64,000 bases of DNA from contig NZ_AP025466.1 of the NCBI RefSeq assembly GCF_024347355.1, positions 372,001-436,000 of the forward strand. Reading direction: 5' to 3'. A program made the position numbers and the translations under genes. This stretch comes from Vibrio chagasii (GTDB lineage Bacteria > Pseudomonadota > Gammaproteobacteria > Enterobacterales > Vibrionaceae). Numbering within the stretch: position 1 is the first letter of the stretch; the number at the start of each line of letters is the position of its first letter. Below, in pieces: positions 1 through 64,000 of this stretch. Below the pieces are notes generated by a model that saw nothing but the letters and a program-made list of their open reading frames with translations, did not search any database and was not told the origin of the DNA.

Positions 1-1
1 A

Positions 2-391
2 CGTGGTGAAGGCTTCATGAACGCAGTAAACGGCAGCGGCCTTGAGCTTCTTGCAAGCCAACCTGCTGACTTCGACCGTACTAAAGGTCTGAACGTAATG
101 GAAAACCTACTTGCAGCTAACCCAGACGTTGAAGCAGTATTCGCTCAGAACGATGAAATGGCTCTAGGTGCACTACGCGCAGTTCAAGCATCTGGTAAAG
201 ACGTAATGATCGTTGGCTTCGACGGAACAGACGACGGCATCGCTGCTGTTAACCGTGGCCTACTTGGCGCAACCGTTGCACAACAACCAGACCTAATCGG
301 TTCTCTAAGTATCGAGATGGCTGACAAAGTATTGAAAGACGAAAAAGTAGACGAGTACGTACCAGTACCTCTAAAAATCATCGCTAAATAA
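2..391 (+). CDS. rbsB: Ribose ABC transporter periplasmic binding protein, C-terminal part
   Basis: The reading frame is open from base 2 (RGEGF...), so the gene starts left of the window; an internal Met at 17 is not the real start. The roughly 129 visible residues match the second lobe of Rbs[17 protein letters not shown], then [15 protein letters not shown] and VGFDGTDDG, which line the ribose pocket in this family. The protein delivers ribose in the periplasm to the RbsAC permease. rbsK and rbsR follow on the same strand, giving the usual rbsDACBKR order. A hairpin 23 bp after the stop probably trims 3' ends so that rbsB is expressed above rbsK (inference). Confidence 0.96.
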
Positions 392-413
392 TCGATGCTA
401 AACGAGTAATACA

Positions 414-441
414 AAGCAGGGAGTCCCCTATCTCCCTGCTT
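414..441 (+). terminator. Hairpin after rbsB (attenuator or mRNA-stabilising stem)
   Basis: A perfect 10-bp stem (aagcagggag with ctccctgctt, 8-nt loop) sits between rbsB and rbsK. Only a weak T tract follows, so partial termination or mRNA 3'-end protection is more likely than full termination. Confidence 0.6.
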
Positions 442-477
442 GCTTTACTCAATCGCTCATTTACTCACTGGCTCAAA

Positions 478-498
478 GCAAAAAGCAAAAAGCAAAAA
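478..498 (+). repeat. Three tandem copies of gcaaaaa
   Basis: A 7-bp unit is repeated three times without change in the rbsB-rbsK intergenic region. This is a simple-sequence tract that could vary in length by slippage; no role is evident. Confidence 0.7.
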
Positions 499-619
499 CC
501 GACAGTGCATCGCTGTTTCTCATTCCTCTATCGCGACTGACGACTCTACGTGACTCGAATAGTTAGCAATGAGAAAGACCCATGCATTTTCAAATACGAT
601 ATATCATAAGGCTCGTATC

Positions 620-1546
620 ATGACTCAACTGATTGTTTTAGGTAGCGTTAACGCTGACCACGTACTGCAAGTTCCTTCGTTCCCTCGTCCGGGTGAAACC
701 TTGATTGGCGGTAACTATCAGGTCATCCCTGGCGGTAAAGGCGCAAACCAAGCGGTCGCTGCAGCGCGATTAAACGCAGATATCGGCTTTATTGCCTGTG
801 TCGGTGACGACCCGTTTGGTATCAATATTCGTCAAGATTTCGCTAACGATGGAATCAATATCGATGGTGTCATCGTGGCAGAGAACACGCCTACGGGCAT
901 CGCGATGATCCAAGTATCAGCAGCGGGTGAAAACAGCATTTGTCTTTCTCCAGAAGCGAACAACAAGCTAACTTGCGAACAAATCGAACCACACCTAGAG
1001 AAGATCCGCGGCGCGAAATTCCTTCTAACTCAATTGGAAACTCCTATCGAAGGCATTGAATACGCAGCGAGAACCGCTAAAGAGAGCGGCACTCACGTGA
1101 TTCTAAACCCGGCCCCTGCTCGCCCATTATCGGATACGTTATTAGCGTGTGTAGACGTGATTACGCCAAACGAAACCGAAGCAGAAGTGCTAACAGGCGT
1201 GACCGTAACCGACAGCGCGTCTGCGCACCAAGCATCTTTGGCTCTGCATGCGAAAGGCATCGAGACAGTAATGATCACGCTTGGCGCTAAGGGGGTATGG
1301 GTAAGTAGACACGGTGAAGGTGAACTGATAGCAGGCTTCCGCGTTGAAGCGACTGATACAACCGCAGCTGGTGATACCTTCAACGGTGCATTAGTTACCG
1401 GCTTACTTGAAGACATGCCAATGGAGCGTGCGATTAAATTTGCCCACGCTGCGGCGGCAATTTCAGTGACTCGCTTTGGCGCTCAAACCTCAATTCCAAG
1501 CCGCGCCGAAGCCGATACGTTTTTAGCAGAGCAATTGTCTGCCTAA
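620..1546 (+). CDS. rbsK: Ribokinase
   Basis: PfkB-family kinase that phosphorylates ribose to ribose-5-phosphate in the cytoplasm. The ATG at 620 is chosen over the upstream ATG at 569 because it gives 308 residues, the usual RbsK length, begins with the family N-terminus (TQLIVLGSVNADH), and has aagg 9 bp upstream. Visible motifs are the substrate-binding GGKGANQAVAAARL (about residues 40-53) and the second PfkB signature DTTAAGDTFNGAL (about 248-260) with the catalytic Asp in AAGD. It lies between rbsB and rbsR and is presumably cotranscribed with both. Confidence 0.97.
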   Translation: MTQLIVLGSVNADHVLQVPSFPRPGETLIGGNYQVIPGGKGANQAVAAARLNADIGFIACVGDDPFGINIRQDFANDGINIDGVIVAENTPTGIAMIQVSAAGENSICLSPEANNKLTCEQIEPHLEKIRGAKFLLTQLETPIEGIEYAARTAKESGTHVILNPAPARPLSDTLLACVDVITPNETEAEVLTGVTVTDSASAHQASLALHAKGIETVMITLGAKGVWVSRHGEGELIAGFRVEATDTTAAGDTFNGALVTGLLEDMPMERAIKFAHAAAAISVTRFGAQTSIPSRAEADTFLAEQLSA

Positions 1547-1655
1547 TAGGTTGAAGCTTAATTAAGTTATGTAACAACAAATAACTAAACATAAGCCTCT
1601 GTTTTCAGGCAGAATATCGCTCAACGTGGATAAGTGACTCCCACAAGGATTTTTT

Positions 1656-2657
1656 ATGGCAACAATGAAAGACATCGCTAAGCTCGCAAAGGTATCTACT
1701 TCTACGGTAAGCCATGTGATTAACAAGTCGCGTTTTGTCAGTGAAGAGATAGCTGAGCGTGTCAACAATGCCGCGAGAGAGCTTAACTATGCGCCTTCTG
1801 CATTAGCTCGTAGCTTGAAGATGAAGCAAACCAAAACGCTTGGCATGCTAGTGACAACTTCTACCAACCCATTCTTTGGTGAAGTAGTAAAAGGTGTTGA
1901 ACGTCGTTGTTATGAAAAAGGCTACAACCTTATCTTGTGTAACACCGAAGGCGATAGCGAACGTATGAAATCGTCTATCGATACACTGCTACAAAAGCGT
2001 GTCGATGGCTTAATGCTGATGTGCTCTACCCTTGAAGGCGAGCATATCGACGTATTCGAGCGTTACCCAGAACTGCCTGTTGTAGTGATGGATTGGGGCC
2101 CAATGCTGTTTGCGAGCGACAAGATTCAAGACAACTCGCATCAAGGTGGCTACATGGCGACCAAACACCTGATTGATAACGGCCACTCTCACATTGGCTG
2201 TATCACAGGTCCGCTACATCGCAACCAAGCATCATCGCGTTACCAAGGCTTCAAACAAGCGATGGAAGAAGCGGGATTAGAAATCAACGCTGATTGGATT
2301 GTCGAATCGAACTTCGAGTGCGATGGCGGCTTTGATTCGTACCAGACACTAAAATCTCGTGGCAAAATGCCGAGTGCACTGTTTGTAAGCAACGACATGA
2401 TGGCAATGGGCGTGATTCACGCAGCAGCGCAGGATGGCACATCAATACCCAATGATCTCTCAATCATTGGCTACGATGACATCCACTTGTCTAAATACAT
2501 GACACCGGCATTAAGCACCGTCCACCAGCCAAAACACCGCTTAGGTAAAGCAGCCGTTGATACACTGTTGAGTCGCTTACAAACACCAGACGCCTACCCA
2601 CAGGTCGTCGAGTTAGAACCGACCCTAGTAGAGCGAAGCAGCGTAAAAGCAGTTTAA
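1656..2657 (+). CDS. rbsR: Ribose operon repressor, LacI family
   Basis: A LacI/GalR-type regulator of 333 residues. The N-terminal helix-turn-helix (MATMKDIAKLAKVSTSTVSH) is nearly that of E. coli RbsR, and the hinge NYAPSALARSLK is typical of purine/ribose-type members. The rest is a periplasmic-binding-protein fold that senses ribose, with VSNDMMAMG and IIGYDDI as recognisable blocks. An aagga ribosome site is 8 bp before the ATG. As the last gene of the operon it is expected to repress rbs transcription in the absence of ribose (family knowledge). Confidence 0.95.
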   Translation: MATMKDIAKLAKVSTSTVSHVINKSRFVSEEIAERVNNAARELNYAPSALARSLKMKQTKTLGMLVTTSTNPFFGEVVKGVERRCYEKGYNLILCNTEGDSERMKSSIDTLLQKRVDGLMLMCSTLEGEHIDVFERYPELPVVVMDWGPMLFASDKIQDNSHQGGYMATKHLIDNGHSHIGCITGPLHRNQASSRYQGFKQAMEEAGLEINADWIVESNFECDGGFDSYQTLKSRGKMPSALFVSNDMMAMGVIHAAAQDGTSIPNDLSIIGYDDIHLSKYMTPALSTVHQPKHRLGKAAVDTLLSRLQTPDAYPQVVELEPTLVERSSVKAV

Positions 2658-2685
2658 CCCACAGCTACCCAACCCCAGAACAAAG

Positions 2686-2714
2686 AGCCAGCTTATCCAG
2701 TTGGCTTTTTTTCT
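2686..2714 (+). terminator. Rho-independent terminator of the rbs operon
   Basis: An agcca/tggct stem is followed by a run of seven T and then ctt, 28 bp after the rbsR stop. Confidence 0.8.
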
Positions 2715-2813
2715 TTAGCTTTAAGTTTGAGCTTTCAGCTCATTAGCCATGAATAAGTGTCGTCCATCAAACTGTACCCTCCGCCTTTCTGATAGATAAA
2801 ACCTAACAATTTT

Positions 2814-3236
2814 TTATTCCATCACCTGAGGTTCTGGCAACACAGGCGGCGTGCTGTCCATGTAAGTTAAGAAGCTTTCCCACACCTCATGTGTGCGTTG
2901 CTTGGTTAACTTGGTCTTACAAGAAAGCGCCATCAGCCCACGAATTGAACCGTCGCGCCATTGGGTATATACAGAATCACAATGCGCTGTCATATAAGCT
3001 TGCCAGCTCTCCTGCGCCCCCTTAATGGCATCCACCAACTCTGTATCCTTAGCATTGTGTTCAAAGCTGGCTGCTAAGTATTCCTCTAGCTCTATCTGTG
3101 CAGCTTCAAGTTCAAGTGCAGCACAGTGGTTTATCTCTAGCGTGTTCATCGCATTGTCGCAATCGACCACACCGTCAGAAGCAGATACTACCCAAGGTAC
3201 ACACGCTAATAATACAACCGATAAAACCTTTTTCAT
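2814..3236 (-). CDS. Secreted LprI-like (DUF1311) protein
   Basis: 140 residues starting with MKKVLSVVLLACVPWVVSA, a clear Sec signal peptide ending near residue 19. The mature part has the pattern of the lysozyme-inhibitor LprI N-terminal domain (DUF1311): DCDNAMNTLEINHCAALELE, then a helical stretch with ESWQAYMTAHCDS, and four conserved cysteines that could form two disulfides. The ATG at 3236 has gggagag just upstream; the longer open frame upstream is rejected. A membrane protein gene lies 40 bp upstream in the same direction, so the two may be cotranscribed. The exact target is unknown. Confidence 0.75.
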   Translation of the reverse strand: MKKVLSVVLLACVPWVVSASDGVVDCDNAMNTLEINHCAALELEAAQIELEEYLAASFEHNAKDTELVDAIKGAQESWQAYMTAHCDSVYTQWRDGSIRGLMALSCKTKLTKQRTHEVWESFLTYMDSTPPVLPEPQVME

Positions 3237-3276
3237 TATTGCTCTCCCTAATTCAAAAGCACGTGTATGCGCCCTC

Positions 3277-3939
3277 TTAAAGCCAAGCGTTGCGAATCCT
3301 AATAGCATGGGACACCAATTGTTGATAACTACGTTTAGGGTTATGCCCAAAGACCACAAAAGCATACAACCAAATAACAAGAGACATGGCAAACAAACCT
3401 GACTGGAAACCATGTAGGTAAACCTCTGGTAGCAAGTCGACTACCTTCTGATAATTCTCCATAGAGATGGTTGTTTTACTGCTGATCAACTCATACGTTA
3501 AACTTATTGGCATCACTAGAGCCCAAACTAAAAACCAAGACACACTAGCGACAGGCGCCAAACTCAGTAGCGGCTTAAATTGCCTAACTGGAAAAATGAA
3601 ATACAAAAGCATAATCAGATACAGAACAGCTAAAAATAAGCTCCACGCATTAACACTGACTTCAAAAATCCGATATCGTACATCGACGTACATGGTTAAA
3701 ACTACCGCTCCCAATACAGCAAGCGATAATAACTTTCCCATATACTTGGTTCTAGAAAACCTAATAAGTACATAGCCAATCACAAGAAGAAAGCACGAGA
3801 GCCAAACTAACACTTCTGGATCAGTATCAAAAAGACGAGGCGTTGCGGTATTAGACAAGATAAAGATCGCGTAGGTAGGGGCGATCATCAAATAGGCAAT
3901 GAACACACGTACCAACATCCAAATCATTTTTTTTATCAT
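3277..3939 (-). CDS. Multi-pass membrane protein of unknown function
   Basis: About 220 residues with at least five hydrophobic segments: residues 5-28, 37-53, 61-76, 88-109, 120-140 and a C-terminal one near 180-205. The start is uncertain: a GTG at 3954 or an ATG at 3939 (MIKKMIWMLVRV); the ATG is chosen because a short basic stretch then precedes the first membrane helix. It is the first gene of a likely two-gene unit with the LprI-like gene downstream. I recognise no family. Confidence 0.6.
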   Translation of the reverse strand: MIKKMIWMLVRVFIAYLMIAPTYAIFILSNTATPRLFDTDPEVLVWLSCFLLVIGYVLIRFSRTKYMGKLLSLAVLGAVVLTMYVDVRYRIFEVSVNAWSLFLAVLYLIMLLYFIFPVRQFKPLLSLAPVASVSWFLVWALVMPISLTYELISSKTTISMENYQKVVDLLPEVYLHGFQSGLFAMSLVIWLYAFVVFGHNPKRSYQQLVSHAIRIRNAWL

Positions 3940-4232
3940 TACGCTCAAACCCACCCAATTGCGTTATTTCAAAAGCTATAGCTCTCAATTTCATACTACA
4001 AGCCCGAAAGACTTCGGTTCATAAAAACCTGAAAAGTACTGAGCAACAAACGACACACTTAACCTTGAAAGTATTTCTAACACTATGATTTTTAAAGTAA
4101 GACTATAAAACATGCGATTTCAATCCACAACACATGCGTACATTCACAATAATTATTATTTCTCTTGATAACTAATCGTTAAATTTATAAATTAAATCGA
4201 ATGCTCATACACTCGGTAACGCTTCTCCAATT

Positions 4233-5792
4233 ATGGATATCAAGTACCAACATTTTGCCAAAACCACATTCTACTTTGCCATCTCTTTCGTTTTGTCGAT
4301 GGCATTGCTCATCCCTTTTACACCGTCTCACTATCATACGCTAACCGAAGAGTCTTCACAGTTAGTGGAAATCAGGCTTCAAGAGATCCAAGCTCGATTT
4401 GGTAGCTTTCTCGCAGAGATAACACCCGACCTGTCTTGTGATGCTATCGTGACCGAGCTTCGTCAGAATGTATTCAATGCCGATTGGGTGAAAGAAGCCG
4501 CTGTATTCAATAAACATAACCGTTTTTACTGCTCTACCACCGATGGCGAGGTGTCATTTCGCCTCTATAGCAGCATCCGAGAAAGGCTCAATGACGATCC
4601 AAACTTAACCACCTTATCGTACTCCAACGCTGCAATTACCAAGGTGCAGTCCATCATGCTGATTTTCTCGGACAAAGAGCAGGCGGGAGTAAGCCTGATG
4701 ATACCGCCACACTTCATCTACGACCTTGTGGAGTCAAACCTGAGCAGCCATGGAATCAACTCAAAAGTAGAAGTGATAAAAAGAGATATTCACCCGACCG
4801 ATCCCGGTGTGTACTTTTCGAAGGTTCGCATACAATCAGAGGCCTACCCTCTGGCTATAACCTCCTACATCGGGCACCAGTACTACATCAACTTCTTAAT
4901 GAGCTTCTCTTGGTTTGGGTTTCTTATGGCGGGAATCACCACCATTTGTTTGCTCTCCGCTAAGCATAAAAAGCAGAGCCAACGCAGTTTAGAATATTCC
5001 CTCTCTAGCGCTCTGAAAAACAAACACCTGCAAGTTCACATGCAGCCTATTGTTGACCAGAAAACTACCCAAATCGTGGGCTGTGAGTCACTGTTAAGGT
5101 GGAACCACCCGATTGAAGGCAACGTATCGCCCGCTATTTTCATACCGCTCGCAGAGAAGCTAGGTTTGATAGAAGAGCTGACGTACTTTGTGCTACGCGA
5201 AGTATTGAAAACCATCAAACATAATCAAGACCTTTTCGAAGACAAATACATCAGCGTCAACATCAGCCGAAACGTCGTGTCTAACAGTAACTTCGCCCAC
5301 AAAGTATCAGGGATTTTCAAAAGAAACCCTGATATTTTAAAGCAGGTGGTGTTTGAAGTAACCGAAGATGGTGAGTGCTCAGACGCGGATATGGCAAAGA
5401 TAAAAGAGAACCTAACCAAGCTAGCGAACATGGGCGTGAAAGTCGCAATTGATGACTTTGGTACGGGCTACTCAGGGTTAGATTTCGTAAGGCAATTTCC
5501 GTTCAGCATCCTCAAAATTGATCGCGTCTTCGTGCAGAACATTTCAGACGAATCCAGCTTTGGTGTTCCTTTGCTAGAGTCCATGCTGCAACTGTCCCGT
5601 ACTTTAGGCATGCAGGTTATCGTGGAAGGCGTAGAGTATGAATCGCAAGTGAAAGTCTTGTCTAAGTTAGGTGTCGACTATATCCAAGGTTTCTATTTCT
5701 ATAAGCCGATGCCAATCAACCTAACCATCGGCCTGCTCAGGCAGCAACAGCACATAGCCACCACTCATGAGTATCACATCTCGCCAACCTAA
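4233..5792 (+). CDS. Cyclic-di-GMP phosphodiesterase with CSS-type periplasmic sensor and EAL domain
   Basis: 519 residues. A membrane segment (about 11-30) is followed by a periplasmic region with Cys69 and Cys100; the latter is in FYCST, like the redox-sensing CSS motif. A second membrane helix spans about 222-243, then a cytosolic EAL domain (about 255-505). EAL residues visible are QPIVD, the signature glutamate in CESLLRW (Glu285), NISRN, EVTE, DDFGTGYSG, LKIDRVFV and VEGVE, so the metal and catalytic ligands appear intact and the protein should hydrolyse c-di-GMP. It stands alone with its own terminator. Periplasmic thiol state may set its activity, as in related CSS-EAL proteins. Confidence 0.9.
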   Translation: MDIKYQHFAKTTFYFAISFVLSMALLIPFTPSHYHTLTEESSQLVEIRLQEIQARFGSFLAEITPDLSCDAIVTELRQNVFNADWVKEAAVFNKHNRFYCSTTDGEVSFRLYSSIRERLNDDPNLTTLSYSNAAITKVQSIMLIFSDKEQAGVSLMIPPHFIYDLVESNLSSHGINSKVEVIKRDIHPTDPGVYFSKVRIQSEAYPLAITSYIGHQYYINFLMSFSWFGFLMAGITTICLLSAKHKKQSQRSLEYSLSSALKNKHLQVHMQPIVDQKTTQIVGCESLLRWNHPIEGNVSPAIFIPLAEKLGLIEELTYFVLREVLKTIKHNQDLFEDKYISVNISRNVVSNSNFAHKVSGIFKRNPDILKQVVFEVTEDGECSDADMAKIKENLTKLANMGVKVAIDDFGTGYSGLDFVRQFPFSILKIDRVFVQNISDESSFGVPLLESMLQLSRTLGMQVIVEGVEYESQVKVLSKLGVDYIQGFYFYKPMPINLTIGLLRQQQHIATTHEYHISPT

Positions 5793-5815
5793 CCGATGAA
5801 TGTAAACCGATTAGA

Positions 5816-5839
5816 GGGCGCCGTTACTGGCGCCCTTTT
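5816..5839 (+). terminator. Rho-independent terminator of the EAL gene
   Basis: A perfect 7-bp gggcgcc/ggcgccc stem with loop gttact is followed by TTTT. The 3' part of this hairpin recurs at 15814-15830. Confidence 0.85.
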
Positions 5840-5917
5840 AAAATGACTTTCATAAAACCAACACTTAGCACTGGCGTTAAGTGCCAAATGGTGGGGCGCC
5901 AAGCATTAAGCATCAGA

Positions 5918-6307
5918 TCAACTGTCGTGTTTCGCCGATCGTTCAGCAAGCACTTCTTTGAATGCGAACATCCCATTCAGCGCAGCAGGGAAACCAGCGT
6001 ACACAGACATCTGAATGATCACCTCTTTGATCTCTTCTTCACTGCAACCCACATTAAGCGCCGCATTCAAATGCACTTTAAGTTGCGGGGCGCAGTTGCC
6101 TAGTGCGGTTAACGCTGCCACCGTCGCAATCTCGCGAGATTTCAAATCCAAGCCTTTGCGAGCATAGATATCACCAAAAGGATACTCGATGGTATATTTG
6201 GCTAAATCAGGGCAAATGTCTTGCAGGCTTTCGATAACATTTTGCCCAGCTTCACCATCAATCTGTTTGAGCAGTTCTAGCCCTTTTTCAAAACGTGACG
6301 TGTTCAT
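5918..6307 (-). CDS. Carboxymuconolactone decarboxylase-like (AhpD-like fold) protein
   Basis: 129 residues from MNTSRFEKGLELL. The block GLDLKSREIATVAALTALGNCAPQLKVHLNAALNVGCSEEEI is typical of the PcaC/CMD family; only one cysteine lies in each half rather than an AhpD CXXC, so peroxidase activity is doubtful and gamma-carboxymuconolactone decarboxylase itself is not implied without a protocatechuate pathway. It is transcribed from a MerR-type promoter (6339-6369) placed between it and the merR gene upstream, which suggests inducible expression in response to whatever that regulator senses. Confidence 0.82.
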   Translation of the reverse strand: MNTSRFEKGLELLKQIDGEAGQNVIESLQDICPDLAKYTIEYPFGDIYARKGLDLKSREIATVAALTALGNCAPQLKVHLNAALNVGCSEEEIKEVIIQMSVYAGFPAALNGMFAFKEVLAERSAKHDS

Positions 6308-6338
6308 TGTGTTGCTCCTATGTATTGAATAGGAGCGC

Positions 6339-6369
6339 AGCATACAAGTTAGAGTTCACTCTAAGTCAA
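6339..6369 (-). promoter_or_regulatory. MerR-type promoter with 19-bp spacer driving the CMD gene
   Basis: Read on the minus strand: TTGACT (-35, 6369-6364), a 19-nt spacer containing the dyad TTAGAGTGAACTCTAA, and TATGCT (-10, 6344-6339). A 19-bp spacer with a dyad between the hexamers is the hallmark of MerR-activated promoters. The -35 overlaps the merR stop codon. Confidence 0.85.
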
Positions 6370-6722
6370 CGCACTTTTCCATCTTTATACAGGTCAATTT
6401 TGTCTTCCAGAGCGGAAAGATGAGATTGCTGCTGCGCAATATGCGCTTTTAAACTCTGTTGGTGCTGTTCTAGCAAAGCTTGACGTTCAAGCACCGTGCT
6501 GCTGCCCTGCTCCCTTAATCGAGCGTATTCCAATATCTCTTCGAGTGGCATCGCCGTTTCTTTTAGGCGAATGACAAACTCAAGCCACTTTACGTCTTTC
6601 GCGGTATACACTCGGTGCCCACTGCTATTACGCTGAACATTTTTAAGCAAACCGATTTTTTCATAGTACCTAAGCGTATGAGCCGACAAACCCACCAAGC
6701 TAGAAAACGCCTTCATGTTCAT
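6366..6722 (-). CDS. MerR-family transcriptional regulator
   Basis: 118 residues from MNMKAFSSLVGLSAHTLRYYEKIGLL: a winged helix-turn-helix (about 1-70) with the family LRYYEKIGLL block, then a coiled-coil dimerisation helix (about 75-113). It ends right after the coiled coil with no cysteines suitable for metal binding, so it resembles the short stress/aromatic-aldehyde type rather than metal sensors. Its stop codon overlaps the promoter it probably controls. A decayed second copy of most of this gene is inside the integron at 40173-40430, and a short scrap of its 3' end recurs near 15832. Confidence 0.9.
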   Translation of the reverse strand: MNMKAFSSLVGLSAHTLRYYEKIGLLKNVQRNSSGHRVYTAKDVKWLEFVIRLKETAMPLEEILEYARLREQGSSTVLERQALLEQHQQSLKAHIAQQQSHLSALEDKIDLYKDGKVR

Positions 6723-6833
6723 GGTTTTACTTCCTTAACAGCCGAATAAGCGAATAAGCGAATACGTTATTTTGGGTAAAGAATACTAACCTCCAAACCA
6801 GAAATCATCATCAAAGAAACCCCAGTCCTAGAA

Positions 6834-6875
6834 GCACAAAACCCAACGATGGAATGAAAAATCCCACGCGTTGGA
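6834..6875 (-). repeat. attC-core remnant outside the cassette array
   Basis: The 40 bases from 6836 match the core of the integron attC site near 42637-42676 at 38 positions (cacaaaacccaacgatgg... to ...cgcgttgg). It adjoins the 3' end of the minus-strand GNAT gene at 6896, the position an attC has in a cassette. The outer attC arms (GTTA boxes) are no longer recognisable. Confidence 0.7.
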
Positions 6876-6895
6876 TCCTAAATTACTTATTAAGC

Positions 6896-7417
6896 CTAGA
6901 GCTCTAGTGCATAGATACACATAGATTGCTCTTTTTCAGGCACATCCAGTGTGTGTTGCCCCTTAGACTTCAGCGTCGCACCTGCACGTTTCGCAATCTT
7001 AACACTGGCCAGGTTACTCTCTAAACAATGGAACTCAAAGGCTTTAACTCCTTGTTCGCTTGCTAAGGTTGGAACAAGAACCTCCAAAATTTGCCCTACC
7101 ACTCGATTCCCCGTTGCACTGTCAGCAAGCCAGTAGCCTAATTCGCAGACTCGAGTCTCGCGGTGAATTGACTTTACACCAAATACGCCTGAAAACTGTT
7201 TTTTGAAGTGTACTGCGAACCACTGTGAGCCTTCGATACCACTGTTCAGCCGACCTTCGATATAAGCTCGCGCACTTTCAAGATCGACCACACTCTTCTC
7301 CCAGGGCATATATTTTGATAGGTTCCCCCTGCTTGATTCAACGGCATTAAATAATGCAAAAGCATCTGAAACTTTCAGATTTTTTAGGACTATATCTTTA
7401 GATATGACTCTTTCCAT
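6896..7417 (-). CDS. GNAT N-acetyltransferase, RimJ/RimL type
   Basis: 173 residues. The order of blocks is that of RimJ/RimL-like acetyltransferases: VLKNLKVSDAFALFNAV at the N-terminus, FSGVFGVKSI, CELGYWLADSATGNRVVGQILEVLV around the acetyl-CoA site, and FHCLESNLASVKIAKRAGA, where the Asn-Ser-xx-Ala pattern is conserved. It acetylates an amine on a protein N-terminus or a small molecule; the substrate cannot be told. An attC core remnant lies immediately 3' of the gene, suggesting it is a former integron cassette now fixed outside the array (inference). Confidence 0.85.
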   Translation of the reverse strand: MERVISKDIVLKNLKVSDAFALFNAVESSRGNLSKYMPWEKSVVDLESARAYIEGRLNSGIEGSQWFAVHFKKQFSGVFGVKSIHRETRVCELGYWLADSATGNRVVGQILEVLVPTLASEQGVKAFEFHCLESNLASVKIAKRAGATLKSKGQHTLDVPEKEQSMCIYALEL

Positions 7418-7452
7418 AACACCTCATTTTGAGTTTTTGTAAAACCACTTAA

Positions 7453-8214
7453 TTAAAGCGCGCGCTTAATGGCTTCTGCTAGCCCACTCGCGTTTTCCCA
7501 CGCCATGGAGTGTCCAGCATCTGGAACCACGCTGATCGCGATATCGTGGTTATTCAACCTCTCGGTATCGGTATCTGGTAAAGATTTACTTCCGAATAGA
7601 AAGGTTCTGCTTACATTCAAAGAGTACAACCGATCACGCCAACTTGGGTCCTGCCCTTCTATCAAGGAAACGGCTTGCCTGTGTGTCGCTACCGCTGAAT
7701 TCACCACTAAACTGGCTGCCCACTGAGTATTTGGCTCATCGATGCTGTACTGCACTATCTGAGCGTGACCGTGGTTGACATATTCAGACTCGGTATAGCT
7801 CGCAATCTTCTTGCTAAAGAACCCACCACCGGAATCAAGATTAGCCTCACTCAAAACCAAGGCCTGCAGTTGTGGTAGAACTTTTTCAGCCAATACAACC
7901 GACACAGCACCACCCATGCTGTGACCATAAATCACAAACTTATCCAAGCCCAAAGATTGAATGAATGCCTCAAGATAAGCCGCATGGCTACCTATGGAGT
8001 AGTCGAAACTCTCAGGCTTATCACTGAACCCAGAACCTAATAAATCGACAAGAATGCGCCGATGAGAAAGCAAACATTCACTGGCCGCAACGGCCGGGTA
8101 ATCAAACGAAGCAGCACAGCCAATACCGTGTATAAAAATAATAGGCACTTCCGAACCGGGAAGATCATGATACCTAAGTATCGCGTTACAGCCCTCAACC
8201 TTAAACTCTTTCAT
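7453..8214 (-). CDS. Alpha/beta hydrolase
   Basis: 253 residues from MKEFKVEGCN; the ATG at 8214 follows aggggaag and is preferred to the upstream start. Features are the oxyanion loop FIHGIGC (about 27-33), LVDLLGSGFSDKP, nucleophile Ser99 in GHSMGG, and the catalytic His in DAGHSMAWEN near residue 235. No signal peptide, so cytoplasmic. Such proteins cleave ester or C-C bonds; the substrate is unknown. It lies 35 bp upstream of the GNAT gene in the same direction and may share its transcript. Confidence 0.85.
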   Translation of the reverse strand: MKEFKVEGCNAILRYHDLPGSEVPIIFIHGIGCAASFDYPAVAASECLLSHRRILVDLLGSGFSDKPESFDYSIGSHAAYLEAFIQSLGLDKFVIYGHSMGGAVSVVLAEKVLPQLQALVLSEANLDSGGGFFSKKIASYTESEYVNHGHAQIVQYSIDEPNTQWAASLVVNSAVATHRQAVSLIEGQDPSWRDRLYSLNVSRTFLFGSKSLPDTDTERLNNHDIAISVVPDAGHSMAWENASGLAEAIKRAL

Positions 8215-8304
8215 TTCTTCCCCTGAAACCCACAGAACACGACACTTAACATATACATACTTCACACACCAAGCGTGTCGAATTGCTTGTTATTGACTAG
8301 CCAC

Positions 8305-8553
8305 TCAAGCCACTGAAAACACAATGCGCTCTTTGCTCTCATCATCTTTCAACTCTAGTAAAATGCCTTCGGCCTTTGCGTCTTTTAATGCGTTAACTAA
8401 TGCTTCTAATTGCTCCCCGTTTTCATCAAACTTAGCTTTGGTATTTTTAGGTAAGAGTGTCACAAGTAGCCTTGCCATCCCTAAAGAAACCGTCAAACTG
8501 TCCTCTAGCTCACCAGTTTCAAAGCAATAAGTGTCGATTTTTAGTTTACGCAT
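8305..8553 (-). CDS. Small conserved-looking protein of unknown function
   Basis: 82 residues from MRKLKIDTYCFETGELEDS, which reads like a compact alpha/beta domain: a strand pair, a helix (SLGMARLLVTLLP), a second helix (NGEQLEALVNALKDAKAEG) and a terminal strand. The ATG at 8553 is chosen; upstream codons look non-coding. It precedes the hydrolase gene on the same strand with a 90-bp gap. I recognise no family. Confidence 0.55.
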   Translation of the reverse strand: MRKLKIDTYCFETGELEDSLTVSLGMARLLVTLLPKNTKAKFDENGEQLEALVNALKDAKAEGILLELKDDESKERIVFSVA

Positions 8554-8583
8554 AAAAAATACTCGCCAAACACATAGACTCAC

Positions 8584-9134
8584 TAGAGTACCTTTTCTTT
8601 GAAATTTGTCTGTGAGTTACATGCATAAATGCAACATTACACATATGAGAAAATGCATTAATTGGCCCGCTCTAAAGATGCGACAGCTCAGGGCGATCTT
8701 AAAGGCGACAATGACATGTATGAGAAAGGTGTTTGTTGGATTGGATGTTAAGGGAGATTTTGTTAGGAGAATTTGCGCGGCAGCCGTATGAGGCTTGAAA
8801 AGCGAGTTTTATTAAGTAAGCCAAGTTTAAATTACTGAAAAATGTGGCTTTAATATCAAACCACCAAATTATATTCGACTATGTTGAAAATGCTAATCGT
8901 ATATTTCACTTTAAAGAATATTTCTTTTGAAATGAATTTTATTAACTTAATAATCAGTTAGTTTAATTATCCATTCTATCACTAATTTAAAATATTTTTT
9001 AATTTTACATCATGCACCAAGATAAATGGTTTTTATATGCTAATTTTATAATATAAAAATTAATATCCACTGGTTCTGCTTTGATATAACAGCTTTGTTG
9101 TACGTTGGGAAATTTTTGGTTAGGGGATAAATCC
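8584..9134. other. Intergenic region without a supported gene
   Basis: About 550 bp, strongly AT-rich from 8820 on, between divergent genes. It presumably holds the promoters of the chemoreceptor and the small gene at 8305. No hairpin, repeat or convincing reading frame was seen. Confidence 0.6.
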
Positions 9135-10772
9135 ATGATAATTAAAGAAGTTAAAAACGTATCGATTGCTATTAGAGTTTGGGCGATTCTTGCTTTATTT
9201 GCAATCGCTTTACTCGCAAATACCATTTTAAATATAGACGGCTCACGCCAACATGTGCGTGAGAGTTATCAAAAAGGGGTGAAAACGCTAGTTCAAAGCG
9301 CCGTTAGCGTTATTAGGTATTATCAAAGTCAGAGTGAAATAGGAAATTTAAGCGAAGAGGAAGCACGCGCTCGCGCATTGGAAACCATCTCAAATATGCG
9401 ATTTGATGATGGGAATTATATCTTTATAGGTGATCGAGAAGGAAAGCAAATAGCTACAGGCGTCCCCTCTCTTTTAGGAAAAAATATTATGGACCTTCAG
9501 GATAGTAAGGGTAAATACTTTGTCAGAGAGATGTACAGCATTTCGAAAAATGGTGGTGGATTCATTGATTATCATTGGAAAAACCCGAACAAACAAACGC
9601 TAGAGCCAAAAACCAGTTATGCAATAATGTTGGAGCCTTGGGGATGGATGGTTGGTTCTGGTGTAAATATGGTGGCCTTACAAGCGACGACTCACCGAGC
9701 TGAGATGACATCGATAGGTTATGCAATAGGCATTTTAACGGTTCTCTCACTGATCGTTGGTTACTTCATCAAAACCATCACTCTCCCAATAAATCGTACT
9801 TTGGCTGCGATGAAAGCATTATCAAGAGGTGAAGGCGATCTAACGCAACGTATTCCCGAAGAAGGGAGCAAAGAACTGATTTTCTTGGCTCGTTATTTCA
9901 ATCAGTTTGTAGAGTCTATTCAATCAATGATGCTCGGGATTCAGGGAATTGGGACTCAAGTATCAGCGTCAGCAACTCAACTCACTGATTCGGTACACCA
10001 AATAGATAATAGCCTTAACCAGCAAAGAAACGACGTGGATATGCTTGCGACAGCCATGACAGAAATGCTGGCTACCGTTGAGGAAGTTGCTGGGCGAACC
10101 GTTGAAGCAAATGAAGCAAGTCGGTTTGCAGCGCAGGAGACACAGAAGAGTTCCTCAATTATTCAAAATAATGTGATAGAAGCTAACGAAATGGCGGAAG
10201 TCATTACCTCAGCAGGACAAGCAGTCCAGAAGTTGGCGCTTGATGCAAAAAATGTGGATACGGTTCTAGAAGTTATTCGAGGAGTCGCAGAACAGACAAA
10301 CCTCTTAGCACTTAACGCTGCTATTGAAGCCGCTAGGGCTGGTGATCATGGTCGGGGCTTTGCTGTGGTAGCTGATGAAGTAAGAACCCTGTCTCAACGT
10401 ACTCAGGAGTCCACACTTGAGATTCAAAATATTATAGAAAAGTTGCAAGTTGGCGCTGAAAATGTCGTTACAGTAATGCATCAAGGGGTTGATAAAGCGA
10501 ATAAGGCCTCAGAGCTATCCGCGCAGGCAGGATGCAAGATTGACGAGAGTAACAAGCAAGTGAATAAGATCGAAGGTATGGCGCAACACATTGCAACTGC
10601 TGCTGAAGAGCAAACACTCACCGTGAACGAAATAAACCGTAACGTAGCCAGCTTGAGTGATATGGCGACTTTAGTGTCGAGCGAATCTACCGAAATGGCT
10701 AATTCGAGCCGAGAACTCAGAGGTATCTCGGAAAATCTCATGTGTACAATTAACCGATTCAAACTAGCATGA
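9135..10772 (+). CDS. Methyl-accepting chemotaxis protein with Cache sensor
   Basis: 545 residues from MIIKEVKNVSIAIRVW; the ATG at 9135 has agggg 10 bp upstream. Membrane helix about 14-32, periplasmic single-Cache domain about 40-185 (DDGNYIFIGDREGKQI, KTSYAIMLEPWGWMVGSGV, the usual sCache_2 ending), second helix about 193-215, HAMP linker, then the MA signalling domain with the hairpin tip RGVAEQTNLLALNAAIEAARAG near 385-405. It signals to CheA/CheW in response to a small ligand, often an organic acid in sCache_2 receptors. No C-terminal NWETF-type CheR tether is seen. Confidence 0.93.
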   Translation: MIIKEVKNVSIAIRVWAILALFAIALLANTILNIDGSRQHVRESYQKGVKTLVQSAVSVIRYYQSQSEIGNLSEEEARARALETISNMRFDDGNYIFIGDREGKQIATGVPSLLGKNIMDLQDSKGKYFVREMYSISKNGGGFIDYHWKNPNKQTLEPKTSYAIMLEPWGWMVGSGVNMVALQATTHRAEMTSIGYAIGILTVLSLIVGYFIKTITLPINRTLAAMKALSRGEGDLTQRIPEEGSKELIFLARYFNQFVESIQSMMLGIQGIGTQVSASATQLTDSVHQIDNSLNQQRNDVDMLATAMTEMLATVEEVAGRTVEANEASRFAAQETQKSSSIIQNNVIEANEMAEVITSAGQAVQKLALDAKNVDTVLEVIRGVAEQTNLLALNAAIEAARAGDHGRGFAVVADEVRTLSQRTQESTLEIQNIIEKLQVGAENVVTVMHQGVDKANKASELSAQAGCKIDESNKQVNKIEGMAQHIATAAEEQTLTVNEINRNVASLSDMATLVSSESTEMANSSRELRGISENLMCTINRFKLA

Positions 10773-10822
10773 TGCAAGAATCTGCTTTGAAAAGCGGAAG
10801 CTTCCTACGCGTAAAAACGAAT

Positions 10823-10858
10823 AGCAGTAGCTCACGCAGCTACTGCTATAACTGATTT
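10823..10858 (+). terminator. Terminator after the chemoreceptor gene
   Basis: A perfect 10-bp stem (agcagtagct/agctactgct, 5-nt loop) is followed 10 bp later by a T-rich tract; it may serve both converging genes. Confidence 0.65.
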
Positions 10859-10899
10859 TTTCCATTAATGGCAAAGAGAGCCTCAACAGGCAAATCCGT

Positions 10900-11487
10900 C
10901 TAAACACGAACATACACCCCTTTTTTCAAACACCGCATTCCTTTAAATTCTGGGGCACGGGAGTTATCACAGATAAAAACATGCCCCCCAGGTATGAGGA
11001 TGTCATGGGCATGCTTACAGACAATATCGTGATACTCATTGGTTAATGATGCGATGACAATCGCATCTAACCTACTATTGTACTGATTAAAATTAACGTG
11101 GTCGTAGTTATTAAATGTGATTTTATTTTCTATTTTTCGATTGATGGAAAAATGGCTATTCTTCATTTTAACTTTGTTAGACTCTAGATATTCAGCTAAT
11201 TCACCTCGGGTGTTACTAAATAACCTTTCTTTGAAGTTCCCTTTACAGTTTATTTTTCTAAAACTATTGTTGTCAACCAAAGACATAATCCGACAAAAAC
11301 CAGATGAGATCATCTCTGTCTTTTGTTCGTAATAAGAATGTAACATTGCCAATGAAAAACTATCGTAGTATTTACCTGTATCTAAACAACAAATAAGCAA
11401 ATCACTCCCCCGCATCTGCCTTTCGATCACAAGCTCACTGTAGTCTCTATATAATTCAGCGTTATAGAAAAAGTTGTCAGTTACCAT
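10900..11487 (-). CDS. Divergent CheR-like SAM-dependent methyltransferase
   Basis: 195 residues from MVTDNFFYNAELYRDY. The middle and end resemble CheR: DLLICCLDTGKYYDSFSLAML aligns with the SAM-binding WSAGCSTGEEPYSLAM block, and LDAIVIASLTNEYHDIV...LIPGGHVFICDNSR aligns with the CheR segment ending in KPGGYLFIGHSES. The glycine-rich motif is weakened (a lone Gly in TGK), so activity is uncertain. It converges on the chemoreceptor gene, which fits a receptor-specific methylation or sensing role, but the family call rests on pattern matching only. Confidence 0.5.
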   Translation of the reverse strand: MVTDNFFYNAELYRDYSELVIERQMRGSDLLICCLDTGKYYDSFSLAMLHSYYEQKTEMISSGFCRIMSLVDNNSFRKINCKGNFKERLFSNTRGELAEYLESNKVKMKNSHFSINRKIENKITFNNYDHVNFNQYNSRLDAIVIASLTNEYHDIVCKHAHDILIPGGHVFICDNSRAPEFKGMRCLKKGVYVRV

Positions 11488-11534
11488 ATTTAAACCTTGA
11501 GGTAGCATTTTACTCGATTTAAAACAGAAGCGAG

Positions 11535-11714
11535 TTAGCTAGTGGGATAAATTTTTTCGACAAGCGACAAATTCACACAAAAAATAAGGTTATGTGGTAA
11601 ATCTGAATATGCTACTCCAACCTCGCCAGTCACAAAGTTAACGGACTTTGCTATATCTTCTTGAAAGTGTTCAAGTACTAATTGCAATAAGCAATCTTTA
11701 CCCAACATATCCAT
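11535..11714 (-). CDS. Small protein of unknown function upstream of the CheR-like gene
   Basis: 59 residues from MDMLGKDCLLQLVLEHFQ. An aaggag ribosome site sits exactly 6 bp before the ATG, the best evidence that this is a real gene. It is 27 bp upstream of the next frame in the same direction, so the two form a unit. It has no membrane segment or signal peptide and I recognise no family. Confidence 0.55.
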   Translation of the reverse strand: MDMLGKDCLLQLVLEHFQEDIAKSVNFVTGEVGVAYSDLPHNLIFCVNLSLVEKIYPTS

Positions 11715-12045
11715 CAATAACTCCTTAGAGTTAGAACTCGAAATATTATATAAGTATAGATCCTATCAATAATCAAACTTGAATATATATTTTTTAGATT
11801 AAATGCGATGTAAAGCAATGGTTTTCAACTATATTAATTTATTTTTAAATTTATCCACGTCTTTTACTTTTTCCGGCCATGAGTTCAAGTAATGAAAACC
11901 ATGTATCCAAATCAACGAAGAAAATCGTGCTAACGCACTTTGGGGGCATGCGATGTGAAGTGTTATGAAGCACTATTCACCGCTTTTGGCTAAACCCCTT
12001 TATCACAAGGGGAATCTGGAGCTCTGAATGATTGGGGAGCAAATA

Positions 12046-12069
12046 ACGGAAGGCATAAGCGCCTTCCGT
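12046..12069 (-). terminator. Terminator of the chitinase gene
   Basis: A perfect 9-bp acggaaggc/gccttccgt stem with a 6-nt loop lies 27 bp after the chitinase stop. No long T run follows. Confidence 0.65.
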
Positions 12070-12095
12070 CGTTCAAGTAGGCGATAAGGTAAGTA

Positions 12096-14984
12096 CTACT
12101 TACTTACGCTAATCATCTCGTTAAAGTAATCCACTTGCTCTGCCATGTTCAAACCTTGTTTGTTTGAACCCAACGTCCACATAAAAAAGCCACCATAACC
12201 GTTATCTTTCTGCCATTTAGCACGGTCTAGGTTGTTCTGGCGTGTTTCAACAAAGTTACCACCGGGTGCCCATTGATTGTTGATCGTATTACCTAAAACA
12301 ATCTTTGACTTGTCTCCAATGTACTCAGCGTAATTTGCCATCGCGACTTCGTATAAGAAGTTTCGACCTGCGTCGTATGTCATCACGTTGAAGAAATCAA
12401 AGTCGTTTTTGGTCGCTTTCAACAAATCAATCACTTCACCGTGGTGAGATGAGCGGCCAGACTCTTCAATGTAAGAGCAGTTTTCAAACACACTCGCATC
12501 CATACATTCAACAGGATCCGCACCTACGTGGTAAGTTGTGAGAGACAGAACCTTCGTATTACCCACTTTCTCACGGATAAGTTTGATCAAAGCCGTCAAG
12601 TCTTGGTTCTCTTTGTATGTGATTCGTGCTGCTTTCTCGAAGTCGAAATCTAAACCATCAATGTGCACGTAACCCGCTAATTGGTACTTGCTGTAGTCAC
12701 AGCTTCCGTCTGAATTTGTTGCAAGACACTCGCCTTCCATTTCTTCAGGTTTGAGGTTCTTTTTGTACACAGGGAATGGCGTATGCACCAAATCAACCAA
12801 CCCATTAGCTACTGCTTCACGGCTTTTAGGCGTACCGATCGCCGTCCAAATGCTTTCGTAAGTTTGACCACCGAACGCGACCATCATGGTCACATTTTCA
12901 TTATCATGCTTGAGTGTTGACCACGCAAGATACTGTGTTGTCATCCAGTCCGGGCTATAATTCGGTGGTGTTAGCATGCCATCAGAGATCGTGATGTTAC
13001 CGCTTGCGTCCCACTTACCAAATGACAATAGATAGCCATCACCTTCTGAGTTGAACAGCTCTTGGTAGTCATTCAGCCCCCAAGACGTTAGGTAACTGAT
13101 AGAGCGATCAGGGTTATCGACTAAGCCGCCACCGCCTGTGCTTTCTTTGACCATAATGTTAGACGTTGCAGAGGTTTGCTCTTGGTTGGACGTATTCACC
13201 GCTTTTGCGGTTACAGCATATGTACCCTGCTGAGCACCTAGCCATTCATATTCATAAGGTGCTTCCGTATCTTTAAAAAGCTCGTTACCGTTCGCGATGA
13301 AGCTAACCGAGGAAATATCCCCTTCGTAACTCTTCGCGTCTGCTTTGATCGAAATCGCACGACCTTCGAAATAGCTTGAGCCGTCAACAGGAGATGCCAA
13401 AGAAACAACCAAGTCTTTATCGGTAATCGCTAAAGAAATTGGCGCCGCCTCCGCACTCGCACCTTGGTCATCGTAGGCAACAACCGTCAATGTGTATTGG
13501 CCTTCAACTTGGGCAGGTACCGTGATGGTGTAAGTATCTCCTTGTGAAGGCATGTTTGATGTCGCAACCACTTGACCATTCAATTGAACATCAACGCGAG
13601 CAACTTCAGTATCATCCGATGCATCGACAACTACGTCGAATGCTTGGTTAGGTGCGATTTTCTGTCCATCTTGCGGTGATTGAACGTCCACCACTGGCAC
13701 AGGGTTCGGATCACACTCACCCGCTTCATCCCATGCATCTTTCCACGCATCAGGATAACTTGGATGACCGGTTCCTGGTGTCCATACAGGGTTACCACAC
13801 CAACCCGCTACCGTACATGAGTAGATATTGCCAATGTTAGTGACTTCATCACCGACTTTATAGGCCACAACATCTTGGTACTTAGGTATGTCACCACAGC
13901 TGGTGCTTGTATCTGTCACCGTGATGGTTAAATTCTTACTAGAGACATGTTGCTCGTCATCTTTGGCTTCCGCACGAAGCGTAGTAGAGCCTGCCGTTTG
14001 CGTTGTCCAGTCACAAGAAAAATCTTGGGTCGTTTTCGCATCAAGAGAACACACTTCGGCATCGTTTGCGAAGAACTTAACCGTCGCTAAGTCATCATCT
14101 GCATCTGTTACATGCGCTGAAATTGTGATGCTGTCACCTTTTTGGTGAGAAGAGCCTGCGTCTGGCGAGATAAACTCAATCACAGGTGGATTTGGCGCCG
14201 TCGATTCTGACTCTACCGTCACTTGAACTGCTTTTTCTGTGAGTTTATCGCCACTGTCATTGAACGCCATCACAGTGATCGATGCAGCACCCACTTCGCT
14301 TGGAAGCCAAGCTTGTTGGTATTCTGTTGTACCTTCTACAACGTTTTGCTCACCCAATTTGGTACTGTTTGCCCAGAACTCGAGTTTGCTTGCACCCGCA
14401 CCTTCGACACCCGTAATGATGTCAACATTCGTACCTGTGTAAACCACTGAGTTTTGAGCAGGCGCTAAAATATCCAGTGAAAATTCTGGTGGAGGAACCA
14501 CTTCGCCATCCACTTTCACCACAACAGAATTCTCAAACGCATTCAGATCTGTCAGTTCACCACCGAAAGAGATAGTCAATGCCGCAGATTCACCAGAGGC
14601 CAGCTCACTATCAACCCAAGAGCCTTCTGGGAACGTCAATGTCACGGCGTTCAATACCCCATCCGCTTGCGTCGTATGAGAGATTTCCCATGATGGGTAA
14701 GAAAGATGGTTCGACGCCCAGTTGATCTCGTTAATCGCTACTGGCAATAAAAATTCGATCACAGCTTCACGCATGTCTGCACTATCTGAGCTCGTGTTTG
14801 TGATATCTAGCTTATAGGTGCTCCAGTATTCACTTTCTGACTGAGCTATCGCATCAGTACTGAACTCACTAGCCATGGCTTGTGAAATTGGATTCAACAA
14901 TAAGCCAGAGCAAAGCATTGTTAGCCCTAACGCGCGATATCCAATAGAGTGAATCTGTTTAGCACTGCTCTTTCTTAGATACAT
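12096..14984 (-). CDS. Secreted multidomain chitinase, glycoside hydrolase family 18
   Basis: 962 residues. Signal peptide about 1-38 (cleavage after AMA). Domains in order: an N-terminal beta domain (about 40-165), Ig-like modules (about 166-262 and 266-357), a chitin-binding type 3 module (about 363-424, with YKVGDEV and WCGNPVWTPG), two more Ig-like modules (about 428-520 and 524-612), a glycine linker, then the GH18 barrel (about 625-962). The catalytic signature DxxDxDxE is intact at Asp776-Asp779-Asp781-Glu783 (DGLDFDFE), so it should hydrolyse chitin by substrate-assisted catalysis. It stands alone behind a long AT-rich leader region. Confidence 0.95.
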   Translation of the reverse strand: MYLRKSSAKQIHSIGYRALGLTMLCSGLLLNPISQAMASEFSTDAIAQSESEYWSTYKLDITNTSSDSADMREAVIEFLLPVAINEINWASNHLSYPSWEISHTTQADGVLNAVTLTFPEGSWVDSELASGESAALTISFGGELTDLNAFENSVVVKVDGEVVPPPEFSLDILAPAQNSVVYTGTNVDIITGVEGAGASKLEFWANSTKLGEQNVVEGTTEYQQAWLPSEVGAASITVMAFNDSGDKLTEKAVQVTVESESTAPNPPVIEFISPDAGSSHQKGDSITISAHVTDADDDLATVKFFANDAEVCSLDAKTTQDFSCDWTTQTAGSTTLRAEAKDDEQHVSSKNLTITVTDTSTSCGDIPKYQDVVAYKVGDEVTNIGNIYSCTVAGWCGNPVWTPGTGHPSYPDAWKDAWDEAGECDPNPVPVVDVQSPQDGQKIAPNQAFDVVVDASDDTEVARVDVQLNGQVVATSNMPSQGDTYTITVPAQVEGQYTLTVVAYDDQGASAEAAPISLAITDKDLVVSLASPVDGSSYFEGRAISIKADAKSYEGDISSVSFIANGNELFKDTEAPYEYEWLGAQQGTYAVTAKAVNTSNQEQTSATSNIMVKESTGGGGLVDNPDRSISYLTSWGLNDYQELFNSEGDGYLLSFGKWDASGNITISDGMLTPPNYSPDWMTTQYLAWSTLKHDNENVTMMVAFGGQTYESIWTAIGTPKSREAVANGLVDLVHTPFPVYKKNLKPEEMEGECLATNSDGSCDYSKYQLAGYVHIDGLDFDFEKAARITYKENQDLTALIKLIREKVGNTKVLSLTTYHVGADPVECMDASVFENCSYIEESGRSSHHGEVIDLLKATKNDFDFFNVMTYDAGRNFLYEVAMANYAEYIGDKSKIVLGNTINNQWAPGGNFVETRQNNLDRAKWQKDNGYGGFFMWTLGSNKQGLNMAEQVDYFNEMISVSK

Positions 14985-15957
14985 ACTTGATTCCTTAGCT
15001 TTATATTAATTATTTTATTTCTGCAATAAACCTGCAATGGGAAATTCATCCCCCCCGTTGCAAGCACACTTAATTTACACGGGAAATTAACCAGAAATGA
15101 ATTAAATTTTTACTTATTGAATAAATGTCAAAATTTATTTAATTATGAGATAAAGCCCAAAATTTCGGAAAATACAATTGTGTAAGGTCCCTTCAAATTA
15201 CCACCCTTAGAGTAAGCTAAATTAGGCTAAACTAATTTAGAAAAGAGAGGAACGATTAAATTAACCTGGATAAGAAAAAGTCTTGCCAACATAACTAACA
15301 GACAAAGAAACTGAATTAAACACAAATATAACAACAACTTAGACAAAAGCCACTCATCTAAAAGCATCTATAAGTATAATAACTCTCATACGAACCATGA
15401 AGTCTATTTCGCTAAAAAAGGTTCATGAATCAGTAGCTCCCATCTAAATACCAACTTTCAACATGACGTTTAAATTAAAATAACAGTAACAACTTCAAGT
15501 TGGGTTTTATTTTTATTTTGAATTAAAGTCACAATTTACTAATGAGGAAGAGTCATATATAAAACAGAATTATTTAGAGTATTAATTCTATTTCCAGATG
15601 AATTATTCAATTAAAAATTTAATTATCTCTCATTGACTTCAATGTCTTCCATTAAAAACCGAACGTCACGCCTGTGTTTTTTATGCTTGTTCTGTATTTA
15701 TTTTGCCCAACGGTTAAAAAGGCAAGCCGAAACCCGCCCCTCACAGCATACTGCACTCTTCTTACTATGCGGCCACGAAACTTATAGCGTTGCTAGCCAA
15801 CACAAAGGGCACCGTTACTGGCGCCCTTTTCCATCGTTATACAGGTCAAGACTGGTTAATTCGCATCCTCTAGATATGAAGTTATGACTTATAAACACAC
15901 TTACCTGATTAAGGTCTACACACTGCAACAAATTTTCATAAGGCACTCAATTACCAA
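14985..15957. other. Long AT-rich region upstream of the chitinase gene
   Basis: About 970 bp with no supported gene. It should contain the chitinase promoter (minus strand). A composite scrap of other loci lies at 15806-15855 and is listed separately. The short plus-strand frame at 15633-15887 shows no ribosome site or recognisable protein and runs through that scrap. Confidence 0.6.
15806..15853. repeat. Composite fragment: EAL-gene terminator fused to a merR 3' end
   Basis: Bases here repeat gttactggcgccctttt, the 3' part of the terminator at 5823-5839, directly joined to ttttccatc[g]ttatacaggtcaa, which matches the merR 3' end near 6375-6396 at all but one base. In the original locus these are more than 500 bp apart. 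The joint falls in the shared tract cttttcc. Confidence 0.6.
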
Positions 15958-16250
15958 TTAGTTCAGTGATTTATACAAGCGTTCCAGCTTATCTAAAAAA
16001 CCATGTAGTTTTTCGTTCATCTCATCATAGTCATGACTCAGTAATACTTCAGGGTTCTCAACAAAACGAAAGTCCTCAGCCTTACTAAGATCAGTATTTT
16101 CGATGAGCAGCGCTACGACTTCTTTAGTCAATTCCATATGACACTGAAAACCAAACACCAAATCGCTATAAGCAACAATTTGTCTCGAGCAGCCTTTACT
16201 ATACGCAATGATTTCGGCACCTGGTATCAGCCCAGGCATATCGTTATGCC
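15958..16250 (-). pseudogene. Class I glutamine amidotransferase, C-terminal fragment
   Basis: The last 97 or so residues of a GMP-synthase-like glutamine amidotransferase: GHWHNDMPGLIPGAEIIAYSKGCSRQIV and FGFQCHMELTKEVV, the latter holding the catalytic His of the Cys-His-Glu triad followed by Glu. The N-terminal half with the nucleophile Cys is missing; at about 16250 the sequence switches to an AraC gene on the opposite strand. It cannot be active alone. A deletion or recombination joined two unrelated genes here. Confidence 0.8.
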
Positions 16251-16959
16251 AATGGCCTCTGGCTATATTGATGATTTCCACTCACACCCATGGCACCAAA
16301 TAGTGTTCCCACGCCAGGGATTGTTACAATCAGACATTGGTGATAAAAGCGGGATAGTGCCCCATAATGGCTTGCTCTATATTCCCGCAAATACAGTTCA
16401 TAAATCCGTTGCGATTACAGATACACAATTTTTGGCTATTTACCTCAACCCAGACAAAAATCTTCGCTATGGAAGCAAACCTAAATCCTGTCAGGTAAAC
16501 TCTTTGACCAAAGAGTTGATACAACTTCTGTTTGAAAGCAACACACACTCACAATCTGAGTCCAATATAATGCATTGACTTATGGTCTTGAGAGATCAAA
16601 TCGAAGTTTCAGAAAGTTATGAAATACCATTGCTTATTCCTACCGATAAGCGTCTTTTCTCTATTTTCGCACAACTTCAAAAACAGCCTGATTTACCGTT
16701 TACATTAAAAGAATGGGCGACAACAGTCGGTGCATCTGAACGCACGCTGTCTCGATTATGCTCGAAAGAGTTTTCTCAATCTTTTTCACAATGGCGACAA
16801 AACATTAGGCTAGTTTTATCTTTGCAGTTGTTAAGCTCGAAAATGAGCATTCAAGAAATTGCTATCGAATCGGGATATTCTTCTGATTCTGCTTATGTAC
16901 AGGCATTTAAGAAATTGTTTAATCAGACACCTAGAAAATATCGAACAGCAAACCTTTAG
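16246..16959 (+). pseudogene. AraC-family regulator, truncated and split by an in-frame stop
   Basis: An N-terminal cupin part (DDFHSHPWHQIVFPRQGLLQ, the AraC-type ligand pocket) and a C-terminal double helix-turn-helix (ASERTLSRLCSKEFSQSFSQWRQ ... IQEIAIESGYSSDSAYVQAFKK) are in the same frame but separated by a TGA at 16576-16578. The N-terminus is also lost at the junction with the amidotransferase fragment. Both lesions indicate a pseudogene. A restart at 16582 could give a 125-residue DNA-binding half, but no ribosome site is evident. Confidence 0.82.
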
Positions 16960-17212
16960 CACGTATTCTGATTCGTTGTTTTACAAACCAAAATGACACC
17001 TGTGATGGTGTGACTCTTACCTAACCTTTTGTGGGGCAAATGCGCCCTAGCCCAACTTGAATATCGGACATAGTTCGATCTTTGAGAGAATGGTTGATAA
17101 CCTCAATCAGCTATCATGTTGTGAACTTACCACTTTTTAGAAGCACTCTAGATTGATAGATGATGAAAATTGCGATATTAGTTAGCTACGACTTAATATT
17201 TTGATAACACTC

Positions 17213-18256
17213 ATGGCAGGTAACACTATCGAAAAATCTGTTTCATTCGCCTCTGTCATTGATTTAGTAAATGCCTATTCACTGTTGCCTCCCGCTTTGC
17301 GTAAACAGGTCGAAGCATCTAATCACCTTGACGGTATAAGCCTTGAGGCCATTAAAAATAGCGCTAATCTATCGCTATCGGATCGGCTTCCAGAAAGCCA
17401 AATGGTTGCCTTATGGTCACTCCTCGAACAGCACCATCCATCGCCCGAAATTGGACTCATCATTGGGCGAACTATATCCCATGAATCAAAAGGTGTGCTC
17501 GCGAGTTGGGTGAGCCAATGTGCGACGTTAAGAGACGCATTCAACACGTTCCAAAGTAATATTTTTCTGATGAATTCTTCAGAGTGTTGGCAAGTGGATG
17601 ACGATGGACAGCAGTGCCGCTTAACCCTCTCCATTGAATCACGCCATGATTACCCTAGAGCCGCCATTGAACGCAGCATGAGTGCGGTGGTGATGTGGGC
17701 AAGAATGCTGAGTGCCCATCCTTTCCCGCTAACCAAAGCTAAGTTTGGGTATTTAGCTCCGCTACATGTGGATAAATATCAACCAGTCTTTGGAGAAACC
17801 ATTGAATTTAATAGTGCTTATCACCAGCTGATATTTGAATCGAAATGGCTTAACCTTCCCATTGCAACAAGTAGTGAGTATCTGAAAACGATGATGGCAA
17901 AAACCGCACAAAGCCACCTTGAGACATTAACGCAAACCCAGCCTCTCCAACAGCAAGTCAGGACCATAGTAGTAAACGGACTAGAAAATGGAGAACTACT
18001 CAGCATAGATAAAGTCGCACAGCAATTACACTTCAGCCGACAAACGCTCTACCGCAAACTGGAAAGAGAGCATACCTCTTTCCAGAGTATTCTTGATGAT
18101 ACAAGAAAGCAGTTAGCAGTCCGTTGGCTAACTCAAACCCCGCCTCCAAGCATTACCGAGTTGAGCTATCGTCTTGGTTTTAAAGATACCAGCAGCTTCT
18201 ACAAAGCGTTCAAGCGCTGGCACCAGGTTAGTCCTAAGGCTTACCTTTCGAGATAA
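17213..18256 (+). CDS. AraC-family transcriptional regulator (arabinose-binding-domain type)
   Basis: 347 residues from MAGNTIEKSVSFASVIDLV; a TTG at 17201 is a less likely start. The N-terminal half resembles the AraC-type arabinose_bd domain of OruR-like regulators (GLIIGRTISHESKGVLASWVSQCATLRDAF), and the C-terminal half has the two helix-turn-helix motifs (LLSIDKVAQQLHFSRQTLYRKL and SITELSYRLGFKDTSSFYKAFKRW). Its 3' end overlaps that of the convergent hydrolase gene by 23 bp, so the pair may be functionally linked; the regulator may control the hydrolase or nearby genes (inference). Confidence 0.9.
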   Translation: MAGNTIEKSVSFASVIDLVNAYSLLPPALRKQVEASNHLDGISLEAIKNSANLSLSDRLPESQMVALWSLLEQHHPSPEIGLIIGRTISHESKGVLASWVSQCATLRDAFNTFQSNIFLMNSSECWQVDDDGQQCRLTLSIESRHDYPRAAIERSMSAVVMWARMLSAHPFPLTKAKFGYLAPLHVDKYQPVFGETIEFNSAYHQLIFESKWLNLPIATSSEYLKTMMAKTAQSHLETLTQTQPLQQQVRTIVVNGLENGELLSIDKVAQQLHFSRQTLYRKLEREHTSFQSILDDTRKQLAVRWLTQTPPPSITELSYRLGFKDTSSFYKAFKRWHQVSPKAYLSR

Positions 18257-19145
18257 ACTGTTTAAACGCCTCTGCTGATCGCTCTGGGACCTCTTCCATC
18301 GGTAAGTGTCCAACGTCGTCATACACTACAGCATAAGAGCCCCGAATATCACGCTCAAACTTTCTCGCATTTTCAGCTGGAAAATAACGGTCTTCCTTCC
18401 CCCACAGAATAAGAGTCGGCTTGGCAATTTGTGTTAGCTTATCCGAGTCCTGATCCAGCGATGCCTTGACGCGACGTGTGAATCCCTGTCGATTTTGTTG
18501 GTAGGTAGTCAGTTCGTAGTATCGATCAATCAACGCCGCATCCACAAGTAGCGGGTCGAAGTAAACCTCTTTAAGCCCATCTTCGAACATAAACCTTGGA
18601 GTGACATGTTCCATTATTTTGCCGATGACTGGCCACTGGGCCATCGCAATGCCTGGTGGCCACGATTTTTGTGGATACCCTAAGGCATTTATCAACGTAA
18701 GGGTTATAACCTGCTCTGGATGTTGTAAACCGTATTCCCAAACTATGCGTCCTCCTAAAGAGCTACCGACAAAATGTGCTTGTTCGATGTCGAGCTCTCT
18801 CATAAAGGCACTTAAAAAAGCAATATCGTCAGGGATTTCGTACTGGTTTTGAGGCAGATGCCCAGTTAAGCCAAAACCCGGTAAGTCCATACGTACGACG
18901 CGATAGTCTTGTTTGAGGATTTGAGTCCATTGCTCCCAAGCGTGAAGTGATGACGAAGTGCCATGCAATAAAATCACCACCTCACCCTGTCCTTCATCTC
19001 GATAATGCACTCGTTTGCCTTCAACAGTGGCAAATTTAGAAGCGTGATTTGTGTATTTCTGCTCAATGGCTTGCGTACTATTTTGTGCGCCACATCCTTG
19101 CAGAAAAATGACCAAAGCCATTATTGGTGTCACATTCCAATTCAT
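18234..19145 (-). CDS. Lipoprotein alpha/beta hydrolase
   Basis: 303 residues. The N-terminus has a lipoprotein signal with lipobox LQGC (Cys18), so the enzyme is probably membrane-anchored outside the cytoplasm. Hydrolase features: LLHGTSSSLHAW oxyanion loop (about 60-70), nucleophile Ser129 in GSSLGG, LILWGKEDRYFP with the acid residue, and His in DVGHLPMEEVPE near 281. The substrate is unknown. It is transcribed towards the AraC-type gene and overlaps it at the 3' end. Confidence 0.9.
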   Translation of the reverse strand: MNWNVTPIMALVIFLQGCGAQNSTQAIEQKYTNHASKFATVEGKRVHYRDEGQGEVVILLHGTSSSLHAWEQWTQILKQDYRVVRMDLPGFGLTGHLPQNQYEIPDDIAFLSAFMRELDIEQAHFVGSSLGGRIVWEYGLQHPEQVITLTLINALGYPQKSWPPGIAMAQWPVIGKIMEHVTPRFMFEDGLKEVYFDPLLVDAALIDRYYELTTYQQNRQGFTRRVKASLDQDSDKLTQIAKPTLILWGKEDRYFPAENARKFERDIRGSYAVVYDDVGHLPMEEVPERSAEAFKQFISKGKP

Positions 19146-19736
19146 ACTTCCCTCTCCTCATTTAATGTGTTTTCCAGCCTGGAGACTTGAGTGTAGAGAC
19201 TATGGTGGTGAGAAATAGGTCTTAAGGTTGCAATACTGTGTTTTTAGGACTCATTTGACTTTAATGGGGGAAGAAGAAAGAAGGAGATCAAGAGAAAGAG
19301 CAATTTGACACACGAACCAAGCCATGACAGCTTGGTTTATGCCCGGCTAGTTAGATGACTTTTGAAGCAGCAACAAGATGAAAAATCGAGAATTTTACGA
19401 GTCTAACCGCCGAAGGGGAGAGATGATTGGTGGCTTTGTTACGTGTATTGCACAACGTAGTCCGCAATATTGTGGCGAGCTGAGAAGTATTGGCTTACAG
19501 GTAAGTTTAAACTTTGTAAGTGTTGGATGTCAGATTAGTTATATTTGTTCAAAATACCGCCAACATAGAGCGTAAGTGTTTTGGCGGAACTAGTAATGGG
19601 ATACTTTTGAGCTAGAAAGTGCCACGGGTAAAAATTCAACCTGAGAAATTTTTTACATATCAGAGTTAGGGCTGGGCTCCAACTCATTCTATTCAGATAA
19701 GAAAAGTATCTGAAGCCCAAACGCTGTATGCATACA
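19146..19736. other. Region without a supported gene at the array edge
   Basis: About 590 bp. The short plus-strand frame at 19378-19575 has no ribosome site or recognisable content. The right-hand part (19621-19733) contains a repeat shared with 20438 and an attC-like arm pair (ggctgggct with agcccaaacg, ending ctgtatgc), a probable degenerate attC for the LysE cassette. Confidence 0.5.
19621..19641 (+). repeat. Direct repeat flanking the LysE gene, left copy
   Basis: gccacgggtaaaaattcaac followed by c; matches 20438-20458 at 20 of 21 bases. The two copies lie on either side of the LysE-type gene, as attC parts do around a cassette. Confidence 0.7.
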
Positions 19737-20369
19737 TTACTTACTTGTAGCTAAACGGGCAGCAAGTCCCAAAAATACCACGCCCAATACACCATCGATA
19801 TGACGGTTTAAACTAAAGTGACAACCTAGCAAAGAGCCCAACTTACTAAAAGAAAATGAGAAAATAGTATTGATACATAAAACAATACTACTAAGAATGA
19901 TTCCAAGTATGAGTATCTGATTGGTTAAAGCACCACCAGAATGCGTAAACTGAGGCAAGAACATACTAAAGAAGATTAACGCTTTGGGGTTCATAATATT
20001 ATTAAGTAAGCCACGGTAGACTAGATCTTTATTACCCAAAGACTGAATCGTCTGACTTGCAGATACGTCTCCTTTGTTTTTTAGCCATGTACGTAATAAA
20101 TTAACTCCAAGCCAAGATAGATAAATTGCCCCAACAATTTTGATTACCAATACCAAAGGTGGCATCGCTTGCATCAGTTTTCCTAAGCCAAATGCTACTA
20201 ACAGTGTTTGAATTAATCCCGCAATGAAAATACCAACTGACACCATTACTCCAGCTTTAAAGCCACGAGTCGAAGAATATGTTGATATGAGTACTAAATC
20301 TGGGCCCGGAGAAATTGCTAAGAATATAGTGGTAACAAAGAATAGTGGCAATATTGTGGTATCAATCAT
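19737..20369 (-). CDS. LysE/RhtB-family amino-acid or homoserine exporter
   Basis: 210 residues with six hydrophobic segments. The N-terminus contains AISPGPDLVLISTYSSTRG, the signature of the LysE/RhtB family, followed by GVMVSVGIFIAGLIQTLL and GLLNNIMNPKALIFF, also characteristic. It is an inner-membrane exporter of amino acids or related small molecules; the exact substrate is not predictable. The gene is bracketed by a 21-bp direct repeat and by attC-like arms, so it is likely the outermost recognisable cassette of the array. Confidence 0.92.
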   Translation of the reverse strand: MIDTTILPLFFVTTIFLAISPGPDLVLISTYSSTRGFKAGVMVSVGIFIAGLIQTLLVAFGLGKLMQAMPPLVLVIKIVGAIYLSWLGVNLLRTWLKNKGDVSASQTIQSLGNKDLVYRGLLNNIMNPKALIFFSMFLPQFTHSGGALTNQILILGIILSSIVLCINTIFSFSFSKLGSLLGCHFSLNRHIDGVLGVVFLGLAARLATSK

Positions 20370-20437
20370 TTTTTACTGGCTCCTTTCTGTTTGCCAGACT
20401 TTACCGATTAATCATTTGAGATGAAAGCTGAATGAAT

Positions 20438-20458
20438 GCCACGGGTAAAAATTCAGCC
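20438..20458 (+). repeat. Direct repeat flanking the LysE gene, right copy
   Basis: Matches 19621-19641 at 20 of 21 bases. Confidence 0.7.
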
Positions 20459-20560
20459 CGTGAAGGTTTTGGACAAAAGCTTGGCTTCGACATAGCTAAC
20501 CTAGAATGTTACGGATTAATTGGAGTATGAAAAGTTGTCCGAAAGCTGCGCCTTGTTAGC
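20456..20560 (-). repeat. Degenerate attC site
   Basis: Opposed arms ttggacaa and ttgtcc sit about 65 bp apart and the right end is gccttgttagc, overlapping the stop codon of the next minus-strand gene as in the clear attC sites. The left GTTA box is not clear. Confidence 0.4.
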
Positions 20561-20942
20561 TGCTGTGAGCATCCAGTCTATAAATAGTAAATGCGATACT
20601 TTCTCCTGCTAATCTTGGATCACTAGTCTCGATTGGTGCTGATAGATGTGTAATACCCACATCAACTATTACCTCAGGATCTATTTCTGTCACGATACCA
20701 TATGCACGATAGCGCCAGCCCCACTGGTGGTTTAGCTCTTTCTTGGCTTCAGGATTACCTGAAAACATTGACTCCCATTCTTCGTCTTCATAATGGAGGC
20801 CGACTGATAAACAGATATCGATATTTTCTCCAGCTTGATATCTATCGCCCCCAAAGTCGTCCATTACAACAACATTGACACCATCTAATTCGATGATTGC
20901 CTCAAGATAGTCACCTTCCGTTTTTTTAAAAATTGCTCTCAT
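20556..20942 (-). CDS. Cassette protein of unknown function
   Basis: 128 residues from MRAIFKKTEGDYLEAIIELDG, acidic, no membrane segment or signal peptide. The composition and spacing of strands (VNVVVMDDFGG, ENIDICLSVGL, YGIVTEIDPEVIVDVGI) suggest a small beta-barrel-like fold. The stop codon lies inside the GTTAG box of the attC-like site at 20456-20560, and another attC precedes its start, so it is a single-gene integron cassette. No family recognised. Confidence 0.65.
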   Translation of the reverse strand: MRAIFKKTEGDYLEAIIELDGVNVVVMDDFGGDRYQAGENIDICLSVGLHYEDEEWESMFSGNPEAKKELNHQWGWRYRAYGIVTEIDPEVIVDVGITHLSAPIETSDPRLAGESIAFTIYRLDAHSS

Positions 20943-20954
20943 AGTTTCCCAACT

Positions 20955-21011
20955 GAAAACGCCCTGTTATGCGCGTGGTTCATGTGCTTCACAACTTGCA
21001 GATTTGTTAAT
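20955..21011 (-). repeat. Short attC site
   Basis: Begins aacgccctgttatg and ends gatttgttaa, where the GTTAA overlaps the yqfB stop codon. At about 57 bp it is much shorter than the 100-125 bp sites in the rest of the array. Confidence 0.6.
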
Positions 21012-21321
21012 CAACGACTTTGAAGCTTATAAAACACAAGCTCTTGTCTGATGGATATATCTTTCGCAAGATCCATTTGAGCATGAAGACAAATGGAAGG
21101 TTTTCTGCTTTTGCATGCTTTCTGTTGAGTTTATCAAAGTTCACATGCTCAACACCGACAATTTCTAGTCTACAGATTTTTCGCCCATCTTCGTGAGTAA
21201 GTGCTTCAACAACCTGCCCCGGGTAATAATGGCTTTCAGATTTATCCCTAATCGTTGCAGTCTTTTTACCAGAAAGAATCTGGCGCTCTAGCCTTGTGAA
21301 AAATGTAATTTTATCCACCAT
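21007..21321 (-). CDS. yqfB: ASCH-domain protein, N4-acetylcytidine amidohydrolase YqfB-like
   Basis: 104 residues aligning along the length of E. coli YqfB: KITFFTRLERQILSGKKTATIRDKSESHYYPGQVV matches its ITFF...ILAGRKT.TIRDESESHF block. Conserved Lys and Thr (GKKTATIR) and a downstream Glu in the ASCH fold are the proposed catalytic residues for release of acetate from N4-acetylcytidine. Cytoplasmic. It is a single-gene cassette between a short attC on its 3' side and a truncated attC arm (cgcccaattacg at 21361) on its 5' side. Confidence 0.88.
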   Translation of the reverse strand: MVDKITFFTRLERQILSGKKTATIRDKSESHYYPGQVVEALTHEDGRKICRLEIVGVEHVNFDKLNRKHAKAENLPFVFMLKWILRKIYPSDKSLCFISFKVVD

Positions 21322-21367
21322 TGAATACCTACTTCCTTACCGATTCTTCCAAAGATATACCGCCCAA

Positions 21368-22225
21368 TTACGTCAAATCAACCTTGCGCCCTTGTAAAGC
21401 GCGAGTGTTTTGAACACAGCTCTCGATACATGTGATCAGATCTTGGGACAGTGACGAAGGCTTTGGTTTATTCGCCCACAAGGCATACATAGGCCGAGTA
21501 AAAAGTATTTCAGAGTCGTATTGAATGTGCCCGGACATCTCACTATTCAAATCGGCGATCTCTGTCATAGGCAATAAGCCTACCCCCATGCCTGACGCGA
21601 CCAGTTTACGTACCAAGGTAATGTCGTTGACCCGAGAAACCTTGGAGTATTGCCGCTCGATACTTAGCAAGTCTTGCCCTGAAATTTGCGTCTTAGAGTA
21701 CGGCATAATAAGTCGGTCTCGGCTTTTGGAGTCTCTTCTTGAGACAAGGCATACGGCAATGTTGGCTAACTTTTTCTGGTAAAAAGACGAGTCTCTTTGC
21801 TCTCCACAACGTATCGCTAAATCAAAAGAAGTTTGGCTGAGCAATACATTTGTATTGGCAGGCTCAATAACGACATCCACATGACTTTTCTCTAGCAGAA
21901 AGGCTTCAAGCGCTGGGTATAGTTGGCCAATGATTAAGTTTCGTGGGCAATGTAAGACGAAGGAAACCGCTTCACTTTTCGAGCTTTCAGTTACAGCCTG
22001 ATGAAGATTTAGGGTGGTCTCGCCAAGCTGTTCAAATAACCCTTTACCAAAGCTGGTGAGTTTGACTCCCCTAGAGGAGCGAATAAAGAGTGACTCACCT
22101 AATCTCTCTTCTAATAATAAGATGCGTTTGGACAAGGTAGGCGCGGTAGTTGTTAAGTCTCGTGCCGCTTTTGAATAACTGCCTCGGCGGGCTACTTCAA
22201 CAAATATTAAAAAATCATCCAGCAT
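21368..22225 (-). CDS. LysR-family transcriptional regulator
   Basis: 285 residues. N-terminal winged helix (DFLIFVEVARRGSYSKAARDLTTTAPTLSKRILLLEERLG) is a standard LysR DNA-binding domain, followed by the periplasmic-binding-like effector domain. Divergent from the DUF2798/monooxygenase pair with an 86-bp gap, the classical layout for a LysR regulator and its target. The gene end abuts an attC left-arm scrap, and the block it belongs to seems to have landed inside an attC. Confidence 0.93.
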   Translation of the reverse strand: MLDDFLIFVEVARRGSYSKAARDLTTTAPTLSKRILLLEERLGESLFIRSSRGVKLTSFGKGLFEQLGETTLNLHQAVTESSKSEAVSFVLHCPRNLIIGQLYPALEAFLLEKSHVDVVIEPANTNVLLSQTSFDLAIRCGEQRDSSFYQKKLANIAVCLVSRRDSKSRDRLIMPYSKTQISGQDLLSIERQYSKVSRVNDITLVRKLVASGMGVGLLPMTEIADLNSEMSGHIQYDSEILFTRPMYALWANKPKPSSLSQDLITCIESCVQNTRALQGRKVDLT

Positions 22226-22311
22226 AAGGTTTTCCGCAATCTTAGTGTTCTAAAGCTCGTATGGCTGAGGATACGATAAATCCATACAGTATACAGAACG
22301 GAGGAAGCGCT

Positions 22312-22551
22312 ATGAAAAAACTTTTGTTCACTGCTCTGTTCTCATGTGCGATGTCAAGTATGGTGTCCGCGTGGGTTACTTACATCAATCTCGGTTTACC
22401 AGAGGATTTCATCAGTCGATGGGGCTTTGCCTTTATTAATGCTTGGCCGGCTTCGTTTGCAGCGGCCTACTTGTTGAATAAACCAATCATGGTATTAACC
22501 CAAAAATTGATGGGCCAATTTACCCCCCAAAAGGAGAAAAACAATGCTTAG
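22312..22551 (+). CDS. DUF2798 small membrane protein
   Basis: 79 residues from MKKLLFTALFSCAMSSMVSAWVTYINLGLP, with ggagga 7 bp before the ATG. Two membrane helices (about 3-25 and 38-60, FINAWPASFAAAYLLNKP) match the DUF2798 family layout. Its 3' end overlaps the next start by 8 bp, so translation is coupled to the monooxygenase gene. Function of the family is unknown; co-regulation by the divergent LysR gene is likely. Confidence 0.82.
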   Translation: MKKLLFTALFSCAMSSMVSAWVTYINLGLPEDFISRWGFAFINAWPASFAAAYLLNKPIMVLTQKLMGQFTPQKEKNNA

Positions 22552-22831
22552 TGTTGTGGCTTTTATTACCCCAAAAAGTGAATTTTATGCGGAGTGCAAA
22601 CAAAAAGCTGAAGGCATTCTAACTGCTACTCGAGAAGAAGCGGGTTGCTTGCGTTTTGAGCTATATGAAAACAAAGCGAAAGATCAGCTTATCTTGGTTG
22701 AAAACTGGGTCGACCAAGCCGCCCTAGACGAACACTATGCCCAGCCATATATCACACCGATATTTGAGTTTTATAAAACCGCATTAGCTCATGAGCCACA
22801 AATACACAAAATGACCAATGTAAAGGGTTAA
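22544..22831 (+). CDS. Antibiotic biosynthesis monooxygenase (ABM) domain protein
   Basis: 95 residues, a single ABM ferredoxin-like domain like YgiN/YcnE: AECKQKAEGILTATREEAGCLRFELYENKAKDQLILVENWVDQAALDEH, and a C-terminal His-rich end. Such proteins oxidise quinols or similar aromatics without cofactor, or act in reactive-species stress. ATG overlaps the DUF2798 stop, with aaggag 7 bp upstream. A palindrome and a hairpin follow the stop. Confidence 0.88.
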   Translation: MLSVVAFITPKSEFYAECKQKAEGILTATREEAGCLRFELYENKAKDQLILVENWVDQAALDEHYAQPYITPIFEFYKTALAHEPQIHKMTNVKG

Positions 22832-22834
22832 ATT

Positions 22835-22887
22835 CTCAGATATATCTGAGTAAGTCACTAGGTAGGTATTGGCCTCACCTACCTACC
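22835..22887 (+). terminator. Palindrome and hairpin after the monooxygenase gene
   Basis: A perfect 16-bp palindrome ctcagatatatctgag (22835-22850) is followed by a 7-bp ggtaggt/acctacc stem (22861-22887) without a T run. The second is a probable weak terminator. Confidence 0.5.
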
Positions 22888-22918
22888 GTTTAAAAGTTGC
22901 TTGAGCTTTAAACGTTTG

Positions 22919-23287
22919 TTATGTGTAATTTTCGGCCAACCCATATTTTGCCGATACTTGTTGAATTGATTTCTCAGCCAACTCCATGACGAGACTTTGC
23001 AACTCCCCACGTTTATCTGCTTCTTTTAGTACCGTTAGTGAAGTTGTTATAGAAACGTTTAGCTCACTGTATTTCTTATTAATAGAACCAAACTCAACAG
23101 CGCGAGAGTCATCACTTCCGTATCTAATGATCAAGCTTAATGTATGGAAAGGAGCTTTATCTGACCAACCACTGCCTTCGAGCGTAGGTTCTAATATGGA
23201 ACAGACCTCTTGAATACAAACCCCCAGGTTTTTAGGTCGCCCTTTTACCAATCCTACACCACCAATTAATATCCGTTTAGCGCTCAT
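22919..23287 (-). CDS. Cassette protein of unknown function, possibly an Imm39-like immunity protein
   Basis: 122 residues from MSAKRILIGGVGLVKGRPKNL. The opening strand-loop (ILIGGVGLVKGR), DSRAVEFGSINKKYSELNVSITTSLTVLKEAD and a final helical segment recall polymorphic-toxin immunity proteins of the Imm39 type, but this is recalled similarity only and unproven. No toxin gene is nearby. The right arm of an attC (aaacgtttgttatgtg) is at its 3' end, and an IS1111 element replaced the attC junction at its 5' side. Confidence 0.45.
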   Translation of the reverse strand: MSAKRILIGGVGLVKGRPKNLGVCIQEVCSILEPTLEGSGWSDKAPFHTLSLIIRYGSDDSRAVEFGSINKKYSELNVSITTSLTVLKEADKRGELQSLVMELAEKSIQQVSAKYGLAENYT

Positions 23288-23328
23288 ATCTCCCCTTACA
23301 CATAGACATAATGACCCCCACGAAAGGT

Positions 23329-23406
23329 GCTAGCCTCCAATATCGTGGGTTAGCTGAAAGCCAGAGCCATAATTAGTGCGTTAAACAACTAAATTTGGAG
23401 GCTAGC
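23329..23406 (+). promoter_or_regulatory. Inverted repeat that can mask the transposase ribosome site
   Basis: gctagcctccaa (23329-23340) is the perfect reverse complement of ttggaggctagc (23395-23406), which contains the ggagg ribosome site and abuts the ATG at 23407. Transcripts entering from outside the element would fold and hide the site. The same pair precedes each of the other copies (ending at 26642, 31290, 43565 and 46126). Confidence 0.75.
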
Positions 23407-24561
23407 ATGAGTAAAGATAGCATAATTTTCATTGGCTTAGATACGCATAAGTCATTTATTCAAGTCGCTGTTTTACAAGAACATCGAGGGGCAAACCCAC
23501 AACAGTTAGGCCGTATTAAATCCAATAAGGCCGCGCTAATTAAATTGGCCAAGCAACTGCAATCCAAGTATCCAAAAGCCACTCTGCACTTTGTCTATGA
23601 AGCAGGACCATGTGGTTACTGGACTTATCGCCTGATTACGAGCCTTGGACACTGCTGCTATGTCGTCGCTCCATCACTTATACCTAAGAAGCCAGGCGAT
23701 AGAGTTAAAACTGACAAACGAGACGCAGCAAAGCTCGCCAAGCTGTTAAAAGCCGAAGAGCTTACACCCATCTATGTACCAGAAGCCGAAGATGAAGCTA
23801 TTCGAGATCTCTCGCGTGCCAGAGAAACGGCAATGAAAGATCTCAAAGACGCAAAGTTCCAACTCAAAGGCTTTCTTCTTCGCAATAATATCCAAGCGAC
23901 GGTGAATGATAACTGGTCTAAAAAGCATCTACGGTGGCTGACCGATCTCATTCTTCCTCACCATAGTCAACAAATCGTCTTGCAAGAGATGATCATTACT
24001 ATCAATGAGCGGATACAGCGGCTGCAACGACTCGATAATGAACTGCTCCATCAGGTCAAAAACTGGCGATACTATCCTGTTGTGAAAGCCATTCAAGCTA
24101 TGCGGGGTGTAAGGTTACTCGTAGCTCTTGGCACAATAGCTGAGCTGGGTGACTTACGGCGGTTCGACCATCCAAGAAAGCTTATGGCTTACCTTGGGCT
24201 TGTTCCAACAGAAAACTCCAGTGGAGGGAAAACTCGTCGTGGCAGCTTAACAAAGTGTGGCAACAGTCGAGCCAGACGGTTACTCGTTGAAGGCGCACAC
24301 ACCTATAAGCATAAAGCGAACATATCTGTAGAGCTGCAACTAAGGCAAGAAGGGCTGCCTAAAGAGATAGTTGATATCGCTTGGCAAGCCCAGCAAAGGT
24401 TATGTCGTCGTTACCAACGACTACTACAAAAAGGTAAACACCGAAATGTCGTTGTGGTCGCCATCGCAAGAGAGATGATCGCTTACATCTGGGCCATTGC
24501 GCGTGAAGTTGTCATCAGCGATGTGGATCCTAGAACTCGAATCGCTCGTTTACCGGCATGA
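23407..24561 (+). CDS. IS1111-type transposase (DEDD, IS110 family), copy 1
   Basis: 384 residues from MSKDSIIFIGLDTHKSF; the TTG-initiated 12-bp extension is rejected because ggagg lies inside it. N-terminal RuvC-like domain with Asp11 (GLDTHK), a Glu in VYEAGPCGYW and two Asp in KTDKRDAAKLAK, a coiled-coil middle, and the C-terminal Transposase_20 domain with the serine motif region SSGGKTRRGSLTKCGNSRARR. It is expected to act with an element-encoded guide RNA. Identical at protein level to copies 4 and 5. Confidence 0.95.
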   Translation: MSKDSIIFIGLDTHKSFIQVAVLQEHRGANPQQLGRIKSNKAALIKLAKQLQSKYPKATLHFVYEAGPCGYWTYRLITSLGHCCYVVAPSLIPKKPGDRVKTDKRDAAKLAKLLKAEELTPIYVPEAEDEAIRDLSRARETAMKDLKDAKFQLKGFLLRNNIQATVNDNWSKKHLRWLTDLILPHHSQQIVLQEMIITINERIQRLQRLDNELLHQVKNWRYYPVVKAIQAMRGVRLLVALGTIAELGDLRRFDHPRKLMAYLGLVPTENSSGGKTRRGSLTKCGNSRARRLLVEGAHTYKHKANISVELQLRQEGLPKEIVDIAWQAQQRLCRRYQRLLQKGKHRNVVVVAIAREMIAYIWAIAREVVISDVDPRTRIARLPA

Positions 24562-24570
24562 AGACAGAAT

Positions 24571-24789
24571 TAGTGTTATCGCATTGGATAAAGCATCGGG
24601 AGTGGCACAAACACCGACGGCGTTAGGACGGCAATATAGCTTCGGCTGTATTGAACCACGAGCATAGACTGAAGACAGGTGCTACGACGGAACAAGTAAG
24701 GTAGGCTCTACTCATCAAACGATGAGCAATCCACGTATATCAGCATGAGAACCGACGACATTACTTGCTTCATCTATGCGGTAACACTA
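24571..24789 (+). ncRNA. Putative bridge/seekRNA of IS1111 copy 1
   Basis: The non-coding tail is closed by a 14-bp long-range helix: tagtgttatcgcat (24571-24584) with atgcggtaacacta (24776-24789), one G-U pair. Inside are a 9-bp stem capped by UUCG (24632-24653) and a ctcatc/gatgag hairpin (24711-24726). IS1111 elements carry their guide RNA downstream of the transposase gene. Segments ggcgtta (24619-24625) and tatgc (24775-24779) complement the target flanks aacgcc and gcata. Confidence 0.65.
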
Positions 24790-24863
24790 TCCCAAAATGA
24801 ACAAAGGCTCTGAAATGAGGGAGCAGAAACTTCTACGTTTTTAATTGACAGTGGGGGTCATAT

Positions 24864-24986
24864 CAACGCCTTGCTAAGGTGAGAGCAACGCAATACCTTA
24901 GCCTCCGCATAATACCTTAAACACATAAACCGACGCATAGTAAAAATGCCACGCGTTGCGAATCACTCTTAAGCAACTTGTTATAC
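24864..24986 (-). repeat. attC site
   Basis: Starts aacgccttgctaagg directly at the IS end and finishes cactcttaagcaacttgttatac; the inner part has the usual aaaaatgccacgcgttgcgaatc core. The IS1111 copy replaced its left junction. Confidence 0.88.
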
Positions 24987-25040
24987 CGCTTGGTTGAGGC
25001 TAAAATGACCAATATAAAGACCACTTAAGAGACCGATTAT

Positions 25041-25289
25041 ATGACCACTAGAATTTTAGCCGATGTCGCTGCAAGCATTACTGAGTTGAAAGCTAACCCT
25101 ATGAAAGTTGCAACTAGTGCTTACGGCGAACCTGTTGCTGTATTAAACCGAAATGAACCGGCATTTTATTGCGTACCTGCCGAAGCGTACGAAATGATGA
25201 TGGACAGACTCGAAGATCTTGAACTACTCGCTATCGCTAAAGAGCGTGAATCTGAAGAGAGCATTTCGGTAAATATTGATGACCTATAA
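25041..25289 (+). CDS. Antitoxin, Phd/YefM family
   Basis: 82 residues from MTTRILADVAASITELKANPMKV: the N-terminal DNA-binding part and KANPMKVATSAYGEPVAVLNRNEPAFYCVPAEAYEMMMDRLED are typical of Phd/YefM antitoxins paired with RelE/ParE toxins; the C-terminal acidic tail would wrap the toxin. Its last 11 bp overlap the toxin start. The pair is on the plus strand, against the array direction, and therefore must have its own promoter, as is usual for toxin-antitoxin cassettes that stabilise integrons. Confidence 0.93.
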   Translation: MTTRILADVAASITELKANPMKVATSAYGEPVAVLNRNEPAFYCVPAEAYEMMMDRLEDLELLAIAKERESEESISVNIDDL

Positions 25290-25569
25290 ACTCGACTTTA
25301 AAAAGAGCGCCCTCAAAGAGTGGAAAAAGCTTGGTTCTACTCTGCAACAACAATTTAAGAAAAAGCTAATAGAGCGCTTAGATAACCCACATGTTCCGGC
25401 TTCAAAACTATCTGGAGCTGACAACATGTATAAAATTAAGTTGCGTCAATCGGGCTACCGTCTCGTCTACAAAGTTGAAGACGATGTCATCATTGTAACC
25501 GTCCTAGCAGTTGGAAAGCGCGAACGTAGCGATATTTACCGTAAAGCCATGAAAAGGTTAGATGATTGA
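25279..25569 (+). CDS. Toxin, RelE/ParE superfamily
   Basis: 96 residues from MTYKLDFKKSALKEWKKL (ATG at 25279; a TTG one codon upstream is less likely). KSALKEWKKLGSTLQQQFKKKLIERLDNP and the closing YRLVYKVEDDVIIVTVLAVGKRERSDIYRKA follow RelE mRNA-interferase proteins of the RelBE/YefM-YoeB type, with basic residues Lys/Arg in the ribosomal A-site-binding positions. Expected to cut mRNA on the ribosome unless bound by the upstream antitoxin. Confidence 0.93.
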   Translation: MTYKLDFKKSALKEWKKLGSTLQQQFKKKLIERLDNPHVPASKLSGADNMYKIKLRQSGYRLVYKVEDDVIIVTVLAVGKRERSDIYRKAMKRLDD

Positions 25570-25577
25570 TTGCGGTA

Positions 25578-25703
25578 TAACAACGCCCAATTAAGGTGTG
25601 AAGCACGCAATGACCAAGCCGCTGCATTGCACTTCAACACCGAAGTCACCGCATACCAAAAATGCCACGCGTGCTGAATCACTCTTAAATTGTTTGTTAT
25701 GCG
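25578..25703 (-). repeat. attC site
   Basis: 126 bp from taacaacgcccaattaaggtg to aattgtttgttatgcg, with the aatgccacgcgtgctgaatc core. Confidence 0.92.
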
Positions 25704-25716
25704 CACGTACCAAATG

Positions 25717-26499
25717 TTAGCCACCAACTTTTTTGTAAGCGACTATATGGGAAAGAAATAGTAACGAATACCTTTCGTTAAATCTTATCTTGTATTCATG
25801 TTCATCTTCAGATAGCTTTTCCCAACCCTCTCCAAAGTAGTCGTTTATATCATTAACAGCTTCACTTTCTTCTTTTAAATGCTTTTTGTTCCACTGATAA
25901 GTACATGATAAAACAAACACTCCATTAAAAGCAGTTGCATCCATCAATGCGTTTACTAAAGTTTTAGGCGATTCACATTGATCCAGTACATTGAGGCAAA
26001 CTGTTAAATCAAACACTTTCTTAACCACACCACGCTCGAAAGGTGCTTCAATTAAAGTAAATGATACATGATCACACGCTTTTGCTATTGTTGAAGCATC
26101 AAAGTCCAAACACCCCAACTCTTTCAAGCTCTTGATATAAGGAAATTCACATTTAGTACCGTCAATTAGTATTTGTTTGAGATTTGATAGCAAGCGGTGA
26201 GACGGCTCAACAACTGTGACAGAATTAATGCTTGGTATGTTAGTAACTAACTCGTAGCTATTTCGTCCCAAAGCTGCCCCTACCTCTAATGCGTCAATAG
26301 GATCAATACTCTCAGCTTCCAGAGCATCAATAATAAACTTAGCTACGCTTTGTGTGTGGTTTGAGGAGATAAACGACTCAGGTACGTACTTAGATTTACT
26401 CTCGAATTGTTCAGACACTCCACTTAAGCGAAGTTTATCAAGCCATTGAACTTCATAGTATGCCGCCAATCCTTTTGGATCTATGTAAAAATCGTCCAT
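25717..26499 (-). CDS. SAM-dependent methyltransferase
   Basis: 260 residues. A class I methyltransferase core: DALEVGAALGRNSYELV is motif I (the glycine loop has GAALG instead of GxGxG), VTVVEPSHRLL provides the acidic ribose contact, and FDLTVCLNVLDQCESPKTLVNAL is the region of motif IV. The N-terminal YIDPKGLAAYYEVQWLDKLRLSG is a helical cap. The substrate is unknown. Single-gene cassette: attC at its 3' side, and an IS1111 copy at the 5' junction. Confidence 0.8.
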   Translation of the reverse strand: MDDFYIDPKGLAAYYEVQWLDKLRLSGVSEQFESKSKYVPESFISSNHTQSVAKFIIDALEAESIDPIDALEVGAALGRNSYELVTNIPSINSVTVVEPSHRLLSNLKQILIDGTKCEFPYIKSLKELGCLDFDASTIAKACDHVSFTLIEAPFERGVVKKVFDLTVCLNVLDQCESPKTLVNALMDATAFNGVFVLSCTYQWNKKHLKEESEAVNDINDYFGEGWEKLSEDEHEYKIRFNERYSLLFLSHIVAYKKVGG

Positions 26500-26539
26500 T
26501 TATAATTCCTCCTATGAAGCTTCATTATTCGGTGCGCAT

Positions 26540-27536
26540 AGACATAATGACCCCCACGAAAGGTGCTAGCCTCCAATATCGTGGGTTAGCTGAAAGCCAG
26601 AGCCATAATTAGTGCGTTAAACAACTAAATTTGGAGGCTAGCATGAGTAAAGATAGCATAATTTTCATTGGCTTAGATACGCATAAGTCATTTATTCAAG
26701 TCGCTGTTTTACAAGAACATCGAGGGGCAAACCCACAACACCTTGGCCGTATTAAATCTAACAAGTCCGCGCTTATTAAATTGGCCAGACAACTGCAATC
26801 CAAGTATCCAAAAGCCACTCTGCACTTTGTCTATGAAGCAGGACCATGTGGTTACTGGACTTATCGCCTGATTACGAGCCTTGGACACTGCTGCTATGTC
26901 GTCGCTCCATCACTTATACCTAAGAAGCCAGGCGATAGAGTTAAAACTGACAAACGAGACGCAGCAAAGCTCGCCAAGCTGTTAAAAGCCGAAGAGCTTA
27001 CACCCATCGATGTACCAGAAGCCGAAGATGAAGCTATTCGAGATCTCTCGCGTGCCAGAGAAACGGCAATGAAAGCTCTCAAAGACGCAAAGTTCCAACT
27101 CAAAGGCTTTCTTCTTCGCAATAATATCCAAGCGACGGTGAATGATAACTGGTCTAAAAAGCATCTACGATGGCTAACCGACCTTATTCTTCCTCATCAT
27201 TGTCAGCAAATCGTCTTACAAGAGATGATCATCACGATCAATGAGCGGATACAGCGGCTTCAACGACTCGATAACGAACTGCTCCATCAAGTCAAAAGCT
27301 GGCGATATTATCCTGTAGTAAAAGCCATTCAAGCTATGCGTGTAGTGAGGTTACTCGTAGCACTCGGCACAATCGCTGAACTGGGTGACTTACGGCGGTT
27401 CGACCATCCAAGAAAACTTATGGCTTACCTTGGACTTGTCCCAACAGAAAACTCCAGTGGAGGTAAAACTCGTCGTGGCAGCTTAACAAAGTGTGGCAAC
27501 AGTCGAGCCAGACGGTTACTCGTTGAAGGCGCACAT
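26540..27536 (+). mobile_element. IS1111-type element, copy 2 (truncated)
   Basis: The left end with atgacccccac (26547-26557) and gcata flank is intact, but the element stops within the transposase gene; the last ~86 codons, guide-RNA tail and right end are missing. The break joins a 24-bp scrap of another IS110 element. It is the most diverged copy. Confidence 0.9.
26643..27536 (+). pseudogene. IS1111-type transposase, truncated copy 2
   Basis: 298 residues remain of 384; reading ends at ...RRLLVEGAH, losing the end of the Transposase_20 domain. Substitutions against the intact copies include Tyr to Asp in PIDVPEAED, Ser to Cys in PHHCQQ, and Gly to Val in MRVVRLL, in line with decay. The 5' third shares diagnostic bases with copy 3. 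Confidence 0.92.
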
Positions 27537-27559
27537 TAACTATTGACGCCATAGTCTCT
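27535..27559 (+). mobile_element. Right-end scrap of the IS110 element found at 49969
   Basis: ttaactattgacgccatagt followed by ctct is identical to 51127-51150, the stop codon and right end of the IS110 element. It lies between truncated copy 2 and another IS, a trace of nested insertion and deletion. Confidence 0.8.
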
Positions 27560-28841
27560 TATATGGACTCCCCCGTTCAACAAAAAGAACGATAGATATT
27601 CGTGTGCTTATATACGAGCTACTATTGAGGAGCTACCTCTGCTCAATGATAATTTCGGCTGTTAGGGTACAATGCTTGTTAGCGAGCTTTTCCTCTTTCG
27701 ACTATTCTGTATCACCTAACTTTTATCTTACGCTTCATTTTGTCAAACTGTCAGAGCATAGATGCTCTATACTCCGTATCAGATTTAAGCATAGCAAAAG
27801 CGGTACGAACTGTTTTATTTGCCAGCGCTACCGCTGCACATTTTTTACCTCTACGTACTACTAATGCTTGTAGCCACTGTTCTTTCTTTGTTTTAGCATC
27901 GCGTTTTACGACTTGCTGAACCACAGACATTGCGCCAGTAATTAATAGGCTGCGCAACGTTGAGTTTTTCCGTTTATCAATATGTCCCAACTTCGCTTTA
28001 CCACCAGAAGAATGTTGGAGTGGTGTTAAGCCAATACAAGCGGAAACATCTTTTCCCTTTTTAAACTGACCAAGTTCTCCTGATGCCAAAGCAATGTACA
28101 AATGAACTGCGTTTAACTTACCGATACCTTCAATCTTCATTAACTTTTGGCATTCTTGGATTGACCTTATCCATTGATCAAGGGAATGATCATAAGTATC
28201 AATGGCTTCGCACAAAACCAAATATAAGTCGAGTGACACTTTCAGCATATGCCTAAAATCAGCTGTTAGCTCATTGTCCGCGTCTTCCAAAATCAGCTCT
28301 ATCGATTGAGTAAAGCCTTGATGGTTCCTCGAGACTGGAAGATTAAACTCCCTCATCAATCCTATTAATTGATTTTTTAATGCCGTCCGTTGTTTAACAG
28401 CTTGCTCTCGTAATTTCAGCATTGATTGCGCTTGCTGTTGGCTATTCGTCTTACCAGAAACGAAAGTTACTTCAGGTAACTGTGAGGCTTGAATGATCGC
28501 TAAAGCGTCATTCTTATCTGTTTTTTGATTCTGACGAACCGCTTTAACCAAACGAGAGGAAATTAACTTCGAAGTGTGGCCTAAAGATGTGGCAATTTGA
28601 TTCCAATAATTAGAGCTTGCGCAAGCTTCAAACACCACCAGAGAGGGTGACAGATTACTGAGATAAGCGCTGAACTGTTTCGGTGTCATTTCTCGATTAG
28701 ATTGCACCTTTTTATCTGCGTAAACGCAAACTTGAATAACCTTAGCGGCTAGATCAACGCCAATAATGAGATTTTTCATAATCAGACTCCCGTGTTGCTT
28801 CCTATTAAAAGATAGGCGGATTGGGGATGGGGAGTCCAATC
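27560..28841 (-). mobile_element. Second IS1111-type element (distinct lineage)
   Basis: About 1.28 kb with subterminal inverted repeats tggactcccc (27564-27573) and ggggagtcca (28829-28838). The right flank continues as tcttgttatgtg, the end of an attC; the left flank is the IS110 scrap. The non-coding stretch 27564-27750, downstream of the transposase, would hold its guide RNA; it contains tgcttgttagcgagc, which resembles an attC end. Confidence 0.82.
27751..28779 (-). CDS. IS110/IS1111-family transposase
   Basis: 342 residues from MKNLIIGVDLAAKVIQVCVY; ATG at 28779 preceded by gggag. DEDD residues: Asp9 in GVDLAAK, Glu in VFEACASSNYW, Asp in KTDKNDALA. The C-terminal Transposase_20 part has GLTPLQHSSGGKAKLGHIDKRKNSTLR. 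Only distantly like the transposase of the multi-copy element. Appears intact. Confidence 0.92.
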   Translation of the reverse strand: MKNLIIGVDLAAKVIQVCVYADKKVQSNREMTPKQFSAYLSNLSPSLVVFEACASSNYWNQIATSLGHTSKLISSRLVKAVRQNQKTDKNDALAIIQASQLPEVTFVSGKTNSQQQAQSMLKLREQAVKQRTALKNQLIGLMREFNLPVSRNHQGFTQSIELILEDADNELTADFRHMLKVSLDLYLVLCEAIDTYDHSLDQWIRSIQECQKLMKIEGIGKLNAVHLYIALASGELGQFKKGKDVSACIGLTPLQHSSGGKAKLGHIDKRKNSTLRSLLITGAMSVVQQVVKRDAKTKKEQWLQALVVRRGKKCAAVALANKTVRTAFAMLKSDTEYRASML

Positions 28842-28861
28842 ATCTTGTTATGTGAATTGTT

Positions 28862-29266
28862 TCACGCGCCCAAAAGAGGCAGATTCTTACGCTGCTGATA
28901 GGTTAAAGCTAACTCTAGACAGGACTTGATGGTCGTTTCTGGTAGCCGTTTCGATAAGGACAGAACTATAGCTCTGTTTCCCTGAAACACCAATTCGTCA
29001 CCATACAACTCCCGAAATGTATCGACTAGCTTAGTTTGGCAATTAAAGAATAGGTAATAATTATTAGGTGACTTAATCTTCCAGTCCATTCGTAACGGAC
29101 TGCTAGTTTTTACACTGTAGCTTGGCTCACCCCATTTTAGAGCTTCATCGACTTCACCCAGTTCTAACTCAGATGCGACTTGAAAGACTAAATTTCGCAG
29201 CTCCTCTAACCTAGCACGAGCATTATTTGGATACTCATCGAAGCGATCCTTGACTGCCTTGTCCAT
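28862..29266 (-). CDS. DUF1801-domain protein
   Basis: 134 residues. The pattern LEELRNLVFQVASELELGEVDEALKWGEPSYSV, then DWKIKSPNNYYLFFNCQTKLVDTFRELYG and GNRAIVLSLSKRLPE fits DUF1801 (YdhG-like), a cytoplasmic domain of unknown biochemical role distantly related to frataxin-like folds. A single-gene cassette: attC at 29285 precedes its start, and its 3' side abuts the attC right arm (cttgttatgtg) next to the second IS1111-type element. Confidence 0.85.
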   Translation of the reverse strand: MDKAVKDRFDEYPNNARARLEELRNLVFQVASELELGEVDEALKWGEPSYSVKTSSPLRMDWKIKSPNNYYLFFNCQTKLVDTFRELYGDELVFQGNRAIVLSLSKRLPETTIKSCLELALTYQQRKNLPLLGA

Positions 29267-29284
29267 TGAAATCTCCTATTCACA

Positions 29285-29382
29285 TAACGCCGCAAATAAA
29301 CGGCAAAAATTAGTTGGCTAAACTTGTGAGGAACGAACAAAGCCAACTGGTTTTTGTCCGCTCTTTTAATTTGCATTGTTAG
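29285..29382 (-). repeat. attC site
   Basis: 98 bp: taacgccgcaaataaacggc ... ttgcattgttag. Opposed arms cggcaaaaattagttggct and agccaactggtttttgtccg. The GTTAG overlaps the stop of the DUF3885 gene. Confidence 0.92.
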
Positions 29383-29978
29383 AGAGCACCAAACCACTGT
29401 TTCATGATGCTAATGTCATACTTTAAAAGCCAACTGTTAAACTGTTTATAGATTCTAGAAAGCATGAATTTATTGCCACCCACTAGATCCATACCTCTAT
29501 CGTCGTATGGATGAGCCAAAACACCTAACTCCAAATCAAATATGTAAACGTCAAGCCAATAGGATGGTCTTATCCCTAATTCATTTGCCATTTTACCAAA
29601 AAGCAATTTGTGCAATTCTGATTTTGCGACTTTGAAGAATACATAGTTTCGATGCCATTCTTCATCTTCGTCCCATTCACTGTATATGTACCTTGTTTTT
29701 GGGAATTTAACTCCCAATTCGTGTAACTCACGAAACTGTGACAAATTTGATAGAAAAGAATCACCGGCAAAAGAGATACAGATCGAAAGCTCATCGTTTT
29801 TTTCGAAAACACTTTCGAGAATCTGAGTTGCACGCTCTAAAGCAGTTGTGAACATCGAAATATGAGATTCATACTTAGCGCCTTCCGACAACTCAAACCT
29901 TAAACAGTTTTCGTTGCTATAGAAAATTGCATGTTGAAAGGAGTTTTTCCCAAATTTTTCGAATGCTTGCTGAATCAT
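29379..29978 (-). CDS. DUF3885-domain protein
   Basis: 199 residues from MIQQAFEKFGKNSF, which lies just inside the attC junction; the longer frame to 30053 would run through the attC and is rejected. The C-terminal block YWLDVYIFDLELGVLAHPYDDRGMDLVG is the signature of DUF3885, a family frequent near polymorphic-toxin and antiphage loci but without known activity. No membrane segment. Single-gene cassette. Confidence 0.78.
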   Translation of the reverse strand: MIQQAFEKFGKNSFQHAIFYSNENCLRFELSEGAKYESHISMFTTALERATQILESVFEKNDELSICISFAGDSFLSNLSQFRELHELGVKFPKTRYIYSEWDEDEEWHRNYVFFKVAKSELHKLLFGKMANELGIRPSYWLDVYIFDLELGVLAHPYDDRGMDLVGGNKFMLSRIYKQFNSWLLKYDISIMKQWFGAL

Positions 29979-29989
29979 CCTTGTGCTCT

Positions 29990-30087
29990 CAAACGCCGCC
30001 GTAAGAGGCAGAAAATGCTTGGCTATAGTTAGCGAAGAAGGAGCGCAAGCCAAGCTTTTTGCGTCCTTTCTTGACGGCCTTGTTAGG
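29990..30087 (-). repeat. attC site
   Basis: aaacgccgccgtaagaggc ... gacggccttgttaggc; arms aatgcttggct and agccaagctttttgcg. Confidence 0.9.
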
Positions 30088-30823
30088 CTTTCTTAAGCAC
30101 CGAACATGGTTCGTCTAGCAAATAATTTCGAACCAATAAATTAATTTTATCCTTTAACCATTTGGGACCGAAATCCGAAATATCGTTATGCTTTGATTCA
30201 GGAATTTTGACTACGCAAATGTTTGTTTGCTCGGAGGCTGAAGGCAAAACACCTTTATCAGCTGGAAAGTCGCTTGCCCGAATAGATAATACTTTTATAT
30301 TACTACCTCTAGGCAAAGGAACACGTCTATGATCGAGAGTAATTAATGATTTAATATAAAGCTTATTTTCATTTCCTAACCATGAAGAGATATCACCACC
30401 ATTTGAGTGCCCAACTAAGAGCAAATTGTCAAAATCATAATATTCAAAACGCCTACTCAAAACTAATTTAACAAAGTCCAGAGTTTGAGCGCCTCTGCGC
30501 CAATTTTCACTTCTGGTTTCAAATAAATTTCCTGTCGTTGAAAGTGGTGGGTCATTTGGCAGTTCATGTCCAATAGCTACAACAAGGTAACCCAGGTTAT
30601 TGAGTTGATTAGCTAAAAATGTATACTTCAAATGAGATACGCCGTAGCCAGCACTCAATAGAGCAACTGGACATTTAGATTCCTTTTTACATTTTTTTAC
30701 TGATTGAGGAAGCGTAACTTCTATAGGGATATGCCTCTCCCTAGATTCATCGTAGATTGTGTCTGCATTTGAAACGCTGGATGCACTAGCAATTAAAAAT
30801 ACTAATCCTTGCAGATACTTCAT
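30083..30823 (-). CDS. Secreted alpha/beta hydrolase (dienelactone-hydrolase/lipase-like)
   Basis: 246 residues with a signal peptide (MKYLQGLVFLIASASSVSNA, cleavage near residue 20). Features: LLSAGYGVSHLKY oxyanion region, nucleophile Ser140 in VGHSNGGD, and a His in ESKHNDISDFG near residue 215; an Asp in RASDFPADKG may complete the triad. Several cysteines (48-51, 209, 240) suggest a periplasmic protein. Single-gene cassette flanked by attC sites on both sides. Confidence 0.82.
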   Translation of the reverse strand: MKYLQGLVFLIASASSVSNADTIYDESRERHIPIEVTLPQSVKKCKKESKCPVALLSAGYGVSHLKYTFLANQLNNLGYLVVAIGHELPNDPPLSTTGNLFETRSENWRRGAQTLDFVKLVLSRRFEYYDFDNLLLVGHSNGGDISSWLGNENKLYIKSLITLDHRRVPLPRGSNIKVLSIRASDFPADKGVLPSASEQTNICVVKIPESKHNDISDFGPKWLKDKINLLVRNYLLDEPCSVLKKA

Positions 30824-30838
30824 AAATCTCCTGAAAGC

Positions 30839-30935
30839 CTAACGCCGTTGTAACCGGCAAAAATTGTTGGCTAAAATGTGAAGCGAAGCGTAACAGCCAA
30901 CAGTTTTTTGTCCGCGTTTACGACCTTGTTATGCG
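30839..30935 (-). repeat. attC site
   Basis: ctaacgccgttgtaaccggc ... cgaccttgttatgcg; arms ggcaaaaattgttggct and agccaacagttttttgtcc. Confidence 0.92.
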
Positions 30936-31187
30936 TTGACACTCAAATTTAGAAGCGCTTGCGCCTGCACTATCAAGCCAAGTTTAAAATTAAAAAAACA
31001 CTCACCAAACTCAAAATTGCAAAGAAGCGTTCGACTGGAGAATGATGATTCTGGTCACAGCTTAAATTGAAAAACGAAAAGCCAAGACCTACTTAAAACT
31101 TAATTACGCCACTGTACCTAAAAGCTGATTTGAAGAAAAGACTTGAAGTAAAAACCGTTTTAAAGACAGCGATTTAAAGTGACGCAT
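30936..31187 (-). other. Cassette without a recognisable gene
   Basis: About 250 bp between an attC and IS1111 copy 3. No frame with a ribosome site was found on either strand. It may be a non-coding cassette or the residue of a decayed one. Confidence 0.5.
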
Positions 31188-31290
31188 AGACATAATGACC
31201 CCCACGAAAGGTGCTAGCCTCCAATATAGTGGGTTAGCTTTAAGCCAGAGCCATAATTAGTGCGTCAAACAACTAAATTTGGAGGCTAGC

Positions 31291-32445
31291 ATGAGTAAAG
31301 ATAGCATAATTTTCATTGGCTTAGATACGCATAAGTCATTTATTCAAGTCGCTGTTTTACAAGAACATCGAGGGGCAAACCCACAACACCTTGGCCGTAT
31401 TAAATCTAACAAGTCCGCGCTTATTAAATTGGCCAGACAACTGCAATCCAAGTATCCAAAAGCCACTCTGCACTTTGTCTATGAAGCAGGACCATGTGGT
31501 TACTGGACTTATCGCCTGATTACGAGCCTTGGACACTGCTGCTATGTCGTCGCTCCATCACTTATACCTAAGAAGCCAGGCGATAGAGTTAAAACTGACA
31601 AACGAGACGCAGCAAAGCTCGCCAAGCTGTTAAAAGCCGAAGAGCTTACACCCATCTATGTACCAGAAGCCGAAGATGAAGCTATTCGAGATCTCTCGCG
31701 TGCCAGAGAAACGGCAATGAAAGATCTCAAAGACGCAAAGTTCCAACTCAAAGGCTTTCTTCTTCGCAATAATATCCAAGCGACGGTGAATGATAACTGG
31801 TCTAAAAAGCATCTACGGTGGCTGACCGATCTCATTCTTCCTCACCATAGTCAACAAATCGTCTTGCAAGAGATGATCATTACTATCAATGAGCGGATAC
31901 AGCGGCTGCAACGACTCGATAATGAACTGCTCCATCAGGTCAAAAACTGGCGATACTATCCTGTTGTGAAAGCCATTCAAGCTATGCGGGGTGTAAGGTT
32001 ACTCGTAGCTCTTGGCACAATAGCTGAGCTGGGTGACTTACGGCGGTTCGACCATCCAAGAAAGCTTATGGCTTACCTTGGGCTTGTTCCAACCGAAAGC
32101 TCCAGTGGAGGTAAAACTCGTCGTGGCAGCTTAACAAAGTGTGGCAACAGTCGAGCCAGACGGTTACTCGTTGAAGGCGCACACACCTATAAGCATAAAG
32201 CGAACATATCTGTAGAGCTGCAACTAAGGCAAGAAGGGCTGCCTAAAGAGATAGTTGATATCGCTTGGCAAGCCCAGCAAAGGTTATGTCGTCGTTACCA
32301 ACGACTACTACAAAAAGGTAAACACCGAAATGTCGTTGTGGTCGCCATCGCAAGAGAGATGATCGCTTACATCTGGGCCATTGCGCGTGAAGTTGTCATC
32401 AGCGATGTGGATCCTAGAACTCGAATCGCTCGTTTACCGGCATGA
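31291..32445 (+). CDS. IS1111-type transposase, copy 3
   Basis: 384 residues with all DEDD and Transposase_20 motifs intact. Residues about 32-50 (QHLGRIKSNKSALIKLARQ) are those of truncated copy 2, whereas the rest matches copies 1, 4 and 5 apart from PTESSSGG. This looks like gene conversion between copies. Confidence 0.95.
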   Translation: MSKDSIIFIGLDTHKSFIQVAVLQEHRGANPQHLGRIKSNKSALIKLARQLQSKYPKATLHFVYEAGPCGYWTYRLITSLGHCCYVVAPSLIPKKPGDRVKTDKRDAAKLAKLLKAEELTPIYVPEAEDEAIRDLSRARETAMKDLKDAKFQLKGFLLRNNIQATVNDNWSKKHLRWLTDLILPHHSQQIVLQEMIITINERIQRLQRLDNELLHQVKNWRYYPVVKAIQAMRGVRLLVALGTIAELGDLRRFDHPRKLMAYLGLVPTESSSGGKTRRGSLTKCGNSRARRLLVEGAHTYKHKANISVELQLRQEGLPKEIVDIAWQAQQRLCRRYQRLLQKGKHRNVVVVAIAREMIAYIWAIAREVVISDVDPRTRIARLPA

Positions 32446-32454
32446 AGACAGAAT

Positions 32455-32673
32455 TAGTGTTATCGCATTGGATAAAGCATCGGGAGTGGCACAAACACCG
32501 ACGGCGTTAGGACGGCAATATAGCTTCGGCTGTATTGAACCACGAGCATAGACTGAAGACAGGTGCTACGACGGAACAAGTAAGGTAGGCTCTACTCATC
32601 AAACGATGAGCAATCCACGTATATCAGCATGAGAACCGACGACATTACTTGCTTCATCTATGCGGTAACACTA
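32455..32673 (+). ncRNA. Putative bridge/seekRNA of IS1111 copy 3
   Basis: Same sequence and same closing 14-bp helix as in copy 1, offset +10 to +228 from the transposase stop. Confidence 0.65.
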
Positions 32674-32747
32674 TCCCAAAATGAACAAAGGCTCTGAAAT
32701 GAGGGAGCAGAAACTTCTACGTTTTTAATTGACAGTGGGGGTCATAT

Positions 32748-32870
32748 CAACGCCCTGTTAAGCTGAGGAACGCAATACCAAAGCCACCGCATACCACCTT
32801 AAACACAAAACGCAACGCATAGTAAAAATGCCACGCGTGCCGAATCACTCTTGAACAATTTGTTATGTGC
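32748..32870 (-). repeat. attC site
   Basis: caacgccctgttaagctgagg ... gaacaatttgttatgtgc with the atgccacgcgtgccgaatc core; GTTA overlaps the VOC stop codon. Confidence 0.9.
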
Positions 32871-33279
32871 GTTGCTCCATTTCTGCTTTATAGAGCTCTG
32901 AACCTACAGCTATCTCCCACAAGTACCCATCTGGATCAGAGAAGTAACCTGAAAAACCACCCCAAAACACAGGCTGCCCTTGCTTTACGATTTTCCCACC
33001 ATTTGCTTCTGCCTTGTTCAGAAGACTAAGCACTTCACGAGAAGAGTCGACATTTCTAGCCAGTGTAATACCGGCAAAACCTGAACCATCTGCTTCAACA
33101 CCAACATCTTTAGCTAATTCGGGTTTAGGAAATAAAGCTAACTCCGGTCCATCAACATCCATGAATACAATTTCATCAGATTTATAATCTGTACGCTCTA
33201 ACCCAAGCACCGCTTCATAAAACTTTGCTGAGGACTCGATATTTGATACGCCCAGCGTGATGATTGATAGTTTTTTCAT
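32863..33279 (-). CDS. VOC (glyoxalase/bleomycin-resistance) superfamily protein
   Basis: 138 residues from MKKLSIITLGVSNIESSAKFYEAVLGLE. Two beta-alpha-beta-beta-beta modules: the first with VFMDVDGPELALFP, the second ending GYFSDPDGYLWEIAVG, where the Glu is a usual metal ligand; the first-module His is absent, so metal binding may differ from glyoxalase I. Typical small-molecule dioxygenase, resistance or binding protein. Single-gene cassette. Confidence 0.87.
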   Translation of the reverse strand: MKKLSIITLGVSNIESSAKFYEAVLGLERTDYKSDEIVFMDVDGPELALFPKPELAKDVGVEADGSGFAGITLARNVDSSREVLSLLNKAEANGGKIVKQGQPVFWGGFSGYFSDPDGYLWEIAVGSELYKAEMEQRT

Positions 33280-33308
33280 ATTTTGCTCCGAGCGCATAAC
33301 AGCTATAT

Positions 33309-33352
33309 TAGACAGAATAATTCTGTACTTAAATATAGAATTATTCTGTCTA
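33309..33352. repeat. 16-bp inverted repeat shared with the right side of the array
   Basis: tagacagaataattct (33309-33324) and agaattattctgtcta (33337-33352) form a perfect stem with a 12-nt loop. Directly preceded by gcataacagct. A close relative with 10-bp arms occurs at 52333-52377 after ttaacagct. Confidence 0.75.
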
Positions 33353-33514
33353 GTGTCTTAATGACGTAAACGACACACCTATTTTACTATAAATAACAAT
33401 GATTTAAGTTATAAAATTCTGTACCTGCATCACTAAATACAGATTTTTTCTGTATAACATGAATTGCTCGGCAAAATATGTTCCAGCCTGATGCACGAAT
33501 AAGTGTTGGACAAT

Positions 33515-33622
33515 TTACCAACAAGCCGTTGCTAAAATAGTTATTATGATACTAAGAACCATTTGTGAGCCAGTACATCCTACTAGCAATCCTGCACCAG
33601 CTGTAAATAATAATACTTTCAT
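33515..33622 (-). CDS. Tiny predicted lipoprotein/membrane peptide
   Basis: 35 residues from MKVLLFTAGAGLLVGC: a very short signal with lipobox LVGC (Cys16), then TGSQMVLSIIITILATACW, almost wholly hydrophobic. aagg lies 6 bp before the ATG. It resembles entericidin-type or toxin-like micro-lipoproteins in size only. It lies alone in an otherwise empty stretch. Confidence 0.45.
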   Translation of the reverse strand: MKVLLFTAGAGLLVGCTGSQMVLSIIITILATACW

Positions 33623-34037
33623 TTAAAACCTTATTAATAAGCCTATAGTATTATATGAACATTTTTCGCTTGTCTTATACCTCCGAAGAAATAACAACGG
33701 TTAGGAGATATTCCAATTATAAGCAAGGCATCATACATCCATTAGAGCGTTCCCGGACACGAACCATAAGGGAGTCGTTATCGGATAATCGCAAAGCATT
33801 TTCTGGCCAAAGCTTTTTAGCGCCATCATATTGATAATGTGCAATGCGTTAAAATTTTGTCAGAGAAGCATCTGGACAGAAAGCACTTAGGCTTTTTACC
33901 CTATTTCAACTATCAAGTATTGGAAAAGAACTAATTTGCAGTGCTGCAAAATGTAACTCACATGATTCAATACACTAGGTGCTTATCATTTCTATCGATT
34001 AGCAAGAAATTGGCAAATAATCTATAAGAGAAAGACT
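33623..34037. other. Region without a supported gene
   Basis: About 415 bp between the tiny lipoprotein frame and the secreted protein gene. No attC, hairpin or convincing frame was seen. Confidence 0.5.
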
Positions 34038-34427
34038 TTAGTTTATGATACGTGTGACTTCATAATTACCATTTCGGTAAATAACAGCAAAGTTACTGAA
34101 TGATGTTCCTGTTGAAGTGTAAGGTTTAGCGGCAACGTTTCCGTCAGGCGTAGCAACAGTTGCAGTTACTTTAGTAACTAAGCAAACACCTCTTTCATCA
34201 TCGGTCCATTGTTGGCCACTGTTTGCAACATATGTACTTTGTAAACAAACAGCAAAATCAACTCTCCCCGATACGTGAAACTGAGTGGAATTAGCAACGG
34301 TTACATATGGATAGCCCCAACTATCCGTGTTGTCATTGTAAGATAAGTTCCCTTCCTCAGCAGATGTTGCGTATGCGGATATAAGCAATGAAAACACTGG
34401 AAATAACGATAATATTGTTTTTTTCAT
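34038..34427 (-). CDS. Small secreted protein of unknown function
   Basis: 129 residues from MKKTILSLFPVFSLLISAYATSA, a Sec signal peptide cleaved near 23. The mature part is Thr/Ser/Tyr-rich with many short strands (YVTVANSTQFHVSGRVDF) and two cysteines about 25 residues apart (VCLVTK, FAVCLQ) that could form a disulfide; probably a small beta-sandwich. No family recognised. No attC is visible directly at either side. Confidence 0.65.
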   Translation of the reverse strand: MKKTILSLFPVFSLLISAYATSAEEGNLSYNDNTDSWGYPYVTVANSTQFHVSGRVDFAVCLQSTYVANSGQQWTDDERGVCLVTKVTATVATPDGNVAAKPYTSTGTSFSNFAVIYRNGNYEVTRIIN

Positions 34428-34652
34428 AATAACCTTCCTAATATATGCATAATAACCAGTCAATATTTATCATAAACAATAATTATTGACCTAATTATTA
34501 CGTGTTAATTAAAGGCATTTAAAAAGTAAATACAATGAAGCGCATATTTTTTTGTGATTTTAATGATATATGTAAGTTTATAAGCAATAAGAGTAGGTAT
34601 CGACACGTACAATTTAAAGTTAGCGGTTTGCAAGCACACTTTATTGGTTGGA

Positions 34653-35705
34653 GGCTTTGTTGCGTAAATCGATGGAACCAAATCAAGAAGCTACGATCTG
34701 ATCAGCTACACCTTTTAATCGTCGTAGCCTCATGCCTAAACCTCGTTACAAAACAACTAACTGGAAGCAGTACAATCAAGCCTTAACCAATCGTGGTTCT
34801 CTGACCTTTTGGATTGATGAGGAAGCGATAGCCGAGTGGAAGCAAAACAAACAAGGCAAGCGTGGTAGACCTCGCCGGTTCAGCGACTTAGCCATTACTA
34901 CTGCACTGATGGTGAAACGCGTGTTCTCTATGCCATTGAGAGCGCTGCAAGGATTTCTTGACTCCGTATTTAAGCTGGCTAACATCCCGCTTGTTTGCCC
35001 ACACTACACCTGTATAAGCCGCCGAGCTAAGGAAGTTGAGGTTTCATTTAAACCCAAAACCAGAGGAGCAATACAACATCTGGCAATTGATGCCACTGGC
35101 CTCAAGGTTTATGGCGAAGGTGAATGGAAGGTCAAAAAGCATGGTACTGATGGGAAGCGCAGAGTCTGGCGTAAGCTACATTTAGCCGTTGATACTAGCA
35201 GTCACGAAATAGTCGCAGCAGAGCTGAGTTTATCTAACGTTACCGATGGCGAAGTGCTTCCCAACCTACTTAAGCAGACACGTCGTAAAATCATTGAGGT
35301 ATCAGGTGATGGTGCTTATGACACAAGACATTGCCATGATGCAATACGTATAAAGCGAGCGGTTCCGCTAATCCCGCCACGCGAAGGGGCTGCCTTCTGG
35401 GAGCAAGGACACCCTCGCAATTTAGCAGTTGGTTGTCAGAAGCTTTAGGGCTCCAACAATAAGTGGAAAAAGCGGTATGGCTATCACAAGCGGTCGCTAT
35501 CAGAGACAGCAATGTATCGATTGAAACAGTTGCTAGGTGGGAAATTAAGCCTGAGAAACTACAACGCTCAAGTTGGCGAGACTTACGCTATGATCAAAGC
35601 GCTGAATAAGCTTACAGGGTTAGGTATGCCTGAAACTCAGTATATTGTTTAAGAGTCAAGCACATAGGACAGGCATGTCTTCGCTCTGAATTATGCAACA
35701 AAGCC
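34653..35705 (+). mobile_element. IS5-family (IS903-type) insertion sequence
   Basis: 1053 bp with terminal inverted repeats ggctttgttgc / gcaacaaagcc (left longer arm ggctttgttgcgtaaatcg). Length and ends are typical for IS903-group elements. The transposase carries a nonsense codon. No 9-bp target duplication is seen, suggesting rearrangement after insertion. Confidence 0.88.
34732..35652 (+). pseudogene. IS903-type transposase with internal amber codon
   Basis: The reading frame runs from MPKPRYKTTNWKQYNQAL through the DDE residues in LAIDATGLKV, SGDGAYDT and, after an in-frame TAG at 35446-35448, into KWKKRYGYHKRSLSETAMYRLKQLLGG with the final Glu. In relatives the codon at the stop position is Tyr (QKLYGSN), so TAT/TAC to TAG is the likely change. 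Full length would be about 306 residues. The element is presumably immobile unless helped in trans. Confidence 0.9.
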
Positions 35706-35729
35706 ACTAAAAATGGTTTACAACATTAG

Positions 35730-35762
35730 TAACCCGGTTTACCATTATTGTAAACCAGGTTA
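35730..35762 (+). promoter_or_regulatory. Probable MarR operator upstream of the SRPBCC-MarR-EVE genes
   Basis: taacccggtttac and gtaaaccaggtta form a 13-bp inverted repeat (12 matches) with a 7-bp spacer, 20 bp before the first start codon. A partial extra half-site ggtttac is at 35715. Size and position fit autoregulation by the MarR protein encoded two genes down. Confidence 0.65.
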
Positions 35763-35781
35763 CTATTGAGATGAATTTATT

Positions 35782-36201
35782 GTGTGGATAAAAACAACAA
35801 GCTTGATCGTTAACGGATTAAGTGCGGATAAAGTTTGGAAAGTGTGGACTGATGTCAACCAATGGCATACCTGGCAAGATGATATTGATTACGCAAAACT
35901 TGAAGGCGAATTTAAAACAGGGGCTGTATTTAAATTTAAGCCTAGAGGAGGACCAAAGATCAACATAGAGCTAATAGAAGTCAAAGAGAACTCAATGTTC
36001 ACTGACTTGACTAAGTTCCCTCTTGCAAGAATGTATGATTCTCACGAACTAGTAGAACACGGTAATCAATTGGAAATAAGATCAACACTAAAAATCGAAG
36101 GTCCACTATCTTGGTTATGGAAGAAACTGGTTGCTGAAAATGTAGCAAGTGGAGTGGATAAGCAATTAGCTCGATTGGTTGAGAGGAGTCAAAATGTCTA
36201 A
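35782..36201 (+). CDS. SRPBCC-family (START/Bet v1-like) protein
   Basis: 139 residues beginning at a GTG (MWIKTTSLIVNG); no in-frame ATG is closer. It has the polyketide cyclase/SRPBCC pattern: ADKVWKVWTDVNQWHTWQDDIDYAKLEGEF, a beta sheet with GAVFKFKPRGGPKI, and a long C-terminal helix (SWLWKKLVAENVASGVDKQLARLVE). Such proteins bind hydrophobic ligands in a helix-grip cavity. It overlaps the marR gene by 8 bp, so the two are translated together and share the operator upstream. Confidence 0.82.
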   Translation: MWIKTTSLIVNGLSADKVWKVWTDVNQWHTWQDDIDYAKLEGEFKTGAVFKFKPRGGPKINIELIEVKENSMFTDLTKFPLARMYDSHELVEHGNQLEIRSTLKIEGPLSWLWKKLVAENVASGVDKQLARLVERSQNV

Positions 36202-36655
36202 CTCATCCCCTTTTAAGCATGACGCAGCAGATGACAGTATAGGTTTTTTAATTTGGAAAATGACTACGCTGTGGCAAAGAAAATTGATTTTAGTATTAAA
36301 AAGATTTGGAATTACTCAAACTCAATTTGCCATTCTAGCTTCATTAAAGTGGTTTCAAGATAAAGAAAAATTAGCTACTCAAACTAATTTAGTTGAGCAC
36401 ACCAAGATTGATAAAATGACACTATCGAAAGCAATTCGAAAGCTAGAGTTGAATGGTTTAGTCGAACGTTCCTCCTCAGTCCTTGATGCTCGAAATACTA
36501 ATGTTCAATTAACAACTGAAGGAGAAAGTTTAATCGTTAAAGCTATCTTTGCTGTTGAAAATACTGATGACGATTTTTTTTCTTGCTTAACCGAGAGTCA
36601 ACTTAAACACTATAAATCCCTGACATCATTACTAATAAAAAGTAATACTTTATAA
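36194..36655 (+). CDS. MarR-family transcriptional regulator
   Basis: 153 residues from MSNSSPFKHDAADDSIG, with gagg 9 bp upstream. Winged helix domain: TQTNLVEHTKIDKMTLSKAIRKLELNGLVERSSSVLDARNTNVQLTTEGE contains the recognition helix and the wing with the Asp-x-Arg pair conserved in MarR proteins. Expected to be a dimeric repressor released by a small aromatic or oxidising ligand; the SRPBCC partner may bind or process that ligand (inference). Confidence 0.9.
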   Translation: MSNSSPFKHDAADDSIGFLIWKMTTLWQRKLILVLKRFGITQTQFAILASLKWFQDKEKLATQTNLVEHTKIDKMTLSKAIRKLELNGLVERSSSVLDARNTNVQLTTEGESLIVKAIFAVENTDDDFFSCLTESQLKHYKSLTSLLIKSNTL

Positions 36656-36693
36656 AATAGCAGATCATATAAAAACATTGTAAAGGAGGTACC

Positions 36694-37200
36694 TTGAAGA
36701 AATTTTGGTGTGGTGTTGTTTCTCGTGAGCACATTAAGTTAGGGGTAACTGGAGGGTTTTGCCAAGTATGCCATGGTAAATCGGCCCCTTTGAATAGAAT
36801 GTCAGTTGGTGACGGGATCGTTTTTTACTCACCCACGCTTGAATTCAAGGGTAAGGAAAAATGCCAGAAGTTTACAGCCATTGGTCAAGTTACAGGAGAA
36901 GGTAGCTATAAGTTTCAAATGGCGCCAAACTTCGTTCCATACCGCAGAGATATTACATATATAAATGGCAAGGAAATAGCAATTCATCCAATACTCGATC
37001 AGTTAGAATTTACCGCTGGCAATAGAAACTGGGGTTTTAAATTAAGGTCTGGTCACTTTGAGCTATCGCAGTACGATTTCCTTACTATAGGGCAGAGAAT
37101 GTTGGGCCTTTCTACATTGACTGAGGTCTTTAACTTGTATGGTGGGACAGCATCAAATATTCCACATCAGGGTGAATTATGGAATGATCTAAACCTGTAA
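36694..37200 (+). CDS. EVE-domain protein (UPF0310)
   Basis: 168 residues with a TTG start at 36694, 6 bp after an excellent aaggaggt site. KFWCGVVSREHIKLGVTGGFCQVCHGKSAPLNRMSVGDGIVFYSP is the full N-terminus of UPF0310 EVE proteins, which read modified bases in nucleic acids through a pocket related to YTH/ASCH folds. EVE proteins often accompany restriction or RNA-modification systems; here it is the third gene of a MarR-controlled unit. Confidence 0.9.
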   Translation: MKKFWCGVVSREHIKLGVTGGFCQVCHGKSAPLNRMSVGDGIVFYSPTLEFKGKEKCQKFTAIGQVTGEGSYKFQMAPNFVPYRRDITYINGKEIAIHPILDQLEFTAGNRNWGFKLRSGHFELSQYDFLTIGQRMLGLSTLTEVFNLYGGTASNIPHQGELWNDLNL

Positions 37201-37427
37201 ATCTAGACACCGAGCAAAGAGACAAATGATACAAAAACTCTCAAAAATCGGTGTTCATTACTCCTATCATATAAACACGATCCAGTTACTTCCTATAAAG
37301 CCTTTGAGTAATTCATAGGAAGCAATTGGTGTAATCATTTGAGTTTTCGTGAGTACAGGTGTCAGATTAGTTAGATTAGAGCTAATTTTACTTATCCATA
37401 AGTCTAAATTTTCAACGAAAAAACAAT

Positions 37428-37455
37428 GAGGCACTTTCTACTTAGCAAGTGCCTC
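37428..37455 (-). terminator. Minus-strand terminator hairpin
   Basis: Perfect 9-bp stem with a 10-nt loop; on the minus strand it is followed shortly by a run of six T. No intact minus-strand gene lies upstream of it. Confidence 0.55.
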
Positions 37456-37710
37456 AGATAGAAATCCAGCCGAACAAGATCTTCAATAAAACCTTCGACA
37501 TATTTTCCTAAATTAGCAAATAACGAACCACTAAAGATTTGAGCAGTATTCAGTTGATTCCTAATATTGAGAGTACGGGCCGCGCCTATACTAACGTCGA
37601 TGACGTTCAAACATGAACACTGAACAAATGTATTGCTTTTTTAAATCATCTATTTTAGTTTGAAAAAATGACGCTAATAATTACTTCCATTCAAATTCTA
37701 TGTTGTTGCT

Positions 37711-37727
37711 GTAAATACCTCATTTAC
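37711..37727 (+). promoter_or_regulatory. Inverted repeat in the cysS promoter region
   Basis: gtaaat and atttac separated by 5 bp, just upstream of a -10-like tattat (37746). A possible operator or part of the promoter of the second cysS gene. Confidence 0.35.
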
Positions 37728-37776
37728 GGCCGCTATAGTGTACCTATTATATAGCAAACCTATCGCTCTCTTTCCT

Positions 37777-37809
37777 AGGCCGTTGATGTTTTCATCCACG
37801 GCCTTTTTG
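37777..37809 (+). terminator. Leader terminator (attenuator) in front of cysS
   Basis: aggccgt-t-gatg / catc-c-acggcct forms an 11-bp interrupted stem with a tttt loop, followed by TTTTT and ending 20 bp before the cysS start codon. Placement between a promoter-like region and the gene suggests transcription attenuation. No cysteine-codon leader peptide or T-box specifier is evident. Confidence 0.7.
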
Positions 37810-37829
37810 TATTTATAAGGATATGATTT

Positions 37830-39203
37830 ATGAACCAACCTACACTTCAGCTCTTTAATACCCTTGATAGAGCACTTAGCCCGTTTTATACGATTAAACC
37901 TCGTGAGGTTGGCCTCTATGCGTGTGGCCCAACTGTTTATGACTATGCACATGTCGGTAACCTGCGTACCTATTTGTTCGTAGACCTTCTAAAACGCGTA
38001 CTACAGCTCAATGGATATCATGTTAATCATGTCATGAACATCACCGATGTTGGGCATCTAGTGTCTGATGGTGATACTGGAGAAGACAAAATGGAGAAAG
38101 GCGCACGTAAACAAGCTAAATCAGCTTGGGATATTGCTACATATTTTGAAAAGGCATTTTTTACTGATCTCGAAAGGCTCAACATTCTCAAGCCTTCTAT
38201 CACTTGCCGAGCAACCGACCATATTCAAGAACAAATTTCGTTTATTCAGTCACTCGAAGTTAAAGGCTATACCTATCGAACCAGCGATGGTATTTATTTT
38301 GATACAGACAAACTCCCCGACTACGGCAAGCTTGCTCGATTAGATAAGGAAGGTTTAGAAGCTGGCATTCGCGTTGATATGGCGGAGAAAAAGCATCCGA
38401 CAGATTTTGCACTTTGGAAATTCACTGGCGAACAGAAAAGACAAATGGAATGGACAAGCCCGTGGGGAAATGGCTTCCCAGGGTGGCATATTGAATGTTC
38501 AGCGATGGCAGAAAAGTACTTGGGAGAGACCTTCGATATACATATCGGTGGTGAGGATCACATCCCTGTCCACCACACCAATGAAATTGCGCAATGCCAA
38601 GCGAAAAACGGACACGTACAAGCAAACTTTTGGCTGCATGGTTACTTCTTAAATATGAACAATGAGAAAATATCTAAGTCGGGTTCTACACTGCGTTTAA
38701 AAAGCCTAATCGACAAAGGTTATGACCCTCTAGCTTATCGCTATTTAACCCTAACCAGTCACTATCGTAGCCAGCTCAGCTTTACTTGGGAAGGGTTGAA
38801 TGGCGCACAAAAGGCACTGCGTAGATTAAGAAAAAAAATCACTGGTATGCCTGACGGTGGTCGCGTTGACAACCAGTTCAAAGCTGAATTTCTTGCACAT
38901 ATCAGCCGTGATTTGAACATGCCACAAGCACTCGCTTTACTATGGGAGGTCACCGATAGCTCCATAGAGCCTGCCAATAAAAAAGCGACACTACTTTATT
39001 TTGATCAAGTATTTGGCCTTGATCTTGAAAAAGTTGAACAGGTCACCATTCCGAAGGAAGTTCAGCAGCTCGCTGAACAACGTCAATGCATGAAACAACA
39101 GGGGCGATTTGATGAGGCAGATACAATCCGAGAGCAAATTCGCGCCTTGGGGTATCAAGTCAACGACAGTGCTAAACACTCAAGCGTAACCAAGTTACTT
39201 TGA
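37830..39203 (+). CDS. cysS: Second (divergent) cysteinyl-tRNA synthetase
   Basis: 457 residues, full length for CysRS. HIGH-type motif HVGN (41-44), KMSKS-type motif KISKS (280-284), zinc ligands Cys32, Cys223 ([10 protein letters not shown]), His248 and Glu252 (HHTNEIAQ), and a C-terminal helical anticodon-binding part. All catalytic features are kept, so it should charge tRNA-Cys. It differs markedly from the usual gammaproteobacterial enzyme ([30 protein letters not shown]), which suggests horizontal origin. Plus-strand orientation, its own promoter region, attenuator and terminator set it apart from the cassettes. It may serve as a resistant spare copy. Confidence 0.93.
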
Positions 39204-39223
39204 TCAGTTAAAATTACCCGTCT

Positions 39224-39263
39224 AACCGAATAAGAGGCCATCAATAGCCTCTTATTCTCGGTT
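39224..39263 (+). terminator. Terminator after cysS
   Basis: aaccga-a-taagaggc pairs with gcctctta-ttc-tcggtt around an 8-nt loop, 20 bp after the stop. Confidence 0.75.
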
Positions 39264-39277
39264 AAGTCGAGTTTGAG

Positions 39278-39368
39278 GTGCCAAGTTAGTGACGGAGTAC
39301 CAGGCCATTGCCTATCACCAGGCGTCTATGCTAAGTGTTGCGATTATCTTCAACGCTTTGTTATATGC
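39278..39368 (-). repeat. Degenerate attC site
   Basis: The right end cttcaacgctttgttatatgc is standard, with GTTA just before the stop of the next minus-strand gene. The left arm (ccaagttagtgacggag) is diverged, so the left boundary is approximate. Confidence 0.5.
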
Positions 39369-39373
39369 ATAGC

Positions 39374-40045
39374 CTATTCAACACTGAATACATAGCCCGG
39401 GTACTCATCATTAAGTGTTTCCACCACTTCCAACCACGCACTTTTATCGAGTAATTTGGGGGAAAGAGCTTCAGGAGCTAAAGACCAACTTTTTAGATTA
39501 AAACCCCAAGACACCGCGCCAACTGGATAGAATACCCCTTCTACTTCAGATAGCCCAAACAACTTTCCATTCCAAGTTAAAGTGATATGGGGAGCCGAAG
39601 TCCAACCTGGATTATCTCGAAAAACCTTACCCAAACTATAAAATGGGTAACTACTGTCACGCTTCTCTTGGCTACCAACATCAACAAAAACCCAATTGGG
39701 ACCAAAGTTTCCCAAGGACGCATGTTTACCTGAAAACTGCGCGCCGCTCGATGTTTCCACAATATGTAGCCAGTGTGTCACTTTTGAGGACGAAACCTCA
39801 ATGGCTGGAAACTTTGATGCAAAGCAATGAGAATTACCTGATTCGACAAAACGAACATCAAAAGCATCCTCTCGATCCCACAGTTCAATACTGTAATTCT
39901 TTATCGTAGAGTCATTCAGACACTCACCATAGCTGCCATTTTCAATATTGGTTGAGAAAGCAGAGTTCCGATAAACGCCAAACGACAAGTAGGCACCAAC
40001 AACAACGATCAGTAAAAATAACGAACCAAAAATATATTTTTTCAT
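39374..40045 (-). CDS. Membrane-anchored cassette protein of unknown function
   Basis: 223 residues from MKKYIFGSLFLLIVVVGAYLSFGVY, one N-terminal membrane helix (about 5-24) that serves as an anchor or uncleaved signal. The remaining 195 residues are probably periplasmic, with two cysteines (about 43 and 74) and Trp-rich strands near the end (GWTSAPHITLTWNGKLFGLSEVEGVF). No family recognised. attC arm at its 3' end. Confidence 0.6.
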   Translation of the reverse strand: MKKYIFGSLFLLIVVVGAYLSFGVYRNSAFSTNIENGSYGECLNDSTIKNYSIELWDREDAFDVRFVESGNSHCFASKFPAIEVSSSKVTHWLHIVETSSGAQFSGKHASLGNFGPNWVFVDVGSQEKRDSSYPFYSLGKVFRDNPGWTSAPHITLTWNGKLFGLSEVEGVFYPVGAVSWGFNLKSWSLAPEALSPKLLDKSAWLEVVETLNDEYPGYVFSVE

Positions 40046-40172
40046 ACCTTTTAAGCTTGCCTCCCCCTATAGCTTACGACGCCTAATTCTTATAAGTTCC
40101 CTCATCACTTCGATAAAACCCTTGAGAGGAAAATACGAAGTGCGACACCTCTGAACATCAAAACAGTAACTC

Positions 40173-40430
40173 TAAACTCTGTTGGTGTTGTTCTAGCAGC
40201 GCTGACGTTCAAGTACCGCGCTGCTGCCCTGCTCCCTTAATCGAGCGTATTCCAATATCTCTTCGAGTGGCATGGCCGTTTCTTTTAGTCGAATGACAAA
40301 CTCAAGCCACTTTACGTCTTTCGCGCTATACACTCGGTGCCCACTGCTATTACGCTGAACATTATTAAGCAAACCGATTTTTTCATAGTATCTAAACGTA
40401 TAAGCCGACAAACCCACCAAGCCAGAAACT
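40173..40430 (-). pseudogene. Truncated duplicate of the merR gene at 6366
   Basis: Codons for VGLSAYTFRYYEKIGLLNNVQRNSSGHRVY through RLREQGSSAVLERQ match the MerR protein at 6366-6722 almost residue for residue, but both the first few codons and the coiled-coil end are missing or shifted (a 1-bp difference near 40200 breaks the frame). It sits between attC arms inside the array. Confidence 0.85.
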
Positions 40431-40443
40431 ATCATCCAAGACG

Positions 40444-40526
40444 CGTAACGCTAAAAACACAAAACCCAACGATAGCATGCTGCCGTTGGGCTCTACTCTT
40501 AAGTGCGGGTTATAACGCTTTGTTAC
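40444..40526 (-). repeat. attC remnant
   Basis: aacacaaaacccaacgatag ... cgttgggctctactcttaag and then gctttgttac: core and right arm of an attC, with the left arm replaced by the merR fragment. Confidence 0.6.
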
Positions 40527-40843
40527 TTAACTGTGATACCAAAATCGCTCCATTGAGCCCTGCGCTTGGTGGTAAAAATACAAGAAACACCGCCCACGGT
40601 ATGAGTAATTGGAGCTTCAAAATCACAAAACAGTGAGATATACAAAATTGGTAGCTGTTCGTTACCAAATGAATTTGGTGTCCACATGGCTACATCACCA
40701 TCTTTACATTTAGCATTCGCTTCATCACCATTGGCAAAATGACAGATCTTGTCTTGCTTTAAATCACTTAGCCCAAATGCAGCCGAAGAGTTGAATGATG
40801 TTACTGACAAAGCAAAAGTAAGTGCTAATAGAACTTTTTTCAT
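40523..40843 (-). CDS. Small secreted cassette protein
   Basis: 106 residues with a signal peptide (MKKVLLALTFALSVTSFNSSAAFG, cleavage near 22). The mature 80 residues contain four cysteines (ICHFANG, AKCKDGD, LFCDFEA, VSCIFTT) that could form two disulfides, consistent with a stable periplasmic or exported mini-protein. No family recognised. The stop lies in the GTTA box of the attC remnant. Confidence 0.65.
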   Translation of the reverse strand: MKKVLLALTFALSVTSFNSSAAFGLSDLKQDKICHFANGDEANAKCKDGDVAMWTPNSFGNEQLPILYISLFCDFEAPITHTVGGVSCIFTTKRRAQWSDFGITVK

Positions 40844-40945
40844 AATAAGGTTGCCCGTAGTTTGATATATACGAGTAACCTTAACATGATGATAAACATA
40901 TACTTAGCCAGATTATGCAACCTATGACACAAGCCGCAAATTGCG

Positions 40946-41073
40946 TTACTCATGCCTTGTTGAGGAGTGGGTAACGCAATATCGAAGCCAGAGCAAACTA
41001 CCTTAAACAACAAAAGCAACGCGTGGTAAAAATGCCATGCGTTGGGAATCGTTCTTAACCTGTTTGTATAGCG
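40946..41073 (-). repeat. attC site
   Basis: ttactcatgccttgttgagg ... cttaacctgtttgtatagcg, with core aaaaatgccatgcgttgggaatc. Left box changed from aacgcc to catgcc. Confidence 0.75.
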
Positions 41074-41075
41074 AA

Positions 41076-41987
41076 TCATACTGGCTTCGCATCTGGAACA
41101 TCGTATATATGATCCGTGATTTCACTAATCAGTCGATGGTCAAGGAGAACCTGAAGAATGACTTTGACTGTTTTTTCGCATGGTATAATTTTGTCATTTT
41201 CAAAGTTAAGCCCCCAATTTCTTTTACTGTTTACTGAAATAAGGTTTTTGATAAAGTTAGCTTGTTTATAAACCCCTTTCTCTTCAATGATAGCCATGCG
41301 ACGTAATTGAATAGAATTAGAGCCTACGTACTCAACGATTGATGAAACATCAGAAAACAATGAACTAAAGCCAGGATTTTTTTGAAGTGTATCAAAAGCC
41401 TGAACATATTCTTCCTTGTGCTTCATTGATGATTCGAAGCCTTTTTTGTTAGCAATAAACGCAGTATCGTTAACCACATAGAAATCAAAATTTTTCTCAA
41501 TGGAAAAAGCATTGTTCTCAACACCTTTAAGCTCACCATTTTTGAACACCATATTGACGAATTTTTTAGGATAAGATGTTTTCCAAGTTGATGTTGACCT
41601 TTTAACAGCGTAAACCACCACATCATCTTTTATAAACTTTACAACGTAACCTTTAGCACCAACTAGATCGCTAACGCTTTTAACACGATGTTCAACTTCT
41701 GGTAAGTCAACCTGTGACTTAAGCAATGTGAAGTCTGTACTATCAAAAGCGATCGTTAAACAGCTATTTTCATTTGTTTGCGATATGTATGTGTAAGGAG
41801 AATGCTCAGTAATTCTGTTTATTTCAGCACAAATAAAAGCTTTTAAGTCTATATTTAACTCTGTTTCTGTTTGTACAAATTTAGTTCTAAATTTTTCTTT
41901 AGTAGTACTTTCTTTAAATACCCATAAGTATGTATCAGCATTTGCGAAGTCAAATGCTTTAAGCGTATTAAAATCAACCATTATCAT
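41076..41987 (-). CDS. kwaB: Kiwa antiphage defence protein KwaB (DUF4868)
   Basis: 303 residues (ATG at 41987, or MVDF two codons later). The protein has the DUF4868 layout of KwaB: a central region with RVKSVSDLVGAKGYVVKFIKDDVVVYAVKRS, FIANKKGFESSMKHKEEYVQ, and the C-terminal RNWGLNFENDKIIPCEKTVKVILQVLLDHRLISEITDHIYDV. KwaB is the cytosolic partner that acts with membrane protein KwaA on phage infection. It overlaps kwaA by 14 bp, indicating translational coupling. The pair forms one integron cassette between attC sites at 40946 and 42577. Confidence 0.8.
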   Translation of the reverse strand: MIMVDFNTLKAFDFANADTYLWVFKESTTKEKFRTKFVQTETELNIDLKAFICAEINRITEHSPYTYISQTNENSCLTIAFDSTDFTLLKSQVDLPEVEHRVKSVSDLVGAKGYVVKFIKDDVVVYAVKRSTSTWKTSYPKKFVNMVFKNGELKGVENNAFSIEKNFDFYVVNDTAFIANKKGFESSMKHKEEYVQAFDTLQKNPGFSSLFSDVSSIVEYVGSNSIQLRRMAIIEEKGVYKQANFIKNLISVNSKRNWGLNFENDKIIPCEKTVKVILQVLLDHRLISEITDHIYDVPDAKPV

Positions 41988-42561
41988 TTACCTGACCAAT
42001 GTAAAACTCTTGAACCTTTTGGATTCTGTATTCACCTGGGGACAAATCCCCTTTAATCAAAAACCTGACGTCTCGCTCTTGACCATTAAAGTCCACTTTA
42101 GCTTCATAAATTTTCCAGCCAAACATTAACAAGAGAGGATTCATTATTATCTGTCCAGACTTATACGTAATAGCAAACATCCATAGTAAGAACACCGCAA
42201 AACCAAGTAGCTTTTCAGGTGTGTCATAACTAATTCCCATAAATGAGACAACGTAAGGGAAAACATAATTAATTATGTCGTTTGGAATTCCTTTTGATGA
42301 CTTAACCTTAACTGGGAAGGGATAAGTAATCTTAGCCAACGTTAAGTTTGAAAAAAATACAGATAACGTAGTAATGACAATAAAGGCAATAGCAATGCAC
42401 ATATTTGTAAATGGGGTAAAGTCGCAATTACTTATATCATCAAACTTGCAAATAGGACGACTCCACCAAGAGAACGGAATATCTTGGACGGCCAAGATCA
42501 ACGCTAGTGGTAAGTATGAACCAATAAAAACTGTAAATGCTGCAATTAAGTTAAATTGCAT
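41974..42561 (-). CDS. kwaA: Kiwa antiphage defence membrane protein KwaA
   Basis: 195 residues with four membrane helices (about 5-26, 53-73, 97-114 and 117-134) and a C-terminal cytosolic beta-rich tail (WKIYEAKVDFNGQERDVRFLIKG). Helix spacing, size and direct coupling to a DUF4868 gene fit KwaA, which sits in the inner membrane, senses infection-related membrane change and recruits KwaB. First gene of the cassette, with its start 15 bp from an attC. Confidence 0.78.
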   Translation of the reverse strand: MQFNLIAAFTVFIGSYLPLALILAVQDIPFSWWSRPICKFDDISNCDFTPFTNMCIAIAFIVITTLSVFFSNLTLAKITYPFPVKVKSSKGIPNDIINYVFPYVVSFMGISYDTPEKLLGFAVFLLWMFAITYKSGQIIMNPLLLMFGWKIYEAKVDFNGQERDVRFLIKGDLSPGEYRIQKVQEFYIGQVNDNG

Positions 42562-42576
42562 AACCTCTCCTTTCGC

Positions 42577-42704
42577 CTAACATCCTGTTAGGGGGTGAAC
42601 AACGCAATATAAAAGCCGCCCGCATACCACCGTAAACACAAAACCCAACGATGGAATGAAAAATGCCATGCGTTGGGAATCACTCTTAAATGCTTTGTTA
42701 TGTA
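42577..42704 (-). repeat. attC site
   Basis: ctaacatcctgttaggggg ... aatgctttgttatgtac, core aaaaatgccatgcgttggg. GTTA overlaps the stop of the next gene. Its core is 38/40 identical to the remnant at 6836. Confidence 0.88.
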
Positions 42705-43462
42705 CGTTTTTTAAATGCCACATCAAAATCATGCCCATTGCGCTTAAAGCAAACATAATTAGAGAATATTGAAGTATATCCGTAATGCTCAAGCATATTT
42801 TCAATTAGTTCGGGGGTAACTGTAGCTTGACCAAAGTTGTTCGGCGCAAGTCCCCACTCATGCCCAATAAAGCCCCTACGGTCGATATACGCCGTATGTT
42901 TTTTACCATCGAGAAAATACACCAAAATATAATTAACGTTCTCGTTGTATAAATGCCCATCAAAGAGCATTCTCGTTTTATGCGCCTGAGGTATTTTTTC
43001 AAGAAAGCTATCTTTGAACTTCCTGTCCTTACACTTAACGAATTTATTACCTACATTGATGTAGAAATCTACATTTCGAGTGAAAAAATGCGGTTCAAAA
43101 TGATCACCACCAATAGAGAGAGATGTATACTTTTCTGGTGCAATTGAAATAGACTCTCCAGACTTCAAAACCACCGGCTCTGCTGGTTTGTAAACCTCTA
43201 CTTTCACATCATTTTCCAAAACCGCATATATAGACCAAATTGGGACTGTTTTATCTTTGTGATTACTAACCACCAGTTTGGTTATTTGACTATCCGTATA
43301 TGCATCGCCGCTAACTTCGTAGGTAATACTGAGTCTAAACCCTATTTTCGTATGATAAAAATAAAGAGCATATGCTGACGCAACAAAGTAGATAACTGTT
43401 CTACCCTCTTGTGACAAGAAATTAAAAAGCTCTGCAATATCCAATTGACCTCCAAAGTACAT
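42698..43462 (-). CDS. Membrane-anchored cassette protein of unknown function
   Basis: 254 residues from MYFGGQLDIAELFNFLSQEG. One membrane helix (about 22-38, VIYFVASAYALYFYHTKIG), then a beta-rich domain (LSITYEVSGDAYTDSQITKLVVSNHKDKTVPIWSIYAVLENDVKVEV) recalling Ig-like ligand sensors, and a mixed C-terminal part ending FKKRT. The ATG at 43462 is chosen because upstream codons belong to the IS1111 end. Next to the Kiwa cassette; a defence role is possible but unproven. Confidence 0.6.
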   Translation of the reverse strand: MYFGGQLDIAELFNFLSQEGRTVIYFVASAYALYFYHTKIGFRLSITYEVSGDAYTDSQITKLVVSNHKDKTVPIWSIYAVLENDVKVEVYKPAEPVVLKSGESISIAPEKYTSLSIGGDHFEPHFFTRNVDFYINVGNKFVKCKDRKFKDSFLEKIPQAHKTRMLFDGHLYNENVNYILVYFLDGKKHTAYIDRRGFIGHEWGLAPNNFGQATVTPELIENMLEHYGYTSIFSNYVCFKRNGHDFDVAFKKRT

Positions 43463-43565
43463 AGACATAATGACCCCCACGAAAGGTGCTAGCCTCCAAT
43501 ATCGTGGGTTAGCTGAAAGCCAGAGCCATAATTAGTGCGTTAAACAACTAAATTTGGAGGCTAGC

Positions 43566-44720
43566 ATGAGTAAAGATAGCATAATTTTCATTGGCTTAGA
43601 TACGCATAAGTCATTTATTCAAGTCGCTGTTTTACAAGAACATCGAGGGGCAAACCCACAACAGTTAGGCCGTATTAAATCCAATAAGGCCGCGCTAATT
43701 AAATTGGCCAAGCAACTGCAATCCAAGTATCCAAAAGCCACTCTGCACTTTGTCTATGAAGCAGGACCATGTGGTTACTGGACTTATCGCCTGATTACGA
43801 GCCTTGGACACTGCTGCTATGTCGTCGCTCCATCACTTATACCTAAGAAGCCAGGCGATAGAGTTAAAACTGACAAACGAGACGCAGCAAAGCTCGCCAA
43901 GCTGTTAAAAGCCGAAGAGCTTACACCCATCTATGTACCAGAAGCCGAAGATGAAGCTATTCGAGATCTCTCGCGTGCCAGAGAAACGGCAATGAAAGAT
44001 CTCAAAGACGCAAAGTTCCAACTCAAAGGCTTTCTTCTTCGCAATAATATCCAAGCGACGGTGAATGATAACTGGTCTAAAAAGCATCTACGGTGGCTGA
44101 CCGATCTCATTCTTCCTCACCATAGTCAACAAATCGTCTTGCAAGAGATGATCATTACTATCAATGAGCGGATACAGCGGCTGCAACGACTCGATAATGA
44201 ACTGCTCCATCAGGTCAAAAACTGGCGATACTATCCTGTTGTGAAAGCCATTCAAGCTATGCGGGGTGTAAGGTTACTCGTAGCTCTTGGCACAATAGCT
44301 GAGCTGGGTGACTTACGGCGGTTCGACCATCCAAGAAAGCTTATGGCTTACCTTGGGCTTGTTCCAACAGAAAACTCCAGTGGAGGGAAAACTCGTCGTG
44401 GCAGCTTAACAAAGTGTGGCAACAGTCGAGCCAGACGGTTACTCGTTGAAGGCGCACACACCTATAAGCATAAAGCGAACATATCTGTAGAGCTGCAACT
44501 AAGGCAAGAAGGGCTGCCTAAAGAGATAGTTGATATCGCTTGGCAAGCCCAGCAAAGGTTATGTCGTCGTTACCAACGACTACTACAAAAAGGTAAACAC
44601 CGAAATGTCGTTGTGGTCGCCATCGCAAGAGAGATGATCGCTTACATCTGGGCCATTGCGCGTGAAGTTGTCATCAGCGATGTGGATCCTAGAACTCGAA
44701 TCGCTCGTTTACCGGCATGA
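43566..44720 (+). CDS. IS1111-type transposase, copy 4
   Basis: 384 residues, identical to copy 1 and copy 5 at protein level, with ggagg and the masking inverted repeat in front. Identity of copies implies recent transposition or conversion. Confidence 0.95.
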   Translation: MSKDSIIFIGLDTHKSFIQVAVLQEHRGANPQQLGRIKSNKAALIKLAKQLQSKYPKATLHFVYEAGPCGYWTYRLITSLGHCCYVVAPSLIPKKPGDRVKTDKRDAAKLAKLLKAEELTPIYVPEAEDEAIRDLSRARETAMKDLKDAKFQLKGFLLRNNIQATVNDNWSKKHLRWLTDLILPHHSQQIVLQEMIITINERIQRLQRLDNELLHQVKNWRYYPVVKAIQAMRGVRLLVALGTIAELGDLRRFDHPRKLMAYLGLVPTENSSGGKTRRGSLTKCGNSRARRLLVEGAHTYKHKANISVELQLRQEGLPKEIVDIAWQAQQRLCRRYQRLLQKGKHRNVVVVAIAREMIAYIWAIAREVVISDVDPRTRIARLPA

Positions 44721-44729
44721 AGACAGAAT

Positions 44730-44948
44730 TAGTGTTATCGCATTGGATAAAGCATCGGGAGTGGCACAAACACCGACGGCGTTAGGACGGCAATATAGCT
44801 TCGGCTGTATTGAACCACGAGCATAGACTGAAGACAGGTGCTACGACGGAACAAGTAAGGTAGGCTCTACTCATCAAACGATGAGCAATCCACGTATATC
44901 AGCATGAGAACCGACGACATTACTTGCTTCATCTATGCGGTAACACTA
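44730..44948 (+). ncRNA. Putative bridge/seekRNA of IS1111 copy 4
   Basis: Same sequence and closing helix as copy 1. Confidence 0.65.
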
Positions 44949-45022
44949 TCCCAAAATGAACAAAGGCTCTGAAATGAGGGAGCAGAAACTTCTACGTTTT
45001 TAATTGACAGTGGGGGTCATAT

Positions 45023-45148
45023 CAACGCCGCGTTAAGTAGTGAGCAACGCTGACCACCAAACCTAAACCATTGTGCCGTAAACACTAAATTCAAAGAAAA
45101 CTGAAAATGCCGAGCGTTGCGAATCTGTCTTAAACGCTTTGTTATGCA
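45023..45148 (-). repeat. attC site
   Basis: caacgccgcgttaagtagtg ... taaacgctttgttatgcaac, core aaaatgccgagcgttgcgaatc; GTTA overlaps the next stop codon. Confidence 0.9.
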
Positions 45149-45999
45149 ACATTTTCAGAAACGCTTATTCTTGCTTTATCGACGTATGTTTCATCGGACA
45201 ACTCAACTGAGAGTTTTTGTTCTATACGAGAGTAATACGGTGAAGCAACTGATATATACATGCCATTTTCGTTCTCTTGCTCAATATCGAAAATAGCACG
45301 GTGTAAGCGAGCTAAACCAATACACTCTTCACTGAGCGAAAAATCAGCATTTTGATTGCGAAATTCAAGCAGCTTAATCAGTAGCTCATGGGGCTCACTA
45401 TAGTCTCGGTAAAACTCAGCTAAAGTGGACTCAATTTCCGACTCCCAGTCTGATTGTACAAACGATTTTAGAGACGGATGTATTTTGTATATATTTTTTT
45501 CATTGTCTATATTGAGGACTTTTTGAATATACCCATTCCCTACAAGAACTTTGACATAGTAATCACTCCACTCTAAACCCATGTCTCGTTCAGATAGTTT
45601 TCGAAGAACATCTTTCATCCAATAATCGTAATATGGGTAGGACTTCTCTAAGTTACTCAGAAGCTCTTTCTCACTTTTGAGTTTTGCTTCTTTCTCTTTT
45701 TTTTCTTTTAAAGCTTTGTCTTTTGTATCCTGCTTATGTTTTTTACCTTTTTGGTAAAGAGAGAAAAAGAAGGAAACCAACAGGTAAATGGAATGACCAA
45801 TTAGGGAACCTGCCCCTAATCCAATAAACAATGCGATAATCGAGCGATGCTCGCTAGGTACCCCATAATTATCCACTACACTTTGAATGCTACCCCAAGC
45901 TATAAGCATGAAGATTCCCACCGATAAGTATTTAATGGAAGCCTTAGGGGATGTTAATGCTGAAAGAATCTTAATAATCGTCGCCGCACTTTCACTCAT
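45142..45999 (-). CDS. Two-helix membrane protein, possibly superinfection-exclusion (SieB-like)
   Basis: 285 residues from MSESAATIIKILSALTSPKASIKY. Two membrane helices (about 26-42 and 58-84), then a charged coiled-coil linker (about 86-120, KKEKEAKLKSEKELL) and a soluble domain. The N-terminal layout, helix-helix followed by a Lys-rich cytosolic part, recalls SieB superinfection-exclusion proteins, but this is a topological resemblance. Single-gene cassette between an attC and IS1111 copy 5. The genomic setting, close to Kiwa, makes a phage-related role plausible. Confidence 0.5.
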   Translation of the reverse strand: MSESAATIIKILSALTSPKASIKYLSVGIFMLIAWGSIQSVVDNYGVPSEHRSIIALFIGLGAGSLIGHSIYLLVSFFFSLYQKGKKHKQDTKDKALKEKKEKEAKLKSEKELLSNLEKSYPYYDYWMKDVLRKLSERDMGLEWSDYYVKVLVGNGYIQKVLNIDNEKNIYKIHPSLKSFVQSDWESEIESTLAEFYRDYSEPHELLIKLLEFRNQNADFSLSEECIGLARLHRAIFDIEQENENGMYISVASPYYSRIEQKLSVELSDETYVDKARISVSENVA

Positions 46000-46126
46000 T
46001 CCGAACCTCAAACTCTATGTTGCATAGACATAATGACCCCCACGAGGTGCTAGCCTCCAATATCGTGGGTTAGCTGAAAGCCAGAGCCATAATTAGTGCG
46101 TTAAACAACTAAATTTGGAGGCTAGC

Positions 46127-47281
46127 ATGAGTAAAGATAGCATAATTTTCATTGGCTTAGATACGCATAAGTCATTTATTCAAGTCGCTGTTTTACAAGA
46201 ACATCGAGGGGCAAACCCACAACAGTTAGGCCGTATTAAATCCAATAAGGCCGCGCTAATTAAATTGGCCAAGCAACTGCAATCCAAGTATCCAAAAGCC
46301 ACTCTGCACTTTGTCTATGAAGCAGGACCATGTGGTTACTGGACTTATCGCCTGATTACGAGCCTTGGACACTGCTGCTATGTCGTCGCTCCATCACTTA
46401 TACCTAAGAAGCCAGGCGATAGAGTTAAAACTGACAAACGAGACGCAGCAAAGCTCGCCAAGCTGTTAAAAGCCGAAGAGCTTACACCCATCTATGTACC
46501 AGAAGCCGAAGATGAAGCTATTCGAGATCTCTCGCGTGCCAGAGAAACGGCAATGAAAGATCTCAAAGACGCAAAGTTCCAACTCAAAGGCTTTCTTCTT
46601 CGCAATAATATCCAAGCGACGGTGAATGATAACTGGTCTAAAAAGCATCTACGGTGGCTGACCGATCTCATTCTTCCTCACCATAGTCAACAAATCGTCT
46701 TGCAAGAGATGATCATTACTATCAATGAGCGGATACAGCGGCTGCAACGACTCGATAATGAACTGCTCCATCAGGTCAAAAACTGGCGATACTATCCTGT
46801 TGTGAAAGCCATTCAAGCTATGCGGGGTGTAAGGTTACTCGTAGCTCTTGGCACAATAGCTGAGCTGGGTGACTTACGGCGGTTCGACCATCCAAGAAAG
46901 CTTATGGCTTACCTTGGGCTTGTTCCAACAGAAAACTCCAGTGGAGGGAAAACTCGTCGTGGCAGCTTAACAAAGTGTGGCAACAGTCGAGCCAGACGGT
47001 TACTCGTTGAAGGCGCACACACCTATAAGCATAAAGCGAACATATCTGTAGAGCTGCAACTAAGGCAAGAAGGGCTGCCTAAAGAGATAGTTGATATCGC
47101 TTGGCAAGCCCAGCAAAGGTTATGTCGTCGTTACCAACGACTACTACAAAAAGGTAAACACCGAAATGTCGTTGTGGTCGCCATCGCAAGAGAGATGATC
47201 GCTTACATCTGGGCCATTGCGCGTGAAGTTGTCATCAGCGATGTGGATCCTAGAACTCGAATCGCTCGTTTACCGGCATGA
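46127..47281 (+). CDS. IS1111-type transposase, copy 5
   Basis: 384 residues, identical to copies 1 and 4. All catalytic residues present; the masking inverted repeat upstream (46049-46126) is preserved despite the nearby 2-bp deletion. Confidence 0.95.
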   Translation: MSKDSIIFIGLDTHKSFIQVAVLQEHRGANPQQLGRIKSNKAALIKLAKQLQSKYPKATLHFVYEAGPCGYWTYRLITSLGHCCYVVAPSLIPKKPGDRVKTDKRDAAKLAKLLKAEELTPIYVPEAEDEAIRDLSRARETAMKDLKDAKFQLKGFLLRNNIQATVNDNWSKKHLRWLTDLILPHHSQQIVLQEMIITINERIQRLQRLDNELLHQVKNWRYYPVVKAIQAMRGVRLLVALGTIAELGDLRRFDHPRKLMAYLGLVPTENSSGGKTRRGSLTKCGNSRARRLLVEGAHTYKHKANISVELQLRQEGLPKEIVDIAWQAQQRLCRRYQRLLQKGKHRNVVVVAIAREMIAYIWAIAREVVISDVDPRTRIARLPA

Positions 47282-47290
47282 AGACAGAAT

Positions 47291-47509
47291 TAGTGTTATC
47301 GCATTGGATAAAGCATCGGGAGTGGCACAAACACCGACGGCGTTAGGACGGCAATATAGCTTCGGCTGTATTGAACCACGAGCATAGACTGAAGACAGGT
47401 GCTACGACGGAACAAGTAAAGTAGGCTCTACTCATCAAACGATGAGCAATCCACGTATATCAGCATGAGAACCGACGACATTACTTGCTTCATCTATGCG
47501 GTAACACTA
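47291..47509 (+). ncRNA. Putative bridge/seekRNA of IS1111 copy 5
   Basis: As in copy 1 with a single g-to-a change (acaagtaaagtagg) outside the closing helix and the UUCG hairpin. Confidence 0.65.
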
Positions 47510-47721
47510 TCCCAAAATGAACAAAGGCTCTGAAATGAGGGAGCAGAAACTTCTACGTTTTTAATTGACAGTGGGGGTCATATCAACGCCCAATTAAGGG
47601 GTGAGCAACGCCTCCACCCAAACCTAAAGCATTGTGCCATAAACACTAAATTTGAAGTAGAAGCAAAAATGCCGAGCGTTGTGAATGATCTTCACCCGAT
47701 AAAATGGACACCCTATTCTCT

Positions 47722-48609
47722 TTAACCCGTCACGACTTCATACTCATGTGGGGTTCGATATCCGAGACTTGAGTGCAGTCTATAACGGTTATAAAAATGC
47801 TGGATATAACCGGCAAGTTTATCTCTAAGCTGCTTCTCACTTTTAAAACTATTTTTCCTAATTATGTCGCCTTTGAGCGTATGGAAGAATGACTCCACCT
47901 CCGCATTATCGGTGCAATGACCTGGACGATTCATACTTGGGACAATTCCATTTTTTGATAATAAAGCTTGAACTTCATGGGCTCGATATTCAGAGCCTCT
48001 GTCGGTATGAAACAATAAGCGCTCTTGTGGCTTTCGATTTCTAATGGCCATTCTCAACGAACTCATCGTTAGCTGTGTACTCTTCTTACTACCAAGCGAC
48101 CAACCGACGATTTTACGTGAGTAAAGGTCGATAACGACGGCTAGATACATCCAACGTTTACCTTGCTTTATATACGTTAGATCTCCAGACCATTGTTGAT
48201 TAACTGCCGTTGGTTTTGGTGTATCTTTTTTAATATTCTTAATCGATTGATAGAACCGATGTAGCTTGGCCATTTTCATGTAAATGCGATAACTTCGTGC
48301 TCTTAGCCCTTGCTCTCTCATGATCCGAGCCACACGCTTGCGGCTAACCAAAACGCCTTGGCGCCTCAGTTCTGCATGAACTCGTGGGCTGCCGTAAGTC
48401 TCTCGACTCTGGGTAAACACTTTAATTATACGCTTCTTCAAAGCCTGCTCTTCTTGATCGTAGCGGCTTGGTTCTCTATCAAGCCATGCGTAGTAACCCG
48501 ACTTAGAAACAGATAGAAAACGGCACATCAATACAATGGAATAACGCGTTTTGTAATGGGCTATGAATCGGAATTTTGTCGATTTTCTTGGGCAACGAAT
48601 CGTTGCCAC
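47722..48609 (-). CDS. IS3-family transposase OrfB (integrase core)
   Basis: 295 codons in the -1 frame relative to OrfA. HTH_21-like start, then rve integrase core: DE(D)E residues in WSGDLTYI, VIDLYSRKIVGWSL, HTDRGSEY and NAEVESFFHTLK, ending YNRYRLHSSLGYRTPHEYE. Made as an OrfAB fusion by frameshifting; the GTG at its 5' end is probably only the resumption point after the slip. Confidence 0.93.
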   Translation of the reverse strand: MATIRCPRKSTKFRFIAHYKTRYSIVLMCRFLSVSKSGYYAWLDREPSRYDQEEQALKKRIIKVFTQSRETYGSPRVHAELRRQGVLVSRKRVARIMREQGLRARSYRIYMKMAKLHRFYQSIKNIKKDTPKPTAVNQQWSGDLTYIKQGKRWMYLAVVIDLYSRKIVGWSLGSKKSTQLTMSSLRMAIRNRKPQERLLFHTDRGSEYRAHEVQALLSKNGIVPSMNRPGHCTDNAEVESFFHTLKGDIIRKNSFKSEKQLRDKLAGYIQHFYNRYRLHSSLGYRTPHEYEVVTG

Positions 48610-48902
48610 TTTTTTAGCAAGTCATTCTCTAGCTTAAGTTGTTCATTCTGACGTTCGAGCTCTGCAATCCGACTAGACTCAGTTTTCTGGCTCGGGATCT
48701 GAGTCCTTTTCTTACGTTTATCTTCCATAATAACCCCTTCTCTATAGTCCTTTCGCCATTTAGAAAGCATATAAGGGTGGATATCTAATGATAGCGCCAC
48801 GCTTTTAACTGTAGCTCCTTCTCGAAGCGAAAGTCGGACAGCAGTTACCTTAAATTCCGTAAGATATTGTTGAGTTTTTTTACCTGATTTATAAGCTGGC
48901 AT
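48561..48902 (-). CDS. IS3-family transposase OrfA
   Basis: 113 residues from MPAYKSGKKTQQYLTEFKVTA. Helix-turn-helix (VKSVALSLDIHPYMLSKWRKDY) and a leucine-zipper coiled coil (SSRIAELERQNEQLKLENDLLKKW) as in IS3-family OrfA, which binds the inverted repeats. It overlaps orfB by 49 bp. Confidence 0.92.
   Translation of the reverse strand: MPAYKSGKKTQQYLTEFKVTAVRLSLREGATVKSVALSLDIHPYMLSKWRKDYREGVIMEDKRKKRTQIPSQKTESSRIAELERQNEQLKLENDLLKKWQRFVAQENRQNSDS
48609..48615 (-). promoter_or_regulatory. Programmed -1 frameshift site of the IS3 element
   Basis: On the minus strand the codons CTA AAA AAG contain the heptamer A AAA AAG in the OrfA frame. After a -1 slip the next codon is GTG, the first codon of the OrfB frame, giving the usual OrfAB fusion. 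Confidence 0.85.
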
Positions 48903-48979
48903 AAACACCTCCAATTACTATTGAAGGTGTCCACTAGATCGGGTCAACTACAGAATCCCTCTTAAATTGCTTGTTAGTT

Positions 48980-49822
48980 TTACTTATATATCGGTCTGTA
49001 ACGTTCTTCTAGATCTTGTTTTTTACGCCCTTGAATTTGACCCAATAGCACATAGTTTACCGTTGGTACTTTTGTCAGTATATCAACTGCAAGAGGATAT
49101 TCTTCATAAGTAGGTAACGAAGGACTGATTCTCCCTCCGAATTTCTTTAGTATCTTGGTATCAATTTTACCATCGACCACCGCTGAAAACCCAACCAAAA
49201 AGCAACTAACTTCAACTAAAAGGTCATCAGTCATATGCAAGCATCTTTCTGTTAAATCACTAAGCAGCGCCATGTTACCGACACCAATCAAACTCTGTAT
49301 TTCTGGAAATTTTAATGGTTTACCGTATACCTCTGACAACTTAGGCATCAAAGCCTCAATCATACTGTTTCGCTTTTCCCATACTTTAACAACAGTATTA
49401 AAGTTCGAGACAATCGTAGCGATATAATCCAATGACGCCCATTTATTAAACTCTGAAGCCTCATGTTGGGATATAAAAGACAATGACGGCAAATCGAATT
49501 CAACCTTAATTTCTTTAAGTAATACGGGCGGTACGCCTAGCATTCGATCGATAGGTTCATCAGTTATCAACCCAAAGTAGTTCGATTTAATACTTATCAG
49601 ACTGGAACGAAGCTCTAGAGCAGAAAGTATTGTTTTATTGACTGTTCTGATTTTATCCAACTCAATCTTGGTAAACTCTTGCTGATTTACCGTATAGTAA
49701 GCCACTCCTGCACCAAGGGCGCCTGAAACAAATACGCTTCCAACAGGCAAAATATAGTCTTTTACGAAATTTGTATGTAGACCCTCGATAGCCGTTACTA
49801 TCAGCTGAATGTCATTACTCAA
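48980..49822 (-). CDS. Membrane-anchored cassette protein of unknown function
   Basis: 280 residues from MSNDIQLIVTAIEGLHTNFVKDY. One hydrophobic segment (about 25-45, LPVGSVFVSGALGAGVAYYTV) followed by a helical cytosolic part of 230 residues with EFTKIELDKIRTVNKTILSALELRSSLISI. The helical content and N-terminal anchor recall several small phage-defence or sensor proteins, but no family can be named. The stop is 1 bp from the attC right end; another attC precedes the start. Confidence 0.6.
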   Translation of the reverse strand: MSNDIQLIVTAIEGLHTNFVKDYILPVGSVFVSGALGAGVAYYTVNQQEFTKIELDKIRTVNKTILSALELRSSLISIKSNYFGLITDEPIDRMLGVPPVLLKEIKVEFDLPSLSFISQHEASEFNKWASLDYIATIVSNFNTVVKVWEKRNSMIEALMPKLSEVYGKPLKFPEIQSLIGVGNMALLSDLTERCLHMTDDLLVEVSCFLVGFSAVVDGKIDTKILKKFGGRISPSLPTYEEYPLAVDILTKVPTVNYVLLGQIQGRKKQDLEERYRPIYK

Positions 49823-50009
49823 TTGTTTCTCTCAAATTTATTTGTAAAACTAACGCCGCATTAAGGTGTGAAGCACGCGACCACGAAACCTAACCAGACC
49901 ACCGTAAACACTGAATTTAACCCAAACTAAAAATGCCAAGCGTGCTGAATCACTCTTAAATGCTTTGTATGGATAATAAGCACTCCAATCGGGTAAGGTG
50001 AGACCCAGA

Positions 50010-50106
50010 CTTTAGCTGCAACTAAAGTTCTTCTATCTGGTAGTTCGATTAAACGATGGCTCCTCGATTGAGAGACCGGTAACAAGTACGAACGTCAGAT
50101 AGAACT
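50010..50106 (+). ncRNA. Putative bridge RNA of the IS110 element
   Basis: The region upstream of the transposase has a ctttag/ctaaag hairpin (50010-50027) and a long-range pairing of agttcttctatctg (50026-50039) with cagatagaact (50096-50106). IS110 elements encode their bridge RNA in this position; exact ends are not known. Confidence 0.5.
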
Positions 50107-50173
50107 CCAAGCACCACACTCGAATAGTCTTCTGGGTCTCGAGCCCGCATTTGCAAGCAAGAGTTAGCTTATT

Positions 50174-51130
50174 ATGAATACAAACACACTTCAAAACATT
50201 AATGTTGGCGTTGATACTGGTAAGTCACAATTAGATATCTATATCCGTCCACTCGACATTTACTTCACCGTACCAAACACCGATAAAGGCATCAGCGATG
50301 CCATTAAAATCATTAAGAAACACAAACCTCAACGCGTCGTCATCGAGGCTACAGGTCGATTAGAAATGCCCTTCATACTCGCCTGTGATAAAGCCAAATT
50401 GCCTTATGTCGTTGCCAATCCACTACGTATTAAAAGATTTGCTGAAGCCATTGGTCAACGAGCTAAGAACGACCGTTTAGATGCCGAACTCATCGCACAT
50501 TATGCCGAACGAGTTCAGCCCGAACTTACCAAGCTAAAAAGCGAAAACATACGCCTTATGAGTGACTTAGTCACGAGGCGGAACCAACTACTCACCATGC
50601 AAACCATGGAAAGAAACCGACTACAAATATTACCCAAAAACATCTCATCGACTATTACTCCGATTCTAACCGCTCTAAAAAATCAGCTTGAAAAAGTAGA
50701 GGCAAAGATAGAAAAGCTGATTGAGAGCTGCCCTGAGTATCAAGCTAAGAACACCATCCTTCAAAGCATGCCTGGCGTAGGAAAAATCCTAGCCGCCTCC
50801 CTAATTAGCAATGTACCCGAACTCGGTTTTATCACTAACAAGCAAGCCTCTTCTCTCATTGGCGTCGCACCTATAACAAGAGAGAGCGGACGCTTCAAAG
50901 GCAAACGGATGATAAAAGGAGGTCGGCCTCAAGTTAGAACAGTCATGTACATGGCAATGATGTCGGCTATCCAATGCAATCCTGTATTTAAGGCTACTTA
51001 TGAACGATTACTTGCGGCAGGAAAACCTAAAAAAGTAGCGATAGTTGCCTGCATGAGAAAGATGGTTGTAACACTCAATTCAATGCTAAGAGACGGCGCA
51101 ATGTGGAATAAAGATAGCGTCAAAAATTAA
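50174..51130 (+). CDS. IS110-family transposase
   Basis: 318 residues from MNTNTLQNINVGVDTGKSQLDIYI. DEDD residues: Asp in GVDTGK, Glu in VIEATGRLE, Asp pair in AKNDRLDAELIA; Transposase_20 part with SMPGVGKILAASLI and ITRESGRFKGKRMIKGGRPQVR, including the catalytic serine. Intact. It forms a third IS110-family lineage in this array. Confidence 0.94.
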   Translation: MNTNTLQNINVGVDTGKSQLDIYIRPLDIYFTVPNTDKGISDAIKIIKKHKPQRVVIEATGRLEMPFILACDKAKLPYVVANPLRIKRFAEAIGQRAKNDRLDAELIAHYAERVQPELTKLKSENIRLMSDLVTRRNQLLTMQTMERNRLQILPKNISSTITPILTALKNQLEKVEAKIEKLIESCPEYQAKNTILQSMPGVGKILAASLISNVPELGFITNKQASSLIGVAPITRESGRFKGKRMIKGGRPQVRTVMYMAMMSAIQCNPVFKATYERLLAAGKPKKVAIVACMRKMVVTLNSMLRDGAMWNKDSVKN

Positions 51131-51163
51131 CTATTGACGCCATAGTCTCTTGTTAGCTGTGTT

Positions 51164-51751
51164 TTATGGTTTTCCTGCTAGTTTTACAGCCTTTGATAGA
51201 GTAGACCACAAGTAATGTCCTCCCCATAACACAACGAGGATATAGGCAGATAAACAAGCCAACGCAATATATACAAAAAATTCAGGAGTATTGGAGTTAA
51301 CTAGCATCAAGTACCAAAACAAGAGTAACATCAATACAAACAATATACTGAATAGGACAATTTTTAGTCTTTCAATTACCCTACCTTTTCGGGTTCGAAA
51401 GCGTAATGGCAAGGCGAACTCTTTCGCAATAAGGTTTATCTCACTATACCTACCATTAACTCGTCCAAACTGCTCCAATTTCAAAAACGCACCAGGCTCA
51501 GAGATAAACCACTCTACTTCATCTTTAGTTAATCTCGAAGTAGTTAAACCGCTTAAAATTACCAGAATTTCAGCATAATTTTCATCGGTATTTTTAACTA
51601 ACTCTTTTAGTTTCACATACTGTGTATGAAGCTCTTTAGCTCTTTCCCCTTTAAACTTACGTATTGTTCTGAACGTAATATATAAAGCTGAAATACTAGC
51701 GATTATTGCCAAAAAAACTCTCGCATTATTTAATATAACATCTATTTCCAT
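51164..51751 (-). CDS. Three-helix membrane cassette protein of unknown function
   Basis: 195 residues from MEIDVILNNARVFLAIIASISALYITF. An N-terminal helix (about 10-27), a cytosolic region with KFKGERAKELHTQYVKLKELVKNTDENYAEIL, and two C-terminal helices (about 128-150 and 155-176). Single-gene cassette between the IS-split attC and the attC at 51769. No family recognised. Confidence 0.6.
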   Translation of the reverse strand: MEIDVILNNARVFLAIIASISALYITFRTIRKFKGERAKELHTQYVKLKELVKNTDENYAEILVILSGLTTSRLTKDEVEWFISEPGAFLKLEQFGRVNGRYSEINLIAKEFALPLRFRTRKGRVIERLKIVLFSILFVLMLLLFWYLMLVNSNTPEFFVYIALACLSAYILVVLWGGHYLWSTLSKAVKLAGKP

Positions 51752-51768
51752 CGTATCTCCGAAACAGC

Positions 51769-51892
51769 TAACGCTCTGCTAAGTGGCTGACAACATACCA
51801 CAAAACGTAAACAAGCCACCGTACACACAGACCAAACTTTGAAGTGAATTCGCCGAGCGTTGGCAGTCCGTCTTAAGCAGATTGTTAAGCGC
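51769..51892 (-). repeat. attC site
   Basis: taacgctctgctaagtggc ... taagcagattgttaagcg; core attcgccgagcgttggcag. GTTA overlaps the next stop codon. Confidence 0.88.
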
Positions 51893-52082
51893 TATTTTGT
51901 TCCGATGGCCATTTCACGTAAGCAAATACCCATATGGCTATGACGTTTCCAATGGGTAGTAACATGACCAATGACCACCACCTTGAAAACCCTGCCTTTT
52001 TGAGTATTGGCCCAAAAATTAATACCGGAAGTACTAGAATCAAGGACAAAATTATAAGTTGCCATATGCTTATACCACCCAT
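51885..52082 (-). CDS. Small two-helix membrane protein (second of a tandem pair)
   Basis: 65 residues from MGGISIWQLIILSLILVLPVL: two membrane helices (about 7-26 and 38-54) and the motif KKAGFSRWWSLVMLLPIGNVIAIWVFAYVKWP. The same order, loop then LxxP-x-G helix then a lysine-Trp end, is found in the gene directly upstream, so the two are probably paralogous. The start codon overlaps the upstream stop at 52082. Confidence 0.65.
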   Translation of the reverse strand: MGGISIWQLIILSLILVLPVLIFGPILKKAGFSRWWSLVMLLPIGNVIAIWVFAYVKWPSEQNSA

Positions 52083-52282
52083 TACTCGGTCTCCTTACTT
52101 TTTTGTTTTATGTTCCATTTCGAGAAAACCAAAATCAATGGGCAAACAATAAATCCGATAAATGGAATGAAAAGCGTGAAGCTTAAGTTTGTGTTTAGCC
52201 CTGCACGCTTGAAAATCAAATAAACCGGGTAGAAAAACACTATTAAGGTAAACAGTGCTTGTATCAACAGATCTTCTATCAA
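52082..52282 (-). CDS. Small two-helix membrane protein (first of a tandem pair)
   Basis: 66 residues from MIEDLLIQALFTLIVFFYPVYLIF: helices at about 7-24 and 35-53 with KRAGLNTNLSFTLFIPFIGFIVCPLILVFSKWN. Shares an architecture with the downstream protein, and the two genes overlap by one base pair (stop and start), so they are translationally coupled and may form a heteromer in the membrane. Confidence 0.65.
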   Translation of the reverse strand: MIEDLLIQALFTLIVFFYPVYLIFKRAGLNTNLSFTLFIPFIGFIVCPLILVFSKWNIKQKSKETE

Positions 52283-52332
52283 AGTAAACTCATTATATTA
52301 TCTATGTCTTAAAATACGCTTAACAGCTCTAT

Positions 52333-52377
52333 TAGACAGAATAATTCTGCATTTTGTCCCTGACACTATTCTGTCTA
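52333..52377. repeat. Inverted repeat shared with 33309-33352
   Basis: tagacagaat and attctgtcta are 10-bp arms 25 bp apart; the left arm and its flank taacagct[c/a]tattagacagaataattctg match 33299-33325 with one or two changes, and the right arm is followed by gta. Confidence 0.7.
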
Positions 52378-53400
52378 GTAATCTAAACCGTTTAGGGTCT
52401 GTCTAATAACTAATTTAATAACAACACCTTACCTGCTTGCTTCTAAAGCGAACATGATGAAACACAGAAATTTTCTATATAGTTTCGGCAAAATACAGAA
52501 AATGGCGCAATGTGTGAGTGAGTCGTCATCTTGTAGGTTGATTTCTTCCCCGCCGTCTTAGCATTTTGGTTCCAGAACTGTCGGTAGCATGATGATTAAG
52601 CCGCAATGTGGGCGAGTCTCTTGCTGATGCATTTACAGAACAGCATTCATAACTCGAGAGATGGTATGTGAAACTGAGCGTTTAATCAATCAGTATTTCA
52701 TACTCAAAATCAAATTATATTATTGATATTTCTAACACTTTAACGCCGCGTGTAACGGTTCATTTTTGGTGGCACAAAGTCTTGTTACTCGTCCACTTGG
52801 CTTAGATTTTCTATGGCGTTACATCGCCGCTTTCAACACACTGGTAGACCTTGGTATTTATACTTATAAATTCAGTGGTCTTTATCTTCCTGAATTCTAT
52901 ACCTAAAGTTCCGCTGCGATGAAGCCTTTTGTGCACTGATAATTTTTGTCATCACGATTAATTTCATGGTGCTTAGTGCTCGGTTAATCCTGCTAAGTAC
53001 AGTGCCAAACGTTTTAAAGCGCTAGCTTGGCTACAAACATTACTGGCAGCAAAAGCACCGCGTGTTATGAATCGATGATGGATGTGACTGAGACGATTAA
53101 TCCACTCTACTGTTCGTGTTATGAGCCCACACCGATTCAGCACTAAATACCATGTGTTGTGAATCAATCTTGATCGACGACTCCACAGATTTAGCCAATC
53201 GTACCTCACCACCAGCGAATTCCCCCACAGAACGGATACATCAAAAGCCATCAAGCGGTTTTGCTGCGTCACAAAATGACGGAGCGAGAACGCAGGCGCT
53301 AAAAAACTTCACAACCGAGCAAAGGGTTGTTTAGGAGCAAACAGCCCAATAAAACCGGATGCTTTCACCGTTTTTACGCATGGTAGAAAAAAATACAAAA
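52378..53400. other. Region without a supported gene; contains an attC left arm
   Basis: About 1.0 kb. taacgccgcgtgtaacggttc at 52741 is a typical attC beginning, but no matching right arm was found, so it is a truncated site. The 99-codon minus-strand frame at 52973-53272 has no ribosome site and no family that I recognise; it could be a decayed gene. Confidence 0.5.
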
Positions 53401-53437
53401 CAACAAAAAATTATTGTTATTCAATAATTTTTTGTTG
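53401..53437. terminator. Perfect 16-bp hairpin, possible bidirectional terminator
   Basis: caacaaaaaattattg and caataattttttgttg are exact complements around ttatt. The stem is very AT-rich and lies 65 bp before a start codon, so a role as a translation or transcription control element is also possible. Confidence 0.6.
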
Positions 53438-53502
53438 ATCCACAAATATTCCGATGTATATTAGCCCCTCAACACCAACCCTAAACTCTTACGAGGTATA
53501 CA

Positions 53503-53790
53503 ATGAAAAAGGCTTTACTGTTTCTTGCTCTTGGTTCTATTTCTGTTTTCGCTCACGCTAAAGCAACACAAAATTCCGACCAGATGCTTGCCCAAATCGA
53601 TAACGTTATTGTTTACGCAGGTGAAAATGTAGACAGCTCAGAAGAGGTATATGAAACGATCAATTCAGCTAACTCTGCTGGGTTCGAAAACTGCGCGGTT
53701 TATTTACCGGAGGGGGAATTAGAGGCCAGCACGACGATCACTTTACGCCGCACTGAAGGTGGCTTTATGTTGGAGTGTGGCTCTAATTAG
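53503..53790 (+). CDS. Small secreted protein of unknown function
   Basis: 95 residues from MKKALLFLALGSISVFAHA, a Sec signal peptide. ATG preceded by cgagg. The mature 76 residues are acidic, with two cysteines near the end (FENCAVYL and LECGSN) that could pair. No family recognised. Flanked by the 16-bp hairpin upstream and a good terminator downstream, so it is an independent transcription unit on the plus strand. Confidence 0.7.
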   Translation: MKKALLFLALGSISVFAHAKATQNSDQMLAQIDNVIVYAGENVDSSEEVYETINSANSAGFENCAVYLPEGELEASTTITLRRTEGGFMLECGSN

Positions 53791-53804
53791 AGCTGACGAA
53801 TAAA

Positions 53805-53835
53805 AATACCGACCTCTAGGGTCGGTATTTATTCA
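53805..53835 (+). terminator. Terminator after the secreted protein gene
   Basis: aataccgac / gtcggtatt, 9-bp stem with a 7-nt loop, followed by tattcatttatt. Confidence 0.8.
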
Positions 53836-53852
53836 TTTATTGTCTTAGATGC

Positions 53853-54617
53853 CTATGTTGCGGCATTTAAAGCGAGTGACTGAGCAAACTCTCGCATGTG
53901 CCTTGCGTTGTCTGCTTTTTCTGCATCACCACATGCTTTTCCGTAGTATTGAATGTTTGGCGAGGAATACACGGGCAATACTTTTTCAGCGTAGGTCATC
54001 ACGGTGCCCGCTTCCCTGCACAAAGCGCCGAAAGAGTAAGGTTTTATATAATCATGGTTTTCTTGTAGCAACATACCTTTGAGCCAGTGATCGGGAGTGT
54101 CGTTGTGCCAAGCCCAAGCCAAATGACCGAGTTCATGCTCAAGTACCCCTACCTCTGCTGCAGATGACAGCACTAAAAAGCTACGGCTTAAATTCAGATC
54201 AACCGTACCAAAGGTTCCGTCGTCTGAGAACTCGTGGTCTTCAGGAAGAACCAGTGCATAGTAGCTCCCCTCTCGCTGCATGGGTTCCAACACCTCGTCG
54301 CCAACCAGCTTAACTAACTGTTTGTGCAGCTTGCTACTTTCCGCATCTTGGAAACCAGAAAGGTCGATTCTAGTGATGCCTGATAATGTTCGCTCCATTG
54401 GTACGCATGAATTTTGAAGAACAAGATTAGAGTAGCCTATCATCTTCTGAATTTTTGACTCGCTCATTGATGCGTCGGTAAAGAAGTGAACGGGAGTTTC
54501 GACTTTTTCACCCATATCACAAGGGGCAAGGGTCAGTTCTTCGCCTCTGTGTTTACCAACGAAAAAGAGTGCCACAACACCCAGCAAAGTGCCGCCAACC
54601 ACGAGGTTTTTCTTCAT
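53853..54617 (-). CDS. Membrane-anchored metzincin-like metalloprotease
   Basis: 254 residues. N-terminal helix (about 5-20, LVVGGTLLGVVALFFV) anchors the protein, facing the periplasm. Zinc motif HELGHLAWAWH (161-171) gives His161, Glu162, His165 and His171, an HExxHxxxxxH motif, and GTVMTYA (205-211) is a plausible Met-turn with Met207. The glycine common at the third position before the last His of metzincins is replaced by Trp. Four cysteines. Substrate unknown. It converges with the small secreted protein gene on the other strand. Confidence 0.72.
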   Translation of the reverse strand: MKKNLVVGGTLLGVVALFFVGKHRGEELTLAPCDMGEKVETPVHFFTDASMSESKIQKMIGYSNLVLQNSCVPMERTLSGITRIDLSGFQDAESSKLHKQLVKLVGDEVLEPMQREGSYYALVLPEDHEFSDDGTFGTVDLNLSRSFLVLSSAAEVGVLEHELGHLAWAWHNDTPDHWLKGMLLQENHDYIKPYSFGALCREAGTVMTYAEKVLPVYSSPNIQYYGKACGDAEKADNARHMREFAQSLALNAAT

Positions 54618-54748
54618 TATATTCCTTTACTATCTTATTGCTTTGATAGCTTTACTAAGTTAGTGCTTTATCAAACCATGTTTTGATGAGGGCAACAGTG
54701 TTTCGCTAATGCCATCAGTGTCTTGATGATGCTAGTTACATGAACCCA

Positions 54749-55174
54749 TTAAGCTAACGCTTTTTCCATAGACAAGTGCACAATGCCTGCTTCCATGAAC
54801 TCTTCTCCAAATGGTGTGAATCCCAGCTTGGTATAGAAGTCGATGGCTTGCTTTTGTGAGCCAAGATACACGCGCTTGTAACCGCTCTTCTTCGCTTCAT
54901 CGATGAGCGATAAAACAATCTTCGAGCCAAGCCCCTGTCCTCTAAAATCTCTCATGATCGCAATACGACCAATGTGACCGTCGCTTAAAATACGGCCTGT
55001 GCCGACAGGCTTTCCATCGACAGTCACCACGGCATGGATGGCTGAGCTGTCTAACCCATCGAACTCTATTTCAGGTGCGATAAATTGCTCGTTAATAAAT
55101 ACGTTCTCGCGAATAGAACGAATTGATTGTTCATTTTCACTATCAAAAGCTACATTTTTTACTTGGATCATCAT
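54749..55174 (-). CDS. GNAT N-acetyltransferase (ElaA-like)
   Basis: 141 residues (a second ATG follows at once, better spaced from aagg). IRENVFINEQFIAPEIEFDGLDSSAIHAV is the ElaA-type N-terminus, GHIGRIAIMRDFRGQGLGSKIVLSLI holds the acetyl-CoA RGQGLG loop, and KQAIDFYTKLGFTPFGEEFMEAGIVHLSM the C-terminal Tyr and strand. Cytoplasmic acetyltransferase of unknown substrate. Confidence 0.92.
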   Translation of the reverse strand: MMIQVKNVAFDSENEQSIRSIRENVFINEQFIAPEIEFDGLDSSAIHAVVTVDGKPVGTGRILSDGHIGRIAIMRDFRGQGLGSKIVLSLIDEAKKSGYKRVYLGSQKQAIDFYTKLGFTPFGEEFMEAGIVHLSMEKALA

Positions 55175-55328
55175 TTACCTTTTGTGAACGTTAAAACTGA
55201 ATGAAACACGAGAACCAAACCAAAAGCACTCGCTTGCATATGAAGCATAACTAAGGGAACGGATCAACCTATTGAAAAGCCGTGCAACATGAAAGGAGTA
55301 GTACACAAAATTGAGAAGGATAGCGACA

Positions 55329-55368
55329 AAACCCAACGCTGATGTGTTGAAATTCACGCGTTGGGTTT
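55329..55368 (-). terminator. Terminator of def, attC-core-like
   Basis: aaacccaacg / cgttgggttt, 10-bp perfect stem. On the minus strand tttt follows. The sequence also resembles the attC core acccaacg...gcgttggg, so it could derive from one. Confidence 0.6.
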
Positions 55369-55394
55369 GAAGAGATAGTGGTTTATAAGCCGGG

Positions 55395-55898
55395 TTAAGC
55401 GTGCGATTTTAGGTACTTTTTAACTTTTTTCATCGCCATTTGACGCTTTAGTGGCGACAGGTAATCAATAAATAGGTTACCCGATAAATGGTCAATTTCA
55501 TGCTGCATTACGATAGCGAGAAAGTCATCGCTTTCAATGGTAATTGGCTTCCCTTCTCGGTCGAGAGCAGAAACAACCACAGACGTAAAACGCTCGACAT
55601 CCGCATAATAGTCAGGCACTGATAAGCAGCCTTCTTGGCCCAAAGCTTTGTTGGAACCACTTGAGATTACCGGGTTCACCAAGATTAACGGTTGGTCTCG
55701 GCTGTCTGAAATATCGATAACCACCACGGCCTCTTTACGACCGACCTGAGTGGATGCCAAACCGATACCATTGTCAGTGGCATAGAGTGTTTCTAACATA
55801 TCGTCGATGAGTGTTTGTACCGTCGATACATCTTGCACCTCTTCCGCTTTCACTTTAAGCCTTGGGTCCGGTGCGGTAAGAATGTCTAGAACTGCCAT
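55395..55898 (-). CDS. def: Peptide deformylase
   Basis: 167 residues from MAVLDILTAPDPRLKVKAEE, the usual def N-terminus; aaagga precedes the ATG, and the upstream extension is rejected. Metal site: Cys91 in EGCLSVP and HEIDH (His133, Glu134, His137); motif I is GIGLASTQ (44-51). It removes the N-formyl group from new polypeptides. Vibrio genomes usually also carry a fmt-linked def on the main chromosome, so this is likely a second copy. Confidence 0.96.
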   Translation of the reverse strand: MAVLDILTAPDPRLKVKAEEVQDVSTVQTLIDDMLETLYATDNGIGLASTQVGRKEAVVVIDISDSRDQPLILVNPVISSGSNKALGQEGCLSVPDYYADVERFTSVVVSALDREGKPITIESDDFLAIVMQHEIDHLSGNLFIDYLSPLKRQMAMKKVKKYLKSHA

Positions 55899-55991
55899 GC
55901 TTTCCTTTGAATTTTCAATTGAATCATTACGTTGTAAAAGAGTGAACAAGATAACCCAATGTGCTTTCAGCACCAAGTATGGGCGTTCTGG

Positions 55992-56405
55992 CTAGTCAAA
56001 ATTCTTGAAGTTTACCGGCTCCTTCAACAAGTTCACCAAAGGCAAGAACAGAGGTTCTGGCAGTTCATCTAAGTCGAACCATTGCCACTGCTTACACTGA
56101 TGAGGCTCCATGACTTGAGGCTCACCACGAGAACTGGTCGCGACAACATACAAGGTGACGTAGTGCTTGCCTTCTTTTTCGAATATGTCGTTGGTAAAGC
56201 CGAGCTTCTTAAAAGCGCCGACCTCTAACCCTGTCTCTTCAAGGGTTTCTCGCTGCGCGCACTCTTCAATGCTTTCACCCAGTTCAAGGTGCCCACCAGG
56301 TGTCGCCCACGTATTCGCACCATGTGAGCCAATGCGCTCGCCAAGTAGGATGCGTCCTTCCCGGAAAATGACCGCAGCCACACCTACACGTACTTGATTA
56401 TTCAC
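55992..56405 (-). CDS. Nudix (MutT-like) hydrolase
   Basis: 137 residues. Nudix box GGHLELGESIEECAQRETLEETGLEV (about 37-62) is complete with the REtxEExG core, so it should hydrolyse a nucleoside diphosphate derivative. The N-terminal VRVGVAAVIFREGRILLGERIGSHGANTWATPGGH is typical of the small cytosine/8-oxo-type pyrophosphatases. It lies 21 bp from the GNAT gene upstream, in the same direction, suggesting an operon. Confidence 0.93.
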   Translation of the reverse strand: MNNQVRVGVAAVIFREGRILLGERIGSHGANTWATPGGHLELGESIEECAQRETLEETGLEVGAFKKLGFTNDIFEKEGKHYVTLYVVATSSRGEPQVMEPHQCKQWQWFDLDELPEPLFLPLVNLLKEPVNFKNFD

Positions 56406-56426
56406 TCTTTACTCCTTTGAAACACA

Positions 56427-57197
56427 TTACTCACTACTTGGTGAGGTATACCCTGTGGTTGTCGCGATCACTTCAAAACCACGTTTGGATACAATGGGTT
56501 TACTCATATCAGAAGCATCGATGGTAAGGTATTTAACCCCTTTCGATTTGGCTTCCTCAATGCGTTTGTTCAGTAGCAAACTGTAATAGCCTTTACCTCG
56601 AAATGCTTCGAGGGTACTTCCGCCCCAAATACCTGCAAACGGGCTACTTCCATTAAATATGATCCACGCCGAGGTCACAGGCTGGTCGTCGACATACACG
56701 ACATAGATAGACACCGAATCTGGCGCCTGCTGTTTAAGGCTGACTAAGTGATTGTAATGCCATTCGAAATCACCACCCCAAACTTGCTCTTGAACTTTGA
56801 TTGCATCGCGAATGCCTTTGCTATCCGTTACCTCGGTGATTTTGCCTTCATCAAAGTGCTCGCAGGTGGCCTTAGACAAGTCCAACACCATGAATGATTC
56901 GTGCTCATCCTGCTCAAAACCATTCTCGAGCAATACTGCACTGATGTTCGTTGGTGTATCGGTACTGTACGTCTTCCACTCAAAACATAGGTCACGCTGC
57001 TTAAAGTACGCGAGTTGCTCTTTGACGATAGAGTCTGTGAGGCTTTCATCGAAGTCGAAAAAGGAGATATAGCTACCATGACGATCGTTAGATACGAACT
57101 TAGTCAGGTAGTTCTCTGTGACCTTCATACCATTGAATGAGTTAAAACGTTTCCGCTCGAACTCGTTGTACTCTCGCATTACATCCGTTGTATTCAT
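56427..57197 (-). CDS. GNAT N-acetyltransferase
   Basis: 256 residues. The C-terminal GNAT domain holds SIYVVYVDDQPVTSAWIIFNG, GIWGGSTLEAFRGKGYYSLLLNKRIEEAKSKGVKYLTIDASDMSKPIVSKRGFEVI with the R-G-K-G-Y acetyl-CoA loop. The N-terminal 110 residues are an extra domain without recognised motifs. Same direction as the Nudix and the neighbouring GNAT gene, whose architecture is similar. Confidence 0.88.
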   Translation of the reverse strand: MNTTDVMREYNEFERKRFNSFNGMKVTENYLTKFVSNDRHGSYISFFDFDESLTDSIVKEQLAYFKQRDLCFEWKTYSTDTPTNISAVLLENGFEQDEHESFMVLDLSKATCEHFDEGKITEVTDSKGIRDAIKVQEQVWGGDFEWHYNHLVSLKQQAPDSVSIYVVYVDDQPVTSAWIIFNGSSPFAGIWGGSTLEAFRGKGYYSLLLNKRIEEAKSKGVKYLTIDASDMSKPIVSKRGFEVIATTTGYTSPSSE

Positions 57198-57224
57198 AAT
57201 TTTCTCTTGTAGATAGCCCTACCT

Positions 57225-58055
57225 CTAATCTTTACACCATACACTTCGTACGCCAACAGAACGAAAACCGATCGATTTACAATTTTTGCTACTGGTGCTG
57301 TTTGGCATTACGTCGGTTAAAAGTACCTTGGCCCCTAAGGCGATGGCATCTTCGATTCGAGATCTTAATAGAGCCGTTTGACATCCCTTTGAACGATAGC
57401 GCTCTTGTGTATACGCATTGGCAAGTATGGCGTGTTCGTTGTTGATGAAACTCGTCGCCCAAGCGCATGGTTTACCCTCTATTTTCGCAACGTAACAACG
57501 GAAAGTATCCGTGCAATAGAGCGCGCGTTTCTGCTGCCAAATCTCGTCTGAACACTCTAAACCGGATGTTTTAAGCAAAGCCAAAAACTCATCGGCATTA
57601 TCTTGCGTCCATCGCTCAATCGTGACTTTACCGACATCGCTCAATGGTTCTACGCTGGATGTTTCTGCAATCAATGGTTCTGCGCTTGATTTTTCAGTAC
57701 TCGGCTTTCCTACATAGCCTTCTGCGGATAACTCAAGAAACTCATGCTCAAAAGCAGGCACAAACTGATGTTTCGATAGCCATGATTTCAGGTCTGTTGT
57801 TAAAGCGTTAGGCGCAATAGAAATCTCAGGTGAGATACCATCTGCAAATAGCTTGAGGTCCGCCTCTAAGCTCGCGGAGTTGCAAACCCCATCAATGAGG
57901 ATCTGGTTGTCGTACTTACGTGTTTTATCGATAAAAACAGTGAAGCCATCATCTTCAATTGAAATCATTTCACTGGCTAAATCGGTTGAAAGGGTTCGCT
58001 CGTTATTAAAATAAAAGTATGCGTTATATGCGTCTTTAACTGCTTTAACTTGCAT
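57225..58055 (-). CDS. GNAT N-acetyltransferase with repeated linker
   Basis: 276 residues. A 125-residue N-terminal region, a Ser/Glu/Pro-rich linker with a duplicated unit (SSAEPLIAET and SSVEPLSDVG, about 124-143), and a C-terminal GNAT domain with FRCYVAKIEGKPCAWATSFI and AYTQERYRSKGCQTALLRSRIEDAIALGA. In the loop, SKGCQTA departs slightly from the R/Q-x-x-G-x-G/A consensus. It lies 28 bp upstream of the preceding GNAT gene; the two are likely paralogous and cotranscribed. Confidence 0.85.
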   Translation of the reverse strand: MQVKAVKDAYNAYFYFNNERTLSTDLASEMISIEDDGFTVFIDKTRKYDNQILIDGVCNSASLEADLKLFADGISPEISIAPNALTTDLKSWLSKHQFVPAFEHEFLELSAEGYVGKPSTEKSSAEPLIAETSSVEPLSDVGKVTIERWTQDNADEFLALLKTSGLECSDEIWQQKRALYCTDTFRCYVAKIEGKPCAWATSFINNEHAILANAYTQERYRSKGCQTALLRSRIEDAIALGAKVLLTDVMPNSTSSKNCKSIGFRSVGVRSVWCKD

Positions 58056-58162
58056 TGTTTTCCTTAACTTAATGGAAACAAAAAGCTCTGTAGGGCCAAA
58101 ACAACATACGATTAAGTGCTGCTTGTTTTGAATGGTACAGAGCCGATAGGAATACTCGATTG

Positions 58163-58501
58163 TTACAGGTTTACTTTTAGCGTACCTGACGAGTCCGCGA
58201 CTAACTTTATTGTTCTAATCACGGCTTGCTTAGAAAGTGGACTGTATAAATGTGGGTAAAGTGCCCCAACATCTTCAGCCCCTACAGGAGGCTCATCTCT
58301 TAAGTCTTTAGCAATCGCGCTTTTGTCGATTTCTAGAAGATATGCTTGCGTCACTCCCACAAAGAAACAATCTACAATTTTTTGCAGTTGCTCTTCATAA
58401 GCAAGGTGGATAAAGCCTTCGTCCTTCAAGGAGGCGGGTTCATAGGTTTCTGCGCTTTGGTACTCTTTGTAATCACTTTCGGTCAGTAAGTGGTATAGCA
58501 T
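58163..58501 (-). CDS. DUF952-family protein
   Basis: 112 residues. YHLLTESDYKEYQSAETYEPASLKDEGFIHLAYEEQLQKIVD, then YLLEIDKSAIAKDLRDEPP and ALYPHLYSPLSKQAVIRTIKL are the conserved blocks of DUF952, a small domain distantly related to ADP-ribosyl-transferase/glutathione-dependent folds but of unknown role. Cytoplasmic, alone, same strand as its neighbours. Confidence 0.88.
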   Translation of the reverse strand: MLYHLLTESDYKEYQSAETYEPASLKDEGFIHLAYEEQLQKIVDCFFVGVTQAYLLEIDKSAIAKDLRDEPPVGAEDVGALYPHLYSPLSKQAVIRTIKLVADSSGTLKVNL

Positions 58502-58567
58502 TTTTATTGATCCTACTTTCTAAGACTTTGAGTCTACTTAAGCCGTCTAGCGGCCACCAAAGTACCT

Positions 58568-58891
58568 TCAAAGATCGAACTCAGAGTTATAGATTTTGAA
58601 GACATTGACTAAAGGTTCCTCCCAGCCGAGGGACACTCTAAGCTGATCAACAATTGGTTTCACTTGGCTCTTTGCCACGTTGATTTCAATTTTTAATAAT
58701 GGATAATTTTCGACTTTGCCTTTGCTTCCAAACACAGGCGTAGATCCATCAAGCGCTCGGTGAGACCCGGTAACTGACCCAATAGCCCAACAGTGGTCAT
58801 AGTTTCCAATCCTGTCGACACCGGACTCATGTAAAGTGCTAAGAACTCGCTCTTGTTGTTCAGGCGTACAGAAAATTTCAAGTTTATACAT
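58568..58891 (-). CDS. YqfO/NIF3-insert-like domain protein (CutA-like fold)
   Basis: 107 residues. YKLEIFCTPEQQERVLSTLHESGVDRIGNYDHCWAIGSVTGSHRALDGSTPVFGSKGKVE matches stand-alone YqfO-type proteins, which correspond to the PII-like insert of NIF3 proteins, and EEPLVNVFKIYN is the usual ending. Possibly a metal- or nucleotide-sensing trimer; no activity is established. Confidence 0.82.
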   Translation of the reverse strand: MYKLEIFCTPEQQERVLSTLHESGVDRIGNYDHCWAIGSVTGSHRALDGSTPVFGSKGKVENYPLLKIEINVAKSQVKPIVDQLRVSLGWEEPLVNVFKIYNSEFDL

Positions 58892-59044
58892 CTAATTTAA
58901 ACTCCAAAATACCCTGTGTTTTGAATCACTCGGAGACCTCACGAGATGTTTTACAGCTTTCTACCACAGCAAAACTATTCTAAACACAAAGCCTAAAATT
59001 TAAGGTGTTGAGCTAGACTCTGAACCTTGTTGATAGGTTTGCGG

Positions 59045-59398
59045 TCATTCACCTAATAAATCCCAATCTGTTAGGTTTAACTGCTTACTTCTTATGGCGT
59101 AGAAGATTGACATAAGCAAGCCAAACAAAGCCCCGCATTGCAAGGATTTATAGGCAGCTTCTAGCATAGATATCCCAACCTCATTCCACTCAAAAAACCA
59201 TTCAAAACCCCACCATATAGGAGCGACATAGGCCAAACAAAACACAAAATTTGAGAAGAAACCTTGATAATAAGGTGGTCGTATGCGAAATCCGAGTTTA
59301 CGCAACAACCTATCAATTGGGGGGTTATAGTTCGACTTCCAAACACCTTTGTCACTTAACTCTTTTAGAGCAAGTTGTATTTTCGTTTCGTAATCCAT
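59045..59398 (-). CDS. Small membrane protein, likely DUF6404 family
   Basis: 117 residues. KIQLALKELSDKGVWKSNYNPPIDRLLRKLGFRIRPPYYQGFFSN is the sort of N-terminus found in DUF6404 proteins, followed by two membrane helices (about 50-68 and 88-105). Function unknown. Stand-alone gene, minus strand, as all genes around it. Confidence 0.65.
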   Translation of the reverse strand: MDYETKIQLALKELSDKGVWKSNYNPPIDRLLRKLGFRIRPPYYQGFFSNFVFCLAYVAPIWWGFEWFFEWNEVGISMLEAAYKSLQCGALFGLLMSIFYAIRSKQLNLTDWDLLGE

Positions 59399-59515
59399 GA
59401 GCTAACTCCTAAAGCTCTGCCTTTTATGCAGAGAAACCTAAAGACAACTGGGTTACAGAGAAATGTAAACCTAAGCGCACGCCGCACGTTACCCGCCTGA
59501 TTACACGGTTTATTA

Positions 59516-59968
59516 TTAATCTCTTACATCGCCCATATGCTTAACAATACGCGCATACAGTAAGATGTTTATACTCATAGATATCGCAACATCAACGCCT
59601 GTGGTAGCAATATCGCCATCATCAGATATCACTGAAAAGTAATAGAAAAATAACAGAATATAGAGAGGCAACATAAAAATGAGAAACCTCAAACCCACAA
59701 CAAAGCTGATACCAAAATAGCGACCTAAGAAGTCTCGCCCATTTTCTGCACCATTGGCTCTATAAGCAAAATAGGTCCCTAGAAGTACGATTGCGCTGAA
59801 ACTGATTGATTCGATAACCTCCCAAGTATTTGAAAAGCCATTCGCGTACCCATACATCGCGAGCGTACCCAACGCGATATATATAAATACATACCGAAAA
59901 CGATCTTTCTCCGATAACTTATCGGCTTTGATGTCTGCCTTTAAGCCTTTGATGTTCAAAAAATACAT
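59516..59968 (-). CDS. Four-helix membrane protein of unknown function
   Basis: 150 residues with helices at about 27-46, 54-70, 85-112 and 122-140, and a basic N-terminus (MYFLNIKGLKADIKADKLSEKDRFR). No motif recognised. A 408-bp gap precedes it (59969-60376), in which I see only one copy of the 80-bp repeat and its terminator. Confidence 0.6.
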   Translation of the reverse strand: MYFLNIKGLKADIKADKLSEKDRFRYVFIYIALGTLAMYGYANGFSNTWEVIESISFSAIVLLGTYFAYRANGAENGRDFLGRYFGISFVVGLRFLIFMLPLYILLFFYYFSVISDDGDIATTGVDVAISMSINILLYARIVKHMGDVRD

Positions 59969-60260
59969 ACCTAACCCTTTTACTGATAACGGTTCCGATA
60001 CCGAACATTGACGCTGTTTATAATTAAAATGGTTCGCCTACTAATACAAGCAGTGATTCAATTGACAATTAAGTCATTTAATAACAATACTTTAGCAAGA
60101 GATTCGCATCATACATGACGAGAAACAGAAGTATTCCTAATAACTCCAATCAAATGCAGAAATCGTATGAATATGTGTATTACTTATCATTTTATCCATA
60201 TACATCCTTGCCCAGACGGGATAGTTGATTTTAGGTTTGTATGTGACGCGATGATGGATA

Positions 60261-60340
60261 AACGACGTGAGGTTCTATAGATAAAAACTAGCGTTGCCGT
60301 GGCGAGTGGAAAAACGCCGACAAAGTTGTCGGCGTTTGGT
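60261..60340 (-). repeat. 80-bp intergenic repeat, copy 1, with terminator
   Basis: About 90% identical to 62288-62367. It contains aacgccgaca/tgtcggcgtt (60313-60336), a perfect 10-bp stem followed on the minus strand by TTT, serving the VOC gene. The similarity seems to fade gradually upstream to about 60150. Confidence 0.8.
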
Positions 60341-60376
60341 GATCGATCTGGCTAGTCTTAAAAACAATGAATGAAC

Positions 60377-60805
60377 TCACTCCAAGCTCTTCGGTTTTTC
60401 TCCGAGGTGTTGAGTGAACCTTAACAAATAACCATCCGGATCTTGGAGAAGAAGCTCACGCTCTCCAGACAACTTTTCACCAATGTCATACCAAGTTTCT
60501 TTCAGCTCACGAAACAGAGGCACTTTGTGGGCTTGGAGACGTTTTACTAGAGGTTCTAAGTCACTTAATTCAATCTGAAAGTTCACACCTCGCCCCAAGG
60601 GAGCCTCAAGCTCGCCAGTGCTCCATCCTTCATCACTGATTTGCTCTAACATCATGTGCACATGCTCTTGTTCGAGATACACAAAATCAGGACTTTCACG
60701 CTTGATGCGAATAGAAAAACCAAGTACATCAACATAGAAGGCAAGTGAGCGCTCAAAGTTGCTAACAGATAGTTCAGGAACCATCGGATTCCAATAGTTT
60801 TCCAT
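60377..60805 (-). CDS. VOC (bleomycin-resistance/glyoxalase-like) protein
   Basis: 142 residues. VPELSVSNFERSLAFYVDVLGFSIRIKRESPDFVYLEQEHVHMMLEQ and LFRELKETWYDIGEKLSGERELLLQDPDGYLLRFTQHLGEKP are the two VOC modules; the pattern is that of bleomycin-resistance-like binding proteins, some of which sequester drugs. 16 bp downstream of a GNAT gene in the same direction, so cotranscribed. Confidence 0.88.
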   Translation of the reverse strand: MENYWNPMVPELSVSNFERSLAFYVDVLGFSIRIKRESPDFVYLEQEHVHMMLEQISDEGWSTGELEAPLGRGVNFQIELSDLEPLVKRLQAHKVPLFRELKETWYDIGEKLSGERELLLQDPDGYLLRFTQHLGEKPKSLE

Positions 60806-60820
60806 ACGTACTTCCTTGTT

Positions 60821-61411
60821 TTAAGGCTCTTGTTGACTGAGTTTTTTCAGAAAGTCTTGCTTAACTTCTGGCCACTCTGAGTCAATAATTGAATACACTA
60901 CCGTATTTCTTATCGAGCCATCCTTTAAGATCTGATGATTACGCAAGATACCGTCGAGGTTTGCTCCAAGTCCTTCAATCGCTTTTCGAGAGACGGTATT
61001 CCCAATATGAGTGCGAAACTCGACAGCAATTGCTTCATAGTGCTCAAACAATTGCCGTAGCAAAAGGTATTTACACTCTTTATTTATCAATGTTCCCCTA
61101 GCCGAATTTGAATACCAGGTATAACCAATTAACGCTCGTCTGTTTGGCCTATCAACGCCATAGTAACGGGTAGTCCCTACGACTTGATTGGTGGCTTTCA
61201 CTCGCACCGCATAAGCTATATTACCGAGTACCATTTGAGCGATAGCATCAACAACGTATTGCTCCATTTTTTCTGGACTCGGGACATTAGCGAACCATAG
61301 CTTCCAATGCTCTCCGTCTTTCACGGCCTCGATTAGTTCAGGTACATGCCCTAGATTCAATGGCTCCAGAACAACATTGTCTCCTTCAATCCGGCTTTGC
61401 TCTATCCACAT
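60821..61411 (-). CDS. GNAT N-acetyltransferase, RimL-like
   Basis: 196 residues from MWIEQSRIEGDNVVLEPLNL (aaagga lies 11 bp upstream; a TTG three codons before is possible). RALIGYTWYSNSARGTLINKECKYLLLRQLFEHYEAIAVEFRTHIGNTVSRKAIEGLGA is the RimJ/L-type acetyl-CoA and substrate region. Substrate unknown. It forms a unit with the VOC gene. Confidence 0.88.
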   Translation of the reverse strand: MWIEQSRIEGDNVVLEPLNLGHVPELIEAVKDGEHWKLWFANVPSPEKMEQYVVDAIAQMVLGNIAYAVRVKATNQVVGTTRYYGVDRPNRRALIGYTWYSNSARGTLINKECKYLLLRQLFEHYEAIAVEFRTHIGNTVSRKAIEGLGANLDGILRNHQILKDGSIRNTVVYSIIDSEWPEVKQDFLKKLSQQEP

Positions 61412-61517
61412 AACGCTCAATTCTCCTTTAATCATTAACACTGTGTGAGAGGTGATTTATTGCTTTTTGTGCTTTGCCCTACTCCTTAGGGAACGAAAAC
61501 AGTACTTAATTTGAAAC

Positions 61518-62006
61518 CTAATCAGAGGCTGATTGATAGACGTTGTTTTCGATCAACGCTCCGAAAAACTCAAAAGTAAGAGAGCCTATTCGACTAAAAC
61601 CTAAATGCTCATAAAAGCCATTGGATTCATTGTTAACCCACGTGTACAACCAATATTGGCGACCAAACTGGTCCTCCATGCTTTTTAACAGCTTTTTGCC
61701 TACACCTTTGCCTTTAAAAAGATTATCTACATAGAGCTTTTCAACTTCAAAACCACTTTCAGGCGTTTGATAATTCGATTCGAGATTAACCATTACATAA
61801 CCATGTAGAATCTCATTCTCTTCACTAACCAAAACGCGGTATTTAGTGTTATTCAGTATTTCCAGGAAATAGTCTGCCGTGAACGTAGACAGTACATAGT
61901 CTGCATATTCGGTTTTTATTCCTTCTTGAGCGTATGTATCTAGCCAGACTCTAATAGACAGTAGCGCTAATTTTGCACAGTCGTCTTTTGTCGCTTCCCT
62001 AACCAT
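61518..62006 (-). CDS. GNAT N-acetyltransferase (RimI-like)
   Basis: 162 residues from MVREATKDDCAKLALLSIRVW; the ATG at 62006 follows ggaggggg. GFEVEKLYVDNLFKGKGVGKKLLKSMEDQFGRQYWLYTWVNNESNGFYEHLGFSRIG shows the GKGVGK acetyl-CoA loop and the N-x-x-x-F-Y end. It is the fifth GNAT gene within 8 kb. Cytoplasmic, substrate unknown. Confidence 0.9.
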   Translation of the reverse strand: MVREATKDDCAKLALLSIRVWLDTYAQEGIKTEYADYVLSTFTADYFLEILNNTKYRVLVSEENEILHGYVMVNLESNYQTPESGFEVEKLYVDNLFKGKGVGKKLLKSMEDQFGRQYWLYTWVNNESNGFYEHLGFSRIGSLTFEFFGALIENNVYQSASD

Positions 62007-62287
62007 GCCCCCTCCATGACTCACGATTTGATAAAGAGTGATTATGAGAATTTTCCCTAACACGCCCTACTAAACACTCCAACCATTGCTTAGCTAAGCC
62101 ACTCTTTAATATGATAATTTTACTAAAAGCACACATCATACAGGATAAAAATCAGGAGCGTTTCCGATTACCCCAAACCAAACTCGTAAATAATGTGAAT
62201 GTGTGTGTCGCTTATCAATTATCCACACACGTCTTTATCTCTGTATCAATAGCTAGTTCTAAGTTTCATGAAGCGTAAAAGCAGGTG

Positions 62288-62367
62288 AACGACGTGAGGC
62301 TCGATAGATAAAAACTAGCGTTGCCGTGAAGAATGTAAAAACGCCGACAAAATTGTCGGCGTTTGGT
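62288..62367 (-). repeat. 80-bp intergenic repeat, copy 2, with terminator
   Basis: See copy 1 at 60261. Stem aacgccgaca/tgtcggcgtt at 62340-62363 terminates the secreted protein gene that ends at 62402. Confidence 0.8.
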
Positions 62368-62401
62368 TGTTTATCTAGCTAAATTACTACTATTTATAAA
62401 A

Positions 62402-62860
62402 CTAGTATTTTCTACGATTAATAGTGAAGGTAACTTTTGCGTCTCCGGTTACAACATTGAAATAATCAAGTTTTCCGGTACAAATCGCACGATCTCGGTA
62501 ACTTCTGCTCTCATTCTCTGCGATTACTTTTTGAGGCAACATAGTGCCTGTTCGCGGGTCGATTAAAGCAACAAAGCGGAAATGACAGCGAGGTGCGTCA
62601 TAGACTGAACTATCACTATACTGATATTCAAAATCAACCAAGCGCACTACATTGGGGTAATTGCTAGAGACATTAAAACGGTCACTTGATTTAGCGATAA
62701 TGGTATCTTGAGGGTTTGGTGAGTATCTAGATGTTTGATAATCTTTACTGGTTAATTCTACATCATAGATTCTAGATTCATTCTTAACCTCAACAGCAAT
62801 ATTAGCGAATGCAGAAGAACTTAAAAGTAAGGCTGAAGCAGCAAGTGCTCTTTTGAACAT
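62402..62860 (-). CDS. Secreted protein of unknown function
   Basis: 152 residues with a signal peptide (MFKRALAASALLLSSSAFA, cleavage near 19). The mature part is a beta-rich domain with YDVELTSKDYQTSRYSPNPQD, two cysteines (CHFRF and AICTGK), and repeating Ser/Tyr-rich strands. No family recognised. It ends in a strong terminator belonging to the 80-bp repeat. Confidence 0.65.
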   Translation of the reverse strand: MFKRALAASALLLSSSAFANIAVEVKNESRIYDVELTSKDYQTSRYSPNPQDTIIAKSSDRFNVSSNYPNVVRLVDFEYQYSDSSVYDAPRCHFRFVALIDPRTGTMLPQKVIAENESRSYRDRAICTGKLDYFNVVTGDAKVTFTINRRKY

Positions 62861-62863
62861 GGA

Positions 62864-63209
62864 TTTGTCCTTAATATAATTAATTTTAATAATGACTTTT
62901 TAATTAATAATAAGTCGTAGATAAATACCTATTTTTACGTCACACAGGGGGAATCTTCGCTAGAATTTATTTCTAACTTAATTAAGTGTTCATATAGATA
63001 GGTAGCTAAGGCATGACGGAAAACTTAGGCTCTCTGATATAAGAGCCCAAATATATCCGTCTCACCAAATTTAAATTTGATATTATTTTGTTGGATGATA
63101 GCTTTAAGAAATTTAGTTAATACAGAAAGTCCACCCCTCCGTTATTATTTTTAAATTTGGGTTTTAGACCCTATCAAAACCTAATTATTTCGGCTATTTA
63201 CCACCCTTG
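62864..63209. other. Region without a supported gene
   Basis: About 345 bp. One hairpin (ggctct/agagcc around 63029-63047) is the only structure seen; it may terminate the membrane protein gene that ends at 63210. Confidence 0.5.
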
Positions 63210-63923
63210 TTATGCCTCATTTCCTAGTGACATTTCAGCAGCATCAACATTCGTAATGTAAACTCTAAAGTAGACAATAGAGCCAAATATCAATAAAACA
63301 GGGGACAAGATTGATGTGAGTATCCCTGTCGCTACTTCTAACACCGGATAAACCTCTCCGATATAACCAATCACGAAATTAGGGATAAAATTAAGGCACC
63401 CCAACAACAAAGATATTTTAATCAACTTCATAGTGATACCTTTGGTATCTCGCCAACTTTTTTCCAACGCAAACAGTGGAGATTTATTATTTAGTACAGC
63501 TTCGAACTCTACGAAACTGTATCGCGCAGCTAGATACAACCCCGGGATAATCAGTGCAATCGTTCCAACTAAAACAATTAAAGAATAAATAATATAAACG
63601 ATCATTAATCTGGACCAAACTCTCCAAGATACGGAGCGTTCAATATCAAACCCATTAGTAGACGAAGCCATAAAATTGATAAAAATAGCGATTAGATAAG
63701 TGTAAATAGAAGAATATACACATAGATACACCGCGTAGACCCAGAGGTTTTCTGATACATAAAATGAATGTTCAAGCCATACGCCTAAACATGACATCGT
63801 GATGATGAAACCGCCGAAAATTTTAAATATGCTTTTAAAATTTGAGCAAGTGAAATGTAAGCATTCAGATAGAAGAGTTCTCATAAACTGGTCTTTATTT
63901 AATGTAATTTGAACAGGATTCAT
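63210..63923 (-). CDS. Multi-pass membrane protein of unknown function
   Basis: About 237 residues from MNPVQITLNKDQFMRTLL with about five or six helices: 30-50, 60-82, 100-135 (two), 160-180 and 200-220. IALIIPGLYLAARYSFVEFEAVLNNKSPLFALEKSWRDTKG recalls the membrane domain found in DUF975/GDPD-linked proteins. A short palindrome acccaat/attgggt precedes its start and could affect translation. The family call is tentative. Confidence 0.6.
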   Translation of the reverse strand: MNPVQITLNKDQFMRTLLSECLHFTCSNFKSIFKIFGGFIITMSCLGVWLEHSFYVSENLWVYAVYLCVYSSIYTYLIAIFINFMASSTNGFDIERSVSWRVWSRLMIVYIIYSLIVLVGTIALIIPGLYLAARYSFVEFEAVLNNKSPLFALEKSWRDTKGITMKLIKISLLLGCLNFIPNFVIGYIGEVYPVLEVATGILTSILSPVLLIFGSIVYFRVYITNVDAAEMSLGNEA

Positions 63924-64000
63924 CACCCAATAAGCATTGGGTACTTCCGAGGCACTTCGTAAAGCAATCCCACCACCGATTAAATTGACAAATAAGTCAT

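What the first reader, a model, noticed from the sequence alone, without database searches (positions are those of the whole stretch)
24571..24789. Structured guide-RNA candidate in the multi-copy attC-targeting IS1111 element
Each complete copy has a tail after the transposase gene closed by a 14-bp long-range helix (one G-U), enclosing a 9-bp UUCG-capped hairpin and a second hairpin. IS110/IS1111 elements use bridge/seekRNAs from such tails to choose targets. Here the target is the attC crossover, so this would be an RNA-guided element tuned to an integron. Segments ggcgtta and tatgc complement the aacgcc and gcata flanks of the insertion sites, giving concrete guide candidates.
Basis: partly seen in the sequence, partly recalled or inferred. 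Interest (0 to 1): 0.85.

Follow-up and report, generated by a model that had tools for sequence, protein, structure and literature searches.

The report
RNA-guided insertion sequence targeting integrons
This is a small bacterial jumping gene of a known family that seems to carry its own guide RNA for finding a short sequence at the ends of integron gene cassettes; the kind is already known, and the new part is comparative evidence that the same RNA also reads one end of the jumping gene itself.

Summary
The 303-nt tail after the transposase gene of this IS1111-family element folds as described. On 43 relatives 97.4% of pair cells are paired, and each of the seven helices has at least one pair changed on both sides. 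The element (23304-24864) has 11-bp subterminal inverted repeats with 7-bp and 3-bp extensions and sits at RCAT|AACGCC, the 5' end of attC.

The guide reading is supported with one correction. GGCGTTA (24619-24625) is the top-strand guide. At 66 unique sites the top-strand guide pairs 7 of 7 at 55, and 8 more have one G-U. Many distant relatives with other targets carry matching other guides. A third segment, TATATCAG (24736-24743), matches the element's own right end and covaries with it (20 of 22 anchored slots; held-out 15 of 20000 permutations).

This is a new member of a known kind: the IS1111-attC group with seekRNA/bridge-RNA guidance (PMC11187229, PMC11208160). The donor-end covariation is the most useful addition. 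No RNA or transposition was tested.

The parts
23304..24864 (+). Complete IS1111-family element, copy 1 (1561 bp with terminal extensions)
   Evidence: sTIR pair plus 7-bp/3-bp extensions conserved in relatives
23304..23310 (+). Left terminal extension AGACATA (7 bp); 23307-23312 (CATAAT) would be the -10 box once the ends are joined in a circle
23311..23321 (+). Left subterminal inverted repeat ATGACCCCCAC
23407..24561 (+). DEDD transposase gene (384 aa; IS110 family RNA-guided transposase)
   Evidence: PF01548, PF02371; NF033542 8.9e-84; GL-P----SG motif read in the translation
24562..24864 (+). Non-coding 3' region encoding the candidate guide RNA
24571..24594 (+). 5' strand of the long-range closing helix (pairs with 24767-24789)
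   Evidence: helices 1 and 2: 19 pairs, 12 with a change on both sides
24767..24789 (+).
24602..24685 (+). Inner domain closed by helix 24602-24608/24679-24685; holds both target guides (84 nt, within the 70-100 nt reported for seekRNAs)
   Evidence: helix 3, 98.7% paired, 3 of 7 pairs with both-side changes; size range from PMC11187229
24619..24625 (+). Top-strand (right-target) guide GGCGTTA, complementary to T|AACGCC
   Evidence: 55 of 66 unique sites 7/7 Watson-Crick, 8 more 6 + one G-U; 0 of 20000 permutations across 20 hand-chosen elements
24632..24653 (+). UUCG-capped hairpin between the two guides
   Evidence: helix 4: 6 of 8 pairs with changes on both sides
24662..24669 (+). Bottom-strand (left-target) guide GCAT, followed by AGAC which equals the start of the left end
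   Evidence: anchored test on 17 of 20 elements, 0 of 20000 permutations; loose in the close clade
24711..24726 (+). Second hairpin
   Evidence: helix 7: 5 of 6 pairs with changes on both sides
24736..24743 (+). Candidate donor guide TATATCAG, 7 of 8 letters as in the circle junction CATATC|AG (right end plus first two bases of the left end)
24845..24850 (+). TTGACA, -35 box of the promoter formed when right and left ends are joined (17-bp spacer to CATAAT)
24851..24861 (+). Right subterminal inverted repeat GTGGGGGTCAT
24862..24864 (+). Right terminal extension ATC
24865..24870 (+). Right flank AACGCC of the attC target
31188..32748 (+). Complete copy 2, same guide at 32503
43463..45023 (+). 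Complete copy 3, same guide at 44778
46026..47584 (+). Complete copy 4, same guide at 47339
26540..27535 (+). Truncated copy lacking the guide-RNA region and right end

Best explanation
An IS1111-family insertion sequence of the attC-targeting group. When it excises, its joined ends form a promoter-like sequence (TTGACA-N17-CATAAT) that would transcribe the transposase gene and the 3' region. That region folds into a closed, multi-helix RNA. Inside it, GGCGTTA pairs with the top strand of the target (T|AACGCC) and GCAT pairs with its bottom strand, the two guides flanking a hairpin. A third segment, TATATCAG, pairs with the right end of the element in the circle junction. The DEDD transposase bound to this RNA would then insert the circle, in one orientation and without target duplication, at RCAT|AACGCC, the inverse core site at the 5' end of attC. 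Shown here: anatomy, structure covariation, guide-flank matching, right-end matching. Inferred: transcription, processing, RNP formation, transposition.
For: Structure. Family. Ends. Target constancy: T|AAC at 65 of 65 unique sites, then G 62, C 61, C 59 of 65; an attC partner motif downstream at 44 of 65 against 3.5 expected. Top-strand guide pairs 7/7 at 55 of 66 sites, 8 more with one G-U. Natural reprogramming: in 20 hand-chosen elements (14 at other targets, 6 at attC-type sites) cognate guide-target scores exceed non-cognate ones (7.23 v 6.04 of 8; 0 of 20000 permutations); held-out set of 9: 178 of 20000. Left guide, anchored: 3.59 v 2.19 of 5, 0 of 20000, 17 of 20 elements. Right-end guide: held-out 15 of 20000; 20 of 22 anchored slots equal the 3-bp extension, permutation maximum 13. 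Same order and overlap of the two target matches as in the IS1111 seekRNAs of PMC11187229, two of which belong to attC-targeting elements (sections 9, 10, 14).
Against: No RNA data. The left guide is loose: of 66 sites only 12 match all four flank letters, 30 match three, 18 two, 6 one, and its -2 letter does not track the flank significantly (Fisher p 0.20). The held-out left-guide test is weak (1097 of 20000). Some top-strand guides fail: L074 (its guide is interrupted by an insert) and L112 at 5 of 7, L042 at 6 of 7 without wobble; L123, L124 and L125 reach only 6 of 8, no better than 11 to 18 other targets, and the window's own element scores 7 with 5 of 19 other targets as good; in the held-out set 4 of 9 (L193, L195, L202, L204) beat all 15 decoys. 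Two of 25 further close-clade copies do not have T|AAC (L169, L172). Permutations do not correct for relatedness. PMC11187229 found an 82-nt RNA sufficient for ISEc11, so the donor segment, which lies outside an RNA of that size here, may not be essential.
Confidence: 0.92

Rival explanations
1. The tail is a structured 3' UTR or attenuator of the transposase gene; the target matches are chance or relics of past insertion.
For: A stable conserved structure directly after a stop codon would also fit.
Against: Guide segments change together with the target in elements with other targets, and internal segments at homologous positions match flank and right end. A UTR role predicts neither.
Confidence: 0.03
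2. Protein or DNA-structure targeting: the transposase itself recognises the folded or linear attC site, and the RNA has another role.
For: In the 69-100% identity clade the target core T|AAC is the same at 65 of 65 sites, so a conserved protein with a conserved target gives little contrast there.
Against: Transposases of about 44-48% identity still use attC-type sites and carry the same guide GGGCGTTA (L121, L145, L147, L150, L151), while others of about 40-50% identity use other targets with, in many cases, matching other guides. Nine SWAT-3 sites without an attC partner motif still carry T|AACG. Of the 11 sites without a perfect 7-nt match, 8 keep pairing through one G-U.
Confidence: 0.03
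3. One reading: tatgc (24775-24779) is the second guide.
For: It is complementary to gcata of the left flank.
Against: It lies in the 3' strand of the long-range helix, whose pairs vary by compensatory change, so its conservation is explained by pairing. It is on the wrong strand for an IS1111 bottom-strand match (PMC11187229). The anchored GCAT position tracks flanks across elements.
Confidence: 0.02

Closest known systems
ISKpn4 and ISPst6 (IS1111 family, attC-targeting; seekRNA co-purified with transposase, PMC11187229)
   Same: Family features (downstream non-coding region, sTIR, short terminal extensions), one end of attC as target, two target matches in the order top then bottom strand.
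   Different: Here a lineage found mostly in marine gammaproteobacteria; no experimental RNA. Identity to ISKpn4/ISPst6 was not measured (their sequences were not fetched).
IS1111-attC group (Tetu and Holmes 2008; Post and Hall 2009; seen only as cited in other papers)
   Same: Site-specific insertion at attC of integron cassettes.
   Different: Here near-identical elements also sit at sites lacking an attC partner motif (SWAT-3), which suggests recognition of a short linear sequence.
IS110/IS621 bridge RNA (PMC11208160 section 12 and passages; PMC11208158 start of abstract and a reference-list passage only)
   Same: DEDD-type transposase; one RNA with guides for target and donor.
   Different: RNA is downstream of the gene, target matches are in reverse order, long subterminal inverted repeats, and no right-donor guide could be shown.
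Predicted IS1111 bridge RNAs (three of the six elements of Extended Data Fig. 10c of PMC11208160, ISPa11 among them; legend seen, figure not)
   Same: Predicted donor-binding nucleotides in IS1111 RNAs; the legend says LTG, RTG, LDG and RDG are shown for the six elements.
   Different: Here the left-donor guide is supported by covariation with seven right extensions and a right-donor guide is not; which letters they assigned could not be compared.

Membership tests
IS1111 family | DEDD transposase of the IS110/IS1111 type with GL-P----S(t)G motif | tested here: met
   PF01548, PF02371 above cut-offs; NF033542 281.5 bits, cut-off 140; GLVPTENSSG read in the translation
IS1111 family | Subterminal inverted repeats of 11-13 bp with about 7-bp left and 3-bp right extensions | tested here: met
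   11-bp perfect sTIR; AGACATA and ATC extensions, conserved in relatives
IS1111 family | Longer non-coding region downstream of tnp | tested here: met
   303 nt downstream against 96 nt from the left sTIR to the start codon
IS1111-attC group | Insertion at one end of attC sites of gene cassettes | tested here: met
   T|AAC at 65 of 65 unique sites; attC partner motif downstream at 44 of 65 v 3.5 expected. 21 of 65 sites lack that motif, among them 9 of 11 from SWAT-3; 2 of 25 further copies lack T|AAC
seekRNA | Two short segments matching top and bottom strand of the target, top first, overlapping in the target | tested here: met
   GGCGTTA at 24619, GCAT(A) at 24662; tracking tests, the left one being loose
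seekRNA | 70-100 nt RNA co-purifying with and required by the transposase | not testable with these tools
   No RNA data; the closed inner domain is 84 nt (24602-24685)
IS110-type bridge RNA (IS621) | RNA in the left end, bottom-strand match before top-strand match | tested here: not met
   RNA is in the right end and the order is the reverse (family orders from PMC11187229)
IS110-type bridge RNA (IS621) | Donor guide for the left half of the donor junction | tested here: met
   20 of 22 anchored slots equal the right extension; held-out 15 of 20000 permutations
IS110-type bridge RNA (IS621) | Donor guide for the right half of the donor junction | tested here: inconclusive
   No signal over the whole NCR (13632, 12397, 7786 of 20000); weak in a restricted window (927, 754, 8287 of 20000)

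The most novel reading that the evidence does not exclude
In IS1111 elements the long downstream RNA is bispecific: besides the two target guides it carries a conserved left-donor guide that pairs with the element's own right end (CAT plus the 3-bp extension plus AG), so that the RNA and the element's end co-evolve. This would give the long seekRNA, whose role is stated as unestablished in print, a function as donor reader, possibly with no matching right-donor guide, that is, a three-guide rather than four-guide bridge RNA.
Probability: 0.5. Interest if true: 0.6.

Novelty: new member of a known kind. Interest (0 to 1): 0.42.

Why it matters
It adds a multi-copy natural example of an RNA-guided element living in integron cassette arrays, with about 65 distinct insertion sites from which guide rules can be read: strict right side, loose left side, G-U tolerance. 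The donor-end covariation bears on an open point: PMC11187229 reports that a short RNA suffices for ISEc11 and leaves the role of the long RNA open, whereas PMC11208160 predicts donor-binding nucleotides in IS1111. The pattern found here says which eight nucleotides to test.

Tried and rejected
Right-donor guide: searched in three ways over the whole NCR (13632, 12397 and 7786 of 20000 permutations as good) and in a restricted window (927, 754, 8287 of 20000). Not claimed.

tatgc as guide: rejected because it is a covarying helix strand.

Tracking of the left guide's -2 letter inside the close clade: not significant (Fisher p 0.20).

An inverted-arm test for attC was poorly designed: the regex missed some cores (such as GTTATRC), and only 27 of 65 sites reached p<=0.05. 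Replaced by the downstream TTGTTA test: 44 of 65. Of the window's four sites, the one at 46130 lacks it.

Rfam gave no match in the window at gathering thresholds; no tRNA; the transposase has no PADLOC match.

Rows dropped. rest on the 105 copies, made from loci L001-L120; copies fetched later are only and the hand-chosen tests. Two copies had no right end found (L022, L117), L102's right end was misread and dropped, and copies on contig ends with too little flank were not counted; among these L108 (guide GGGTGTTA) sits at AACTTCC and L098 (guide GGGCGTTA) at AACACC, which do not match fully. The structure alignment used 43 of 53 regions left after removing near-duplicates; 10 were left out by hand. 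One search used 20 representatives chosen by hand, skipping elements whose ends were not reliable (such as L183, L184, L174, L148, L149, L157) and near-duplicates. One search anchored 17 of 20 (L186, L132, L124 without anchor). One search used 9 of 12 fetched elements (L198, L199, L201 dropped for an sTIR under 8); L194 was kept and fails all three tests, probably because its ends are wrong. In its donor test L197 and L200 score 7 of 8 but 4 of 11 and 5 of 15 decoys do as well. One search anchored 22 of 30; L185 and L124 do not match; of the 8 without anchor, six score 7 or 8 of 8 for the donor segment, L186 scores 6, L031 was not scored. The donor pattern was noticed on the discovery set and then tested on elements fetched afterwards.

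Not done: structure prediction, covariance-model search, viral scans, direct comparison with ISKpn4/ISPst6 sequences.

Full report
What is there. The window holds four complete copies and one truncated copy of a 1.56-kb element. Its transposase is a 384-aa DEDD protein of the IS110/IS1111 type: PF01548 and PF02371, NF033542 'IS110 family RNA-guided transposase' at 8.9e-84, and weak matches to the solved ISCro4 and IS621 transposases (3.1e-05 and 4.2e-04). The element has an 11-bp perfect subterminal inverted repeat (ATGACCCCCAC...GTGGGGGTCAT), a 7-bp left extension AGACATA and a 3-bp right extension ATC, and a 303-nt non-coding region after the gene. These are the features that PMC11187229 gives for the IS1111 family (introduction passage; section 6 read). 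Joining right and left ends gives TTGACA-N17-CATAAT, in line with the promoter at joined IS ends mentioned in that paper (section 14 read).

Insertion site. All four complete copies read ...ACAT or GCAT| element |AACGCC.... The partner motif TTGTTA expected at the far end of attC is found 45-170 nt downstream at 44 of 65 sites against 3.5 expected from shuffles. Among 25 further close-clade copies examined (some of them the same sites), two depart: L169 (AGACGCC) and L172 (AGCGCA). So the target is the 5' end of attC: by recalled integron nomenclature the inverse core site R'', not the recombination crossover in R'. The elements of Vibrionales bacterium SWAT-3, 98-99% identical in transposase, are an exception: 9 of their 11 sites lack the motif but still carry T|AACG. 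Twelve of the other 54 sites lack the motif as well, the window's fourth copy among them, so its absence alone proves nothing; but the concentration in SWAT-3 fits recognition of a short linear sequence rather than of a folded attC.

Structure. On an alignment of 43 distinct 3' regions, taken from 53 that remained after removing near-duplicates (10 left out by hand), RNAalifold predicts 57 pairs, 29 with a both-side change. For the 47-pair structure that I then fixed, 97.4% of 2011 cells pair, 28 pairs show changes on both sides, and no shuffle of 500 reaches any of the five measures. The structure came from the same alignment, so the slide control leans in its favour; the both-side changes are the stronger evidence. 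The long-range helix (19 pairs in two runs, 12 with both-side changes), the UUCG hairpin (6 of 8) and the second hairpin (5 of 6) are well supported; two short helices rest on one such pair each.

Target guides. GGCGTTA (24619-24625) is complementary to T|AACGCC. At 66 unique sites in the 69-100% clade the guide of that copy pairs 7 of 7 at 55, 6 plus one G-U at 8, and worse at 3 (L042, L074, L112). Where the guide has changed, the flank has in some cases changed with it: L099 carries GGGTGTTA and sits at AACACCC; L113 carries GGAAGTTA and sits at AACTTCC; but L112 carries GGGTGTTA and sits at AACTTCC. The second guide is GCAT at 24662-24665, after the hairpin. It is the same as the top strand of the left flank, so it would pair with the bottom strand. 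The order top-strand match first, bottom-strand match second, with overlap at the insertion point, is the one reported for IS1111 seekRNAs (PMC11187229 section 9).

Test on other targets. Among relatives of about 40-50% transposase identity some still use attC-type sites and others use different sites. For 20 elements chosen by hand, the best match of each whole 3' region to its own right target scores 7.23 of 8 against 6.04 for others' targets (0 of 20000 permutations). Eight elements reach 8 of 8, for example L185, L190, L191 and L186 with four different targets; L123, L124 and L125 reach only 6, no better than most other targets. The left guide, read at an anchored position and scored on five flank letters only, gives 3.59 against 2.19 (0 of 20000; 17 of 20 elements). 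On nine elements fetched later the right-target test gives 178 of 20000, four of the nine beating all decoys, and the left-guide test, scored over the whole region with three left-end letters included, is weak at 1097 of 20000. The left guide is clearly the looser one: in the close clade only 12 of 66 sites match all four letters. None of these permutations corrects for relatedness of the elements.

A third match. At 24736-24743 the RNA reads TATATCAG. The circle junction of this element reads CATATC|AG, so seven of eight letters are the same. In relatives with other right extensions this slot changes in step: ATC, ACC, AAG, GAG, AGG and CGG each match exactly at the anchored slot (20 of 22 elements; permutation mean 4.7, maximum 13), and ATG in L200 in the held-out set. 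The pattern was noticed on the discovery elements (tested: 7.23 v 6.52, 0 of 20000) and then tested on nine others fetched afterwards (15 of 20000), including one of 33% identity from an actinobacterium. Inside the close clade, with 58 distinct regions, the slot letter and the middle letter of the extension give T/T 19, T/C 15, C/C 23, C/T 1. The one nearly absent class is the one that could not pair with the bottom strand even by wobble (Fisher p 4e-5, not corrected for relatedness). I read this as a left-donor guide. A right-donor guide could not be shown. PMC11208160 (section 12 and passages read; figure not seen) already predicts donor-binding nucleotides in IS1111 RNAs, and the legend of Extended Data Fig. 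10 says that left and right donor guides are shown for six elements, three of them IS1111. So the idea of an IS1111 donor guide is not new, and the three-guide form of my bold reading goes against that prediction; for this reason I lowered its odds from 0.55 to 0.5 on checking. What is added is covariation across seven extension types. PMC11187229 (sections 10 and 14 read) shows that an 82-nt RNA suffices for ISEc11 and says the role of the longer RNA is unknown. I looked for a print statement of this covariation; by their titles only PMC11187229, PMC11208160, PMC11208158 and PMC12045711 among the listed papers deal with such guide RNAs, the last was not opened, and bioRxiv and most subscription journals are not in the library.

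Verdict. The finding is real and its interpretation mostly right, with the second guide corrected. It is a new member of a known kind: the IS1111-attC group, of which ISKpn4 and ISPst6 have been shown to make transposase-bound seekRNAs (PMC11187229, section 9). Whether this exact element has an ISfinder name could not be checked. The window's own assembly is not held; the nearest genome shares 29% of sampled words, and its match coordinates equal those of Vibrio chagasii LC2-408 contigs, so a Vibrio host is inferred. Transcription, processing and transposition remain untested.

Noticed in passing
27751-28839 (-): A second, different IS110-family transposase (PF01548, PF02371) lies just beyond the truncated copy of the IS1111 element and may have to do with the truncation.
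   Followed up: partly
25042-25569 (+): A two-gene cassette beside copy 1 reads like a YefM/Phd-type antitoxin followed by a RelE/ParE-type toxin (judged from the sequence and recall, no search).
   Followed up: no
L038-L047 (Vibrionales bacterium SWAT-3): Elements 98-99% identical in transposase, in many copies on many contigs; 9 of 11 sites lack the attC partner motif though T|AACG is kept, so the element may have spread outside integrons.
   Followed up: partly
L118 (Klebsiella pneumoniae plasmid pKP5362-1): A relative with a 72% identical transposase sits beside the arr-3 cassette of a clinical resistance plasmid; its left guide differs from the marine ones and matches the last four letters of its own left flank.
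   Followed up: partly
24666-24669 and relatives: The letters after the left guide (AGAC) are the same as the first letters of the element's left end in many relatives, so the RNA would pair better with the integrated left junction than with the empty target; exceptions such as L188, L123 and L033 exist.
   Followed up: partly
L086:3650-4025, L089:3644-3959: Extra sequence next to the donor slot in two otherwise similar RNAs (alignment A1), which suggests that region tolerates length changes.
   Followed up: no
window 23407-24561: Weak NCBIfam match of the transposase C-terminal part to a TIGR-Tas RNA-guided endonuclease model (4.8e-05, 23.4 bits, below the cut-off of 100).
   Followed up: no
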